45,949 nucleotides of DNA from Lachnospiraceae bacterium. GTDB taxonomy: Bacteria > Bacillota > Clostridia > Lachnospirales > Lachnospiraceae. The notes under the pieces were generated by a model that did no database searches, was not told where the DNA came from, and saw only the letters and a program-made list of their open reading frames with translations. Each line of letters opens with the position of its first letter. Positions within the stretch are counted from its first letter, which is position 1. Location: positions 1 through 45,949 of the forward strand of contig JAGAMG010000013.1 of NCBI GenBank assembly GCA_017624835.1. The letters run 5' to 3'. A program made the translations under genes and the position numbers. This document shows, in pieces, positions 1 through 45,949 of this stretch.

Positions 1-240
1 GGAAGGTGGGGGAGTGGCGTGGTGGTTTGGGAATGCGTTTTGTTGCTAACGTGTTTTTTCTTATCTGTGGAATCGAAAAAGGCAGGGGAAATCGCACATG
101 GAAGTGCGATTTAGGAATCACGGTGCACGGATGCACCTTGATTCCGACCCGGAAGCAGCCGAACAAGTTCACTCCACAGATTAGAAAATACCGTTAGAAA
201 CATCCGCATCCCAAACCACCATGCCGCTCCACCGACTTCC
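1..240 (+). ncRNA. Large structured RNA candidate, truncated by window edge
   Basis: Bases 1-71 (G-rich) pair with 173-240 (C-rich) in a long imperfect helix. Several differences between the arms are wobble-compatible (U-G or G-U) only if the plus strand is the RNA. The enclosed segment holds two hairpins: ATCGCAC/GTGCGAT at 91-97/104-110, and GGAATCA/TGATTCC at 114-120/139-145 continued by GGTGCA/TGCACC at 122-127/132-137. The C-rich arm runs on past 240, so the matching 5' arm probably begins left of the window. A plus-strand transcript would end at the terminator at 289-335. No credible protein is encoded. The size and nested helices would suit one of the large clostridial ncRNAs (the raiA motif is one candidate), but I cannot confirm an identity. 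A MITE-like inverted repeat is the main alternative. Confidence 0.5.
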
Positions 241-282
241 CCACCGCACTTTCCCCAGCCCCAAATCCCCTCACACAACCTC

Positions 283-335
283 AAAAAAGGCGGCGCCAAA
301 AGGATACACACCCTCCTGGCACCGCCACTTTTTTA
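283..335. terminator. Bidirectional intrinsic terminator between leuA and the left-edge RNA
   Basis: Ten-base-pair stem (289-298 with 317-326, one G-U pair) with a run of A at 283-288 and a run of T from 329. It can therefore stop leftward transcription from leuA and rightward transcription from the structured RNA. Confidence 0.85.
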
Positions 336-2012
336 TTTCACACCCAGCCCAAGTCTGTTAATCGCTGAGAATATCGCTCTTACAGAAGCTCTGGTAATAT
401 TGGAGCTTACGCCCACACCATAGGTAACGCGACCGGTGTTGCTGTCCAGCAGATGGATATATGCTGCCGCCTGGGAGTTTGCACCACTCTGCAGCGCATG
501 CTCTTCATAATCCAATACCTTGATGGAGATTCCAAGCTCATGGGACAAACCTCTCTGTACTGCATCGATAGGACCATTACCCACTGCTTCGAAAAACTTT
601 TCCAACCCGCGATCTGTATATACAACGGTTACTCTGGTATCGAACTGAGTCTTTACGGAACCGCTCAAATCATCCACACGCAGCTTGCGGAAATGAATAG
701 GTTCTTTCTGCTCCAGATACTCCTTGCTGAAGCTTTCCATAATCTGTTCAGGAGAAACCTCACCCTGCTTCTCAGAAAGCTTCTGAATGACATTTGCAAA
801 TTCCTTGTGCATTGCCTTAGGCAGCTTGAAACCAAAATAGGTATCCATAACGAAGGCAACACCGCCCTTACCGGACTGGGAATTGATACGTACAATGGGT
901 TCGTATTCCCTTCCGATATCCGCAGGGTCAATAGGCAAATAGGGCACCTGCCAGATTTCACTCTGACGCTCCTTCAACGCCTTGACGCCCTTGTTAATAG
1001 CATCCTGATGGGAACCGGAGAAGGCAGTAAATACCAGCTTCCCTGCATAGGGATGACGGGGATGAATGGGGAGCTTACAGCAGCGTTCATAAATCTCAAT
1101 AATTTCATTGATATGCTCAATATTCAATTCAGGATTAATTCCCTGAGAGAACATATTGTACGCAACATTCAAAATATCCACATTACCGGTACGTTCACCA
1201 TTTCCAAACAAAGTACCTTCCACACGGTCTGCACCTGCCAGCATAGCCAGCTCTGCACTTGCCACGCCGGTACCCCGGTCATTATGAGGATGAACACTGA
1301 CAATCACGCTTTCACGCCTATCCAAATGCTTAATCATCCACTCAATCTGATCTGCATACACATTGGGTGTATTCATTTCTACGGTTGAAGGCAAATTGAT
1401 AATCATGGGGCTCTCAGGAGTGGGCTCCCATGTATTAATTACCGCATTACAGATATCCCTTGCAAAATCAAGTTCCGTACCGGTAAAGCTCTCCGGAGAA
1501 TATTCTAAAATAATCTTTCCGGGAAAAGTCTTCGCACGTTCCTTTACCATCAAGGTTCCCTTTACTGCGATATCAGTAATATGTTCCCTATCCATGTTAA
1601 ATACAACATCCCTCTGCAAGGTAGAGGTGGAATTGTAAATATGTACCACTGCCTGTTTGCAGCCTTCAATTGCCTCAAAAGTACGGTCTATTAACTCTTC
1701 GCGGCACTGGGTTAATACCTGTACCACCACATCGTCCGGAATCAATTTACGATCTACTAATTGGCGCAGAAAATCATATTCAATCTGGCTGGCTGCCGGA
1801 AATCCTATTTCAATTTCCTTAAAACCTAACTGAATCAAAAACTGAAACATCTCAATCTTTTCTTCCACTACCATGGGGTCAATCAATGCCTGATTACCGT
1901 CACGTAAATCCACACTACACCAAATAGGCGCCTTGGTAATCTCTTTATTAGGCCATTCTCTTTCCGGGTAATCAACCACCGGATTCTTACGATATCTCGT
2001 GTAATTCAACAT
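333..2012 (-). CDS. leuA: 2-isopropylmalate synthase
   Basis: Condenses acetyl-CoA with 2-oxoisovalerate, the committed step of leucine biosynthesis. The 559-residue protein has the HMGL-like TIM barrel signature DLRDGNQAL (residues 35-43), the metal-site motif HPHNDRGTG (241-249) and FGNGERTGNVDI (about 269-280). A C-terminal part from about 440 matches the LeuA dimerisation/regulatory domain that binds leucine. Length and the N-terminal extension before the barrel fit the long-form IPMS also found in actinobacteria. The start ATG has a strong SD (AGGGAGGAAG). It lies 55 bp downstream of the HPr gene with a hairpin between them. No leucine T-box or other leu genes are visible nearby, so control of this gene is not evident from the sequence. 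Confidence 0.95.
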   Translation of the reverse strand: MLNYTRYRKNPVVDYPEREWPNKEITKAPIWCSVDLRDGNQALIDPMVVEEKIEMFQFLIQLGFKEIEIGFPAASQIEYDFLRQLVDRKLIPDDVVVQVLTQCREELIDRTFEAIEGCKQAVVHIYNSTSTLQRDVVFNMDREHITDIAVKGTLMVKERAKTFPGKIILEYSPESFTGTELDFARDICNAVINTWEPTPESPMIINLPSTVEMNTPNVYADQIEWMIKHLDRRESVIVSVHPHNDRGTGVASAELAMLAGADRVEGTLFGNGERTGNVDILNVAYNMFSQGINPELNIEHINEIIEIYERCCKLPIHPRHPYAGKLVFTAFSGSHQDAINKGVKALKERQSEIWQVPYLPIDPADIGREYEPIVRINSQSGKGGVAFVMDTYFGFKLPKAMHKEFANVIQKLSEKQGEVSPEQIMESFSKEYLEQKEPIHFRKLRVDDLSGSVKTQFDTRVTVVYTDRGLEKFFEAVGNGPIDAVQRGLSHELGISIKVLDYEEHALQSGANSQAAAYIHLLDSNTGRVTYGVGVSSNITRASVRAIFSAINRLGLGVK

Positions 2013-2038
2013 CTATACTTCCTCCCTATATTGAAATA

Positions 2039-2064
2039 ACAGCCCACCCCACAGGGTGAGCTGT
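2039..2064 (-). terminator. Hairpin between HPr gene and leuA
   Basis: Arms at 2039-2049 and 2054-2064 give an 11-bp stem with one wobble or mismatch. Only a weak T-rich tail follows on the minus strand, so it may be a partial terminator or an mRNA-stability hairpin that sets the leuA level relative to HPr. Confidence 0.45.
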
Positions 2065-2067
2065 CTA

Positions 2068-2331
2068 TTATTCACCAAGTCCGCTTTCTACTGCCTCAAC
2101 CAAAGTTTTTAATGCATCCTCTTCATCTTCACCTTCGCATACAAATTCGATCTCATCACCGCATTTTACGCATGCGCCCAACACACTCAGAACGCTCTTT
2201 GCATTAGCTGTACTGTCGCGAAATGTAAATGTAATCAGCGATTTAAACTGCATCGCTTCCTTACACAGAATTCCTGCCGGTCTCAGATGCAGGCCAGTAG
2301 GATTCTTTATAACTACTTTCTGACTTACCAT
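2068..2331 (-). CDS. ptsH: Phosphocarrier protein HPr
   Basis: An 87-residue HPr-fold protein. His15 lies in NPTGLHLRPAG and is the residue phosphorylated by enzyme I of the PTS. Ser46 lies in NAKSVLS, at the position phosphorylated by HPr kinase in Firmicutes for CcpA-dependent catabolite control. Both key residues being present argues for HPr rather than Crh, which lacks the histidine. I chose the ATG at 2331, which has GGAGGG 8 bases upstream, over an in-frame TTG at 2346. The position next to leuA and glmM rather than ptsI is unusual, although stand-alone ptsH genes occur in Clostridia. A promoter lies at 2391-2419, so this gene probably starts its own transcript. Confidence 0.88.
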   Translation of the reverse strand: MVSQKVVIKNPTGLHLRPAGILCKEAMQFKSLITFTFRDSTANAKSVLSVLGACVKCGDEIEFVCEGEDEEDALKTLVEAVESGLGE

Positions 2332-2390
2332 AAGCCTACCCTCCAATTTTAATGCTCCCCATTACTAGTTCAGCATCTTCCTTCTATTTC

Positions 2391-2419
2391 ACTATAGCAT
2401 GAATGGACAGGAATCACAA
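2391..2419 (-). promoter_or_regulatory. SigA-type promoter for ptsH (leuA)
   Basis: Reading leftwards: TTGTGA (2419-2414), 17 bp, TATAGT (2396-2391). It sits between glmM and the HPr gene. Confidence 0.55.
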
Positions 2420-2426
2420 GCAAATT

Positions 2427-3776
2427 TTAAAACATGATGTCCTGAATCAGACCGGCTAATTTATTAGCCTCCTCCTGAATTACCTGTAAATCCTTACCTT
2501 CAATCATAACACGCACCAATGGCTCCGTACCGGATGGACGAATTAGCACTCTTCCTTCTCCGGCAAATTTTTCTTCCAGCTTTTTGATGGCATCTGCAAT
2601 CTCAGGATACTCCATATATTTATCTTTTTTATGGTTAGCAACCTTGGCATTAACAAGCGCCTGAGGAAGCACCTCCATAATTGTTGCCAGCTCGGAAAGC
2701 TTCTTTCCGGTATCCACCATTACCTGAAGCAAGTGAAGTGCACTGAGCAAACCATCCCCTGTAGTATTCTCATCCAGGAAAATGATATGTCCGGACTGTT
2801 CGCCACCTAAACTGTAACCACATTCCTTCATGCGTTCCAATACATATCTGTCACCAACCTTGGTCTGTTCAATGGAAATACCATTCTTTTGTCCCATCAG
2901 GAAGAAACCAAGATTACTCATAACCGTTGCAACAATGGTATCTTTTTTCAGCTTACCCTGACTCTTCATATGATTGCCAACGATAGCCATAATCTGGTCA
3001 CCATCCACCACATTACCATTTTCATCCACTGCCAAAAGTCTGTCTGCATCACCGTCAAATGCCAGACCCACCTGTGCCTTTTCGTATACCACTCTTGCCT
3101 GTAATTCTTCCATATGAGTAGAACCACAATTAGCATTAATATTGGTTCCGTCAGGATTATTATGAATGGCAACAATTTCACCACCCAGCTCCTTCAATGC
3201 TTCCACAGAAGTGTAGAAGGAAGCACCTTCTGCACAGTCCACCACGATTTTCATACCGGTTAAATCCACATTAACAGACTGAATGGCATGATTAATGTAT
3301 TCCTCTCTTGCATCGGTACGATACTTTACTTTTCCAACACCGGGACCAATGGGGAATTTTATACCCGGCATACCATTTTTAATCAATGCATCAATTTCAT
3401 CTTCCATTTCATCAGGAAGCTTATAACCGTTTCCGTCAAAGAATTTAATACCGTTAAATTCTACCGGATTGTGGGAAGCAGAAATCACAACACCTGCATC
3501 CACCTTATATTTCTTGGTCAGATATGCCACTGCCGGAGTGGGGAGTACACCCACATAAACACAGTTTGCACCCACTGAACAAGCACCTGCCATCAGCGCA
3601 TTTGCAAGCATGTCACCGGAAATACGGGTATCGCAGCCCACCATAATTGTGGGTTTGTGCTCCTTCTCCTTGGTAAGCACATATGCTCCCGCCTGTCCAA
3701 GCTGCATCGCCAACAATGGAGTCAATTCCTCATTTGCCACACCTCTTACACCATCTGTTCCAAATAATCTAGCCAT
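2427..3776 (-). CDS. glmM: Phosphoglucosamine mutase
   Basis: Converts glucosamine-6-phosphate to glucosamine-1-phosphate for UDP-GlcNAc and peptidoglycan synthesis. The 449-residue protein has the family's N-terminus (MARLFGTDGVRG), the phosphoserine loop SASHNPVEFNG with Ser101, the metal loop DGDADR at 241-246, and the C-terminal phosphate-binding loop RPSGTEPLVRVM. I chose the ATG at 3776 because AAGGAAGGG precedes it and it gives the canonical N-terminus. An upstream in-frame codon at 3821 would add 15 poorly conserved residues. It is the third gene of cdaA-cdaR-glmM. In Bacillus, Listeria and Lactococcus GlmM binds CdaA and inhibits c-di-AMP synthesis, so the order is likely functional as well as historical. 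Confidence 0.96.
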   Translation of the reverse strand: MARLFGTDGVRGVANEELTPLLAMQLGQAGAYVLTKEKEHKPTIMVGCDTRISGDMLANALMAGACSVGANCVYVGVLPTPAVAYLTKKYKVDAGVVISASHNPVEFNGIKFFDGNGYKLPDEMEDEIDALIKNGMPGIKFPIGPGVGKVKYRTDAREEYINHAIQSVNVDLTGMKIVVDCAEGASFYTSVEALKELGGEIVAIHNNPDGTNINANCGSTHMEELQARVVYEKAQVGLAFDGDADRLLAVDENGNVVDGDQIMAIVGNHMKSQGKLKKDTIVATVMSNLGFFLMGQKNGISIEQTKVGDRYVLERMKECGYSLGGEQSGHIIFLDENTTGDGLLSALHLLQVMVDTGKKLSELATIMEVLPQALVNAKVANHKKDKYMEYPEIADAIKKLEEKFAGEGRVLIRPSGTEPLVRVMIEGKDLQVIQEEANKLAGLIQDIMF

Positions 3777-3810
3777 TTTCTTTCCCTTCCTTATTAGGTT
3801 ATAGATTTTC

Positions 3811-5088
3811 TTATTCTTCATCCTCAGGAATCACAAATCTTACACTTGCACTTAATTCTTCATCAACCCTGATATTTTCTGTAAGATTGAAACTTACAGG
3901 AACAATATACTCTCCCTGTACCATTTCTTCCATACCCTGCTGTGCCATATAAGCAGCCACATCCACAGAACCGGTAATGGTTTCCTGTTGAACAGAATTA
4001 ATATATTCCCACAATCCATATATTGTCAAGTTGTAATTTTCCACATTTCCAATCCATTCCACCTCATACTCCTGAGGAATACCGGTAAATGTAATATTCT
4101 CTATTGGTACTTCCAAATCTCTGGATACAATGGGCTCCACATACACTGTTGCAGTTACTTTTCCATTAAAAGATTTATCTGCAAATTTTACAGAATCCGG
4201 CAGATACTCTTTCAAATTGATTATCTCCTGTACGTTGCCTTCCGCACCGGAAATATCCATTCTCTCTTCCGGTATGGTAATGACACTGATGTTATCAAGC
4301 ACAGATGGCTTAGCAGCCAACATTACCTCTGTAATACTGCTCTCCACCAATCCGGTGGGCATATACCCCTCCGCAACTTCTCCACTATACTTTACCTCTA
4401 TGGGAACTGACTTGGTGGCAAGCACATCCACCGTCATATAAGCAGAGTTTACATTTTTATTAATCTGATCATGCGTAACCCGCTTCCCTTCCGTATCAAA
4501 AAGCTGAATATCTACATTGGCAGACAGCCCGGTTGTTGCACCGGTAACTCCCATTTCCACAGCCGCATAATCTACATTTGCCACAGCGGACTTAGGACCA
4601 CTAATTTCAATATTGGTCTGGTCAAGGGATGTATTATAAATCATATAGCCCTCTGCCACTTCTCCAACTGTATTACTTATCAATTTTATCCACTTACTAA
4701 CCTTCTCTTCCACATTCAGGCGCACTACCTCCTGATTGCTTTCAATTCGCTCTACCGTGGCATTTTCCACATCATAATTTATGACAATGGTATTGATTTC
4801 CGTAAGCTTACTGACATCGGCTTCTGCCACGATATCCGTCTCACGAATCTGGCTGATAACACTTCGGGGTGCATATATCTTCACCCTTGCCTTATCAGTC
4901 CCCTCCAAGACCTCATAAACCTTTCCTGTTTCCTCTAGCAATTCTGTATTTACAAGTCGCACCTGTACATTATTAAAGCTTACCGAATCTGTAGGGTCAT
5001 TTATCTGTACCACAAGATACCACAATACAAAGGCAAGCGCCAAGGATATGAGCTTTAATCCAAGATTGTGCGTTAATTTCTTTTTCAT
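3811..5088 (-). CDS. cdaR: CdaR (YbbR-domain) regulator of diadenylate cyclase
   Basis: A 425-residue single-pass membrane protein. It has a short basic N-terminus, one TM segment (about residues 12-32, with ALAFVLWYLVVQ), then an extracytoplasmic region of four or so YbbR repeats. Repeats are visible as recurring blocks such as GEVAEGYM, which occurs twice. CdaR proteins bind CdaA in the membrane and tune c-di-AMP synthesis. The start is the ATG at 5088, which overlaps the cdaA stop (ATGA), indicating translational coupling. An in-frame ATG at 5115 lies deeper inside cdaA and is less likely. The length is typical. Confidence 0.9.
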   Translation of the reverse strand: MKKKLTHNLGLKLISLALAFVLWYLVVQINDPTDSVSFNNVQVRLVNTELLEETGKVYEVLEGTDKARVKIYAPRSVISQIRETDIVAEADVSKLTEINTIVINYDVENATVERIESNQEVVRLNVEEKVSKWIKLISNTVGEVAEGYMIYNTSLDQTNIEISGPKSAVANVDYAAVEMGVTGATTGLSANVDIQLFDTEGKRVTHDQINKNVNSAYMTVDVLATKSVPIEVKYSGEVAEGYMPTGLVESSITEVMLAAKPSVLDNISVITIPEERMDISGAEGNVQEIINLKEYLPDSVKFADKSFNGKVTATVYVEPIVSRDLEVPIENITFTGIPQEYEVEWIGNVENYNLTIYGLWEYINSVQQETITGSVDVAAYMAQQGMEEMVQGEYIVPVSFNLTENIRVDEELSASVRFVIPEDEE

Positions 5089-5960
5089 TTTTTCGCCCGG
5101 CTCCTTCCCTTCCATATCCGTCTGCTTTTAGGCTCCTCACCGGTCTTATTCAGAATCCTATGCATCTGACTGCGAAGTCCTTCTGCATTCAAATTTCTGG
5201 TTAGTTTTCCTTCATAAGCCACACTGATATTACCGGTTTCCTCTGAAACAATAATTGTCAAAGAATCCGATGCCTCTGAAATGCCTACGCCGGCACGATG
5301 TCTGGTTCCTAATTCCTTACTAAGTCCCAGATTATCGGAAAGGGGCAGATAGCAGGTAGCAGATACCACTCGATTGCCACGTATCAGCACCGCACCGTCA
5401 TGCAATGGTGTATTATGCTCAAAAATATTAATCAATAACTGGCTACTGACAATACCATCCACATCAATACCCGTTCTTTCATATTCCTTTAAGGAAACCT
5501 TTTGCTCAATTACAATCAACGCACCGGTTTTAACCTTTCCCATTTCCACGCATGCCTTGGTTATCTCGTTAATTGTCTTTTCCGAAAAAGCACTCTCATT
5601 TTTTTTGTTTGTATCAAAAGGTAATACAGTAGACAATAGACTTTTCTTTCCTAATTGTTCCAATGCATTTCTAAGCTCCGGCTGTAATACCACAATCAGT
5701 GCCATCACTGCAAAGCTCAAAACATTTTGAGCCATCCACAAAATAGTCGTCATTTCGCAAAAATCTGCCAACAACAGAAAAGCGCAGATAACAATCATAC
5801 CCTTGAGCAAGGACCATGCCCGGGTAGTTTTCATCCACACTAAAATATAGTACAGCAAAAGGGCGATTATCAGTATTTCCACCAAATCGCCCATATCCAT
5901 CTTTGTAAAATAAGTACCTGAGTTTTTTAAGGAATCAATTACTTTGTCAATCCACTGCAT
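5085..5960 (-). CDS. cdaA: Membrane diadenylate cyclase CdaA
   Basis: Makes c-di-AMP from two ATP. The 291-residue protein has three N-terminal TM segments (roughly 27-43, 51-67, 76-92) and a cytoplasmic DAC domain with the two diagnostic motifs DGA (188-190) and GTRHRA (218-223). A short basic tail ends the protein. It overlaps cdaR by 4 bases and is followed by glmM, the standard Firmicute arrangement. c-di-AMP controls potassium and osmolyte transport and cell-wall homeostasis. The gene is probably co-transcribed with the upstream membrane proteins and perhaps with recD2-comFC-yvyF. Confidence 0.95.
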   Translation of the reverse strand: MQWIDKVIDSLKNSGTYFTKMDMGDLVEILIIALLLYYILVWMKTTRAWSLLKGMIVICAFLLLADFCEMTTILWMAQNVLSFAVMALIVVLQPELRNALEQLGKKSLLSTVLPFDTNKKNESAFSEKTINEITKACVEMGKVKTGALIVIEQKVSLKEYERTGIDVDGIVSSQLLINIFEHNTPLHDGAVLIRGNRVVSATCYLPLSDNLGLSKELGTRHRAGVGISEASDSLTIIVSEETGNISVAYEGKLTRNLNAEGLRSQMHRILNKTGEEPKSRRIWKGRSRAKK

Positions 5961-5987
5961 TCTGCATCATTCCTACTCTCTTAAAAC

Positions 5988-7091
5988 TTAAAAAATTTCT
6001 TCGTAATCGTCCTGTACATCATCCGTCATTTGTTCGCTACTGATGGTCATGCTTCTTCCGCCATTTAAATGCTCCCGACCTTTATTGTAGCCTCTTGGCT
6101 CCTGATAATTGCGGCTCCTTCCGGTTCTTTCCGTAGTTACACTTCTACCATAGTAATCTCCTCTGGTCTGTGTATTGATTCTTTTTACTGTTTTGGTTTG
6201 GGCAGCCACTGTCATTTTGGGCACAGCCTTAACGTAGTAATAGTATTCGTCATCCTCAAATTGCACCTTCTCCGTTCTGCTGTAATCCACACAAAACCGG
6301 AAAAACTCTATCACCTTTGCAACTGCAATGGCAACCACGGAGCCAACAACGGCATTGAGAATGGACACATTCGTGTCATAAATCAAATCTCCTACCAGCA
6401 TAACGATTAAATTTATCATAGCTCCTGCCACAATAGCAATGGTCCAGGAATAGTCTATGGACATTCTCCGTATCAAATACACCACTATCACAGTAATAGC
6501 AAAGGATGCAATCACTACCAGCATGGACTTGTTATCCAGCAAACCATCCACAATCATTCGTATCTTTGCAATTGCTTCCTCTTCACCCATAGTACTGATA
6601 GCCGTCGCATTACCGGTAATTGTTACTAATAAATAGTATACAATCACTCCGCAGGACACCGTAATTGCAGATACAGGAGTCCCCAACAGCCCCATTGCCA
6701 CAGGTACTACATAGGGAATCTGCATCACACAAAGCAGGGGCGTAATCACCACCGCCAGAGAATCCTTTGGACTAAAACGTAAAAACAGCAAAAACAGCAG
6801 TAAATAAACCACCAAGCCCACCAATGCAACTTCTATTGATAAGGAATACATATGCAACAGAGTAAAAACTGCTGCAAACAATACAATTGCTCCTTTCGGT
6901 AAAAAGGAACACATCAGTGCTACTATCAGCACAATCGCCAGGTTATCCAACTTAGTCATATAACCCATATGACTATTGATAAGACCCAACGTTAACAAAG
7001 CCACCAAAAATTTTACCACAGGTAAAATAAACACTTCATTATGACTGTATATTGATTTTAATTTGTCTCTAAATTCCAGTAAACCGGTCAT
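5988..7091 (-). CDS. Polytopic membrane protein of unknown function with charged C-terminal tail
   Basis: A 367-residue protein I cannot assign to a named family. The first 270 residues carry about nine hydrophobic segments. The last 100 are cytoplasmic-looking and polar, with a tyrosine cluster (DDEYYYYVKAVPK) followed by an Arg/Gly/Ser-rich stretch and an acidic end (DDVQDDYEEIF). The start is the ATG at 7091, which has GGAGG just 5 bases upstream. The ATG at 7103 lacks an SD. It lies 27 bp ahead of cdaA and close behind another small membrane protein, so a role in c-di-AMP or envelope biology is a fair guess by position only. Confidence 0.75.
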   Translation of the reverse strand: MTGLLEFRDKLKSIYSHNEVFILPVVKFLVALLTLGLINSHMGYMTKLDNLAIVLIVALMCSFLPKGAIVLFAAVFTLLHMYSLSIEVALVGLVVYLLLFLLFLRFSPKDSLAVVITPLLCVMQIPYVVPVAMGLLGTPVSAITVSCGVIVYYLLVTITGNATAISTMGEEEAIAKIRMIVDGLLDNKSMLVVIASFAITVIVVYLIRRMSIDYSWTIAIVAGAMINLIVMLVGDLIYDTNVSILNAVVGSVVAIAVAKVIEFFRFCVDYSRTEKVQFEDDEYYYYVKAVPKMTVAAQTKTVKRINTQTRGDYYGRSVTTERTGRSRNYQEPRGYNKGREHLNGGRSMTISSEQMTDDVQDDYEEIF

Positions 7092-7117
7092 TTTTTCCTC
7101 CATGGCATTACTTTTGG

Positions 7118-7507
7118 CTATTGTTCCTGATATAAAGAATATAACTTCTTTAAATTATTATAATAGCACTTCAAACTTTTTTTTGCTTTTGCATAGCGCC
7201 AAGAATAGACCACATAGGACAACAGTCCATATGCAACCACCGCGATGCCATAATATTTCAACACCTGCACTGCAAAAGCTATCAAATCCATTTTATACAA
7301 ATCCTGCATAAACACTTCAAAATCATAGAAGATATAAAGAGCAAAACATACGGCATAGCATATAGTAACACTCAGAACGGACTTCAATACCTGAATGCCA
7401 ATATAATCACTGCGAAAGAACTTGCCGATTGCCATGTTCTTTTTTCCTTCATTTCCTTCATACGATGCCATCTTAGTCATCAGTATGACACGTTCTTCAT
7501 TTAACAT
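7118..7507 (-). CDS. Small two-TM membrane protein, unknown
   Basis: A 129-residue protein with a hydrophilic N-terminus, two TM segments (about 41-62 and 81-104) and a basic, tyrosine-rich C-terminal tail. The start ATG is preceded by AGGAGA at good spacing. It is packed between yvyF (10 bp) and the polytopic protein (about 26 bp), so it is almost certainly part of the same transcript. I recognise no family. Confidence 0.7.
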   Translation of the reverse strand: MLNEERVILMTKMASYEGNEGKKNMAIGKFFRSDYIGIQVLKSVLSVTICYAVCFALYIFYDFEVFMQDLYKMDLIAFAVQVLKYYGIAVVAYGLLSYVVYSWRYAKAKKSLKCYYNNLKKLYSLYQEQ

Positions 7508-7517
7508 TACAATTCTC

Positions 7518-7925
7518 CTAAGTCAAAAATCTCATACGTGGATTTTCTTTATCTTTTTTCACCGGCTTAGGAGGCTCCGGAGCATTCTCTCTCAATACAT
7601 TTTTCAAGCCTGCCGCCGTATTATTCTTACAGGTCTCGCAGAATCTTCCGCAACGAATGGATGCACCACAGCCTTCACAGGTCAGATAGATAGGTGAATT
7701 TTCTGTAAGCTCCAGACGCTCTTCTCTCAGCCATTGGCGAATTTGGCTGGGCTCCACGTCACAAGCATCAGAAACCTCAGGAATACTTACTCCGGGATTC
7801 TTACGAATATACTCCTTTACCTCCTGAAACTTTGCTTCCAATTCTTCACGACAACGCTGACAGATATGAGGACCTGCCAGATAATTAAATATACGACCGC
7901 AATTTCTACAGTTTCTTACATTCAT
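7518..7925 (-). CDS. yvyF: YvyF-like flagellar-operon zinc-ribbon protein
   Basis: A 135-residue protein with two cysteine clusters: C6/C9/C22/C25, and C83/C86/C92/C96/C99. Between them (about 45-71) lies a helix-turn-helix-like segment (SIPEVSDACDVEPSQIRQWL). This matches the YvyF / 'flagellar operon protein' family. In Bacillus subtilis yvyF follows comFC and precedes flgM; here it also follows comFC directly, which supports the call. The molecular function is not settled, and a regulatory role in flagellar gene expression is inferred. FlgM and the filament genes are not downstream; the neighbours are envelope genes instead. Confidence 0.8.
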   Translation of the reverse strand: MNVRNCRNCGRIFNYLAGPHICQRCREELEAKFQEVKEYIRKNPGVSIPEVSDACDVEPSQIRQWLREERLELTENSPIYLTCEGCGASIRCGRFCETCKNNTAAGLKNVLRENAPEPPKPVKKDKENPRMRFLT

Positions 7926-7985
7926 AGTAAACCATACCTTTCTGCGTTATTTTCGCTCTATGTAATAATCAACAGGTAACAGCGG

Positions 7986-8681
7986 TTATAATCCTTTCCC
8001 ACAAGCCAATGCTATGAAATAAATCTTTTTTACACCATGCTGTCGCAACACGTCAGCCACCTCATCCATTGTACTTCCTGTGGTATAGATATCATCCACA
8101 ATTATAACCGTATCTAATTTTACATCATTTTGCGCTATATTGAAAGCCTTTTTCAAATTATTTTCCCTTTCTGCCGCATTTTGATGTTTCAATGGTCTGG
8201 TATTTTTTACTCGTTTTATCAAATTAGCATAAACCGAAATGTCTAAATAGCGTCCCATGGACTCTGCCAAAAGCTGTGCCTGATTATATCCTCTGTGACG
8301 CATTCTTTTCGCATGCAAAGGCACAGGTATCAGCCCATCCGGATTGCATTGCCTAATAAAGTTTCCCAAAAACCGTGCTATTTCTTCTCCAAAAAAATCC
8401 GCATATTCCTGTCGTTTTCCATATTTAAAACGATAAATGGCAGGGGCTGCACTTTCATATTCATATAATGCTCTTCCCCTTAAATACTTATGCTTTTTTC
8501 TTTGACAATCCTGACATAAATATCCATCCGTGTATAATTTCTTACCGCACTGCATGCACCAAGGCGGCGTTAATAATTTTAGCTTCTCCCTGCAGGGAAC
8601 ACATATCTTTGCCCCATAAGGTCTTACAATATCATCACATACAGGGCATCTTAACGGAAACAATAATTGCAAAATATTCAT
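7986..8681 (-). CDS. comFC: ComF family phosphoribosyltransferase-like protein
   Basis: A 231-residue protein with an N-terminal double zinc ribbon (C12/C15/C27/C30 and C42/C45/C56/C59) and a C-terminal type I PRTase domain with the PRPP loop VIIVDDIYTTGSTM (192-205). ComFC is needed for uptake or processing of transforming DNA, together with ComFA and DprA. The start ATG has AAAGGA upstream. It lies between recD2 and yvyF; ComFA is absent here, so competence function cannot be inferred from this locus alone. Confidence 0.9.
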   Translation of the reverse strand: MNILQLLFPLRCPVCDDIVRPYGAKICVPCREKLKLLTPPWCMQCGKKLYTDGYLCQDCQRKKHKYLRGRALYEYESAAPAIYRFKYGKRQEYADFFGEEIARFLGNFIRQCNPDGLIPVPLHAKRMRHRGYNQAQLLAESMGRYLDISVYANLIKRVKNTRPLKHQNAAERENNLKKAFNIAQNDVKLDTVIIVDDIYTTGSTMDEVADVLRQHGVKKIYFIALACGKGL

Positions 8682-8755
8682 ATTTTTGTCCTTTCAGACC
8701 TTCTCCTGCCGTCTTTCCCCTTAGCAGCCTTCTTCTACCTACTTTCATTTACTTA

Positions 8756-10984
8756 TTATCTTTCACAAAGTTCTGCAATTCTCTGCGCAAGTGCTGTATG
8801 TCGGCTGTTTTCATTGACATTGTCAATCATCCCCCGAACAGTATCACTACTGCCCAAAATAGTGACACAATTCTTAGCTCTGGTGATTCCCGTGTACAGA
8901 AGATTTCTGTTAAAAAGCATTCTAGGTCCGCTTAAAAGCGGTAAAATCACCGCCGGATATTCACTCCCCTGAGATTTGTGAATGGTGATGGCATAGGATA
9001 ATTCCAATTCTTCCAATAATGCAAAGGGATAGGTCACTCTCTTATGCTCATCATATTCTACTACCAGATTGGCAGCGTTTTCATTTATTTCCACAATCCT
9101 GCCCATATCTCCATTGAATACCCCCATACCTTTATCAATGGGAATATTGTAACGACTAAGCACCTCCCACTCCAACTGATAGTTATTCTTTACCTGCATT
9201 ACCTTATCCCCTTCCCGGTAAATACTTTCTCCGTTAACATATTCCCTTTTCCGGTCATCCGGCGGATTTAAGTATCTCTGTAAAATCGGATTTAAGGTTT
9301 CGCACCCAAGGCTTCCTTTTCTCATGGGCGTAAGCACCTGTATGTCATAGGGTGTCGCATTCACATAGGGCGGTAACTTTTCCTGAATTAACTGAATCAT
9401 ATGCTTATATATGACATTTGCGTCATTTCTTTCCAAATGAAAGAAATCTCGGGATTTATTACTGAAAGAGATCTGCTCACCTTTATTAATCTTGTGAGCG
9501 TTCACAACAATATCACTTTCCCCTGCCTGACGAAAAATTTTTTGCAAAATCACCATGGGAAATGCTTTACTGTTCATAATATCCCGAAGCACCTGTCCCG
9601 GTCCCACACTGGGTAGCTGATCCACATCTCCCACCAGTATCAAACGTGTTCCCGGAAGAATTGCCCGAAGCAGGGCTTGAAAAAGCTGAATATCCACCAT
9701 GGACATTTCATCGATAATAATCACATCCGCTTCCAGTGGATTTTCTTCATTTCGCTCGAAGCTTACCTTCTTGGCAGTTTCATCGGACAAAGCACTGTTT
9801 AATTCCAGCATCCGATGAATGGTTCTAGCCTCAAATCCGGTAGCTTCCGTCATTCTCTTGGCTGCACGCCCTGTGGGCGCTCCCAAAAAAATATCCAACC
9901 CCTCTGCCTCAAAATATCGTATCATCATATTGATAGTGGTGGTTTTTCCTGTGCCAGGTCCACCGGACAGTACAAACAAACCATTATGAATACTTTGCAG
10001 TACCGCCTCCTGTTGCAAATCATCCAGTTCCATTCCGGCTTCCTTTGCAAGTCTTTCCACTCTCTTCCTGATGACAGTTTCCTGAGAGGGCAAATAATCT
10101 GCTTCATCCATGGGCACATCAAGCTCATGAAGCATTCTGGCACAGTTTAATTCTGCATAATAGTACACCGCCGCAAATACAGCTTCTCCTTTTACAATCA
10201 GCTTTTTGTCCATAACCAGATTGTCAATTTGCGGACGAATATGTGCGGTATCTACATTTAATAATATATGAGCGCGTTCCAAGAGTGTATTCATAGGAAG
10301 ATAACAATGCCCTTCCCCCACAGCTTGTAACAGTGTGTAAAACAAACCACTTCGTATTCGATAATCAGAATCTGTATGTATCCCTATTTTGCCTGCAATT
10401 TCATCAGCAATTTTAAAACCGATTCCGCTGATATCCTCTGCCAGCCGATAGGGGTTTTCTTTCATAATTCCATATAATTCCATACCATAGGTATCATATA
10501 TTTTTACCGCAAGAGTATTGGAAATGCCATATTGTTGCAGGAACACAAGCGCTTCCCGCAAATCCTTCTTCTCCTCCATCTGCACTGCGATTTCTCTGGC
10601 TTTTCGCTCACTGATTCCCTTTACCTCCGCAAGGCGTTCCGGTTCTTCCTCTATAATCCGAAAAGTATCATCCCCAAATTTCTTTACAATCCTTGCCGCA
10701 AGGGCGGCTCCTACTCCTTTTACCGCTCCGGAACCTAAATAGCGTTCCATACTGGCACTGTCCGTAGGTGCCACAGTTTTATAGCTGTTTATTTTAAATT
10801 GGGCACCATATACCGGATGCTCCACATAATCTCCCTGCGCAACAATATTCTCTCCCTCACTCAGTCCCTTGCACATTCCCACGCAGGTGCATTCCTCGCC
10901 ATCAGTCATTAAATTCATTACTGTATAGCCATTTTCACTATTCTGAAAAATAATATGTTCTACATATCCGTTTATTGTTTCCAT
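8756..10984 (-). CDS. recD2: RecD2-type SF1B 5'-3' DNA helicase
   Basis: A 742-residue helicase for DNA repair and replication-fork processing. The N-terminal 70 residues look like an OB-type domain, followed by helix-hairpin-helix repeats (for example GSGAVKGVGAALAARIV near 80-97 and GISNTLAVKIYDTYG). Motor motifs are Walker A GGPGTGKTTT (about 340-349), IIIDEMSMVD (Walker B), LVGDVDQLPSVGPG and, near 665, YAITIHKSQGSEYPAVI. The long N-terminal extension and the lack of nearby recB/recC mark it as RecD2. The start ATG has AAAGGTG upstream, just after the terminator of the flagellar genes. It probably opens the long leftward operon. Confidence 0.95.
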   Translation of the reverse strand: METINGYVEHIIFQNSENGYTVMNLMTDGEECTCVGMCKGLSEGENIVAQGDYVEHPVYGAQFKINSYKTVAPTDSASMERYLGSGAVKGVGAALAARIVKKFGDDTFRIIEEEPERLAEVKGISERKAREIAVQMEEKKDLREALVFLQQYGISNTLAVKIYDTYGMELYGIMKENPYRLAEDISGIGFKIADEIAGKIGIHTDSDYRIRSGLFYTLLQAVGEGHCYLPMNTLLERAHILLNVDTAHIRPQIDNLVMDKKLIVKGEAVFAAVYYYAELNCARMLHELDVPMDEADYLPSQETVIRKRVERLAKEAGMELDDLQQEAVLQSIHNGLFVLSGGPGTGKTTTINMMIRYFEAEGLDIFLGAPTGRAAKRMTEATGFEARTIHRMLELNSALSDETAKKVSFERNEENPLEADVIIIDEMSMVDIQLFQALLRAILPGTRLILVGDVDQLPSVGPGQVLRDIMNSKAFPMVILQKIFRQAGESDIVVNAHKINKGEQISFSNKSRDFFHLERNDANVIYKHMIQLIQEKLPPYVNATPYDIQVLTPMRKGSLGCETLNPILQRYLNPPDDRKREYVNGESIYREGDKVMQVKNNYQLEWEVLSRYNIPIDKGMGVFNGDMGRIVEINENAANLVVEYDEHKRVTYPFALLEELELSYAITIHKSQGSEYPAVILPLLSGPRMLFNRNLLYTGITRAKNCVTILGSSDTVRGMIDNVNENSRHTALAQRIAELCER

Positions 10985-11022
10985 TTTATTTCACACCTTT
11001 TGCTGAATTTTTCCCGAATCAG

Positions 11023-11053
11023 AAAGAGAAAAGCTGCTTTTGAAAAGCAGCTT
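11023..11053 (-). terminator. Intrinsic terminator after the flgJ-like gene
   Basis: GC-containing inverted repeat AAGCTGCTTTT/AAAAGCAGCTT (11031-11041 and 11043-11053) followed on the minus strand by TTTCTCTTTC. It separates the mbl-flagellar transcript from recD2. Confidence 0.75.
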
Positions 11054-11074
11054 GAAATCTAAAATCCTCATTAA

Positions 11075-11422
11075 TTATTCCAGACCATAATTACGCTTCA
11101 TCTGATCATAAAGCATCTGCGCCAATCCCAGACTGTTGTGCTCTGTGGAATCAGCTGCAATTTCCTGAACCATTTCATCCTTGAAATAATCCACCAAATT
11201 AGAGGTTGAATCGGATTCTTCACTCTTGGGAATGGTGTTCATCATTTCCTTGAACATCTGCTCTAAGAAATATGCTTCAAACTGCTTGCAGGCATCCATT
11301 AATTCATCATCGTTTACTTTGGAATAGTCCTTGTTTAATTGACCTTCCAGCTTGGATGTGGATTGGTTGGACGCGGAAGTATATATATCGTTGTAGGTTG
11401 AAGTGATGTTACTGATATCCAT
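11075..11422 (-). CDS. flgJ: FlgJ-type rod-binding domain protein (no muramidase)
   Basis: A 115-residue protein. The middle (about 38-62, DACKQFEAYFLEQMFKEMM) and the rest of the C-terminal half match the rod-binding domain found in the N-terminal part of FlgJ, which caps or scaffolds flagellar rod assembly. The peptidoglycan-hydrolase domain of proteobacterial FlgJ is absent, as is usual for stand-alone Firmicute versions. The start ATG at 11422 is preceded by AGGAGAAATACA. The reading frame stays open upstream to 11575, but that part is encoded by a hairpin-rich repeat and is not credible protein. It follows flgF-flgG on the same strand. Confidence 0.85.
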   Translation of the reverse strand: MDISNITSTYNDIYTSASNQSTSKLEGQLNKDYSKVNDDELMDACKQFEAYFLEQMFKEMMNTIPKSEESDSTSNLVDYFKDEMVQEIAADSTEHNSLGLAQMLYDQMKRNYGLE

Positions 11423-11450
11423 TGTATTTCTCCTGTTGTATGTTAGAAGG

Positions 11451-11698
11451 GGTAGCCTACGCTTCGCTGGGCTGCATTGTTGATTGGACAGCCATTGCTT
11501 CGCTGGGCTGTCAAGCCGAGTATATGATAGGCTATGTAAATAGGGGTGTTGGTTGCCTTCCATTCGACATGCCATTCATAAATCGGCTTCGCCAATTTAT
11601 TTCATGTCGGGCATTCGCCCTATGACCACACATAAATAAGGTTCGCGCGGTGAGCAAGCTCCCCGACTTACCTTATTTATGCGCGGTCGCATGTCTCA
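11451..11698. repeat. Packed hairpin array between flgG and flgJ-like gene
   Basis: About 250 bp with no gene but at least five strong hairpins: agcc/ggct around 11454-11473; GACAGCC/GGCTGTC at 11487-11493/11506-11512; CGACATG/CATGTCG at 11565-11571/11603-11609 enclosing ATAAAT..GGCTTCGCC..ATTTAT (11578-11600); GGGC/GCCC at 11609-11620; and an 11-bp CATAAATAAGG/CCTTATTTATG at 11631-11641/11671-11681. GCTTCGC (GCGAAGC on the minus strand) recurs at 11461-11467, 11497-11503 and 11586-11592. It is probably a composite palindromic repeat inserted within the flagellar operon. Confidence 0.6.
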
Positions 11699-12514
11699 TT
11701 ACCTACGCAAGTTGTTCGCCTGCTGCAGCATTTCATCGGAGGCTGTGATTGCCTTGGAATTGAGTTCGTAGGCACGTTGTGCTACGATCATGTTTACCAT
11801 TTCGTCCACTACCTGTACATTGGAGCCTTCTAAGTAGCCCTGAATCACGCTACTCTTTTCAACATTAGCATTGTTTGCTTCGTTGATTGCCTGTCCACTG
11901 GCTGCGGTCTGCTGATATAAGCTGTCTTCCAGCTTCTCTAAACCGTTGGGATTATTAAACTGATATACACCAATCTGAATACCCATGGGCTGCTGATTAT
12001 TGTTTGCATCGGGATAGCTTAAGGAACCATCCTTGTTTACAGAAATCTGACTTACCACATACTGCTCACCCAATACAATAGGTCTTCCTGCAGTATCAAG
12101 TACCGGTAAGCCTTCAGAGGTTGCCAGCATATTACCGTTTGTAGCCAATGTAAACTTAAAATTACCGTTTCTGGTGTAATATGTATTGCCATCCTCGCCT
12201 CTTACAGCAAAGAAGCCCTTTCCATCAATGGCAAATGCCGTATCACTAGTGGATTCTAACAAGCTTCCCTGTGAAAAGATGGAAGTAATGGACGCATTAC
12301 GCACACCCAAACCAACCTGTGCACTTCCGGGCTTTGCTTCTCCGTTTGCAGAGGTGGTTCTGGTTTGAATATTTTGATATAAAAGACTCTTAAACTCGTT
12401 TACCTGAGTCTTGTAGCCATTGGTGTTTACATTTGCCAGATTATTTGCAATCGTATCTACATTTGTCTGCTGTGCAACCATACCGGTTGCTGCTGTCCAT
12501 AAGCTTCTTACCAT
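11699..12514 (-). CDS. flgG: Flagellar distal rod protein FlgG (FlhP-type)
   Basis: A 271-residue axial protein. It begins MVRSLWTAATGM, has the rod-protein motif NNLANVNTNGYK (about 24-35), and ends with the conserved C-terminal coiled-coil region VQVVDEMVNMIVAQRAYELNSK. It forms the distal rod or an equivalent hook-basal-body part. In Bacillus the mbl-linked copies are called FlhO and FlhP, and this gene occupies the FlhP position. The start has GGAGA at good spacing. It lies 42 bp after flgF. Confidence 0.92.
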   Translation of the reverse strand: MVRSLWTAATGMVAQQTNVDTIANNLANVNTNGYKTQVNEFKSLLYQNIQTRTTSANGEAKPGSAQVGLGVRNASITSIFSQGSLLESTSDTAFAIDGKGFFAVRGEDGNTYYTRNGNFKFTLATNGNMLATSEGLPVLDTAGRPIVLGEQYVVSQISVNKDGSLSYPDANNNQQPMGIQIGVYQFNNPNGLEKLEDSLYQQTAASGQAINEANNANVEKSSVIQGYLEGSNVQVVDEMVNMIVAQRAYELNSKAITASDEMLQQANNLRR

Positions 12515-12556
12515 AGGTTTATCTCCATTTCTCTCTATTTAATCATTCGTACAGTT

Positions 12557-13336
12557 TTATACCTTACCTAACTGAGTAACTGCAATTTCCAAAGTATTAT
12601 CATAGGTCTGAATAATCTTCTGGTTGGACTCATATGCTCTAGTAATGGAAATCAGATTTACCATTTCGGAAACAATCTGCACATTTGCCATTTCCAAACA
12701 GCCGGAGGTTACTTTGGCGTCTGTAGCCACAATCTTTTCTGCACCCTCAAGAGGCTCATAATAAGTCTCTCCATATTTTTTCAGATAGTCATAATTGGTA
12801 AAATCTGCAATCTGAATCTGTGCCACATTCTGACCATTCTGATAAATAACACCATTGTCATCAATCTTGGAATCAATCAAAGTATTCAACCGAATCCTGC
12901 GATTCTGTGTATCCAACACATAATCTCCATCCTGGGTTACCAGATAGCCATCTTTATTTAAGGTAAACTGTCCGGCACGAGTGTATTTTGTACTTGTCTC
13001 ATTAGCCTTATTGGTAAATTCAATGGCAAAAAAGCCTTCCCCTGACAATGCTAAATCATAGGTATTATTGGTAATTCTAAAGGAGCCCTGGGAATAATCG
13101 GTATAATTTTCGCCGATTCTTACTCCCGGATTTCTGGTACCTATCTTTTGGGCATTATCAATACCAATAGAAGAATCCTTCAATTTTACAGTCAGAATAT
13201 CATCAAAGCTCTGGCTGGTTGCCCCTTCCTTCTTAAATCCTACAGTGGAAGCATTGGCAAGGTTATTGGTCATGATATCCATTCTGTTTTGTTCATTTAT
13301 CATTCCTGTATAAGCGGTATATAATCCCTTAACCAT
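12557..13336 (-). CDS. flgF: Flagellar rod protein FlgF (FlhO-type)
   Basis: A 259-residue flagellar basal-body rod protein. It has the N-terminal signature MVKGLYTAYTGMINEQNRMD with NNLANASTVGFKKEG, and the C-terminal VQIVSEMVNLISITRAYESNQK. It is the partner of the next gene and matches FlhO by its position directly after mbl. Its SD is AAAGGAG. Secretion is expected through the flagellar type III system, and no signal peptide is present. Confidence 0.9.
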   Translation of the reverse strand: MVKGLYTAYTGMINEQNRMDIMTNNLANASTVGFKKEGATSQSFDDILTVKLKDSSIGIDNAQKIGTRNPGVRIGENYTDYSQGSFRITNNTYDLALSGEGFFAIEFTNKANETSTKYTRAGQFTLNKDGYLVTQDGDYVLDTQNRRIRLNTLIDSKIDDNGVIYQNGQNVAQIQIADFTNYDYLKKYGETYYEPLEGAEKIVATDAKVTSGCLEMANVQIVSEMVNLISITRAYESNQKIIQTYDNTLEIAVTQLGKV

Positions 13337-13369
13337 GTACTAATCTCCTTTGTACTTTACTTTCTTATG

Positions 13370-14359
13370 TTACTCTCTATAACCGGCTAAAAACTCTACA
13401 TATTTTCCGGTACCAACCGCAACAGCCGTCATGGGATCTTCTGCTGTCATGGTATTGATACCTGTCTTAGCAGAAATCAAATCTTCCAATCCACGAAGCA
13501 GACTTCCGCCACCGGTCAAAACAATACCTCTGTCCGCAATATCTGCCGCCAACTCAGGGGGAGTTTTCTCCAAAACATTGTGAATGGTTTCCACAATCTG
13601 AGCTGTGGTTTCTCTTAATGCCTCCTCTGTTTCCTCAGAAGAAACCTTTACCGTCTTAGGCAAACCTGTTACCAGATTACGCCCTCTGACATCCATGTAA
13701 TCAACCTCTGCACTTCTATATGCAGAACCGATTTTTATCTTTAAATCTTCTGCTGTTCTTTCACCAATCAGAAGATTATGTTTCTTACGCATATAACGTA
13801 CAATTGCCTCGTCAAAATCATCTCCGGCAATCTTAATGGAAGCACTGACAACAGTTCCTCCCAAGGAAATAACCGCAATATCGGAAGTACCACCACCGAT
13901 ATCTACTATCATATTACCGCAGGGTTTGGAAATATCAATTCCGGCTCCGATTGCTGCTGCAATAGGCTCCTCTATAATAGAAACTTCTCTTGCACCTGCC
14001 TGATAGGTTGCATCCTCAACTGCTTTCTTTTCTACTTCAGTAACTCCACTGGGAACACAAACTGCAATACGAGGCTTACGGAAGGTTCTTCTTCCCAATG
14101 CCTTCTGAATAAAGTACTTCATCATTTTCTCGGTAACGGTATAATCAGAAATAACGCCCTGTCTCAAAGGTCTTACTGCAATAATATTACCGGGAGTTCT
14201 ACCTAACATCAAACGGGCATCCTCGCCAATTGCCTTAATTTTATTTGTATCTCTATCAAAAGCCACAACAGAGGGCTCCTTTAATACTACGCCTTTTCCT
14301 CTGATGTAAACCAATATGCTGGCTGTACCTAAATCAATTCCAATATCTGTGCACTGCAT
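13370..14359 (-). CDS. mbl: MreB-family cell-shape actin homologue (Mbl)
   Basis: A 329-residue actin-fold protein that polymerises on the membrane to guide lateral cell-wall synthesis. Visible motifs are phosphate-1 IGIDLGTASILVYIRGKG (about 7-24), phosphate-2 IVDIGGGTSDIAVISLGG, the connect regions, and the adenosine motif GIVLTGGGSLLRGLEDLI. The linkage to flgF and flgG copies the Bacillus mbl-flhO-flhP order, which is why I prefer Mbl over MreB. mreC and mreD are not adjacent, which also suits Mbl. Confidence 0.9.
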   Translation of the reverse strand: MQCTDIGIDLGTASILVYIRGKGVVLKEPSVVAFDRDTNKIKAIGEDARLMLGRTPGNIIAVRPLRQGVISDYTVTEKMMKYFIQKALGRRTFRKPRIAVCVPSGVTEVEKKAVEDATYQAGAREVSIIEEPIAAAIGAGIDISKPCGNMIVDIGGGTSDIAVISLGGTVVSASIKIAGDDFDEAIVRYMRKKHNLLIGERTAEDLKIKIGSAYRSAEVDYMDVRGRNLVTGLPKTVKVSSEETEEALRETTAQIVETIHNVLEKTPPELAADIADRGIVLTGGGSLLRGLEDLISAKTGINTMTAEDPMTAVAVGTGKYVEFLAGYRE

Positions 14360-14430
14360 GAATTATACCCCTTTCTAATGGTATCTATATTATTCTTGAC
14401 GACTTACGCTCTTTTAGTCATACATTAGGT

Positions 14431-14436
14431 ATTATA
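14431..14436 (-). promoter_or_regulatory. Possible -10 element for mbl operon
   Basis: TATAAT on the minus strand, about 70 bp upstream of the mbl start. No good TTGACA-like -35 lies at the right distance, so this is tentative. The rest of the 14360-14524 gap is AT-rich and shows nothing else. Confidence 0.3.
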
Positions 14437-14524
14437 ACTGAAATTCTTCCATTTTCATAGGGGGTTATTCATTTTTTGCAAAATTTATAAAATTTTAAAT
14501 TTTAGACCTTTCTGCCAATGGGGG

Positions 14525-14582
14525 GTAAAAAGGACGCACCAAAACAAATACGGCTCCTTCCGTTTGTATGTTGCGTCCTTGC
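14525..14582 (-). terminator. Intrinsic terminator of uvrA
   Basis: Stem AGGACGCA (14531-14538) with TGCGTCCT (14572-14579), with an inner pairing of the ACAAATACGG and CCGTTTGTAT segments. A T run follows on the minus strand at 14530-14527. Confidence 0.8.
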
Positions 14583-14654
14583 ATTTCCTATAATAAATAA
14601 TTCGTCTAGTTTATTTTCGGATACTGACAGGATTTTGTTTATAGTACTTTTTTC

Positions 14655-17504
14655 CTACTTTTCTAACATCTTTTTTACATACTGACCGGTGTAGGATTTC
14701 TTTGATTTTGCAATATCCTCCGGTGTTCCCTGAGCAATTACGGTACCACCCTTATCTCCTCCTTCGGGTCCAATGTCGATTATATAATCCGCTGTTTTTA
14801 TCACATCCAGATTATGCTCAATTACCACTACTGTGTTTCCGCCGTCCGCCAGCCTATGAAGAATCTCCACCAGCTTGTGTACATCTGCAAAGTGCAATCC
14901 GGTAGTGGGCTCATCCAAAATGTAAATTGTTTTCCCGGTACTGCGTCTGCTTAACTCCGTAGCAAGCTTAATACGCTGTGCCTCTCCACCTGAAAGAGTG
15001 GTGGAGGGCTGTCCCAGCTTCACATAGGAAAGTCCCACATCATATAAGGTTTCAATCTTACGGCGAATAAAAGGTACATTTTCAAAGAATTCCAATGCCT
15101 CTTCCACTGTCATATCCAATACATCAAAAATGCTCTTGCCCTTATACTTTACATCCAGGGTTTCCCTATTATAGCGCTTGCCGCCACAAACCTCGCAGGG
15201 CACATAGACATCCGGCAGAAAATGCATTTCGATTTTTAAAATACCATCCCCACTACATGCCTCGCAGCGTCCACCCTTTACATTAAAGCTAAATCGTCCC
15301 TTGCCGTAGCCCTTTGCCTTGGCATCCGCTGTCGATGCAAAAAGATCACGAATCTGGTCAAAGACTCCGGTATAGGTGGCTGGATTGGAACGGGGTGTGC
15401 GTCCGATAGGGGACTGGTCAATGTCAATCACCTTATCCAATTGCTCCAAACCTAAAATGTCCTTGTGTTTGCCGGGAATGCAACGGGCACGATTTAAATC
15501 CCTTGCCAGATGCTTGTAAAGGATTTCATTTACAAGTGAGCTTTTGCCGGAACCGGACACACCGGTAACACAGGTCATTACGCCCAAGGGAATGTCAACA
15601 TTTATATTTTTTAAATTATTTTCCTTAGCTCCCAATATCTTAAGATATCCGCTAGGAGTCCGACGCTTTGTGGGAACAGGAATTTTTACCTCTCCGCTTA
15701 AATATTTACCGGTAACGGAATCCGGATTTTTCATAATTTCTTCTGCTGTACCGCAGGCCACCACTTCTCCGCCATGGGAACCTGCACCGGGACCGATATC
15801 CACCACATAATCCGCTGCCAGCATGGTATCCTCATCATGCTCTACTACTATTAAGGTATTTCCCAAATCCCTAAGGTTTTTGAGTGTTGCCAGCAGTTTG
15901 TCATTATCCCGTTGGTGCAGACCGATACTTGGCTCATCCAAAATATAGCACACACCCACCAGACCGGAGCCAATCTGGGTCGCCAAGCGGATTCTTTGGG
16001 CTTCTCCACCGGAAAGGGATGCGGTTGCCCGGGAAAGGGATAAATATTCCAATCCTACATCCACCAGAAATCCTACTCTGGCACGAATCTCCTTTAATAC
16101 CTGCTTACCGATAAACTGCTGATGCTCTGTAAGCTGCATTTCCTGTAAAAACTGATTTAACTGACGAATATCCATGGAAGTAACCTCATAGATATTTTTA
16201 TCGCAAACCGTTACTGCCAAGGATTCCCGTTTCAAACGCATTCCCTTACACTCCTTACAAGGGGTAATGCGCATAAAGCTTTCATATTCCTGCTTCATAA
16301 TATCGGAAGCAGTCTCACGGTACTTGCGTTCCACATTGCGGATAAGACCTTCAAAGGCAACAGGGTATACCCCTCTGCCACGCTGCCCCTCATAATGTAC
16401 CTCCACCTCTTTGCCATTGGTGCCATAAATTAAGACATTTTGAATTTTTTCCGGGTATTTCTCAAAGGGAGTGTCCAAATCAAAATCATATTCCTTGCAT
16501 AATGCCTGTAATATGGCATTGGTAAAGCTCTTTTTGTCGGTACAGGACTGCCATCCCATAACCGCGATAGCTCCTTCATTAATACTCAGCTTTTTATCCG
16601 GAATCATTAAATCCACATCAAATTCCATCTTATAGCCCAGACCAAAGCATACCGGACAGGCACCAAAGGGATTATTAAAGGAAAAGCTTCTGGGCTCCAC
16701 CTCACTGATGCTGACTCCACAGTCGGGACAGGAAAAGCTTTGACTGAAATTCACCGGTTCTCCACCAATTACATCCACTATCAGCAAACCATCTGCCAAC
16801 TCCAATACATTTTCAATGGAATCCGTCAGTCTCCGCTCAATTCCTTCCTTTACCACCAGACGGTCTACCACGATTTCAATATTATGTTTAATATTCTTAT
16901 CCAGCTTTATCTCTTCTGTCAGTTCATAAATACTGCCGTCAATACGCACACGAACATAACCGCTTCTCTTAGCACGATCCAGCACCTTTACATGCTCACC
17001 CTTACGTCCACGGACTACGGGCGCAAGAAGCTGAATCCTGGTGCCCTCTTCCATAGCCATTACCTGATCCACCATCTGATCCACGCTCTGACGGGAAATT
17101 TCCCTGCCACAATCCGGGCAATGTGGAATTCCGATTCTGGCATATAGGAGACGGAAATAATCATAAATTTCCGTAACTGTTCCCACTGTAGAACGGGGAT
17201 TGCGGTTCGTAGACTTCTGGTCTATAGAAATGGCCGGGGAAAGACCATCTATTCTTTCCACATTGGGCTTCTCCATCTGTCCCAGGAATTGCCTTGCGTA
17301 AGAGGACAGAGATTCCATATAACGTCTTTGTCCCTCTGCATAAATGGTATCAAAAGCCAGCGAGGACTTTCCAGAACCTGACACACCTGTCAGAACCACC
17401 AATTCGTTTCTGGGAATATCTACATTAATATCCTTTAAATTATTTTCTCTTGCACCACGGATTTTGATATACTCCCGTGGGCGCATTTTCTTTATCTCTT
17501 CCAT
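14655..17504 (-). CDS. uvrA: Excinuclease ABC subunit A
   Basis: DNA damage sensor of nucleotide excision repair; it loads UvrB at lesions. The 949-residue protein has two ABC ATPase modules, each with a Walker A ([14 protein letters not shown] near the N-terminus and [14 protein letters not shown] in the second half) and a signature [26 protein letters not shown]. Zinc-binding cysteine pairs are visible ([17 protein letters not shown] and [18 protein letters not shown]). I chose the ATG at 17504, with GAAAGG upstream. An ATG at 17540 would add 12 residues but has its SD too close. It follows uvrB by 63 bp as one operon. Confidence 0.96.
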
Positions 17505-17567
17505 TTTTCCATGCCTTTCGTAATATTCCACTTGCGTCATGCTCCCATGACTATAATATTTAATCTT

Positions 17568-19574
17568 TTACTCATCCAACTCATTTAATTTAGTTTTTAA
17601 CTCCAGCATCTTATCACGCAGTTCTGCTGCCGCCTCGAAGTTTAAATCCGCCGCTGCCTTCTGCATCTTCTTTTGAATCTCTGCAATAAGCTTCTCCAAT
17701 TCCTTCCGGTTCATAGACTCCGGATCCTTCTCAAAGCGCAATTCTTCCTTGGCAATGACCTTAGAAATACTAATCAAATCACGGACAGCCTTCTTGATAG
17801 TCTGAGGAGTAATACCATGCTCTTCATTATACTTCATCTGGATTTCACGACGACGGGCTGTTTCCTCCAGTGCAATCCTCATGGAATCCGTAATATTATC
17901 CGCATACATAATTACATGACCTTCTGCATTACGGGCAGCACGACCGATGGTCTGAATCAGAGATGTGGCACTACGCAGGAAGCCTTCCTTATCCGCATCC
18001 AAAATCGCTACCAAGGAAATCTCCGGAATGTCCAAGCCCTCTCGAAGCAAGTTGATACCTACCAGCACATCGAATACATCCAGACGCATATCACGGATAA
18101 TCTCCGCTCGCTCCAGAGTATCAATATCGGAGTGCAGATACTTAACCCGTATCCCCACTTCCTTCATATAATCCGTCAAATCCTCTGCCATTCTCTTGGT
18201 CAACGTGGTAATAAGCACCTTGTTGTGCTTTTCAATTTCTTTGTTTACCTCACCAATCAAATCATCAATCTGTCCTTCCACAGGTCTCACAGATACTTCC
18301 GGGTCAAGCAATCCGGTAGGTCGGATAATCTGCTCCGTCCGAAGCAATTCATGCTCCGCCTCATAATCGGAAGGAGTTGCGGACACAAACATCATTTGAT
18401 CAATATGAGCCTCAAATTCTTCAAAATTCAACGGTCTGTTATCCAATGCTGAAGGCAGTCTGAAGCCATAATCCACCAGCGTGGTCTTTCGGGAACGGTC
18501 TCCTGCATACATACCACGAATCTGAGGAATGGTCATATGGGACTCATCTATAATAATCAGGAAATCATCCCGAAAGAAATCCATTAATGTCATGGGAGGT
18601 GCTCCCTCCGGCATACCATTCAGATGACGGGAATAATTCTCTATACCGGAGCAAAAGCCTGTTTCCCGAAGCATCTCAATATCAAAGTTGGTTCGCTCTG
18701 CAATACGCTGGGCTTCAATGAGCTTATCTTCACCCTTAAAGTATCGCACTCTCTCTTCCATTTCTTTTTCAATATTATCACAGGCTGTTTTGATTTTGTC
18801 CATGGAAACCACATAATGGGAAGCCGGGAAAATAGCCACATGATTTAACACCGCATGAATCTTGCCCGTCAAAGGCTCCACCTCTGCGATACGGTCAATC
18901 TCATCACCAAAAAACTCTATGCGAATGAGATAATCCCCGCCCTGAGCCGGATAAACCTCTACCACATCTCCTCTTACACGGAAGGTTCCGCGCCCCATAT
19001 CCATGTCGTTACGATTATATTGGATTGCCACCAATTCCCTAAGCACCTGTTCTCTGTCCTTTATCATGCCGGGGCGCAGGGAAACAATCATATCCTGGTA
19101 TTCATCCGGGCTACCCAGACCATAAATACAGGAGACACTGGCTACCACAATAACATCCTTCCGTTCCGTCAAGGAAGCGGTGGCAGACAGGCGCAGCTTA
19201 TCTATCTCTTCATTAATGGAAGAATCCTTTGCAATATAAGTGTCCGAAGATGGTACATAGGCCTCCGGTTGGTAATAGTCGTAGTAACTGACAAAATATT
19301 CCACTGCGTTCTCGGGGAAGAATTCCTTGAATTCCCCGTAAAGCTGTCCCGCCAAGGTCTTATTATGGGCAATAATTAATGTAGGTTTATTTAACGCTGC
19401 AATGACATTTGCCATAGTAAAGGTCTTGCCCGAACCCGTAACCCCCAGCAAAGTCTGGAATTGATTGCCCTGCTTAAATCCTTCCACCAATTCTGCAATC
19501 GCCTGAGGCTGGTCGCCGGTGGGTTTATACTCGGAATGTAATTTAAATACTGATTTATTTTCTGAATGCTCCAC
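17568..19574 (-). CDS. uvrB: Excinuclease ABC subunit B
   Basis: The helicase-like damage-verification subunit of UvrABC. The 668-residue protein has Walker [14 protein letters not shown], the beta-hairpin region [17 protein letters not shown], helicase motifs ([36 protein letters not shown]) and a C-terminal UVR motif ([16 protein letters not shown]) for UvrC contact. The start codon is GTG at 19574, set by AAAGGAGG 8 bases upstream. A -10 box and a LexA-box-like sequence lie upstream, so SOS control is likely. Confidence 0.96.
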
Positions 19575-19630
19575 GAAAGGTCCTCCTTTATGAATGCATA
19601 TATTTCTATAGTATCTCTATAACTGAATTG

Positions 19631-19682
19631 ATTATAGCAGAATATAAATAAAAAGTACAGAACAAAATCGAATGTTTGTTCT
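19631..19682 (-). promoter_or_regulatory. uvrB promoter with possible LexA/SOS box
   Basis: A TATAAT -10 lies at 19636-19631, about 57 bp ahead of the uvrB GTG. CGAATGTTTGTTCT at 19669-19682 is a near match to the Bacillus-type LexA box (CGAAC-N4-GTTCG form), one base off in the left half-site and differing at the last two positions. It sits just upstream of the -35 region. It overlaps the loop and arm of a terminator, so the match could partly be a by-product of that palindrome. Confidence 0.4.
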
Positions 19683-19690
19683 GTACTTTT
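19651..19690. terminator. Intrinsic terminator between the fused membrane protein gene and uvrB
   Basis: Perfect 16-bp inverted repeat (19651-19666 with 19675-19690), 8-base loop, T-rich flank on both strands. It ends the leftward transcript from the ftsE-ctpA operon. Confidence 0.9.
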
Positions 19691-19724
19691 ATATCCTTTT
19701 TACTTGAGCTTGCACATTCTCTTG

Positions 19725-22700
19725 TTATGCCGCCTCGCTCTTATGCTCCGCAGCATCTTTTTTCCGCTTCCCTAATTTCAAAAGCACTGTACACCACTCC
19801 AAAACCATATAAAGCCCTGCAGCCCCCAAGGGAATGAGAAATATCATATAAGGAAACATATATCTGCTTTTTGCTTCCCAGATAAGACTCAACAAAACTC
19901 CACCGACAACAGAAATCAAAAGGATATGCCCTTCTATTGAAATCATTTTATTGTCATCCTTCTTATCGGGATTTTTCCCAAACAATGCACTTAACACAAA
20001 TACTGCTGCTCCAAAATAAATCCCAAACTGATATCTGTCAAAAAAGGTATCCAAAAAGCTCCTGAAATTACCCTTAAAAACATTTTGCGTAATTGCCGGC
20101 AGCTCCTCAAACTCGCAAGTAAAACTTTCCACTGCATCAAAGCCGTTATAATCCGGACTGTTCCACTGGGTCAATATCTTCCGTTTAAAGAAATCAAAGG
20201 CAACTCCTTTATCCGCTGCAAATTCCTGAAATCGTCCCTTTATTTGTTCCATACAATCTGCAGTGGTTGCCGCCACATCATAATCATTCTCGGTATAAAC
20301 ATTGTAATTGGTACTGTTAAACCATCCCGGACCGTATTTGGAATCCTCAAAGCCCATCAACATCCAACAGGCAGAGGGCATACCATCTACAATCTCAACC
20401 CCTGAGCGTGCCTCATACAAAATTCGAATTCCTGCGGTAGCACCGGAAACTGCTAAAAACATGGATAAAATAACCACCACAACCTGTTCCTTGCATTTTT
20501 TCATTCCATGAAGCAGCAATACTATGGAAACCGCTATCAATACCACCATGGAATTCATTCTGAGCACACAGGCAAAGGCTCCCGCCAATACCATAAACAC
20601 TGCGGAACGTCTGCTGCCTGTTCTGCAAAAACGTAAGGTCTGCCATATTAATACCATGGCAAAAGCAACGGAGGACACCTCTCCATAAATATAAGTCACA
20701 TACAAATACAAGGGGCCACATACCAGCATCAATAGGAAATAATAGATTTCCAAAATATCATTTGCAAAGGTTTCTTCCAAAATCTGATGCCCTGCATATA
20801 CCAAAAGCGGCACACAGAAAGCGTTAAAATAAGCAAAAATAATATAGTTTCCTTCCCCAAAAAGAAAATATATGATTTCCAATATCAGCACGATACCATA
20901 TTGATGGGGAAAATGCCCCATATAGCCATGGGGCATCATAGTACTATAATCTCCACCGCTAATAACCTTAGCCGCTTCACAAATAATTCCGGCATCTGCC
21001 CGGGGATCCACATGGCTAATGGCTACCCACAACACACTGATTACAGTCATGACGGAAAGCACACCATATTTCACAATACGCTTTACCTTTTTCCGTGATC
21101 CCTCTTCCAGTTTGCCAAGCTCCACTCTAATCAAACCCAAAAGACAGAATACCCCCACCAAAGTCAGCAGATTTGCCCATAGGGAATCCGCGTGGGTTTC
21201 CATGATTTCCGTTCCCACTCTGTAAATTTCTGTCTGAGTCATGGAAAACAGTGCTAATGGAATAAAAATAACTGCGCCCATGGCACATACTGCCTTATCA
21301 CTGATTTTTTCAATGGTTTCTCCCACTTTTTTTATAGTATCAGGCTTTCTGATACGGCCCCAAAGCTGCATTATTTTTTCCTGTAAGGTAAAGAGTCCTG
21401 CTGCCGCCAAGGGAATAGAAAAAGCCATATAAGGCACAATATATCTACTCATAGCCTCCCAAAGGATGCTAAACAAAAATCCACCTATAATTGCAATTAA
21501 TACCAAATGATTCTCAATGGGACTCTTCCTGCGAAATCCCCCTATCAAAAGAACTGTGACCCCTATGTAAATCACAAATTGATAGCCATCCAGAAAATCA
21601 TCCAAAAAGCTTCTGACACTTCCCATGAAGATGCTTTTGGTAAGCCCCGGCAATTCCTCCACCTCACAGGTAAATTCCTCCACCGTATAAAAGCTATTGT
21701 AGTCCGGCGCATTCCATTGAGTCAAAACCTTACGCTTGAAAAAGTTAAGGGTTCCGCCTTTGTCATTCCACATCTCCTTTAAACGCTGCTTCGTTTTTTC
21801 CACACTGGATGCTTTGGTGGCTTCATGGTCAAATCCATTATCCGCATACTCGGTATAGTTGGTGCCATTAAACCAGCCGGGACCCGTTTCCTTATCCTCC
21901 AGACCCATGAGTATATAGGAAATATGGGGGATGCCGCCTCCCACCTCCACGCCTGTCCGAACCTCATAAAGCTTCTTAATCCCTGCATTGGTCAGGGAGC
22001 TTGCCACAAACATGGCAAAAATAAACAGCAACACTTGGGGCTTTTGCTTTTTTAATCCCCATATCACTAATACAATGGCTGCTGCAATTACCACAATAAT
22101 GGAATTCATACGCACCACGCATGCCAAAACCGAAGCAACCACCATACCTGCAACGGATGTCCACTTTTCTGATTTGCAGTAGCTGATTACCTGCCAAATC
22201 AGAATCATACAAAAGGTGGTAGAAGATACCTCCCCGTAAATATGAATCACATAGATATACAGGGGGGCACATACTGCCATCATCAGAAAGTAAAAGACTT
22301 CCATCACATCATTTTCAAACATCAGATGTAATATTTTATAACCTGCAAATAATAAAAACGGCATGCAAAGTGCATTGAAATAAGCAAAGGACAGATAATT
22401 TCCCCCGCCAAAGAAAAAATATAATATTTCCAAAATCAGTGCCAATCCATACTGATGGGGATTATGTCCCAGATATCCATGGGGGTACATGGTGCTGTAT
22501 TCTCCCTGACCGATGAGCTCTGCCGCAAGGCTGATAGTACCTGCATCCGCCCGGGGAAACACGTGGCTGATTGTTACCCATATTATACTGATAACAGCTG
22601 CATAAACCATTGTCACAAGCATGACAATATTTTTAATCTTTTTTCTTTGATTCTGACTGCATCTGTCCATAAGAATTCGGATAACGGAAAATAGCACCAG

Positions 22701-22898
22701 CACACCTGCCAATGCCAAAACATTTTCCAACACCGAATCCCGATGGGTTTCTATTATTTCCGTTCCCTCTCGAAAAAGCTCCGTAAATCTCATAGAATAA
22801 TAGGACAGTACCACAAAAATCATGGTGCCCAAAGCAAGCAGCACTTTGTCACAGATTTTTTCTAAGGGTTCTCCTATTTTTATCCCCAATTGCTTCAT
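19725..22898 (-). CDS. GT-C-like polytopic membrane protein made of two tandem copies
   Basis: A 1057-residue protein in which residues about 1-515 and 521-1045 are paralogous copies in one frame. Paired landmarks are: GTEIIETHRDS and GTEIMETHADS; SHVFPRADAG and SHVDPRADAG; YPHGYLGHNPHQYG and MPHGYMGHFPHQYG; HIYGEVSS and YIYGEVSS; VLTQWNAPDYN and ILTQWNSPDYN; and a conserved SRYxxPY before the last TM. Each copy has about ten or more TM segments and an acidic first extracytoplasmic loop, as in GT-C lipid-phosphate-sugar transferases. The substrate is unknown. The start overlaps the ctpA stop (TAATG), so it is the last gene of the ftsE-ftsX-LytM-ctpA operon. Single-unit proteins of this kind would be about 520 residues. 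An assembly fusion is unlikely because the copies have diverged clearly. Confidence 0.75.
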   Translation of the reverse strand: MKQLGIKIGEPLEKICDKVLLALGTMIFVVLSYYSMRFTELFREGTEIIETHRDSVLENVLALAGVLVLFSVIRILMDRCSQNQRKKIKNIVMLVTMVYAAVISIIWVTISHVFPRADAGTISLAAELIGQGEYSTMYPHGYLGHNPHQYGLALILEILYFFFGGGNYLSFAYFNALCMPFLLFAGYKILHLMFENDVMEVFYFLMMAVCAPLYIYVIHIYGEVSSTTFCMILIWQVISYCKSEKWTSVAGMVVASVLACVVRMNSIIVVIAAAIVLVIWGLKKQKPQVLLFIFAMFVASSLTNAGIKKLYEVRTGVEVGGGIPHISYILMGLEDKETGPGWFNGTNYTEYADNGFDHEATKASSVEKTKQRLKEMWNDKGGTLNFFKRKVLTQWNAPDYNSFYTVEEFTCEVEELPGLTKSIFMGSVRSFLDDFLDGYQFVIYIGVTVLLIGGFRRKSPIENHLVLIAIIGGFLFSILWEAMSRYIVPYMAFSIPLAAAGLFTLQEKIMQLWGRIRKPDTIKKVGETIEKISDKAVCAMGAVIFIPLALFSMTQTEIYRVGTEIMETHADSLWANLLTLVGVFCLLGLIRVELGKLEEGSRKKVKRIVKYGVLSVMTVISVLWVAISHVDPRADAGIICEAAKVISGGDYSTMMPHGYMGHFPHQYGIVLILEIIYFLFGEGNYIIFAYFNAFCVPLLVYAGHQILEETFANDILEIYYFLLMLVCGPLYLYVTYIYGEVSSVAFAMVLIWQTLRFCRTGSRRSAVFMVLAGAFACVLRMNSMVVLIAVSIVLLLHGMKKCKEQVVVVILSMFLAVSGATAGIRILYEARSGVEIVDGMPSACWMLMGFEDSKYGPGWFNSTNYNVYTENDYDVAATTADCMEQIKGRFQEFAADKGVAFDFFKRKILTQWNSPDYNGFDAVESFTCEFEELPAITQNVFKGNFRSFLDTFFDRYQFGIYFGAAVFVLSALFGKNPDKKDDNKMISIEGHILLISVVGGVLLSLIWEAKSRYMFPYMIFLIPLGAAGLYMVLEWCTVLLKLGKRKKDAAEHKSEAA

Positions 22899-24220
22899 TA
22901 CTGTAATCCTTTCAGTATCTCCTTTGCCTTTTCCAACTGATTATCCACGGGATTTTCGCTATTGTAATAGGCTTCTCCGTCAAATTCACAAATCACATCC
23001 GGCTCAATACCCACCTCATGGATATTCCGTCCGTTTGGCGTAAAATAGCTGCTAATGGTAAGCTTAATGGCAGAACCGTCTGTAAAGGGAACAATCTGCT
23101 GTACGATTCCCTTTCCAAAGGTGGTGGTTCCTACCAGTGTTCCTATTCCATAATCCTGAATGGCACCTGCCAGAATTTCTGCTGCACTTGCAGAATTCAT
23201 ATCCACCAATACAACCATGGGCAATTGAAACTCCCTCTTACCGTCACAGGCATATTCCACTCTCTTGCCCTGCTTATCCTCCGTATAAACCACCAATCCC
23301 TTAGGCAGTAACATTTGAGCTATATCCACCACCGCATTAAGACTTCCTCCGGGATTGGCACGCAAATCCAGGATCAAGCCTTCCATACCGGAGCCCTTTG
23401 CCATGGCAAGTGCCTCCGCAAATTGATCAACGGTCACATCATCAAACTCTACAATCTGAATATAAGCCATGGTTTCGTCCAGCATTTCAAAATTAACTGT
23501 GGGACTCTCCACCTTGGCTCTGGTAACAGGAACCTCAAGATAATCGTTTTCTCCGTCTCGAATCAAGGTAAGAACTACCTCCGTACCTTCCTCACCCTTT
23601 ATCATAGCTACCACTTCATTCAGGCTCAAGCCATAGGTAGATTCTCCATCCACCTCATAGATAATATCATTAGCTCGCAGTTGCGCTGCCTCCGCCGGAG
23701 CTCCTTCTATGACGCCACTGACTTTGGGCAGATTGGTTAACTCATCCATACTTACATAAGCACCAATGCCATAATAAATCCCCTCTGTCTGACTCATTAT
23801 TTCATTTAATTCTTCAGCCGTATAATATTCGGAATAGGGATCCTCTAATGCCATCATCAAACCACTGTAGATTCCCTCTGCAAATTCCTCTTCGGAAACC
23901 TCATTCAGATAAAATTTTTCTTTTACCGTCGCCTCCAGATTTTGCAGCTTATTAACCAAAATCGGACTGATTGCGGAATCCTCCGCAAATTCAAGCTGCT
24001 TTGCCAAAGCAGCGGTAGGATTGTTGCGAAGCTCTATATATTGCTGCAGTCTGGTCCCCAAAAATACGGCGCAGACTATCAGCAACGCTATCGTCATTCC
24101 TACAATCACCCCTCCCACAAAGGAGCCTTTTTTTGTGGAAGTCGTCCGCTCCATCTGTGTCCCCATGGGATTTACAGAATCCAAATCAAAATATTTATTA
24201 TCTCTATTATCCTGTTCCAT
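22898..24220 (-). CDS. ctpA: Carboxy-terminal processing protease (S41), CtpA/CtpB type
   Basis: A 440-residue membrane-anchored serine protease. A cytoplasmic N-terminus of about 32 residues precedes one TM segment (about 34-56), a helical lid region, a PDZ domain (about 145-235, GIGAYVSM..GAPAEAAQLRANDII) and the peptidase domain. The catalytic dyad is Ser345 in NSASAAEI and Lys370 in TFGKGIVQ, spaced 25 residues as in CtpB. It acts outside the membrane. Its place directly after the LytM-domain gene suggests it trims or removes that hydrolase or another envelope protein. Confidence 0.93.
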   Translation of the reverse strand: MEQDNRDNKYFDLDSVNPMGTQMERTTSTKKGSFVGGVIVGMTIALLIVCAVFLGTRLQQYIELRNNPTAALAKQLEFAEDSAISPILVNKLQNLEATVKEKFYLNEVSEEEFAEGIYSGLMMALEDPYSEYYTAEELNEIMSQTEGIYYGIGAYVSMDELTNLPKVSGVIEGAPAEAAQLRANDIIYEVDGESTYGLSLNEVVAMIKGEEGTEVVLTLIRDGENDYLEVPVTRAKVESPTVNFEMLDETMAYIQIVEFDDVTVDQFAEALAMAKGSGMEGLILDLRANPGGSLNAVVDIAQMLLPKGLVVYTEDKQGKRVEYACDGKREFQLPMVVLVDMNSASAAEILAGAIQDYGIGTLVGTTTFGKGIVQQIVPFTDGSAIKLTISSYFTPNGRNIHEVGIEPDVICEFDGEAYYNSENPVDNQLEKAKEILKGLQ

Positions 24221-24233
24221 TTTCTACCCCTGT

Positions 24234-25472
24234 TTATTCTGAAAGATAATTCCATGGCGATACATATTCGCCATCCTTACGCACACCGAAATGCAAATGA
24301 TTTCCGGTGGAACGTCCCGTAGTGCCTACCGCTGCAATGGTTTCTCCCCTTGCCACCAAATCCCCTTTGGAAACATAAAGGGCTGAGGCATGCATGTAAA
24401 TGGTATACAGGGAATCACCATGGTCAATCATAACATAATTTCCCATACTGGAGCTGTAGGTCGCTGCCACCACCTTACCATCGTAAGCGGCATAAATTGC
24501 GGTTCCCTTTGGTGCTGCAAAATCCACACCATTATGAAACTTTTCCACATGAAGCGTGGGATGCATTCTCATTCCATAGTCATCGGACATTCTGGTATAG
24601 GATGCCAAGGGGAATTTAAAGGTACCACCGTCATAGGTAATTACAGAACCATTCTGAGCCAGCAATGCCTTCTTTTCTTCCAGAATAGCGGCCTCCAAGG
24701 CTTTGATTTCCGCATCCTGATCTGCAATTGCCTGCTCATACTCCTTAATTGCCTGCTCCTTACTACTGATATCCGTTTCATAGGCCGTGATATCTTTATT
24801 CTTTTGTTCAATGAGAGCCTCTAAATTGCTTTGCTCCAGCTCCACATTGTATTTTGCCTGATCCAGAATCTGTTTCTCCAACTCCAATTCTTCCTTGCAA
24901 AGCTCCACAAATTCCCGGTTTGCTATATATTCTTCCCACTTTGTATGGTCATAAGCCATAATGCATTCCACATAATCTGCGCGATTCAAAAAATCACTGA
25001 AGCTTTCCGCCTTAAGAAGCATATCCAGCATGGAAGCATCACCCTTCTCATACATTAATCTTATGCGGGTAATCATGGATTCTTTCTGATTTTCTTCCGT
25101 TTCCAATGCAGTTGCAAGCTCGGCCTCCGTCAGGGTAATCTCCTCCTCCTTGGCAGTAATTCTGGCTTTCAATTCCACAATATTCTGCTCTATATCACTG
25201 AGATTACTGTCCAACTGCTGCACATAGCTTTTCAAATCCTTCTTCTTAGTTTCCAGTTCTTCCTTTATCTTCTGCAAGTTAGTAAGACCATTTTTTAAGG
25301 TTTCTTTTTCCTTTTCTGCCTTAGTAATCTGATTTTCTTTATCCTTAATGCTCTGTGTGGTAGTGGCTTTTGTCGCGGTTGTCTTTGTAGCCGTTGCCGA
25401 TACCTCTTGAGAAAAGAGGGACGTTACCACCAAACACAATGTCAAAGAAATCCATAACACTTTTTTCTTCAT
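24234..25472 (-). CDS. FtsEX-linked coiled-coil LytM/M23 peptidoglycan hydrolase (EnvC/PcsB-like)
   Basis: A 412-residue exported protein: signal peptide (about 1-26), a long coiled coil (about 40-270) with a central interruption, then an M23 domain. The zinc ligands are complete: His313 and Asp317 in FHNGVDF, and HLH at 392-394 in GNHLHFGV. It should therefore be an active endopeptidase, unlike E. coli EnvC, whose LytM domain only activates amidases. The order ftsE-ftsX-this gene parallels the FtsEX-PcsB/CwlO principle, in which ATP hydrolysis drives the coiled coil to release the hydrolase at division or growth sites. The start ATG at 25472 has GGAAG 5 bases upstream. Confidence 0.9.
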   Translation of the reverse strand: MKKKVLWISLTLCLVVTSLFSQEVSATATKTTATKATTTQSIKDKENQITKAEKEKETLKNGLTNLQKIKEELETKKKDLKSYVQQLDSNLSDIEQNIVELKARITAKEEEITLTEAELATALETEENQKESMITRIRLMYEKGDASMLDMLLKAESFSDFLNRADYVECIMAYDHTKWEEYIANREFVELCKEELELEKQILDQAKYNVELEQSNLEALIEQKNKDITAYETDISSKEQAIKEYEQAIADQDAEIKALEAAILEEKKALLAQNGSVITYDGGTFKFPLASYTRMSDDYGMRMHPTLHVEKFHNGVDFAAPKGTAIYAAYDGKVVAATYSSSMGNYVMIDHGDSLYTIYMHASALYVSKGDLVARGETIAAVGTTGRSTGNHLHFGVRKDGEYVSPWNYLSE

Positions 25473-25499
25473 GCAATCTTCCATTCTAAAATGATATAA

Positions 25500-25530
25500 A
25501 TTCTGGGTAAGCTTGCTGCCTACCCAGAAT
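25500..25530 (-). terminator. Hairpin between ftsX and the LytM gene
   Basis: ATTCTGGGTA/TACCCAGAAT arms with an 11-base loop and only a weak AT tail. It may be a leaky terminator or an RNA-processing hairpin inside the operon. Confidence 0.45.
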
Positions 25531-25561
25531 CTTTAATAAGTTCTTTTCATTCCTCTGCCAA

Positions 25562-26461
25562 TTATACATGCAGATGCTTTCTCACTGTTGAGATACTTCC
25601 CAAAAAGCCGATTCCCACACCTACAATCAATGACACAGGTGTCAGGAATGCAAAGATTTCCTCTATGGAAAGGAAATTTAAAAAGCTGCTCAACTCTGTA
25701 AAACGCTCAATCAGATAAGTAAGGGCATAATTGTACAAGCTGTAAATCAAACCAAGGGGAATTGCAGCTCCCATCAATCCAATCAAAACACCCTCCAACA
25801 CAAAGGGCGCACGAACAAAGAAATCCGTAGCTCCGATATATTTCATAATATTAATTTCTTCCTTACGTACGGAAATACCGATTGCTACCGTATTGCTAAT
25901 CAGGAAAATACTTACCGCCAGCAAAATAATAATGATACCCATGGATACATAAGCAATCAACATATTCATACCACTTAAGGTATTGGCTGTAAGCTCTGAA
26001 TAATATACTTCTCTTACTTCCGGAATGGATTGCAGCCAGGTTACCAGTGCATCCTGCAAGGATACATCACTTAAGAACACTTCATAGCTGTCCCAGCCCT
26101 CTAATGGATTCTCCGGAAAACCTTCTGCATAATCTTCACCAAAATAATCCGGTCCAAAGGTTGCCCATGCTTCATCATCGGAAATAAAGTTAACCTCCGA
26201 CACCTCCACTCTTGAACCAATCATTTGCCCAATTTCTTCCATTCGCAAATCAGTAGTGCCTTCCTCAAAGAACACGGTAACGGAAACGCCCTCTTCCACA
26301 GTCATCACGATATTATGCAGATTTGCCATAATGGCATAAAGCAAACCAAACAGAAAAAGGCAGGCAGATATGGTAGCTATGGATGCCAATGAGAACCACT
26401 TATTACGAAAAATATTCGCAAAGCCCTGTCTGATGGTATAAAATAATGTCCTAATCTTCAT
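25562..26461 (-). CDS. ftsX: Cell-division ABC transporter-like permease FtsX
   Basis: A 299-residue protein with four TM segments (about 22-46, 168-195, 218-245, 270-290) and a large extracytoplasmic loop between TM1 and TM2 (about 47-167). That loop is the part that contacts the extracellular hydrolase. The C-terminal half has the FtsX/MacB permease fold. It overlaps ftsE by 11 bp, so the two are translationally coupled. The complex does not transport; it transmits ATP hydrolysis across the membrane. Confidence 0.95.
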   Translation of the reverse strand: MKIRTLFYTIRQGFANIFRNKWFSLASIATISACLFLFGLLYAIMANLHNIVMTVEEGVSVTVFFEEGTTDLRMEEIGQMIGSRVEVSEVNFISDDEAWATFGPDYFGEDYAEGFPENPLEGWDSYEVFLSDVSLQDALVTWLQSIPEVREVYYSELTANTLSGMNMLIAYVSMGIIIILLAVSIFLISNTVAIGISVRKEEINIMKYIGATDFFVRAPFVLEGVLIGLMGAAIPLGLIYSLYNYALTYLIERFTELSSFLNFLSIEEIFAFLTPVSLIVGVGIGFLGSISTVRKHLHV

Positions 26462-27194
26462 CTATATAACCACCTTCCTCTTCGTCACTGACAATAACTC
26501 CTTTTTTCATCGTAATGACTCGCTTTTGCATAGCATTTACTATTTCACGATTATGAGTAACTACCACTACGGTGGTTCCCCCTTCATTGATTTCCTCCAA
26601 AAGCTTCATAATATCCCATGAATTCTTGGGATCCAGATTACCGGTGGGCTCATCCGCAAGCAAAATGGAAGGATTATTTACCAAAGCTCTTGCCAGCGCC
26701 ACTCTCTGCTGTTCACCACCGGAAAGCTGCTTGGTCTTGGCTTTATACTTGCCCGCAAGTCCTACTGTGGCTAAAATGGAAGGCACATTTCTGCGAATTT
26801 CCTTGCCCGGGGTCTCAATAATTCTCTGGGCAAAGGCTACATTTTCATATACATTTCTGTCATTAAGCAGACGGAAATCCTGAAATACTACGCCTAAATT
26901 TCTACGGAACTTGGGAATCTGTTTGTGTCGCAATCTGGCAAGGTCGTTACCCATAACATAAACACTGCCGCTGGTAGCTGTAAGCTCCCGCAGCAGCAAT
27001 TTTATCAACGTGGACTTTCCGGAACCGCTGTCTCCCACAATAAAAACAAACTCTCCTCGTCCAATGCTGAGAGACACACCGTTAAGGGCAGGTGCCCCGG
27101 TGGAGTAGGACTTACTCACATTATCCAAACAGATAACGCCGTTTTCCTCAATAAAGCTCTCCCTTTTTTGTCTTAATAATTCTTTTTTTCTCAT
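26451..27194 (-). CDS. ftsE: Cell-division ATP-binding protein FtsE
   Basis: A 247-residue ABC ATPase partner of FtsX. Walker A is GDSGSGKSTL (54-63), Q-loop FQDFRLL (about 104-110), signature LSGGEQQR (157-164), Walker B ILLADEPTG (177-185) and H-switch THNREI. The N-terminus is about 17 residues longer than typical FtsE and basic (RKKELLRQKRESF). No better internal start is seen, and the SD before the ATG is weak (GGTGG). It opens the ftsE-ftsX-LytM-ctpA operon. Confidence 0.95.
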   Translation of the reverse strand: MRKKELLRQKRESFIEENGVICLDNVSKSYSTGAPALNGVSLSIGRGEFVFIVGDSGSGKSTLIKLLLRELTATSGSVYVMGNDLARLRHKQIPKFRRNLGVVFQDFRLLNDRNVYENVAFAQRIIETPGKEIRRNVPSILATVGLAGKYKAKTKQLSGGEQQRVALARALVNNPSILLADEPTGNLDPKNSWDIMKLLEEINEGGTTVVVVTHNREIVNAMQKRVITMKKGVIVSDEEEGGYIDED

Positions 27195-27253
27195 GCATAA
27201 ACCACCAATCTAAATCTCTTGTACCCTAATATCCTTTTCATTATAAACGAAAA

Positions 27254-28342
27254 TTAATACTCGAAGGTTTCCATATATTTCATATATTTCACAACCATAA
27301 GCGCAATCTTAAAGGTAATGGCATCCTCAAAAATGCGCAAATCAAGCCCCGTACTCTTCTGAAGCTTATCCAGACGATACACCAGCGTATTACGATGAAT
27401 AAAAAGCTGTCTGGAGGTTTCAGATACATTCAGGCTGTTCTCAAAAAACTTATAGATAGTCGTCAATGTTTCCTCATCAAAATCATCGGGGCTCTTGCCG
27501 CCAAAAATCTCACGAATAAACATCTTACATAGGGGGATGGGAAGCTGATAAATCAAACGACCGATTCCCAACTCACTATAAGCAATAATATCTCTCTCCT
27601 CAAAGAAAATCTTTCCTACATCCAAAGCCATCTTTGCTTCCTTATAGGAACGGCTGACCTCCTTAATCTCATGGATAACCGTACCATAGGCAATATGTAC
27701 GCCCTTGATATTTTCTTTTTGCAGATATGTGATAAGCCCTCTTGCTGTCTTTTCTATTTCCTTATTGGTATCGGAGTCTGCAAGCTCCTTTACAATAATT
27801 ACATTGCTCTCATCCACTGCCGTAATGAAATCCTTGTTATTATTGCCAAAGCAGGCTCTTGTCAGCTCCAGCACATTACTGTCCTTACCATTACTGCTTT
27901 CCACAATCATAACCACACGGGACACATCTGTCTGAATATGAAGCTTTTTGGAACGGCTGTAAATATCCACCAAAAGCAGATTATCCAAAAGCAGGTTTTT
28001 GATAAAGTTATCCTTATCAAAACGCTCCTTATATGCAACCAGCAGATTTTGAATCTGGAATGCCACCATTTTGCCTATCATATAGACATCCTCACCGGTA
28101 CCGCCGGCGACCAGTATGTATTCCAGCTGCTGCTCATCATAAATCTTAAAATACTGATATCCCTGAATCTCCTGAGAATCCGCAGGAGACGCAGCAAATT
28201 CTACTGCCGCCTTGGAGCTGTTCCCCATGTCCATGGTGGACGCAATCTCCTTACCGTCCACATCCATAACGCACAGTTCTACTCTGGCAATTCCCTTTAA
28301 ACCTTCGATGGTGTTTTGTAAAATCTGATTTGATATCATCAT
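27254..28342 (-). CDS. PucR/CdaR-family transcriptional regulator
   Basis: A 362-residue protein with an N-terminal sensory part (about 1-110, LVAGGTGEDVYMIGKMVAFQ), a central GGDEF-like segment typical of this family (about 140-240), and a C-terminal PucR-type helix-turn-helix (NVSETSRQLFIHRNTLVYRL, about 310-329). Family members respond to small metabolites, such as sugar diacids for CdaR. The effector and targets here are unknown. Two adjacent ATGs begin the frame, and the second has slightly better SD spacing. It has its own promoter and is divergent from the membrane protein gene at 28555, so it may regulate that gene. Confidence 0.85.
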   Translation of the reverse strand: MMISNQILQNTIEGLKGIARVELCVMDVDGKEIASTMDMGNSSKAAVEFAASPADSQEIQGYQYFKIYDEQQLEYILVAGGTGEDVYMIGKMVAFQIQNLLVAYKERFDKDNFIKNLLLDNLLLVDIYSRSKKLHIQTDVSRVVMIVESSNGKDSNVLELTRACFGNNNKDFITAVDESNVIIVKELADSDTNKEIEKTARGLITYLQKENIKGVHIAYGTVIHEIKEVSRSYKEAKMALDVGKIFFEERDIIAYSELGIGRLIYQLPIPLCKMFIREIFGGKSPDDFDEETLTTIYKFFENSLNVSETSRQLFIHRNTLVYRLDKLQKSTGLDLRIFEDAITFKIALMVVKYMKYMETFEY

Positions 28343-28406
28343 TCCGCTCCTTTGGGTTCATCCCAATGTGTTCCGCCTTTCTTCTCTCAAAGGCATAGTT
28401 ATCCAT

Positions 28407-28435
28407 ATAATACAAATGTACAAAAAAAATCACAA
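28407..28435 (-). promoter_or_regulatory. Promoter of the PucR-type regulator
   Basis: Leftward TTGTGA (28435-28430), 17 bp, TATTAT (28412-28407), about 65 bp ahead of the start codon. The spacer carries a run of eight T. Confidence 0.5.
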
Positions 28436-28481
28436 AAAAGCAATACTTTTTTATGCACTTTTTCATGGTAATTAATTATTA

Positions 28482-28510
28482 ATGACAAATTTTTCGGTCC
28501 ATGATAAAAT
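28482..28510 (+). promoter_or_regulatory. Promoter of the first plus-strand membrane protein
   Basis: ATGACA (28482-28487), 17 bp, TAAAAT (28505-28510). The same two hexamers, spacing and several spacer bases recur ahead of the paralogue at 32971. Confidence 0.7.
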
Positions 28511-28554
28511 AGTAAGCATTAATTATAGATTTCAAAAGTTACCAAGGAGGCACC

Positions 28555-30120
28555 ATGAAAGCATTTATACGCAAGAATTTCTATTATTTTGCGCTGGCTC
28601 TTTTATTTATAATTGCATTCTTTTTACGAAGCTATCGGCTTACGGAGCTTCCTGATATTGTACATATCGATGAAGCCGGCTTAGGCATTAATGCCTGGTC
28701 TTTGGCAAATTACGGAATCGACCGGCATTTAAATGAAATGCCTTTTTATGTACAGAACTTTGACGACAGCGGACAAAGCCCCCTCTATACCTACAGCGTA
28801 GCCCTGCTGATTTCTCTTTTTGGCAAGGGAAAGCTTTCCCTGCTGTTGGCAAGGATTCCCGGTATGATTTCCAGTATGCTTGTGGTTATTTTCGGGACTA
28901 AAAACATGTCCATGGTTTTTCAAAACCGAAAAATCACCTTAATGAGTGCCTTTCTTCTTACCATATGCCCTTATTTTATTATGCATGGACGTTTTGCCAT
29001 TGACTGCAATCTGATGCTGGGATGCTCCATGGTTTCCCTGTATTTTTTGGTAAAATACATCCGCACCCAAAAGCTTTCCCATTTGATTTTATGCGGTATT
29101 TCCTTTGGCATTACCTTATACTCCTATGCCTTAAGCTATTTTGTAATTCCTTTATTTTTAGTACTGATTGCATTTTATCTGTTATACACGGGTAAAATCA
29201 CCTTCCGACACTGTGTTGTATGGGCAGTAGTGGTCTGTGTTACCGGTTTGCCTGTGATATTATTTGCATGTAGTCTTATTTTTCAATGGGAACCCATACA
29301 TTTTCTGGGCTTTGTGATTTCTCCCGTTGCCTCGGACAGGGTTCACGATGTAGCAAGTGAAAGTTCCCTAAAAAATATAGCCACCATGCTAAAAATTACC
29401 TTAACCTACGACGCCTATCCATTTAATGCCGTAGAAAAATTCTGTACCCTGTATGTAATTTCCATCCCCTTTGTAATCATCGGCTTTTGTGACGCCTGCA
29501 AAAACTTTTTTGTGTCCCTGAAAAAACGCTGTTTTCATTTTGCTTCCGTTTACTGGCTGTTTTTCCTGTGCGGCATTATTACCGTAGGTCTGACTACCTC
29601 CAATATTATTTACCGGGGAAATTATTACTATATTTCTTACTTATACTTTTTAGTATCGGGAATTTATGTCACATATCGTTTTGTGCGTTCCTATCGTTAT
29701 GCCTTTATCAGCATATTGGGAGCCTGCTATCTGCTTTGGGGACTTTCCTTTTGCCGATACTACTTCACATTGTACAGCCTGACAAGTGATTACAAGGGCT
29801 TGTATGTACCTACCTTTGAAGAAGCTGTTGCTGATGCGGTAGGTCAGTCTCAGATTCAAGATATTTATATTGACTGTCACGGCATGAGTGAATACCTGTA
29901 CTTTTTCTACCCTGAGTCCCCTTATGAATTGGTAGCCCAAAAGCATGAGGACGGCTATGGACGTTATCATTTCACCATTGATTCGGATACGGAAATCGAT
30001 ACTAAGGATGCCTATATTGTAAATAAGGAAAATGAATCCTTTGTGAAGAAAATGGTACTTTCCGGCACGGACTATGAAAGAATAGAATATGAGCATTATT
30101 ATCTGTTTTATTACAAGTAA
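28555..30120 (+). CDS. GT-C-like (family 39/ArnT-type) membrane glycosyltransferase, copy 1
   Basis: A 521-residue polytopic protein with about 11 TM segments in the first 410 residues and a soluble C-terminal domain of about 110 residues. After TM1, the first extracytoplasmic loop carries HIDEAGLGINAW, an acidic motif placed like the catalytic Asp-Glu of PMT/ArnT enzymes, followed by SGQSPLYTY. Such enzymes move sugars from a lipid-phosphate donor to proteins, lipids or polymers outside the cell; the substrate here is unknown. SD AAGGAGG, own promoter and own terminator make it a single-gene unit on the strand opposite to its neighbours. The 32971 gene is a same-length paralogue. Confidence 0.8.
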   Translation: MKAFIRKNFYYFALALLFIIAFFLRSYRLTELPDIVHIDEAGLGINAWSLANYGIDRHLNEMPFYVQNFDDSGQSPLYTYSVALLISLFGKGKLSLLLARIPGMISSMLVVIFGTKNMSMVFQNRKITLMSAFLLTICPYFIMHGRFAIDCNLMLGCSMVSLYFLVKYIRTQKLSHLILCGISFGITLYSYALSYFVIPLFLVLIAFYLLYTGKITFRHCVVWAVVVCVTGLPVILFACSLIFQWEPIHFLGFVISPVASDRVHDVASESSLKNIATMLKITLTYDAYPFNAVEKFCTLYVISIPFVIIGFCDACKNFFVSLKKRCFHFASVYWLFFLCGIITVGLTTSNIIYRGNYYYISYLYFLVSGIYVTYRFVRSYRYAFISILGACYLLWGLSFCRYYFTLYSLTSDYKGLYVPTFEEAVADAVGQSQIQDIYIDCHGMSEYLYFFYPESPYELVAQKHEDGYGRYHFTIDSDTEIDTKDAYIVNKENESFVKKMVLSGTDYERIEYEHYYLFYYK

Positions 30121-30163
30121 AAAAACGCCTGCATCGGTATATTACCGGGACAGGCGTTTTATT
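30121..30163 (+). terminator. Terminator of membrane glycosyltransferase copy 1
   Basis: AAAACGCCTG (30122-30131) pairs with CAGGCGTTTT (30151-30160), with an inner CGGTA/TACCG stem. It starts right after the stop codon. Confidence 0.9.
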
Positions 30164-30187
30164 TACATCGATTTTTATTTCATCTCC

Positions 30188-30227
30188 AAACTATTCAGAA
30201 CCCCATTCGCATGGCTCTGAATAGTTT
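30188..30227 (-). terminator. Hairpin at the end of yjfB
   Basis: AAACTATTCAGA (30188-30199) pairs perfectly with TCTGAATAGTTT (30216-30227), reaching into the yjfB stop codon. No long T run follows, so it may protect the 3' end rather than terminate. Confidence 0.45.
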
Positions 30228-30417
30228 AGATATACATATCAAAATTGGCACCTACAGCGGGATTTACACTGCGTTCCATGGCTGCTGCATCTATCATTTC
30301 TACGATTCCGGCACCCATAACCTCACTAGCATCCATAGCCTTACTCAAAAGAGCTGTTCCAACCTGATTGTTTGTTTCAATATGACTTAATGCCATTGAT
30401 AATCCTGCAATATCCAT
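30226..30417 (-). CDS. yjfB: YjfB-like putative motility protein
   Basis: A 63-residue protein beginning MDIAGLSMALSH and containing VGTALLSKAMDASE and DAAAMERSVNP, matching the YjfB family. In Bacillus subtilis yjfB is controlled by SigD and grouped with motility genes, but its biochemical role is unknown. SD AAAGGAGG is strong. A minus-strand TATAAT lies upstream at 30474-30469, with a poor -35 (TGGTTT). It is a single gene between two unrelated loci. Confidence 0.85.
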   Translation of the reverse strand: MDIAGLSMALSHIETNNQVGTALLSKAMDASEVMGAGIVEMIDAAAMERSVNPAVGANFDMYI

Positions 30418-30520
30418 TTCAAATGCCTCCTTTCAGACCTCCGTTGTATTAAAAGCTTTTCTAGCCTTATTATAGCAGTTTTTTCTCCATTAAACCAGCT
30501 TTTTTCCGTATTTTAGCAAA

Positions 30521-31360
30521 TTATTTCTTCAAACGGATGGATTTCTCCGTAATTTCTATTTTACCGGCTTTCAGCAAATTACCTACTGCACGTTTAAATT
30601 CGTTTTTACTCATACCGGTTTCGTACTTAATTACCTCCGGTGCTGCCTTATCATTAAAAGGCAGGGAACCCTCGTAGCTATCCAACAACTGTAAAATTGC
30701 CTCCGCATCCTTTTCAATCTGCAGGTAAGCTTTCTCCCTGATACTCAAGGTCAATTTACCGTCCTCATGGACCTGCACCACTCTGGCAGTCAAGTCATCA
30801 CCCACTTCCACTTTTCCGTATAACTCCTTCTTGGGAATCAATGCGGAGTAACAATTATCCACTGCCACAAAGGCACCGAAATTATCACTGATTTCATAGA
30901 CTCTGCCGGTAACCTTGTCCTCTTTTTGATAGGGGCTGTCCGTTCTTAAGTTTTCATAGACATTCATGGTAGCGCAAAGTCTCTTACTCTTGTCAATGTA
31001 AAGGGACACCAATACCTTGTCTCCCTGCTTTACCCGCTTAGTCTGCTGCTTAAAAGGCAGGAGCAAATCTTTTTCCAAGCCCCAATTTAAAAAGGCTCCG
31101 AATTTCCCCACCTGAGCAACTTCAAGCTCCGCCACTGCTCCCATTACCAGCTTAGGCTCATTGGTGGTGGCAATCAATCTATCCTGAGAATCACGATAAA
31201 CAAACACTTCCAGAGAATCTCCTACTTCACAGCCTGCAGGCACCTGCTTGATAGGAAGCAATATTCTGTCCTCCTGATGCTCCTTAGACTCTGCAAGATA
31301 AATACCAAAATCAACTTTTTTAACAACAATAAGCTTTTGCTTCTCTCCTAATCTAATCAT
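30521..31360 (-). CDS. cvfB: CvfB-type S1-domain RNA-binding protein
   Basis: A 279-residue protein made of S1/OB-like repeats (for example DFGIYLAES near 17-25, KFGAFLNWG near 86-94 and DNFGAFVAVDNCYSALIPK near 159-177) and a C-terminal winged-helix-like part (YETGMSKNEFKRAVGNLLKAGKI). This matches CvfB/YitL, an RNA-binding regulator of virulence factors in Staphylococcus. It overlaps the thioesterase stop by one base (TGATG), so the two are coupled, but no functional link is known to me. Confidence 0.88.
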   Translation of the reverse strand: MIRLGEKQKLIVVKKVDFGIYLAESKEHQEDRILLPIKQVPAGCEVGDSLEVFVYRDSQDRLIATTNEPKLVMGAVAELEVAQVGKFGAFLNWGLEKDLLLPFKQQTKRVKQGDKVLVSLYIDKSKRLCATMNVYENLRTDSPYQKEDKVTGRVYEISDNFGAFVAVDNCYSALIPKKELYGKVEVGDDLTARVVQVHEDGKLTLSIREKAYLQIEKDAEAILQLLDSYEGSLPFNDKAAPEVIKYETGMSKNEFKRAVGNLLKAGKIEITEKSIRLKK

Positions 31361-32082
31361 CAGCCTTCCATGGGCTCCTTTCCTAAAAACTCCACTGCAA
31401 CATAGGGCTTCCCTTCACAATCCAAAAGGGCTATTACATATCCACCTTCTGTTTTTACCACATAGGGCTCCAATACATCATCCAAAAACGCCTGTTTTTT
31501 GTATTCTGCACGCATCTGTGTAATCACAAATTTTTCCGGCAGATATTCCATGGCAATCCCTACATATTGACCATTATTCACATGCTGATTGGTATCCAAA
31601 TGATGTTTTTTTACTACAACAGCTTCCGCCTTACATCCGCCCTCCGGTATATTGACCTTGCGCGGAGCATAATCCATAGGGAGCTTTTCCTCCAAAACAT
31701 AACCTGCCAGCATCTTTTCCGTAGGCAAAGACGGCTTCCCCGTATCGGTATTCAACAAACTCCATATCGTGTTTGCTTTTGCAAGGTATTCTCCCTTTTC
31801 TCCCAACATACAAAAATTACGGACTCCGATAAAACTTTTAAACTCCGTGGGGAAGGTGCCAATGGTTACCTTTTCTCCCAATCTCGGGTATCGTTCCACC
31901 ACAATCTGCCAGGAAGAAAGCACCCATGCCAAATGTAACTCCTTGGTATACTCCACTCCCAATCCAATATCCTCGGACTGAAAGGTAGTAACATCCTGAA
32001 AATAATTTAACAGGGATACTAATGTCAATTTTCCCTGGCTGTCTGTTTCACTGTAACGAATCCTGCTGTCAAAAGAATACAT
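31360..32082 (-). CDS. Acyl-ACP thioesterase (FatA/FatB family)
   Basis: A 240-residue double hot-dog protein that releases free fatty acids from acyl carrier protein. The family features are an N-terminal RIRYSETDSQGKLTLVSLLNYFQ, ERYPRLGEKVTIGTFP, and the active-site stretch HHLDTNQHVNNGQYV in the second half, with the conserved Asn/His. The length is normal for bacterial members. The only visible partner is cvfB. No fatty-acid synthesis gene is nearby. Confidence 0.88.
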   Translation of the reverse strand: MYSFDSRIRYSETDSQGKLTLVSLLNYFQDVTTFQSEDIGLGVEYTKELHLAWVLSSWQIVVERYPRLGEKVTIGTFPTEFKSFIGVRNFCMLGEKGEYLAKANTIWSLLNTDTGKPSLPTEKMLAGYVLEEKLPMDYAPRKVNIPEGGCKAEAVVVKKHHLDTNQHVNNGQYVGIAMEYLPEKFVITQMRAEYKKQAFLDDVLEPYVVKTEGGYVIALLDCEGKPYVAVEFLGKEPMEG

Positions 32083-32138
32083 TTCAAATCCTCACTAACG
32101 AATTAACTGTACCATAATTGCGGCAACTTATAATAAGC

Positions 32139-32813
32139 TTAGGAACGTGTTTTAAATACACGATTAATAATCTCCAAGCCTACAATATAAGCCAATAGCG
32201 CCCCTGCCCAGAAGCCACCTATAATTACCACTTTATCATGATGGTCATAATAAACATATCGTGAAATCGTCTGCGCCTCAGAGCTTCCATAGGCATTATC
32301 CCCTACTAAAAACCGGACATTTTCCGGTGCCTGATCCTCCGGATATTCCGTATACATAGGTTTCCAATCATAAGCCTCATCGATGGGCGTAGTCAAACTC
32401 CAATAATAAACCTCTCCGGTCTTTAATCTCTGATTTACCTTTACCTCATAATACAGATTACTTTCCATGTCCTTCAACGGAATCTCACAGGAAAACAATT
32501 CTTTTCCCGTTTCTTTGCACAATACAAAGGTTACCTTTTCCTCGGTTTCATATTCCTCATTAAATTCTACCGCTAATTGAATACTCTCCAAATAAGGAAG
32601 TATTGGGGTAAAGTACTGCGTCATAACCGTATTGGAAATAGCCTCTGATGTAACATAGCGATGACTGGCTGTGTCACTGAGATACAAGGTATGAAAACCA
32701 TATCCGGGATATGCCGACCACATGAACACCAATAGAATTATGGTAAGAATCCCCTTGGCAATCCATTTTGCATTTATTTTAGTTGGTATTGTAATTTTTT
32801 TTTCATTTTCCAT
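32139..32813 (-). CDS. Membrane-anchored protein with extracytoplasmic domain, unknown
   Basis: A 224-residue protein with a TM segment near each end (about 18-36 and 196-215) and roughly 155 residues between them that would lie outside the cell. The middle looks beta-rich (YYEVKVNQRLKTGEVYYWSL). I recognise no family. SD GGAGAGAAG is good. It is divergent from the membrane protein gene at 32971, so the two could be functionally linked. Confidence 0.65.
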   Translation of the reverse strand: MENEKKITIPTKINAKWIAKGILTIILLVFMWSAYPGYGFHTLYLSDTASHRYVTSEAISNTVMTQYFTPILPYLESIQLAVEFNEEYETEEKVTFVLCKETGKELFSCEIPLKDMESNLYYEVKVNQRLKTGEVYYWSLTTPIDEAYDWKPMYTEYPEDQAPENVRFLVGDNAYGSSEAQTISRYVYYDHHDKVVIIGGFWAGALLAYIVGLEIINRVFKTRS

Positions 32814-32847
32814 ATTCTTCTCTCCATACTCCGCTCGACAAATAGTA

Positions 32848-32876
32848 ATGACAAAGTTTTCGAAGCATGTTAAAAT
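32848..32876 (+). promoter_or_regulatory. Promoter of the second plus-strand membrane protein
   Basis: ATGACA (32848-32853), 17 bp, TAAAAT (32871-32876), matching the promoter of the paralogue at 28482-28510 in hexamers, spacing and part of the spacer (TTTTTCG against GTTTTCG, and CATG). Confidence 0.7.
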
Positions 32877-32970
32877 ATTAATCGTTAATTATCGTTCATT
32901 ATAGCAGGTTTCTTCCATACCTGTAAAGACTTTCCAAGGTGGAAATCAGTTTCATTGAAGAGGAAATTTT

Positions 32971-34536
32971 ATGAAATCATTTGTACATAAAAATAGATAT
33001 TATATTACGCTGGGTGTGCTTTTTCTGATTGCTCTTTTCTTACGAGGCTATCGCCTTGCCACCCTTCCGGACATGATACATATTGATGAAGCCGGTCTTG
33101 GTTGCAATGCCTGGTGTATTGCAAATTTCGGTGTGGATCGTTATCTCAACGAAATGCCTTTTTATGCAGAAAACTATAATTACAGCGGACAGAGTCCTCT
33201 CTATACCTATAGCACGGCACTCCTGATTACCACCATAGGAAAAGGACATCTTTCTCTTTTACTGGCACGCATTCCCGGTTTTCTTGCAAGCATGCTTGTA
33301 GTTATCTTTGGAACCAAGAGCATGGATCTGGCCTTTCAAAACCGCAAGATTACCTTGTTGAGTGCTGCTTTATTGACCATTTGCCCCTATTTCATTATGC
33401 ACGGTCGCTTTGCCCTTGACTGCAATCTGATGCTGGGCTGTTCCACTGTAGCACTCTATCTGTTACTGAAATACATTCGCAGCCAAAAGCTGCTTGATTT
33501 GGTATTATGCGGTATTGCCTTTGGTATTATTCTGTATTCCTATGCCTTAAGCTATTTTCTACTTCCAATGTTTTTGATTTTGATTACACTTTATCTGTTG
33601 TACACCGGAAAAATCACCTTTCGCCGTAGTATTGTCTGGGCTTGCAGTGTCTGCATTACCGGTCTGCCGGTAATTCTCTTTGCATGCAGTCTGTTGTTTA
33701 AGCTGGAGCCCATTCACTTTTTGGGCTTTGTGATTTCTCCCATTGCCTCTGACCGTATGAGTGACGTAGCAAATTATAACTTTTTTGAAAATATAAAAAA
33801 CATTATCCAAATCACCTTGACCCACGATTCCTATCTCTTTGATGCCACGGATAAATTTTACACCATGTATGTAATTTCCATTCCCTTTATTCTGATAGGC
33901 TTCTTTTATAGTGCTGGAAAGCTTTTCCTGTCCATAAAAAATCGTAGCTTTCATGTCAGCGCAATTTATTGGATTTTTTATATTTGCGGTCTGATAACCA
34001 ATGGACTTACTTCTGTTTACTATGTTTACCACGGAAACTTTTGCTTTATTTCCTATTTGTACTTTTTGGTATCCGGCATCTATGCCACTTACCGTTTTGT
34101 ACGCCCCTATCGCTATGCTTTCCTTGGCATATTAAGTGCCTGCTATTTACTTTGGGGACTGTCCTTCTGCCGTTATTACTTCGGCATTTATACTTTGACG
34201 GATGCTTATACAAGCCTTTACATTCCCCCCTATGGGGAAGTAGTTGCTGATGCACATAATCTGGAATCCGCTCAGGATATTTATATTGACAGCCACGGCA
34301 AAATGGAATATTTTTACTTCTTTTACCCGGAATCCCCCTATGAGGTATCCTTTGACAGGAGTACAAAGGAGCAAGGACGTTACCATTTTGAGATTGACTC
34401 CGATACCCCCATAGAGACAGGAAATGCTTACATCATCAGTAGAAAAAATGAATCCTTTATCAATCGGCTGATGGTCTCCGGAATGGATTATGAGAGAGTG
34501 GATTATGAATGCTATTATCTGTTTTATTTAAAATGA
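32971..34536 (+). CDS. GT-C-like (family 39/ArnT-type) membrane glycosyltransferase, copy 2
   Basis: A 521-residue paralogue of the protein at 28555, collinear over the whole length. Shared landmarks include HIDEAGLGxNAW, the SGQSPLYTYS loop, ICPYFIMHGRFA, ILYSYALSYF against TLYSYALSYF, PIHFLGFVISP and FFYPESPYE. The C-terminal soluble domain is the most divergent part. It has its own promoter and terminator. Two different but close copies suggest different acceptors or conditions rather than dosage. It is, with copy 1, the only plus-strand protein gene I accept in the window. Confidence 0.8.
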   Translation: MKSFVHKNRYYITLGVLFLIALFLRGYRLATLPDMIHIDEAGLGCNAWCIANFGVDRYLNEMPFYAENYNYSGQSPLYTYSTALLITTIGKGHLSLLLARIPGFLASMLVVIFGTKSMDLAFQNRKITLLSAALLTICPYFIMHGRFALDCNLMLGCSTVALYLLLKYIRSQKLLDLVLCGIAFGIILYSYALSYFLLPMFLILITLYLLYTGKITFRRSIVWACSVCITGLPVILFACSLLFKLEPIHFLGFVISPIASDRMSDVANYNFFENIKNIIQITLTHDSYLFDATDKFYTMYVISIPFILIGFFYSAGKLFLSIKNRSFHVSAIYWIFYICGLITNGLTSVYYVYHGNFCFISYLYFLVSGIYATYRFVRPYRYAFLGILSACYLLWGLSFCRYYFGIYTLTDAYTSLYIPPYGEVVADAHNLESAQDIYIDSHGKMEYFYFFYPESPYEVSFDRSTKEQGRYHFEIDSDTPIETGNAYIISRKNESFINRLMVSGMDYERVDYECYYLFYLK

Positions 34537-34566
34537 TATATTTAAAAATAAAGAAATCTTTTACTT

Positions 34567-34618
34567 AAAAAATAGGACTGCGCCGGCATATCAGCATTGC
34601 CGGCGCAGTCCTATTTTT
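34567..34618. terminator. Strong bidirectional terminator between copy 2 and cotJC
   Basis: A perfect stem of about 21 bp (34568-34588 with 34598-34618), very GC-rich at the tip, flanked by A and T runs. It serves the converging genes on both sides. Confidence 0.92.
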
Positions 34619-34648
34619 ACCATGAACAAACCTATCTTGGAAGCTTTT

Positions 34649-35263
34649 TTAAAGTATTTTTCCCTTCATCCTATCAAATTCCGAATTAAAATGATAGAAG
34701 TTCTTGCTGTCCAGTGTATCCTTTGTCATTTCCAAGGCCTCTCCAAAGCGTTGAAAATGAACAATTTCTCTTGCACGCAGGAATTTTAACGGTGCTACCA
34801 CGTCCGGGTCATCAATTACCCGAAGTAAATTTTCATACACTGTCCTTGCTTTCTGCTCTGCAGCAAGGTTTTCAAAAAGGTCTGTAATAGCATCTCCTTT
34901 GGATTGAAATTCCAAGGAAGTAAAGGGAATGCCTGCTGCCGCCTGAGGCCATATTCCCTTGGTATGGTCAATATAGTAGGCATCAAAACCAGCCTTTTTC
35001 ACATCTGCCTCGGATAAATCTCTTGTCAGCTGATACACCATTGCACAAATAATTTCCATATGATTTAATTCTTCTGTACCTATATCCGTTAAAAGACCAC
35101 CTACTTTTTTGACAGGCATGGTATAACGTTGGGACAGATAACGCATACTAGCTGATAATTCCCCATCCGGTCCGCCATACTGACTCATAATCAGTCTGGC
35201 AATATCGGGATTGGTATTTTTGATTTTTACAGGAAATTGAAGTCGTTTTTCATAAACAAACAT
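34649..35263 (-). CDS. cotJC: Spore coat protein CotJC (manganese catalase family)
   Basis: A 204-residue ferritin-like four-helix protein of the manganese catalase family. Putative metal ligands are Glu35 (GGPDGELSASM), Glu64/65 and His68 (GTEELNHME), and a Glu/His pair in AREIVHFQRF. CotJC is a mother-cell product deposited on the spore, where it may remove peroxide. The start at 35263 overlaps the cotJAB stop (TAATG), with AAGGAG upstream. An in-frame codon at 35284 is rejected. Finding cotJ genes argues that the organism sporulates. Confidence 0.92.
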   Translation of the reverse strand: MFVYEKRLQFPVKIKNTNPDIARLIMSQYGGPDGELSASMRYLSQRYTMPVKKVGGLLTDIGTEELNHMEIICAMVYQLTRDLSEADVKKAGFDAYYIDHTKGIWPQAAAGIPFTSLEFQSKGDAITDLFENLAAEQKARTVYENLLRVIDDPDVVAPLKFLRAREIVHFQRFGEALEMTKDTLDSKNFYHFNSEFDRMKGKIL

Positions 35264-35724
35264 TATATACACGCTCCTTCCCAAGGCATGGGGCCTTCCG
35301 TCCAGCCATATTTCATCCGGTCATAGTTCCCGGTTATCATAGAGGTCTGTGTCAACGGGTAAAATTCACTGGAAAATGCAGTCAAAAGAGACAGACGTTC
35401 CTCCAAAAGCTGATAAAACAGTTCCCTTCCTTTCGGGCAATCCGGATGCGTATCCAAATACAAGGTCAAATCGTTAATAGCAAAGCTGACTGCGGTAAGA
35501 CGGCTCATCATTTCTTCCCGGTTTTTTTGTACATCACCGGACATACTATGAGTCTTGCAGTGGCATTTATTGGCAGGCGCCTTGTAAAAGGTTAAATTTA
35601 AACAGGGGAAAATCGTTCCCTCTTCCAATGCAGTAATCAAATCATAAGGTTCGCACCATTCCTGCTTTGGAACAGTGGCCATTGCCAAATGTTCAGAACA
35701 AGGGCATAGACTAGATGAATCCAT
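35263..35724 (-). CDS. Fused CotJA-CotJB spore coat protein
   Basis: A 153-residue protein that joins two proteins usually encoded apart. Residues about 12-50 match CotJA (HLAMATVPKQEW..ALEEGTIFPCLNLTFY). Residues about 68-150 match CotJB (FAINDLTLYLDTHPDCPKG..and a C-terminal GWTEGPMPWEG). The linker (about 51-67) is cysteine and histidine rich (KCHCKTH). Eight cysteines in total are more than I would expect and could cross-link in the coat. It is coupled to cotJC. SD AAGGAGG is followed by a run of six T before the ATG, and the SD lies inside a long hairpin. Confidence 0.82.
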   Translation of the reverse strand: MDSSSLCPCSEHLAMATVPKQEWCEPYDLITALEEGTIFPCLNLTFYKAPANKCHCKTHSMSGDVQKNREEMMSRLTAVSFAINDLTLYLDTHPDCPKGRELFYQLLEERLSLLTAFSSEFYPLTQTSMITGNYDRMKYGWTEGPMPWEGACI

Positions 35725-35726
35725 AA

Positions 35727-35792
35727 AAAACCTCCTTGTTTAAAGCAATATTTACAGTTACATAAATATTTTTCTCTAAACAAGGAGATTTT
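35727..35792 (-). promoter_or_regulatory. Long hairpin covering the cotJAB ribosome binding site; also terminator-like
   Basis: CTCCTTGTTTA (35732-35742) pairs perfectly with TAAACAAGGAG (35777-35787), extended by AAAA/TTTT beyond one mismatch and by an inner 8-bp AATATTTA/TAAATATT stem. On the minus strand the 3' arm contains the cotJAB SD and is followed by six T directly before its ATG. It can act as the terminator of the esterase operon or as an RBS-masking element for cotJ. Confidence 0.65.
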
Positions 35793-35834
35793 AATAGGGG
35801 AGATGTTGGAAAAATCGTCATTTACAGACAATTT

Positions 35835-36596
35835 TTATATCCCCAAATATTCAAGAAAGTTTCTGATTTCTTTATCCCAGAATTTCCACTCATGGCCAAC
35901 ATTTTCCATCTGATGGTAGGTATAATCATACTCCGGACAGGCAAGTACCTCCATATACTCTTTTACCAGAATATTCAAATCAAGCCACGGGTCCAGGCTT
36001 CCACAGGCATGGTAAATACGGGGTTTCGCTCCCTCCTCCTTTGCCACCTTTCCCGCAAGATATTTTATACTATATTCCGTATCACTGATATCTTCCTGTC
36101 CAAACATTCGGATCCTTGGATTCATGGTACCTTCTTTAAAAGGCTTGGGCGCAGCATCTGCTTTATCTCCCGCTGAAAATGCTCCTATGGCAGCAAACCT
36201 TTCCCGATTTTTCAAGCCTACAACAAAACAGCCGTAGCCTCCGTTGGACAAACCACTGATGTAATTATCCTCCCTTTTGGCAGACAGGCAGGGAAACATA
36301 TTATGAATAATATCCGGCAACTCACTACCTACATAAGTTCCGTAATTTTTACCATAGGGCATATCCACAAAACAGGAATCATTCACATTCACTATTACGA
36401 TGGCAATCCCTTTTTCATCAGGAAGTTCCGCTATTGTGGAATAATATAGCCATTCATTTTCATCCCCTGAGCCACCGTGACATAACCACAACACTTTGAG
36501 TTTGGAATCTTCATTCAGGTTGTCCGGGAGCAACACTCTACAGTCCATCATCATGCTGAGTGCATTGGAAAAATGATTTATTTTCATTGAGGTCAT
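35835..36596 (-). CDS. Alpha/beta-hydrolase esterase (tributyrin-esterase-like), second of pair
   Basis: A 253-residue cytoplasmic esterase of the putative-esterase (EstA/esterase D-like) family. The oxyanion region is LWLCHGGSGDENEW, the nucleophile elbow GLSNGG (Ser117), probable acid Asp202 (GSLDPWLD) and base His235 (GHEWKFW). Asn replaces the more usual Met or Leu after the serine. The start overlaps the upstream esterase stop by 4 bases, with AAGGAGG at good spacing. It is the last gene of the ATPase-esterase-esterase operon; the substrate is unknown. Confidence 0.82.
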   Translation of the reverse strand: MTSMKINHFSNALSMMMDCRVLLPDNLNEDSKLKVLWLCHGGSGDENEWLYYSTIAELPDEKGIAIVIVNVNDSCFVDMPYGKNYGTYVGSELPDIIHNMFPCLSAKREDNYISGLSNGGYGCFVVGLKNRERFAAIGAFSAGDKADAAPKPFKEGTMNPRIRMFGQEDISDTEYSIKYLAGKVAKEEGAKPRIYHACGSLDPWLDLNILVKEYMEVLACPEYDYTYHQMENVGHEWKFWDKEIRNFLEYLGI

Positions 36597-37363
36597 ACCT
36601 GCACCTCCTTCCGGTTGTCAGCCATAAACCAGGGTATCATTTCTTTCAGTCTCTCATTCCAATATGTAAAATCATGACCGCCGTCCCCTTCTGTATATGT
36701 CACATCATATTCGGCATTCACTTCACGATAAAAACGCTCATTCATGCCATACAGAAAATCCTGCTTTCCACAACATAGGAAAATACGGGGTTTTTCTTCC
36801 TCCGATATTTCATGGCAACGTTTAAACACATTGTAGGAACTCTCTGTAAACGCTTCCCAATCTTCACCAAATACCAAATCAAATCGAAAGGGTGACATAC
36901 GCATTTCTTCACAGGCAATATCAAGGGCTCCACTCATAATACCTACATTTCCGAACTGCTCCGTATGATTCAAGCCACATACCACAGCTCCATATCCGCC
37001 CATAGACTCTCCTGCAATCAACCAATCCCGTCTATCCCGGGACACACGAAAATGTGTCTTGATAAATTCCGGGATTTCCTTTGTAATGTAATCCATATAG
37101 GCATAGCCATTGAACGTATTCACATAAAAGCTGTTTTTCCCGGAAGGCATGAACACTACAATGGGAAGTTCTTTTACAAAATCATAAATCTGACTCTTTA
37201 ACAGCCATTCCGCCCTGTCATTATTGGCACCATGCAAAAGAATCATTACCTTGTAATCTTCGCATTGGGTCAATGTCTTATAGCCCGGCTGGGGCACCAG
37301 TATTTCCGCCTCCACCGGCATGTTTAATGTTTTTGATTTGAATGATGTACTAATCCAGGCCAT
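36593..37363 (-). CDS. Alpha/beta-hydrolase esterase (tributyrin-esterase-like), first of pair
   Basis: A 256-residue paralogue of the next gene: MILLHGANNDRAEW (oxyanion), GESMGGYGA with Ser120, Asp202 (CCGKQDFLYG) and His230 (GDGGHDFTYW). Similar enzymes in Firmicutes hydrolyse short-chain acyl esters or deacetylate sugars. Its SD AGGAGG and its first bases lie inside the end of the ATPase gene (14-bp overlap), so translation is coupled. Confidence 0.82.
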   Translation of the reverse strand: MAWISTSFKSKTLNMPVEAEILVPQPGYKTLTQCEDYKVMILLHGANNDRAEWLLKSQIYDFVKELPIVVFMPSGKNSFYVNTFNGYAYMDYITKEIPEFIKTHFRVSRDRRDWLIAGESMGGYGAVVCGLNHTEQFGNVGIMSGALDIACEEMRMSPFRFDLVFGEDWEAFTESSYNVFKRCHEISEEEKPRIFLCCGKQDFLYGMNERFYREVNAEYDVTYTEGDGGHDFTYWNERLKEMIPWFMADNRKEVQV

Positions 37364-38726
37364 GGGTCCTCCTATAGGTTACTCTGTCAGCTAAGCACAG
37401 AGGAATCGTAAATATTTTTTCGTCCGCAATTCCACCCTTTGTTTCACCCTTCAACAGATACAGATAATCCAGCTTTCCATCCTCTAACAGTTTCTTACCG
37501 GTCTTGGCTACAGCATCCGTACTTTTGACTTCAATACCGTAATTCTTATAGTCCAGTAGGCTCCTCACATAGAAATCCAATTCACCATTAATTTTCTCAT
37601 AAGAAGCAAACCAAGGCACAATACCGGCAATCTCTCTCGTATTTTCCAGCTTACGATGCAATGACAAATACACAAAATTTTCAGCCAGCAATCCTTTAAT
37701 TACATCATAGGGAGCCCCTGTACCTCTTAAGAAATAATGGGAAACACCCATATCGAGGAAATAATATCTGCTATTTTCCTTAATTTGCATGTAATCACAA
37801 TCCACTGCCTTTGAAGCATAGCCTATAATATGGGACTCCTGTAGCCAACTGATAGCATGATTAATCATCTTCTTAGTCATGCGACCGCTTTCTTCCTGAT
37901 AAGCAATCTTACTCAGTTCAGAGGTTAAGTCACGGACACCTTGTTTCTCTTGTATCATCAACAATGCAATTGCATTAAAAAGCTTCTCAAATAAATTCTT
38001 ATCAATAATATCTTCAAAATATCGCTTAGATTCATCTGCAAAGATGCTCATTAGTTTTTCAATTTTTGCATAACACCTTGATACATCTTTATACTGAGCA
38101 TAGCATACTACAACCGCGGGATATCCACCTATCTTTTGGTAAATCTCATAATATTCCTTCAGCTTTTCATAATCTCCTGCCGGGTTTTTTCCATATAAAT
38201 CTATTGTCTCATACAATTCCCGCTCACCAAACACATCCAGAAACTCATCAAAGGTAAGTGGCTCCATTATTATATGCTCAGTATCTCCTGCAGGCAAAAA
38301 AAACTCTCTCTCAATCAATCTTCCCAAATAACTGCCTGTCACAATCACGTAACATTGAAATTCTCTCGCAAGTGTACGAATCTGATTATACACCGTTGAT
38401 GATTCCTGAATTTCATCAATGATAACTATCGTTTCTTTGTCATCCGTAAATTCTGAATCAAACATTTCTAGGGCTTTCCGTACCGGTTGCCGGGGTCTCG
38501 GTTCCCCCGGATTCCACTCAGATGCTTCAGAAAGGCACCTTAAAAAATCCTCTCCTGACCGCTCTGCCATACTGATATAAACCATCTTCCGAAAGTTTTC
38601 TCTACCGAACTTCTTCAAAATATAGGTTTTACCAACCTGCCTTGCACCTTTTACTTCCAATACTTGACCACTATCTTCTTTTTTCCACTCAAGTAATTTT
38701 TGATATATATTTCTTCTCAGTTCCAT
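37350..38726 (-). CDS. AAA+ ATPase with DUF4143 domain
   Basis: A 458-residue protein. Walker A is GARQVGKT (about 27-34), Walker B IVIIDEIQES (about 100-109), and the sensor region VTGSYLGRL. The C-terminal third has the DUF4143 pattern ending with a PD-(D/E)XK-like strand pair, ELDFYVR..YGIEVKSTDA. This large family is widespread in anaerobes and its function is unknown; archaeal and bacterial relatives are often mobile. The start is the ATG at 38726 with GAGAGGG upstream; a TTG at 38732 is in frame. It has a clear promoter and leads the two esterase genes. Confidence 0.88.
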   Translation of the reverse strand: MELRRNIYQKLLEWKKEDSGQVLEVKGARQVGKTYILKKFGRENFRKMVYISMAERSGEDFLRCLSEASEWNPGEPRPRQPVRKALEMFDSEFTDDKETIVIIDEIQESSTVYNQIRTLAREFQCYVIVTGSYLGRLIEREFFLPAGDTEHIIMEPLTFDEFLDVFGERELYETIDLYGKNPAGDYEKLKEYYEIYQKIGGYPAVVVCYAQYKDVSRCYAKIEKLMSIFADESKRYFEDIIDKNLFEKLFNAIALLMIQEKQGVRDLTSELSKIAYQEESGRMTKKMINHAISWLQESHIIGYASKAVDCDYMQIKENSRYYFLDMGVSHYFLRGTGAPYDVIKGLLAENFVYLSLHRKLENTREIAGIVPWFASYEKINGELDFYVRSLLDYKNYGIEVKSTDAVAKTGKKLLEDGKLDYLYLLKGETKGGIADEKIFTIPLCLADRVTYRRTHGLD

Positions 38727-38812
38727 AAACAACCCTCTCTTTGTCAGGTCTCTTACACCCCAGAAAACATCCCCATAAAATAGTATTCTGCAACAGTATG
38801 TAAATTAATTTT

Positions 38813-38841
38813 ATTATACCCATCTACCTGTTTTTTTACAA
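38813..38841 (-). promoter_or_regulatory. Promoter of the ATPase-esterase operon
   Basis: Leftward TTGTAA (38841-38836), exactly 17 bp, TATAAT (38818-38813), about 87 bp ahead of the ATG. Confidence 0.7.
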
Positions 38842-38868
38842 GAAATATCCCTACTCTTTTTTAGTAGT

Positions 38869-39486
38869 TCAAACGCTCTGCTTTTCAGTTTTTCCCAATT
38901 TCTTCCGCACAAAATCCATGCCTACATAGGTTCTCACCGGATTTCCACGTACAATTCGGTTATGCTCCCGCCATGCCTGATTGGTCTGTCGGCTTTTGGC
39001 ATTTTCCTCCTGCTCCCTTAAAATAGTTGTCAGTTTCTCCATGGCGCGTTGCTTGTTCATGTACTGGCTGCGCTCCTCAGTGGAAGTCACGGCAATTCCA
39101 GTGGGAAGGTGGATGACCCGTACACCGGTCTCCACCTTATTCACATTCTGTCCACCTTTGCCACCACAATGAAATTTCTCAATGCGGTAATCTGCTTCCC
39201 TGTTTACCTCTTCCTTTTCCGGAATCACGCTCACATCCACAAACCAATTCTTCCGTTTATGTTCCGGTCTGAAGGGACTTTTACAAATCCATAGGATTGT
39301 CCCCTCCAAAAATCTCAAATCTTCTCCGGTGGTAAATGATATGGAATCATAGCAACCTTTTCTCCTGCCTGCTTTTGCAGAAAGCTGCTGAATGTCCTGA
39401 AATTCTTTTTGTAATGCCTCAAACAACTTTCCCACTGCCAACTGGCATTCCTCAGGACCTTGCCCTGCACTCAATTGTATTATCAT
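38869..39486 (-). CDS. prfH: PrfH, release-factor-like ribosome rescue protein
   Basis: A 205-residue class I release-factor relative with the peptidyl-hydrolysis motif GGQ (111-113, in HCGGKGGQNVNKVETG) but without a full codon-recognition domain. PrfH recognises ribosomes with a damaged 16S decoding centre and releases the nascent chain, after which RtcB reseals the rRNA. I chose the ATG at 39486, which gives the family N-terminus MIIQLSAGQGPEECQLAV; a GTG at 39513 is in frame. The gene begins 36 bp after the rtcB stop. Confidence 0.9.
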   Translation of the reverse strand: MIIQLSAGQGPEECQLAVGKLFEALQKEFQDIQQLSAKAGRRKGCYDSISFTTGEDLRFLEGTILWICKSPFRPEHKRKNWFVDVSVIPEKEEVNREADYRIEKFHCGGKGGQNVNKVETGVRVIHLPTGIAVTSTEERSQYMNKQRAMEKLTTILREQEENAKSRQTNQAWREHNRIVRGNPVRTYVGMDFVRKKLGKTEKQSV

Positions 39487-39522
39487 AAAATTAGTTTTAC
39501 CTTTCTTTTGCACACAAACTGC

Positions 39523-40674
39523 CTACTCTTTTCCACCTGCCTTAAAATTATAGACAGGCTTTAAAATATCCGTTACTTTTACCGTATCTTCGATGCACTG
39601 AAGCACCTTTTCCATGCTTCGATAAGCAAAAGGCGCTTCATCCAAAGTATCTGCACCGATGCAGCTACAATAAATTCCTTTCATTTCTCGCTTAAAAGAA
39701 GACACTGTATAGAGGTTCTTTACCTCCTCACGCTTTAAGCACCGGCCTGAGCCATGGGGCGCTGAATAGTTCCACTCAGCATTACCTTTACCCACACCAA
39801 GGATAATACCATCCCGCATATTCACAGGGATAATAACAAGTTCTCCCTGCTGTGCAGAAATGGCACCCTTACGAAGTATGTAATCTTTCTCTCCAAGATA
39901 ATTCTGAAATCCATCTTTTGCATCCTGCGCCTCAATATAGTTATGTATCGAAGAAAATCTCTCCACAGCCTTCCATTTCATACCTTTCAGGATTTCCTCC
40001 AGCATAATTTTTCGGTTCAGTGCTGCATATTCCTGCACCACTTGTACATCTTGGATATAGTGCTCCATCAACTCGCCCTCCAGCTAAGTCCAAGGATGAG
40101 GAACTTCAATGCCTTTCGCTTTTAATTCCTTTGCTCCTGCCTCAATATAATATTCGGTCACTTCTTTTCCCAAGTGTCGACTGCCGGAATGTACCATCAG
40201 ATACAGATTTCCTTCTTCATCCTTATCCACTTCAATAAAGTGATTGCCGGAACCCAATGTACCCAAACTCCGGTAACTCTTGTCTCCATTGATATGTTTG
40301 GCACAGTACAAATCAGAAAATTCAAAGAAATCTGCCATCCAATGTCCGGTATCCCTGATTACAAAACCGGATGGAATCCTCTCTCTGATAACCTTATCCA
40401 TCTGCTGTGGTTCAAATCGCTTTTCCTTGATAACCACACAGCTTACACCACAGCCAATATCAATTCCAAGGAGGTTAGGTACAATCCGCTCTCCCACTGT
40501 CATAGTCAATCCAATCGTTCCAACCATTCCCGGATGTACGTCGGGCATTACTTTGATTTTGCTTCCCTCAGCCACCGGATTATCACAAATCATTTGTATC
40601 TGTGCCAGCGCATGCTGTTCCACATCATCGGTAAATATTTTTGCTTCTGTATATTGTCCTGTTACAATTTTCAT
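39523..40674 (-). pseudogene. rtcB: RNA ligase RtcB (RtcB2-type) interrupted by one in-frame amber codon
   Basis: Joins RNA 2',3'-cyclic phosphate ends to 5'-OH using GTP and Mn2+. Codons 1-196 (40674-40087) carry the first metal-site residues (Asp72 and Cys75 in GIDIGCGVSC, His145 in LGSGNHF, His162 in HSGSRHLG). Codon 197 is TAG (40086-40084). In the same frame the family sequence resumes at once (LEGELMEHY) and contains a further metal His244 (SIHNY) and the guanylylated His307 (APHGSGR). The total of 383 positions is normal length, so this is a point nonsense change and not a frameshift. TAG ends uvrA, ftsE and others here, so it is a real stop. GGAGGG at 40081-40076 followed by ATG at 40068 could restart translation and make a split enzyme. 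Confidence 0.85.
40068..40086 (-). promoter_or_regulatory. Stop codon plus internal ribosome binding site inside rtcB
   Basis: TAG at 40086-40084 is followed by GGAGGG (40081-40076) and, 7 bases on, ATG (preceded by TTG in frame). This is ideal spacing for reinitiation of a 181-residue C-terminal half. The SD is a by-product of the conserved Leu-Glu-Gly-Glu codons, so its use is uncertain. Confidence 0.5.
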
Positions 40675-40702
40675 ATACTTTCTTCTCCTATTTTTGCGCA
40701 CG

Positions 40703-40734
40703 AAAAAAGACACCCAGGCAAAGCAAAGGTGTCC
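40703..40734 (-). terminator. Intrinsic terminator directly upstream of rtcB
   Basis: GACACC/GGTGTC arms (40709-40714 and 40729-40734) followed on the minus strand by six T (40708-40703). The rtcB SD begins only about 15 bases later, so this sits in the leader of the rtcB transcript and suggests attenuation. Confidence 0.75.
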
Positions 40735-40777
40735 ACTCAAGTCATGTATTCTCTGAATAACTATGTCGGTATGCTAA

Positions 40778-40864
40778 TTAAACAGATCGTAAAGAAAAGA
40801 GTTGATTGTGCCTGTCTGTTATTTTGTTACTTATGAAATTATCTGCTTTACTTCTGTACGTCAC
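40778..40864 (-). CDS. Candidate 28-residue leader peptide of the rtcB-prfH operon
   Basis: A GTG start (40864) with AAAGGAGG 8 bases upstream opens a short frame, MTYRSKADNFISN..FSLRSV, ending TAA at 40778. It lies about 38 bp after a predicted transcription start and about 44 bp before the terminator hairpin. The peptide is basic and matches nothing I know. Segments at its start (GTAAAG) and end (CTTTAC) are complementary and so are AACAGA and TCTGTT within it, so ribosome position could alter folding. Existence as a translated peptide is inferred from the SD and placement only. Confidence 0.4.
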   Translation of the reverse strand: MTYRSKADNFISNKITDRHNQLFSLRSV

Positions 40865-40908
40865 GGCAATCGCCTCCTTTCCAAATATTTTGCATTAAAA
40901 TTTTGATT

Positions 40909-40937
40909 ATAATAACATGAATCTTGATGTGGTGCAA
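40909..40937 (-). promoter_or_regulatory. Promoter of the rtcB-prfH operon leader
   Basis: Leftward TTGCAC (40937-40932), 17 bp, TATTAT (40914-40909). It places the start of transcription near 40902, ahead of the leader ORF. Confidence 0.55.
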
Positions 40938-40998
40938 CACCTTTTTCATTATTGCAAACCAAATCCTTATGACGCTAAGTATATTTCCCTCTGCATAT

Positions 40999-41175
40999 TT
41001 ACTGAATAAACAGCTTCTTCTCTTCCTCTGTCAGTTCAATAACCTTCTTACCATTACGCTTTGCATATTCCATCAACCCACGCAAATCCAGCTTTATCTG
41101 AGGACACTGACTAAGCATAATGGGTTCCGGCATCATTGCCAGACTTTCTCTATATCTCTTCATCTGTCCATTCAT
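40999..41175 (-). CDS. Small protein paired with the GNAT-like gene
   Basis: A 58-residue acidic/basic mixed protein (MNGQMKRYRESLAMMPEP..KLDLRGLMEYAKRNGKKV..). I chose the ATG at 41175, which has GGAGG 9 bases upstream; an ATG 4 codons later is possible. It overlaps the upstream gene by 26 bp in another frame, so the two are co-translated. No family is certain. A small stable partner overlapping an acetyltransferase-like gene could be an antitoxin or an accessory subunit. Confidence 0.6.
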   Translation of the reverse strand: MNGQMKRYRESLAMMPEPIMLSQCPQIKLDLRGLMEYAKRNGKKVIELTEEEKKLFIQ

Positions 41176-41695
41176 AGTCATACACCTCCATAATCTTTCT
41201 TGCGCCATCCTCATCAATTGCAAATTGATGAGGATGTAATACAGCAATTACTTCTCCATTAAATACGTCAACATAATGCTCCAACAGTTTCTGATTTGCC
41301 GCAAAACCATACATGTATCCATCATAACCGAAATCAATAGATTTCTTTGCCGCAATAGCAAACAAATGCCCACCAACACCTAAATATCTTACATCGTCTG
41401 TGATCTGTTTATTATTCTCCGGGCTAGTACACATCCAGCTGATATATACTGCTTTCATGTCTTCATTCTTGGCAACCGCTATCAACCCTTGTATGTCTAC
41501 CGACCCTTCTACTACCAAAGCATATATTTCATTCTCATCAGCCAACTTTTCCCAATTGGTATACCAACCATTTTTCTTATTATATTTTTTCAAAAATGAT
41601 TTTCTTCTGACACGAATTACCTCTGTCTGTACAAGTTCACCTGTACAAGCATCCTTTAGACAAGGCGTAAATTCATCAATAATGATATTAATCAT
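41150..41695 (-). CDS. GNAT-like acetyltransferase, putative
   Basis: A 181-residue protein with the alternation expected of a GNAT fold: ALVVEGSVDIQGLIAVAKN (beta strands), AVYISWMCTSPENNK (beta-4), GVGGHLFAIAAKKSIDFGYDG (glycine-rich acyl-CoA loop and helix) and FAANQKLLEHYVDVFNGEVI. The substrate is unknown. A TATAAT lies at 41723-41718 upstream. It overlaps the small downstream gene. It could equally be a stand-alone modifying enzyme or the toxin half of a GNAT toxin-antitoxin pair; the gene order here (enzyme first) differs from TacAT-type systems, in which the antitoxin comes first. Confidence 0.6.
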   Translation of the reverse strand: MINIIIDEFTPCLKDACTGELVQTEVIRVRRKSFLKKYNKKNGWYTNWEKLADENEIYALVVEGSVDIQGLIAVAKNEDMKAVYISWMCTSPENNKQITDDVRYLGVGGHLFAIAAKKSIDFGYDGYMYGFAANQKLLEHYVDVFNGEVIAVLHPHQFAIDEDGARKIMEVYDYEWTDEEI

Positions 41696-41792
41696 CTAAT
41701 CACCATTCCTTTGTAATATTATAGCATTTTTTCCTCTTATATACTATAAATTGCGCATAAATTGTTTCTAATTTTACAATTTCGCAAACCTA

Positions 41793-41820
41793 AAGCATTC
41801 TCTCTACAAAAAGAATGCTT
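41793..41820. terminator. Hairpin upstream of the GNAT-like gene
   Basis: AAGCATTCT (41793-41801) pairs with AGAATGCTT (41812-41820), with short T-rich flanks on either strand. It lies within the gap 41700-41970 that holds no gene. Confidence 0.5.
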
Positions 41821-41869
41821 TTCTTGAACATGGGATACACCCCGAACATTTCCAGCCTATTCCCAGGCA

Positions 41870-41906
41870 ACAAAAAAACCTCCAAGGATTTCTCCTTAGA
41901 GGTTTC
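41870..41906 (-). terminator. Second terminator downstream of tRNA-Gln
   Basis: AAACCTCCAAGGA (41876-41888) pairs with TCCTTAGAGGTTT (41893-41905) with one mismatch. A run of T follows on the minus strand (A run at 41872-41878). Confidence 0.7.
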
Positions 41907-41936
41907 TTAGCAGCGCAAGCGCAGTTTTCTCAAAAC

Positions 41937-41968
41937 AAAAACTCGCAAGCATAGGCTTACGAGTTTTT
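41937..41968 (-). terminator. Terminator of tRNA-Gln
   Basis: AAAAACTCGCAAGC (41937-41950) pairs with GCTTACGAGTTTTT (41955-41968) with one mismatch and a 4-base loop, five bases after the tRNA 3' end. Confidence 0.8.
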
Positions 41969-41973
41969 GAAAA

Positions 41974-42045
41974 CAGCGCTACAAGGATTCGAACCTTGAA
42001 ATGACGGAGTCAGAGTCCGTTGCCTTACCGTTTGGCGATAGCGCT
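41974..42045 (-). tRNA. tRNA-Gln (anticodon CUG)
   Basis: A 72-base cloverleaf: acceptor AGCGCTA/TAGCGCT with discriminator G, D-arm GCC/GGC, anticodon stem ACGGA/TCCGT with loop CTCTGAC (anticodon CUG, reading CAG), and T-arm CAAGG/CCTTG with loop TTCGAAT. The short variable loop and U-poor acceptor fit Gln. CCA is not encoded. It stands alone with its own promoter and terminators. Confidence 0.95.
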
Positions 42046-42064
42046 ATTTCGTATTACTTGATAA

Positions 42065-42093
42065 AGTATACACGATGTTTTTCCATTTTGCAA
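42065..42093 (-). promoter_or_regulatory. Promoter of tRNA-Gln
   Basis: Leftward TTGCAA (42093-42088), 17 bp, TATACT (42070-42065), ending about 20 bp before the mature 5' end. Confidence 0.7.
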
Positions 42094-42142
42094 TACCTAA
42101 ATTTAATTTTTTTTATTTTTTTTGCAAAAATTTCTACAATAG

Positions 42143-43924
42143 CTACTTTTTATAAATTGTAAGATAGGGATATTCCACAATTTCGGTTGCCTGAAACTCA
42201 TTTCCCAGCCATTGCATGATAAAGCTGTCCGGCTCCGCTACCGTTATTTCTCCATACATGCTTTCCACAGCCACTACATCGGGATAGCGGTCAGGATTCA
42301 GTTCCCAATATGCAAGCATGCTTTCATTATAACTGGGGGTACTAATCGTACTGGGAATGGCTACCACACAATCTCCCATCATATAAGAATATTGAGAGGC
42401 TCCCACATACAAAAGCTTGCTGCCCACAGGCACCATTTCTTCCCAGCTTTCCTGATTTACATTATATCGATAGGATGTCATGTAATTGGTCAGGATTCCT
42501 GCACGGACACCTGTCCGATTAATTCCGCGCACCTCCAGAATGTTACTGCTCATGGAATCTCCACCTATCATACGATAAGAATACCCAAAAACATTGCAAA
42601 TTATTACTACAAATAATAATCTCCAGATTAATCTTTGTCCCTGCACACCTAATTTTTCGGTAAAATAAGTGTTCCAACACCAAAAACCGCCCAGCACTGC
42701 AACCGTCAAATACACATGCAGACTGCTAAGTCCCCAATTAGACAATAATGCCACTGCCAAATATGCGCAAAAGGTAAGACCTATCATAAAAATTGCCGGA
42801 CTATCCTTTTTCTGATTCTGTTTGTAGCAATACATTCCCAACACAGGAATAAAGAAATAATTGATTTGAGGACATACTACCGCATCTCCCCCCAAGCACC
42901 AATAGCCCACCTGGAATGTAGCCTGTGCAATAACAAACCAAAAAAACAGCAGGGGCACAAATGCAGTGACACAGCCCTGTTTTTTTACAGTTACATAATT
43001 AAATGCGGCACAGCCCGCTGCAAAAAGACCGCCCACCGCCAAATGCACAATGATGGTTTCCAAATCCTGCCCCCATCCGAGAAGCTTTTCAGACCATCCC
43101 ACCTGATGGGAACCATCTCCCAGAATATATGGAATCACCTGTATTATCCGGTCAATTGACATATAAGAAAGTAAATATCCTACAAACAAAAGTGCCCCCA
43201 GCACGCAGGGTAGCACAAAACACCCACAGGCCTTAAGTGCTTCTGCCTTATTCTTTACAGCCTTAGCATTTGCCGCAGCATCCTCCTTTGCAGCATTACG
43301 TTCCGCAGCTACAGAGTACCATATAATGACACCTATACAAACAGGAAACAACAATGCCATACTGGGATATGCCAACACATCGCAAGTCAAAAATAATCCC
43401 GCCAAAGTTAACATCCATAACTTACCCTTTAAAGGAGAATTTTCACAAAAATACCACAAAAGACACAATATCAGCCCCAGCGTAAACCATACCTGTAAAT
43501 TAGAATACTCCGGTATATAAATACATTTGGGGGAGGATACATAAAAAAATCCCACCATTAACGCTGCTGTAATATTACCAATTTGAGGTGCACAAACCAC
43601 CACTGTCCGATATATCCAATAAGCCAGCAAGCCATGAACAGCAAAAAAACAAATTCTAAGATAGATATTTAAAAAATCCACCTGTCCGCCGGTTATCCAC
43701 AAAAAGGGCTTGATAAACAATGCCGTAAAAATGGCTGAAGTCTGATGAGGCTCCCACATTTCCAACAGAAGTCTATCCCCCTGTGCCAGACGGTAGCCTA
43801 CCATAATCCCATAGCCTTCATCCACATCTGCCCCCACAAATATATTTTTTACAGTGTATCCGATTAATGCCAAAACCAAAAACCAAAACCACTTCTTCTG
43901 CTTTGCCTGCAAATACTTCCTCAT
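42143..43924 (-). CDS. GT-C-like polytopic membrane protein, tandem copy B
   Basis: A 593-residue protein with about 11-12 TM segments and a C-terminal soluble domain. After TM1 the extracytoplasmic loop has GADVDEGYGIMVGYRL..LLEMWEPHQTS, an acidic pair placed like the catalytic residues of GT-C enzymes. Near the end, NPDRYPDVVAVESMYG and PSTISTPSYNESMLAYWEL are shared with the upstream copy. The substrate is unknown. Between TM segments it has a charged, Ala/Lys-rich cytoplasmic insert (AAERNAAKEDAAANAKAVKN, about 208-227) that copy A lacks. It is 22 bp behind copy A in the same transcript. Confidence 0.75.
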   Translation of the reverse strand: MRKYLQAKQKKWFWFLVLALIGYTVKNIFVGADVDEGYGIMVGYRLAQGDRLLLEMWEPHQTSAIFTALFIKPFLWITGGQVDFLNIYLRICFFAVHGLLAYWIYRTVVVCAPQIGNITAALMVGFFYVSSPKCIYIPEYSNLQVWFTLGLILCLLWYFCENSPLKGKLWMLTLAGLFLTCDVLAYPSMALLFPVCIGVIIWYSVAAERNAAKEDAAANAKAVKNKAEALKACGCFVLPCVLGALLFVGYLLSYMSIDRIIQVIPYILGDGSHQVGWSEKLLGWGQDLETIIVHLAVGGLFAAGCAAFNYVTVKKQGCVTAFVPLLFFWFVIAQATFQVGYWCLGGDAVVCPQINYFFIPVLGMYCYKQNQKKDSPAIFMIGLTFCAYLAVALLSNWGLSSLHVYLTVAVLGGFWCWNTYFTEKLGVQGQRLIWRLLFVVIICNVFGYSYRMIGGDSMSSNILEVRGINRTGVRAGILTNYMTSYRYNVNQESWEEMVPVGSKLLYVGASQYSYMMGDCVVAIPSTISTPSYNESMLAYWELNPDRYPDVVAVESMYGEITVAEPDSFIMQWLGNEFQATEIVEYPYLTIYKK

Positions 43925-43946
43925 TGTTTTTTAATAGTTCCTTCCA

Positions 43947-45713
43947 TTATCTTCTATAAACTCTCATATAAGGATAATCTACTACTTCCCTTGGCTGAAA
44001 TTCTTGCTCCAGCCAATTCATCAAAAAAACATCCTCTGCAAAGGCTCCGATATCTCCATAGCAGCTTTCCAGAATCACCACGTCCGGATATCTGTCCGGA
44101 TTCATTTCCCAATATGCCAAAAGAGTTTCATTATAGGTAGGCGTACTGATGGTACTGGGAACTGCCACACGACAATCCCCATGGAGATAGGAAAATTGTG
44201 ACATTCCCACATACATTACAGTACTTTCCTCCGGTACTGCCTCTGCCCATATCTCCTGATTGGAATTATAGCGGTAAGCAGTCATATAATTTGCCAGAAT
44301 CCCTTTCCGAAAACCATCATGGTTGTAGCCTCTGATTTCGAAAATGGTACTGGGTACCAGCTCTCCACCGATAATACGGAAACAATAACCAAAACAACTG
44401 CTAAATACCATACAAATACTCAGTAATGTTATTATCCCCTTTTGCATTTCTTTTCCATACTCTGTAAAATATCCATTCCAACAAAGAAGCCCCCCCAACA
44501 TGCCCATAATAAAATAAGGCGCTAATAAAGACGGATTCCAATTGGACAACAACAATACACCACAATAATTCACCGAAGAAGCTAAAATCAAATAAAAACC
44601 AGTCTTTTCTTTTTTTCCCGTTTTTTGATAACAATAAATGCCGGTAATTGCTACTGCAATATAAATCAAACGGGTATAAGATGCATTATAGGTGTGTGTA
44701 AACCAGGTATAAAACATAAAAGCCAAATGCACCAGAAAAAAAATTATTAGGAAGCTGCTGCTCACATCCATTCCTTTTTCTACAGTTTGGATACCGCCTC
44801 CGCTTCTTTTCTGCTTCCTGCGATTTCCTATCTTTACAATTGCCAAAGTCAATACTGCGGCTACGATACCGCTACCCAGCAATTGTACCCCCATTATTCC
44901 AAAACTTTCCAAATAAATCAGTAATTTTTCAAGCCAACTTTGCTGATGAGAGCCATCGCCAAGAACATGGGGAAGCACCTGTAATAACTGCCCCCAAGTC
45001 ATATAGGAGAACACATATGCCAAAAATACAACGGCGCTAATGATGCAGGGGGCTATCAAACACAAAACTTCTCTCCAAAAGAAATTTTTCTTTTGGAAAA
45101 ATAGCACTCCCAGACAAAAAGGAAGCAACAACACCATACTGGGATATGCCAACACATCACAGGTCAGCCAAATCCCCGCCGCTGCAAGCAACCAAAGCTT
45201 TCCCTTCAACGGGGAATTGCTACAAAAATAACACATAAAACTCATTATAAGCAAAGCCCAAAACCAAAGATGCAAATTGGAATACTCCGGTATAAAAATA
45301 CTTTTTGGGGAACACACAAAGAACACCAGTGCCAAGGCTCCCGCGCCCTTTTTGCCAAGCTCAGGCTTACATGCAAACAAGGAACGATACAAAGACCAAG
45401 TCACCAGACCATGTATCACAAAATAGACCACTCGCAAGTATATATTCAGAAAATCTACACTTCCTCCTGCAAGCCACAAAAAAGGACGAATTAACAGGGC
45501 AGTAAATAGGGCTGAGGTCTGATGGGGCTCCCACATTTCCAGCAAAAGCTTGTCTCCTTTTGCAAGACGATAACCAATCATCACTCCATAGCCTTCATCC
45601 ACATCTGCACCTACCAGTATATTTTTTACAATATATGCCAAAAGCGCCAATAACAACAGTACAAACCAGATTTTTTGTTTTTTATCCGCATTACTCTTCA
45701 TATAAATATCCAT
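43947..45713 (-). CDS. GT-C-like polytopic membrane protein, tandem copy A
   Basis: A 588-residue paralogue of the next gene, collinear over its length: GADVDEGYGVMIGYRL, LLEMWEPHQTSALFTAL, VDFLNIYLR, SPKSIFIPEYSNLHLW, VLGDGSHQQSWLEKLL, PSTISTPTYNETLLAYWEM and NPDRYPDVVILESCYGD. The start is uncertain: the first ATG (45713) has no clear SD, and a second ATG four codons on is equally possible. A promoter lies about 40-70 bp upstream. It is probably an envelope-polymer or lipid-linked glycosyltransferase, but nothing adjacent identifies the pathway. Confidence 0.75.
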   Translation of the reverse strand: MDIYMKSNADKKQKIWFVLLLLALLAYIVKNILVGADVDEGYGVMIGYRLAKGDKLLLEMWEPHQTSALFTALLIRPFLWLAGGSVDFLNIYLRVVYFVIHGLVTWSLYRSLFACKPELGKKGAGALALVFFVCSPKSIFIPEYSNLHLWFWALLIMSFMCYFCSNSPLKGKLWLLAAAGIWLTCDVLAYPSMVLLLPFCLGVLFFQKKNFFWREVLCLIAPCIISAVVFLAYVFSYMTWGQLLQVLPHVLGDGSHQQSWLEKLLIYLESFGIMGVQLLGSGIVAAVLTLAIVKIGNRRKQKRSGGGIQTVEKGMDVSSSFLIIFFLVHLAFMFYTWFTHTYNASYTRLIYIAVAITGIYCYQKTGKKEKTGFYLILASSVNYCGVLLLSNWNPSLLAPYFIMGMLGGLLCWNGYFTEYGKEMQKGIITLLSICMVFSSCFGYCFRIIGGELVPSTIFEIRGYNHDGFRKGILANYMTAYRYNSNQEIWAEAVPEESTVMYVGMSQFSYLHGDCRVAVPSTISTPTYNETLLAYWEMNPDRYPDVVILESCYGDIGAFAEDVFLMNWLEQEFQPREVVDYPYMRVYRR

Positions 45714-45753
45714 TCTGTCTTTACTTTATCTCATGCTTTGTATCCTATTCTTT

Positions 45754-45782
45754 ATCATATCAATATTTAATGTCCGGGGCAA
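45754..45782 (-). promoter_or_regulatory. Promoter of the tandem membrane protein pair
   Basis: Leftward TTGCCC (45782-45777), 17 bp, TATGAT (45759-45754). Confidence 0.4.
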
Positions 45783-45832
45783 GGGTTGCACTCCTTTTTC
45801 CATAATTCCTTGAGTTTCCGCAAAATGTAATT

Positions 45833-45949
45833 TCAAAATGAATATAGCATCCAAAAGTACCAATCTGCCGATTTTTTTGAGGTCGAGAATGGCAGTTCTG
45901 TGAGTAGAGGCACTTTAATAAGCCCCGCCGGAACCGGACTTTGGGAGAA
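45833..45949 (-). other. Open reading frame entering from the right edge (38 codons)
   Basis: A minus-strand frame is open from the last base to a TGA at 45835-45833 (..AGLIKVPLLTELPFSTSKK..WMLYSF). It may be the tail of a gene outside the window, or chance. The serine/leucine-rich ending has no motif I recognise. AAGTCC/GGGGCTT near the edge could instead be part of a hairpin. Confidence 0.25.

Follow-up and report, generated by a model that had tools for sequence, protein, structure and literature searches.

RtcR is an activator that works in trans. Its control of the rtcBA operon reportedly has damaged tRNA as the signal (Hughes 2020). In that case an RNA-repair operon is induced by damage to the translation machinery, whereas for the locus described here we propose a leader acting in cis. 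Attenuation of ermC, a second point of comparison, works via 1:2/3:4/2:3 pairing. A described system close to our operon is the RtcB2-PrfH pair of Escherichia coli ATCC25922, which protects against colicin E3, a cutter of the 16S rRNA decoding center (PMC9223846). In E. coli K-12, prfH has been called a pseudogene, and nonsense mutations and deletions in the prfH operon have already been shown (Baranov 2006; PMC1586002). Two described leaders are also relevant. The vmlR leader of Bacillus subtilis has an upstream open reading frame (uORF), alternative RNA structures, and an intrinsic terminator, and it responds to stalled ribosomes (PMC9226507); in Listeria, rli80-hflXr places a protein of the ribosome-rescue type under a leader-ORF transcription attenuator (PMC6310831). 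The words "leader" and "attenuat" are absent from the main texts of both PMC9223846 and PMC1586002, and "terminator" is absent from the main text of the former. Among open-licence papers, most of which were judged from listings, we found no description of the rtcB2 leader reported here or of RtcB2-PrfH induction.

We analyzed a 45,949-base stretch of DNA from a Lachnospiraceae bacterium (the window), which is an entire contig of a 2.93-Mb genome that is in 55 contigs and 84.8% complete. The features of the operon are as follows.

40674..39523, minus strand: rtcB2 (RtcB RNA ligase), 383 codons including one in-frame TAG, plus a final stop that is also TAG.
40084..40086, minus strand: the in-frame TAG, codon 197 of rtcB2, read from the sequence.
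40066..40083, minus strand: restart-like site, GGAGGG followed by 7 nt and an ATG; it lies in the 18 bases after the stop, CTGGAGGGCGAGTTGATG.
38869..39486, minus strand: prfH, intact, with an RF-1 domain (PF00472) and a GGQ motif; likely start at the ATG at 39486.

The gene pair is the same as that of E. coli ATCC25922, with the difference that rtcB2 is interrupted here (PMC9223846). An rtcB-like gene lies directly upstream of prfH on the same strand, which is the gene order of the RtcB2-PrfH module; the initial annotation had named this module correctly. The operon is such a module, with predicted roles in 16S rRNA repair and ribosome rescue. We placed the prfH start at 39486 rather than at an alternative in-frame GTG at 39513 because the alignment with most relatives begins at about residue 10. 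A tRNA-Gln (CTG) gene at 41973-42046, ~1.3 kb upstream of rtcB2, may mark a site at which the operon region integrated.

The rtcB2 gene is the only RtcB match in this 84.8% complete genome. Its translation reads MKIVTGQYTE...VPHPWT*LEGELMEHY...FKAGGKE*, and the frame is open over all 383 codons save the one TAG, with the two halves in the same frame. Read across the stop, it matches the RtcB RNA ligase model PF01139 with 190.8 bits (cut-off, 27). Counted on the translation, D72, C75, H145, and H162 precede the stop, and H244 and H307 come after it. We take these six residues to be the metal-site and guanylylated (catalytic) residues. An RtcB would hold them in one chain; here, all six are coded, and the TAG falls between the fourth and the fifth. 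The single in-frame TAG, the distribution of these residues around it, and the GGAGGG with a 7-base spacing to an ATG within 18 bases of the stop were all as the initial annotation had described them.

We aligned the window's rtcB2, its stop written as X, with 80 loci retained out of 314 confirmed relatives. The nearest of these are named Lachnospiraceae and other Clostridia, with a few such as Selenomonas and Phascolarctobacterium. None of the 80 has a stop in the codon-197 column, where we found Y in 35, C in 28, W in 12, S in 3, and V and F in 1 each. The suggestion that the TAG arose from a Tyr or Trp codon is thus plausible as to an aromatic origin; cysteine, however, is also common in this column. 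One relative included among the 80 (L141) has a stop elsewhere in rtcB, a single in-frame TGA. A restart-like site under a strict definition (GGAGG, AGGAG, or GAGGG, 4-10 nt, and ATG in the same 40 nt) occurs in 18 of the 80 relatives, none of which is stopped here, and 50 of 80 have a looser version of it. The site is not special; we attribute it to the codons of a conserved L-E-G-x-x-M.

The part of rtcB2 after the stop has a mean identity of 61.3% to 76 other sequences, as against 59.7-60.1% in four sisters without the stop. The corresponding values before the stop are 54.4%, as against 57.2-58.1% in the four nearest sisters. Among 97 near-invariant columns the window differs at 3, all before the stop. 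Conservation past the stop thus equals that in the four nearest sisters, which means that the lesion is either young or not real, and we rejected a long-decaying pseudogene. Damage to this operon is common to our loci and to the disrupted RFH operons described earlier (Baranov 2006; PMC1586002): a prfH match was obtained in 45 loci, and in 4 of them (L068, L084, L093, and L131) the gene is damaged.

We surveyed 666 kb of the genome (620 kb of sampled sequence in addition to the window) for genes interrupted by one stop. From the single-stop scans, we listed the best 25 of 189 and the best 45 of 1943 candidates, and eight were checked against protein families in addition to rtcB2. At least two in-frame ambers were confirmed in the sampled sequence, those of rtcB2 and glgD. 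The glgD gene has one in-frame TAG (L205 17113-17115; contig C20 of genome G000), and the pieces before and after it match GlgD positions 3-263 and 269-367, respectively. We searched 41 genomes, this one and 40 relatives, of which 39 had a glgD match; none of the 38 other matching genomes has any stop within glgD. Four other candidates look like neighboring genes (Flg_hook/FlhB-like, DUF4956/UvrC, DctP/DctQ, and kinase/sigma factor), and two had a family match on one side only (L208, PMT_2; and L223, EPSP synthase, which is complete before the stop). A further candidate, a single TAG, lies within continuous coding sequence on the minus strand of the same genome (L214, ~6707), with no Pfam match on either side.

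Three readings of the rtcB2 amber have to be weighed. If a UAG-reading tRNA inserted a residue, full-length RtcB2 (and GlgD) would be made. The second amber in a conserved gene and the good conservation of the remainder of rtcB2 speak for such read-through, and the fact that both confirmed interruptions are TAG mildly favors it; two cases, however, say little on codon choice, and they fit errors or sporadic alleles as well as they would fit read-through. The genome encodes RF1, with a match above the curated cut-off, and TAG serves as an ordinary stop, ending 91 of 362 sampled ORFs of ≥250 amino acids, 8 of the 37 window ORFs of ≥100 codons, and rtcB2 itself; we therefore rejected reassignment of the codon. 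Pyrrolysine coding was rejected because no PylS was found above cut-off in the 84.8% complete genome, where two weak matches fell far below it. The tRNA genes around 30 Rfam matches included none with a CTA anticodon, although this incomplete set also lacks any gene for Tyr, Phe, Ile, Ala, or Asp tRNA, which leaves room for read-through. Weighing these points, we consider read-through quite unlikely. We rejected programmed recoding, since all 80 relatives are free of a stop at this position.

The initial annotation had also suggested a two-chain RtcB, in which translation would restart at the ATG past the stop and the two parts would assemble. The nearness of GGAGGG and ATG to the stop and the conservation of both halves are what this would predict, but the same site is present in uninterrupted genes, on which ground we reject split-gene restart, and no relative is split here. 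The metal-site residues would be divided four and two between the parts, so that the C-terminal part would lack four of the six. One amber found in a single MAG, together with another in glgD, does not amount to evidence that the ligase is split, and we regard a two-chain enzyme as very improbable. The remaining suggestions, a ligase just lost with PrfH kept or an error in the sequence, fit best. We conclude that the TAG is probably a sporadic nonsense allele of rtcB2 or an assembly consensus error and not programmed, in an operon that lies behind a conserved leader, a putative attenuator; this joint explanation is the best that we have. If real, the TAG would remove the rRNA ligase while PrfH would still be coded.

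The initial annotation gave no account of the leader element upstream of rtcB. In the window, it consists of the following parts.

40778..40864, minus strand: leader ORF with a GTG start, 28 codons plus stop (VTYRSKADNFISNKITDRHNQLFSLRSV), from the sequence and the leader survey.
40873..40880, minus strand: Shine-Dalgarno sequence of the leader, AAAGGAGG, which is arm 1, from the sequence and the pairing prediction.
40792..40816, minus strand: arm 2, the predicted pairing partner of arm 1, in the 3' part of the leader ORF.
40708..40734, minus strand: hairpin like that of an intrinsic terminator, GGACACC...GGGTGTC plus a T run, immediately ahead of the rtcB2 ribosome-binding site.

We surveyed 81 loci (80 rtcB relatives and the window) for such leaders. 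An ORF led by a Shine-Dalgarno sequence, with a start and 18-34 codons, lies ≤420 nt upstream of rtcB in 50 of 81 loci, whereas dinucleotide shuffles gave 1.05 of 81 on average. The definition was also satisfied by 5 of 187 further genes in these loci that have free space upstream, and one of the five is the AAA gene of L067. With the search extended to 700 nt (1000 nt for the window), leader ORFs were found in 64 of 81 loci, with lengths of 20-31 codons. Several groups can be told apart by their peptides, among them MQKN..., MTSTIE...RAGSASVA, ...KGTWDLLSVGL, and ...IEAVVVL. Of the 17 loci with no leader, two are at contig ends (L110 and L121) and several have another gene directly upstream of rtcB; in L102 and L131, the covariance model described below later found a leader.

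Pairing of the Shine-Dalgarno sequence with the end of the leader ORF recurs across these loci. The arm 1:2 pairing was significant against shuffles (P < 0.05) in 56 of 64 leaders, with a mean z of -3.5, and the median distance from the end of arm 2 to the leader stop is 3.5 nt. Scored from the end of the Shine-Dalgarno core on, arm 1 paired with its own arm 2 at -11.3 kcal/mol on average and with swapped arms at -7.5 kcal/mol. The pairing of a leader's own arms beat 90% of the swapped pairings in 36 of 64 cases (Wilcoxon P = 1.5e-11, a value that is too small since the loci are related). A strict filter, which does not pick up the hairpin of the window, placed a terminator after the leader in 33 of 64 loci (1.8 in shuffles) and none in the other 31. 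Downstream pairing of arms 2 and 3 reached P < 0.05 in 34 of 64 leaders and was not significant in 30. In loci L065 and L066, there is an extra hairpin-rich, repeat-like sequence between the leader terminator and rtcB.

Within leader groups, covariation is weak, and it is of little help because the arms hardly vary. In group A2, 89.7% of cells were paired, as against 37-63% when the arms were slid, and 2 of 9 pairs had double changes; 31 of 500 letter shuffles reached the same share. Group A4 had 100% of cells paired, without double changes, and there the rtcB Shine-Dalgarno sequence lies inside an invariant hairpin. The figure for group A5 was 96.4% (12 of 500 shuffles), and its alternative 2:3 helices were 100% paired, with letters that hardly vary and no informative change. 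We rejected a known RNA family: a search of window positions 38700-42300 against Rfam 15 at E ≤ 5 left the leader without a match, and the 14 loci scanned gave one tRNA and nothing else at gathering score.

For the window itself, the predicted pairings offer weaker support for a leader switch. Its arm 1:2 pairing has a predicted energy of -19.3 kcal/mol, for which comparison with shuffles gave a P value of 0.015 and a z of -3.4, and its arm 2:3 pairing has a P value of 0.09. Pairing of the window's variable arm is weaker within its own leader (-7.5 kcal/mol) than with the leaders of others (-10.9 kcal/mol), as is also the case in L075, L132, and L134. The hairpin at 40708..40734 was seen by looser filters and missed by both the standard scan and the stricter filter. 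A TATAAT-like hexamer upstream of rtcB2 was noted by eye and missed by the scan.

A search of 391 genomes of the class gave PrfH in 8 (E ≤ 1e-30), one of which is the window's genome. Five of the seven other PrfH loci (L151 and L154-L157) have a different leader of 11-14 codons (for example, MTTIIYEVFSL and MLVTNYEVNDN), in which Shine-Dalgarno pairing is not significant and after which terminator-like hairpins were read by eye. A leader of the KGT type precedes the operon in L152 and, by eye, in L153. We take this wider occurrence of leader ORFs before rtcB2, in more than one architecture, as support for regulation by translation.

We built a covariance model, R1, from one leader group (28 leaders of A2) and searched 299 genomes of the window's family with it. 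At E ≤ 0.01 it gave 42 matches, spread over 37 genomes. The 10 matches below E = 1e-6 all precede either rtcB (7 matches) or a pair of genes for a MoxR-like AAA ATPase and a DUF2201-like protein (3 matches). Because R1 was trained on leaders of rtcB loci, the association with rtcB is partly by construction; that with the AAA pair is not. Of the 32 weaker matches, 21 were inspected: 3 precede rtcB (L176 and L183) or the AAA pair (L193), and 18 precede neither. By reading, most matches above E = 1e-6 appear to be ordinary gene starts, and we rejected them. R1 gave no match to the window's own leader at E ≤ 1; it finds the leader of the window's sister, L063, with an E value of 8.8e-6.

In L063, the proteins of the pair match AAA_5 above cut-off and bpMoxR just below it, and a DUF2201_N metallopeptidase and a VWA-like DUF2201 domain above cut-off; the names in other loci rest on similarity to this pair. 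One genome, G713, has the leader at both its rtcB and its AAA genes. The pair shares a leader with rtcB2 or adjoins rtcB2 in L166, L167, L173, and L193 and in L063, L078, and L067; it lies directly after rtcB in L063 and L078 and directly before rtcB-prfH in L067. In addition, many rtcB loci of the MITIYGKYTN type encode a conserved Cys-rich protein of ~60 amino acids (MKDRxxPCIYYVCKxADCKKGFVKVDLKKCKNCPKY...) between the leader and rtcB, among them L094, L105, L115, L116, L120, L128, and L142. The one such protein that we compared with Pfam had no match.

The leader ORF, the predicted 1:2 pairing, the terminators, and the association with particular genes can all be read from the sequences of these loci. 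They include the parts by which leader-ORF attenuators are recognized, namely, a short ORF with its own Shine-Dalgarno sequence and a terminator or a hairpin sequestering a Shine-Dalgarno sequence. From them, we infer that the element, which is conserved and apparently undescribed, would be a leader-ribosome attenuator of ribosome repair, as well as how it would switch, to what signal, and in which direction. With no ribosome on the leader, the 1:2 helix and the terminator (in one group, the hairpin over the rtcB Shine-Dalgarno sequence) would form, and the genes would be off. A healthy ribosome would cross arm 2 to the leader stop and depart, with the same outcome. A ribosome that initiates without elongating, such as one cut in the decoding center, would stay on arm 1; arm 2 would then be free to pair with arm 3, and the repair genes would be on.

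By analogy, this would work like the vmlR, hflXr, and ermC leaders, with differences from each. The vmlR leader controls an ABC-F resistance factor, whereas here the controlled genes serve rRNA repair and rescue, and the proposed arm of the switch is the Shine-Dalgarno sequence of the leader itself (PMC9226507). The rli80-hflXr leader encodes a 14-amino-acid peptide with the RLR motif of macrolide leaders, whereas we found no motif common to our leader groups (PMC6310831). Translation attenuation of ermC likewise switches the availability of a ribosome-binding site, as the group A4 hairpin may do here, but the signal and the sequence differ (PMC6310831).

The leader ORF could instead encode a working microprotein or be an attenuator specific for an amino acid, with the Shine-Dalgarno pairing being incidental. 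Some constraint on the peptide is possible, since 24 of 28 leaders of group A2 share one reading frame for the arm. In the other 4 of 28, however, it is read in another frame, and RNA rather than peptide is therefore kept there. Furthermore, the peptides differ between groups while the Shine-Dalgarno pairing persists, and we saw no run of a single codon on reading the listed peptides. We think a microprotein or an amino-acid-specific attenuator unlikely. We give somewhat under even odds to a leader that serves as a sensor in cis of ribosomes cut in the decoding center and switches on the genes for their rescue and repair, in a regulon that would include the uncharacterized AAA/DUF2201 pair and probably the Cys-rich protein.

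If the leader is such a sensor, the damaged ribosome itself would be the signal, and the leader's own Shine-Dalgarno sequence would be the sensing arm. Leader-ORF attenuation would then extend from antibiotic resistance to rRNA repair, and the AAA/DUF2201 metallopeptidase-VWA pair and the small Cys-rich protein would belong to ribosome repair.
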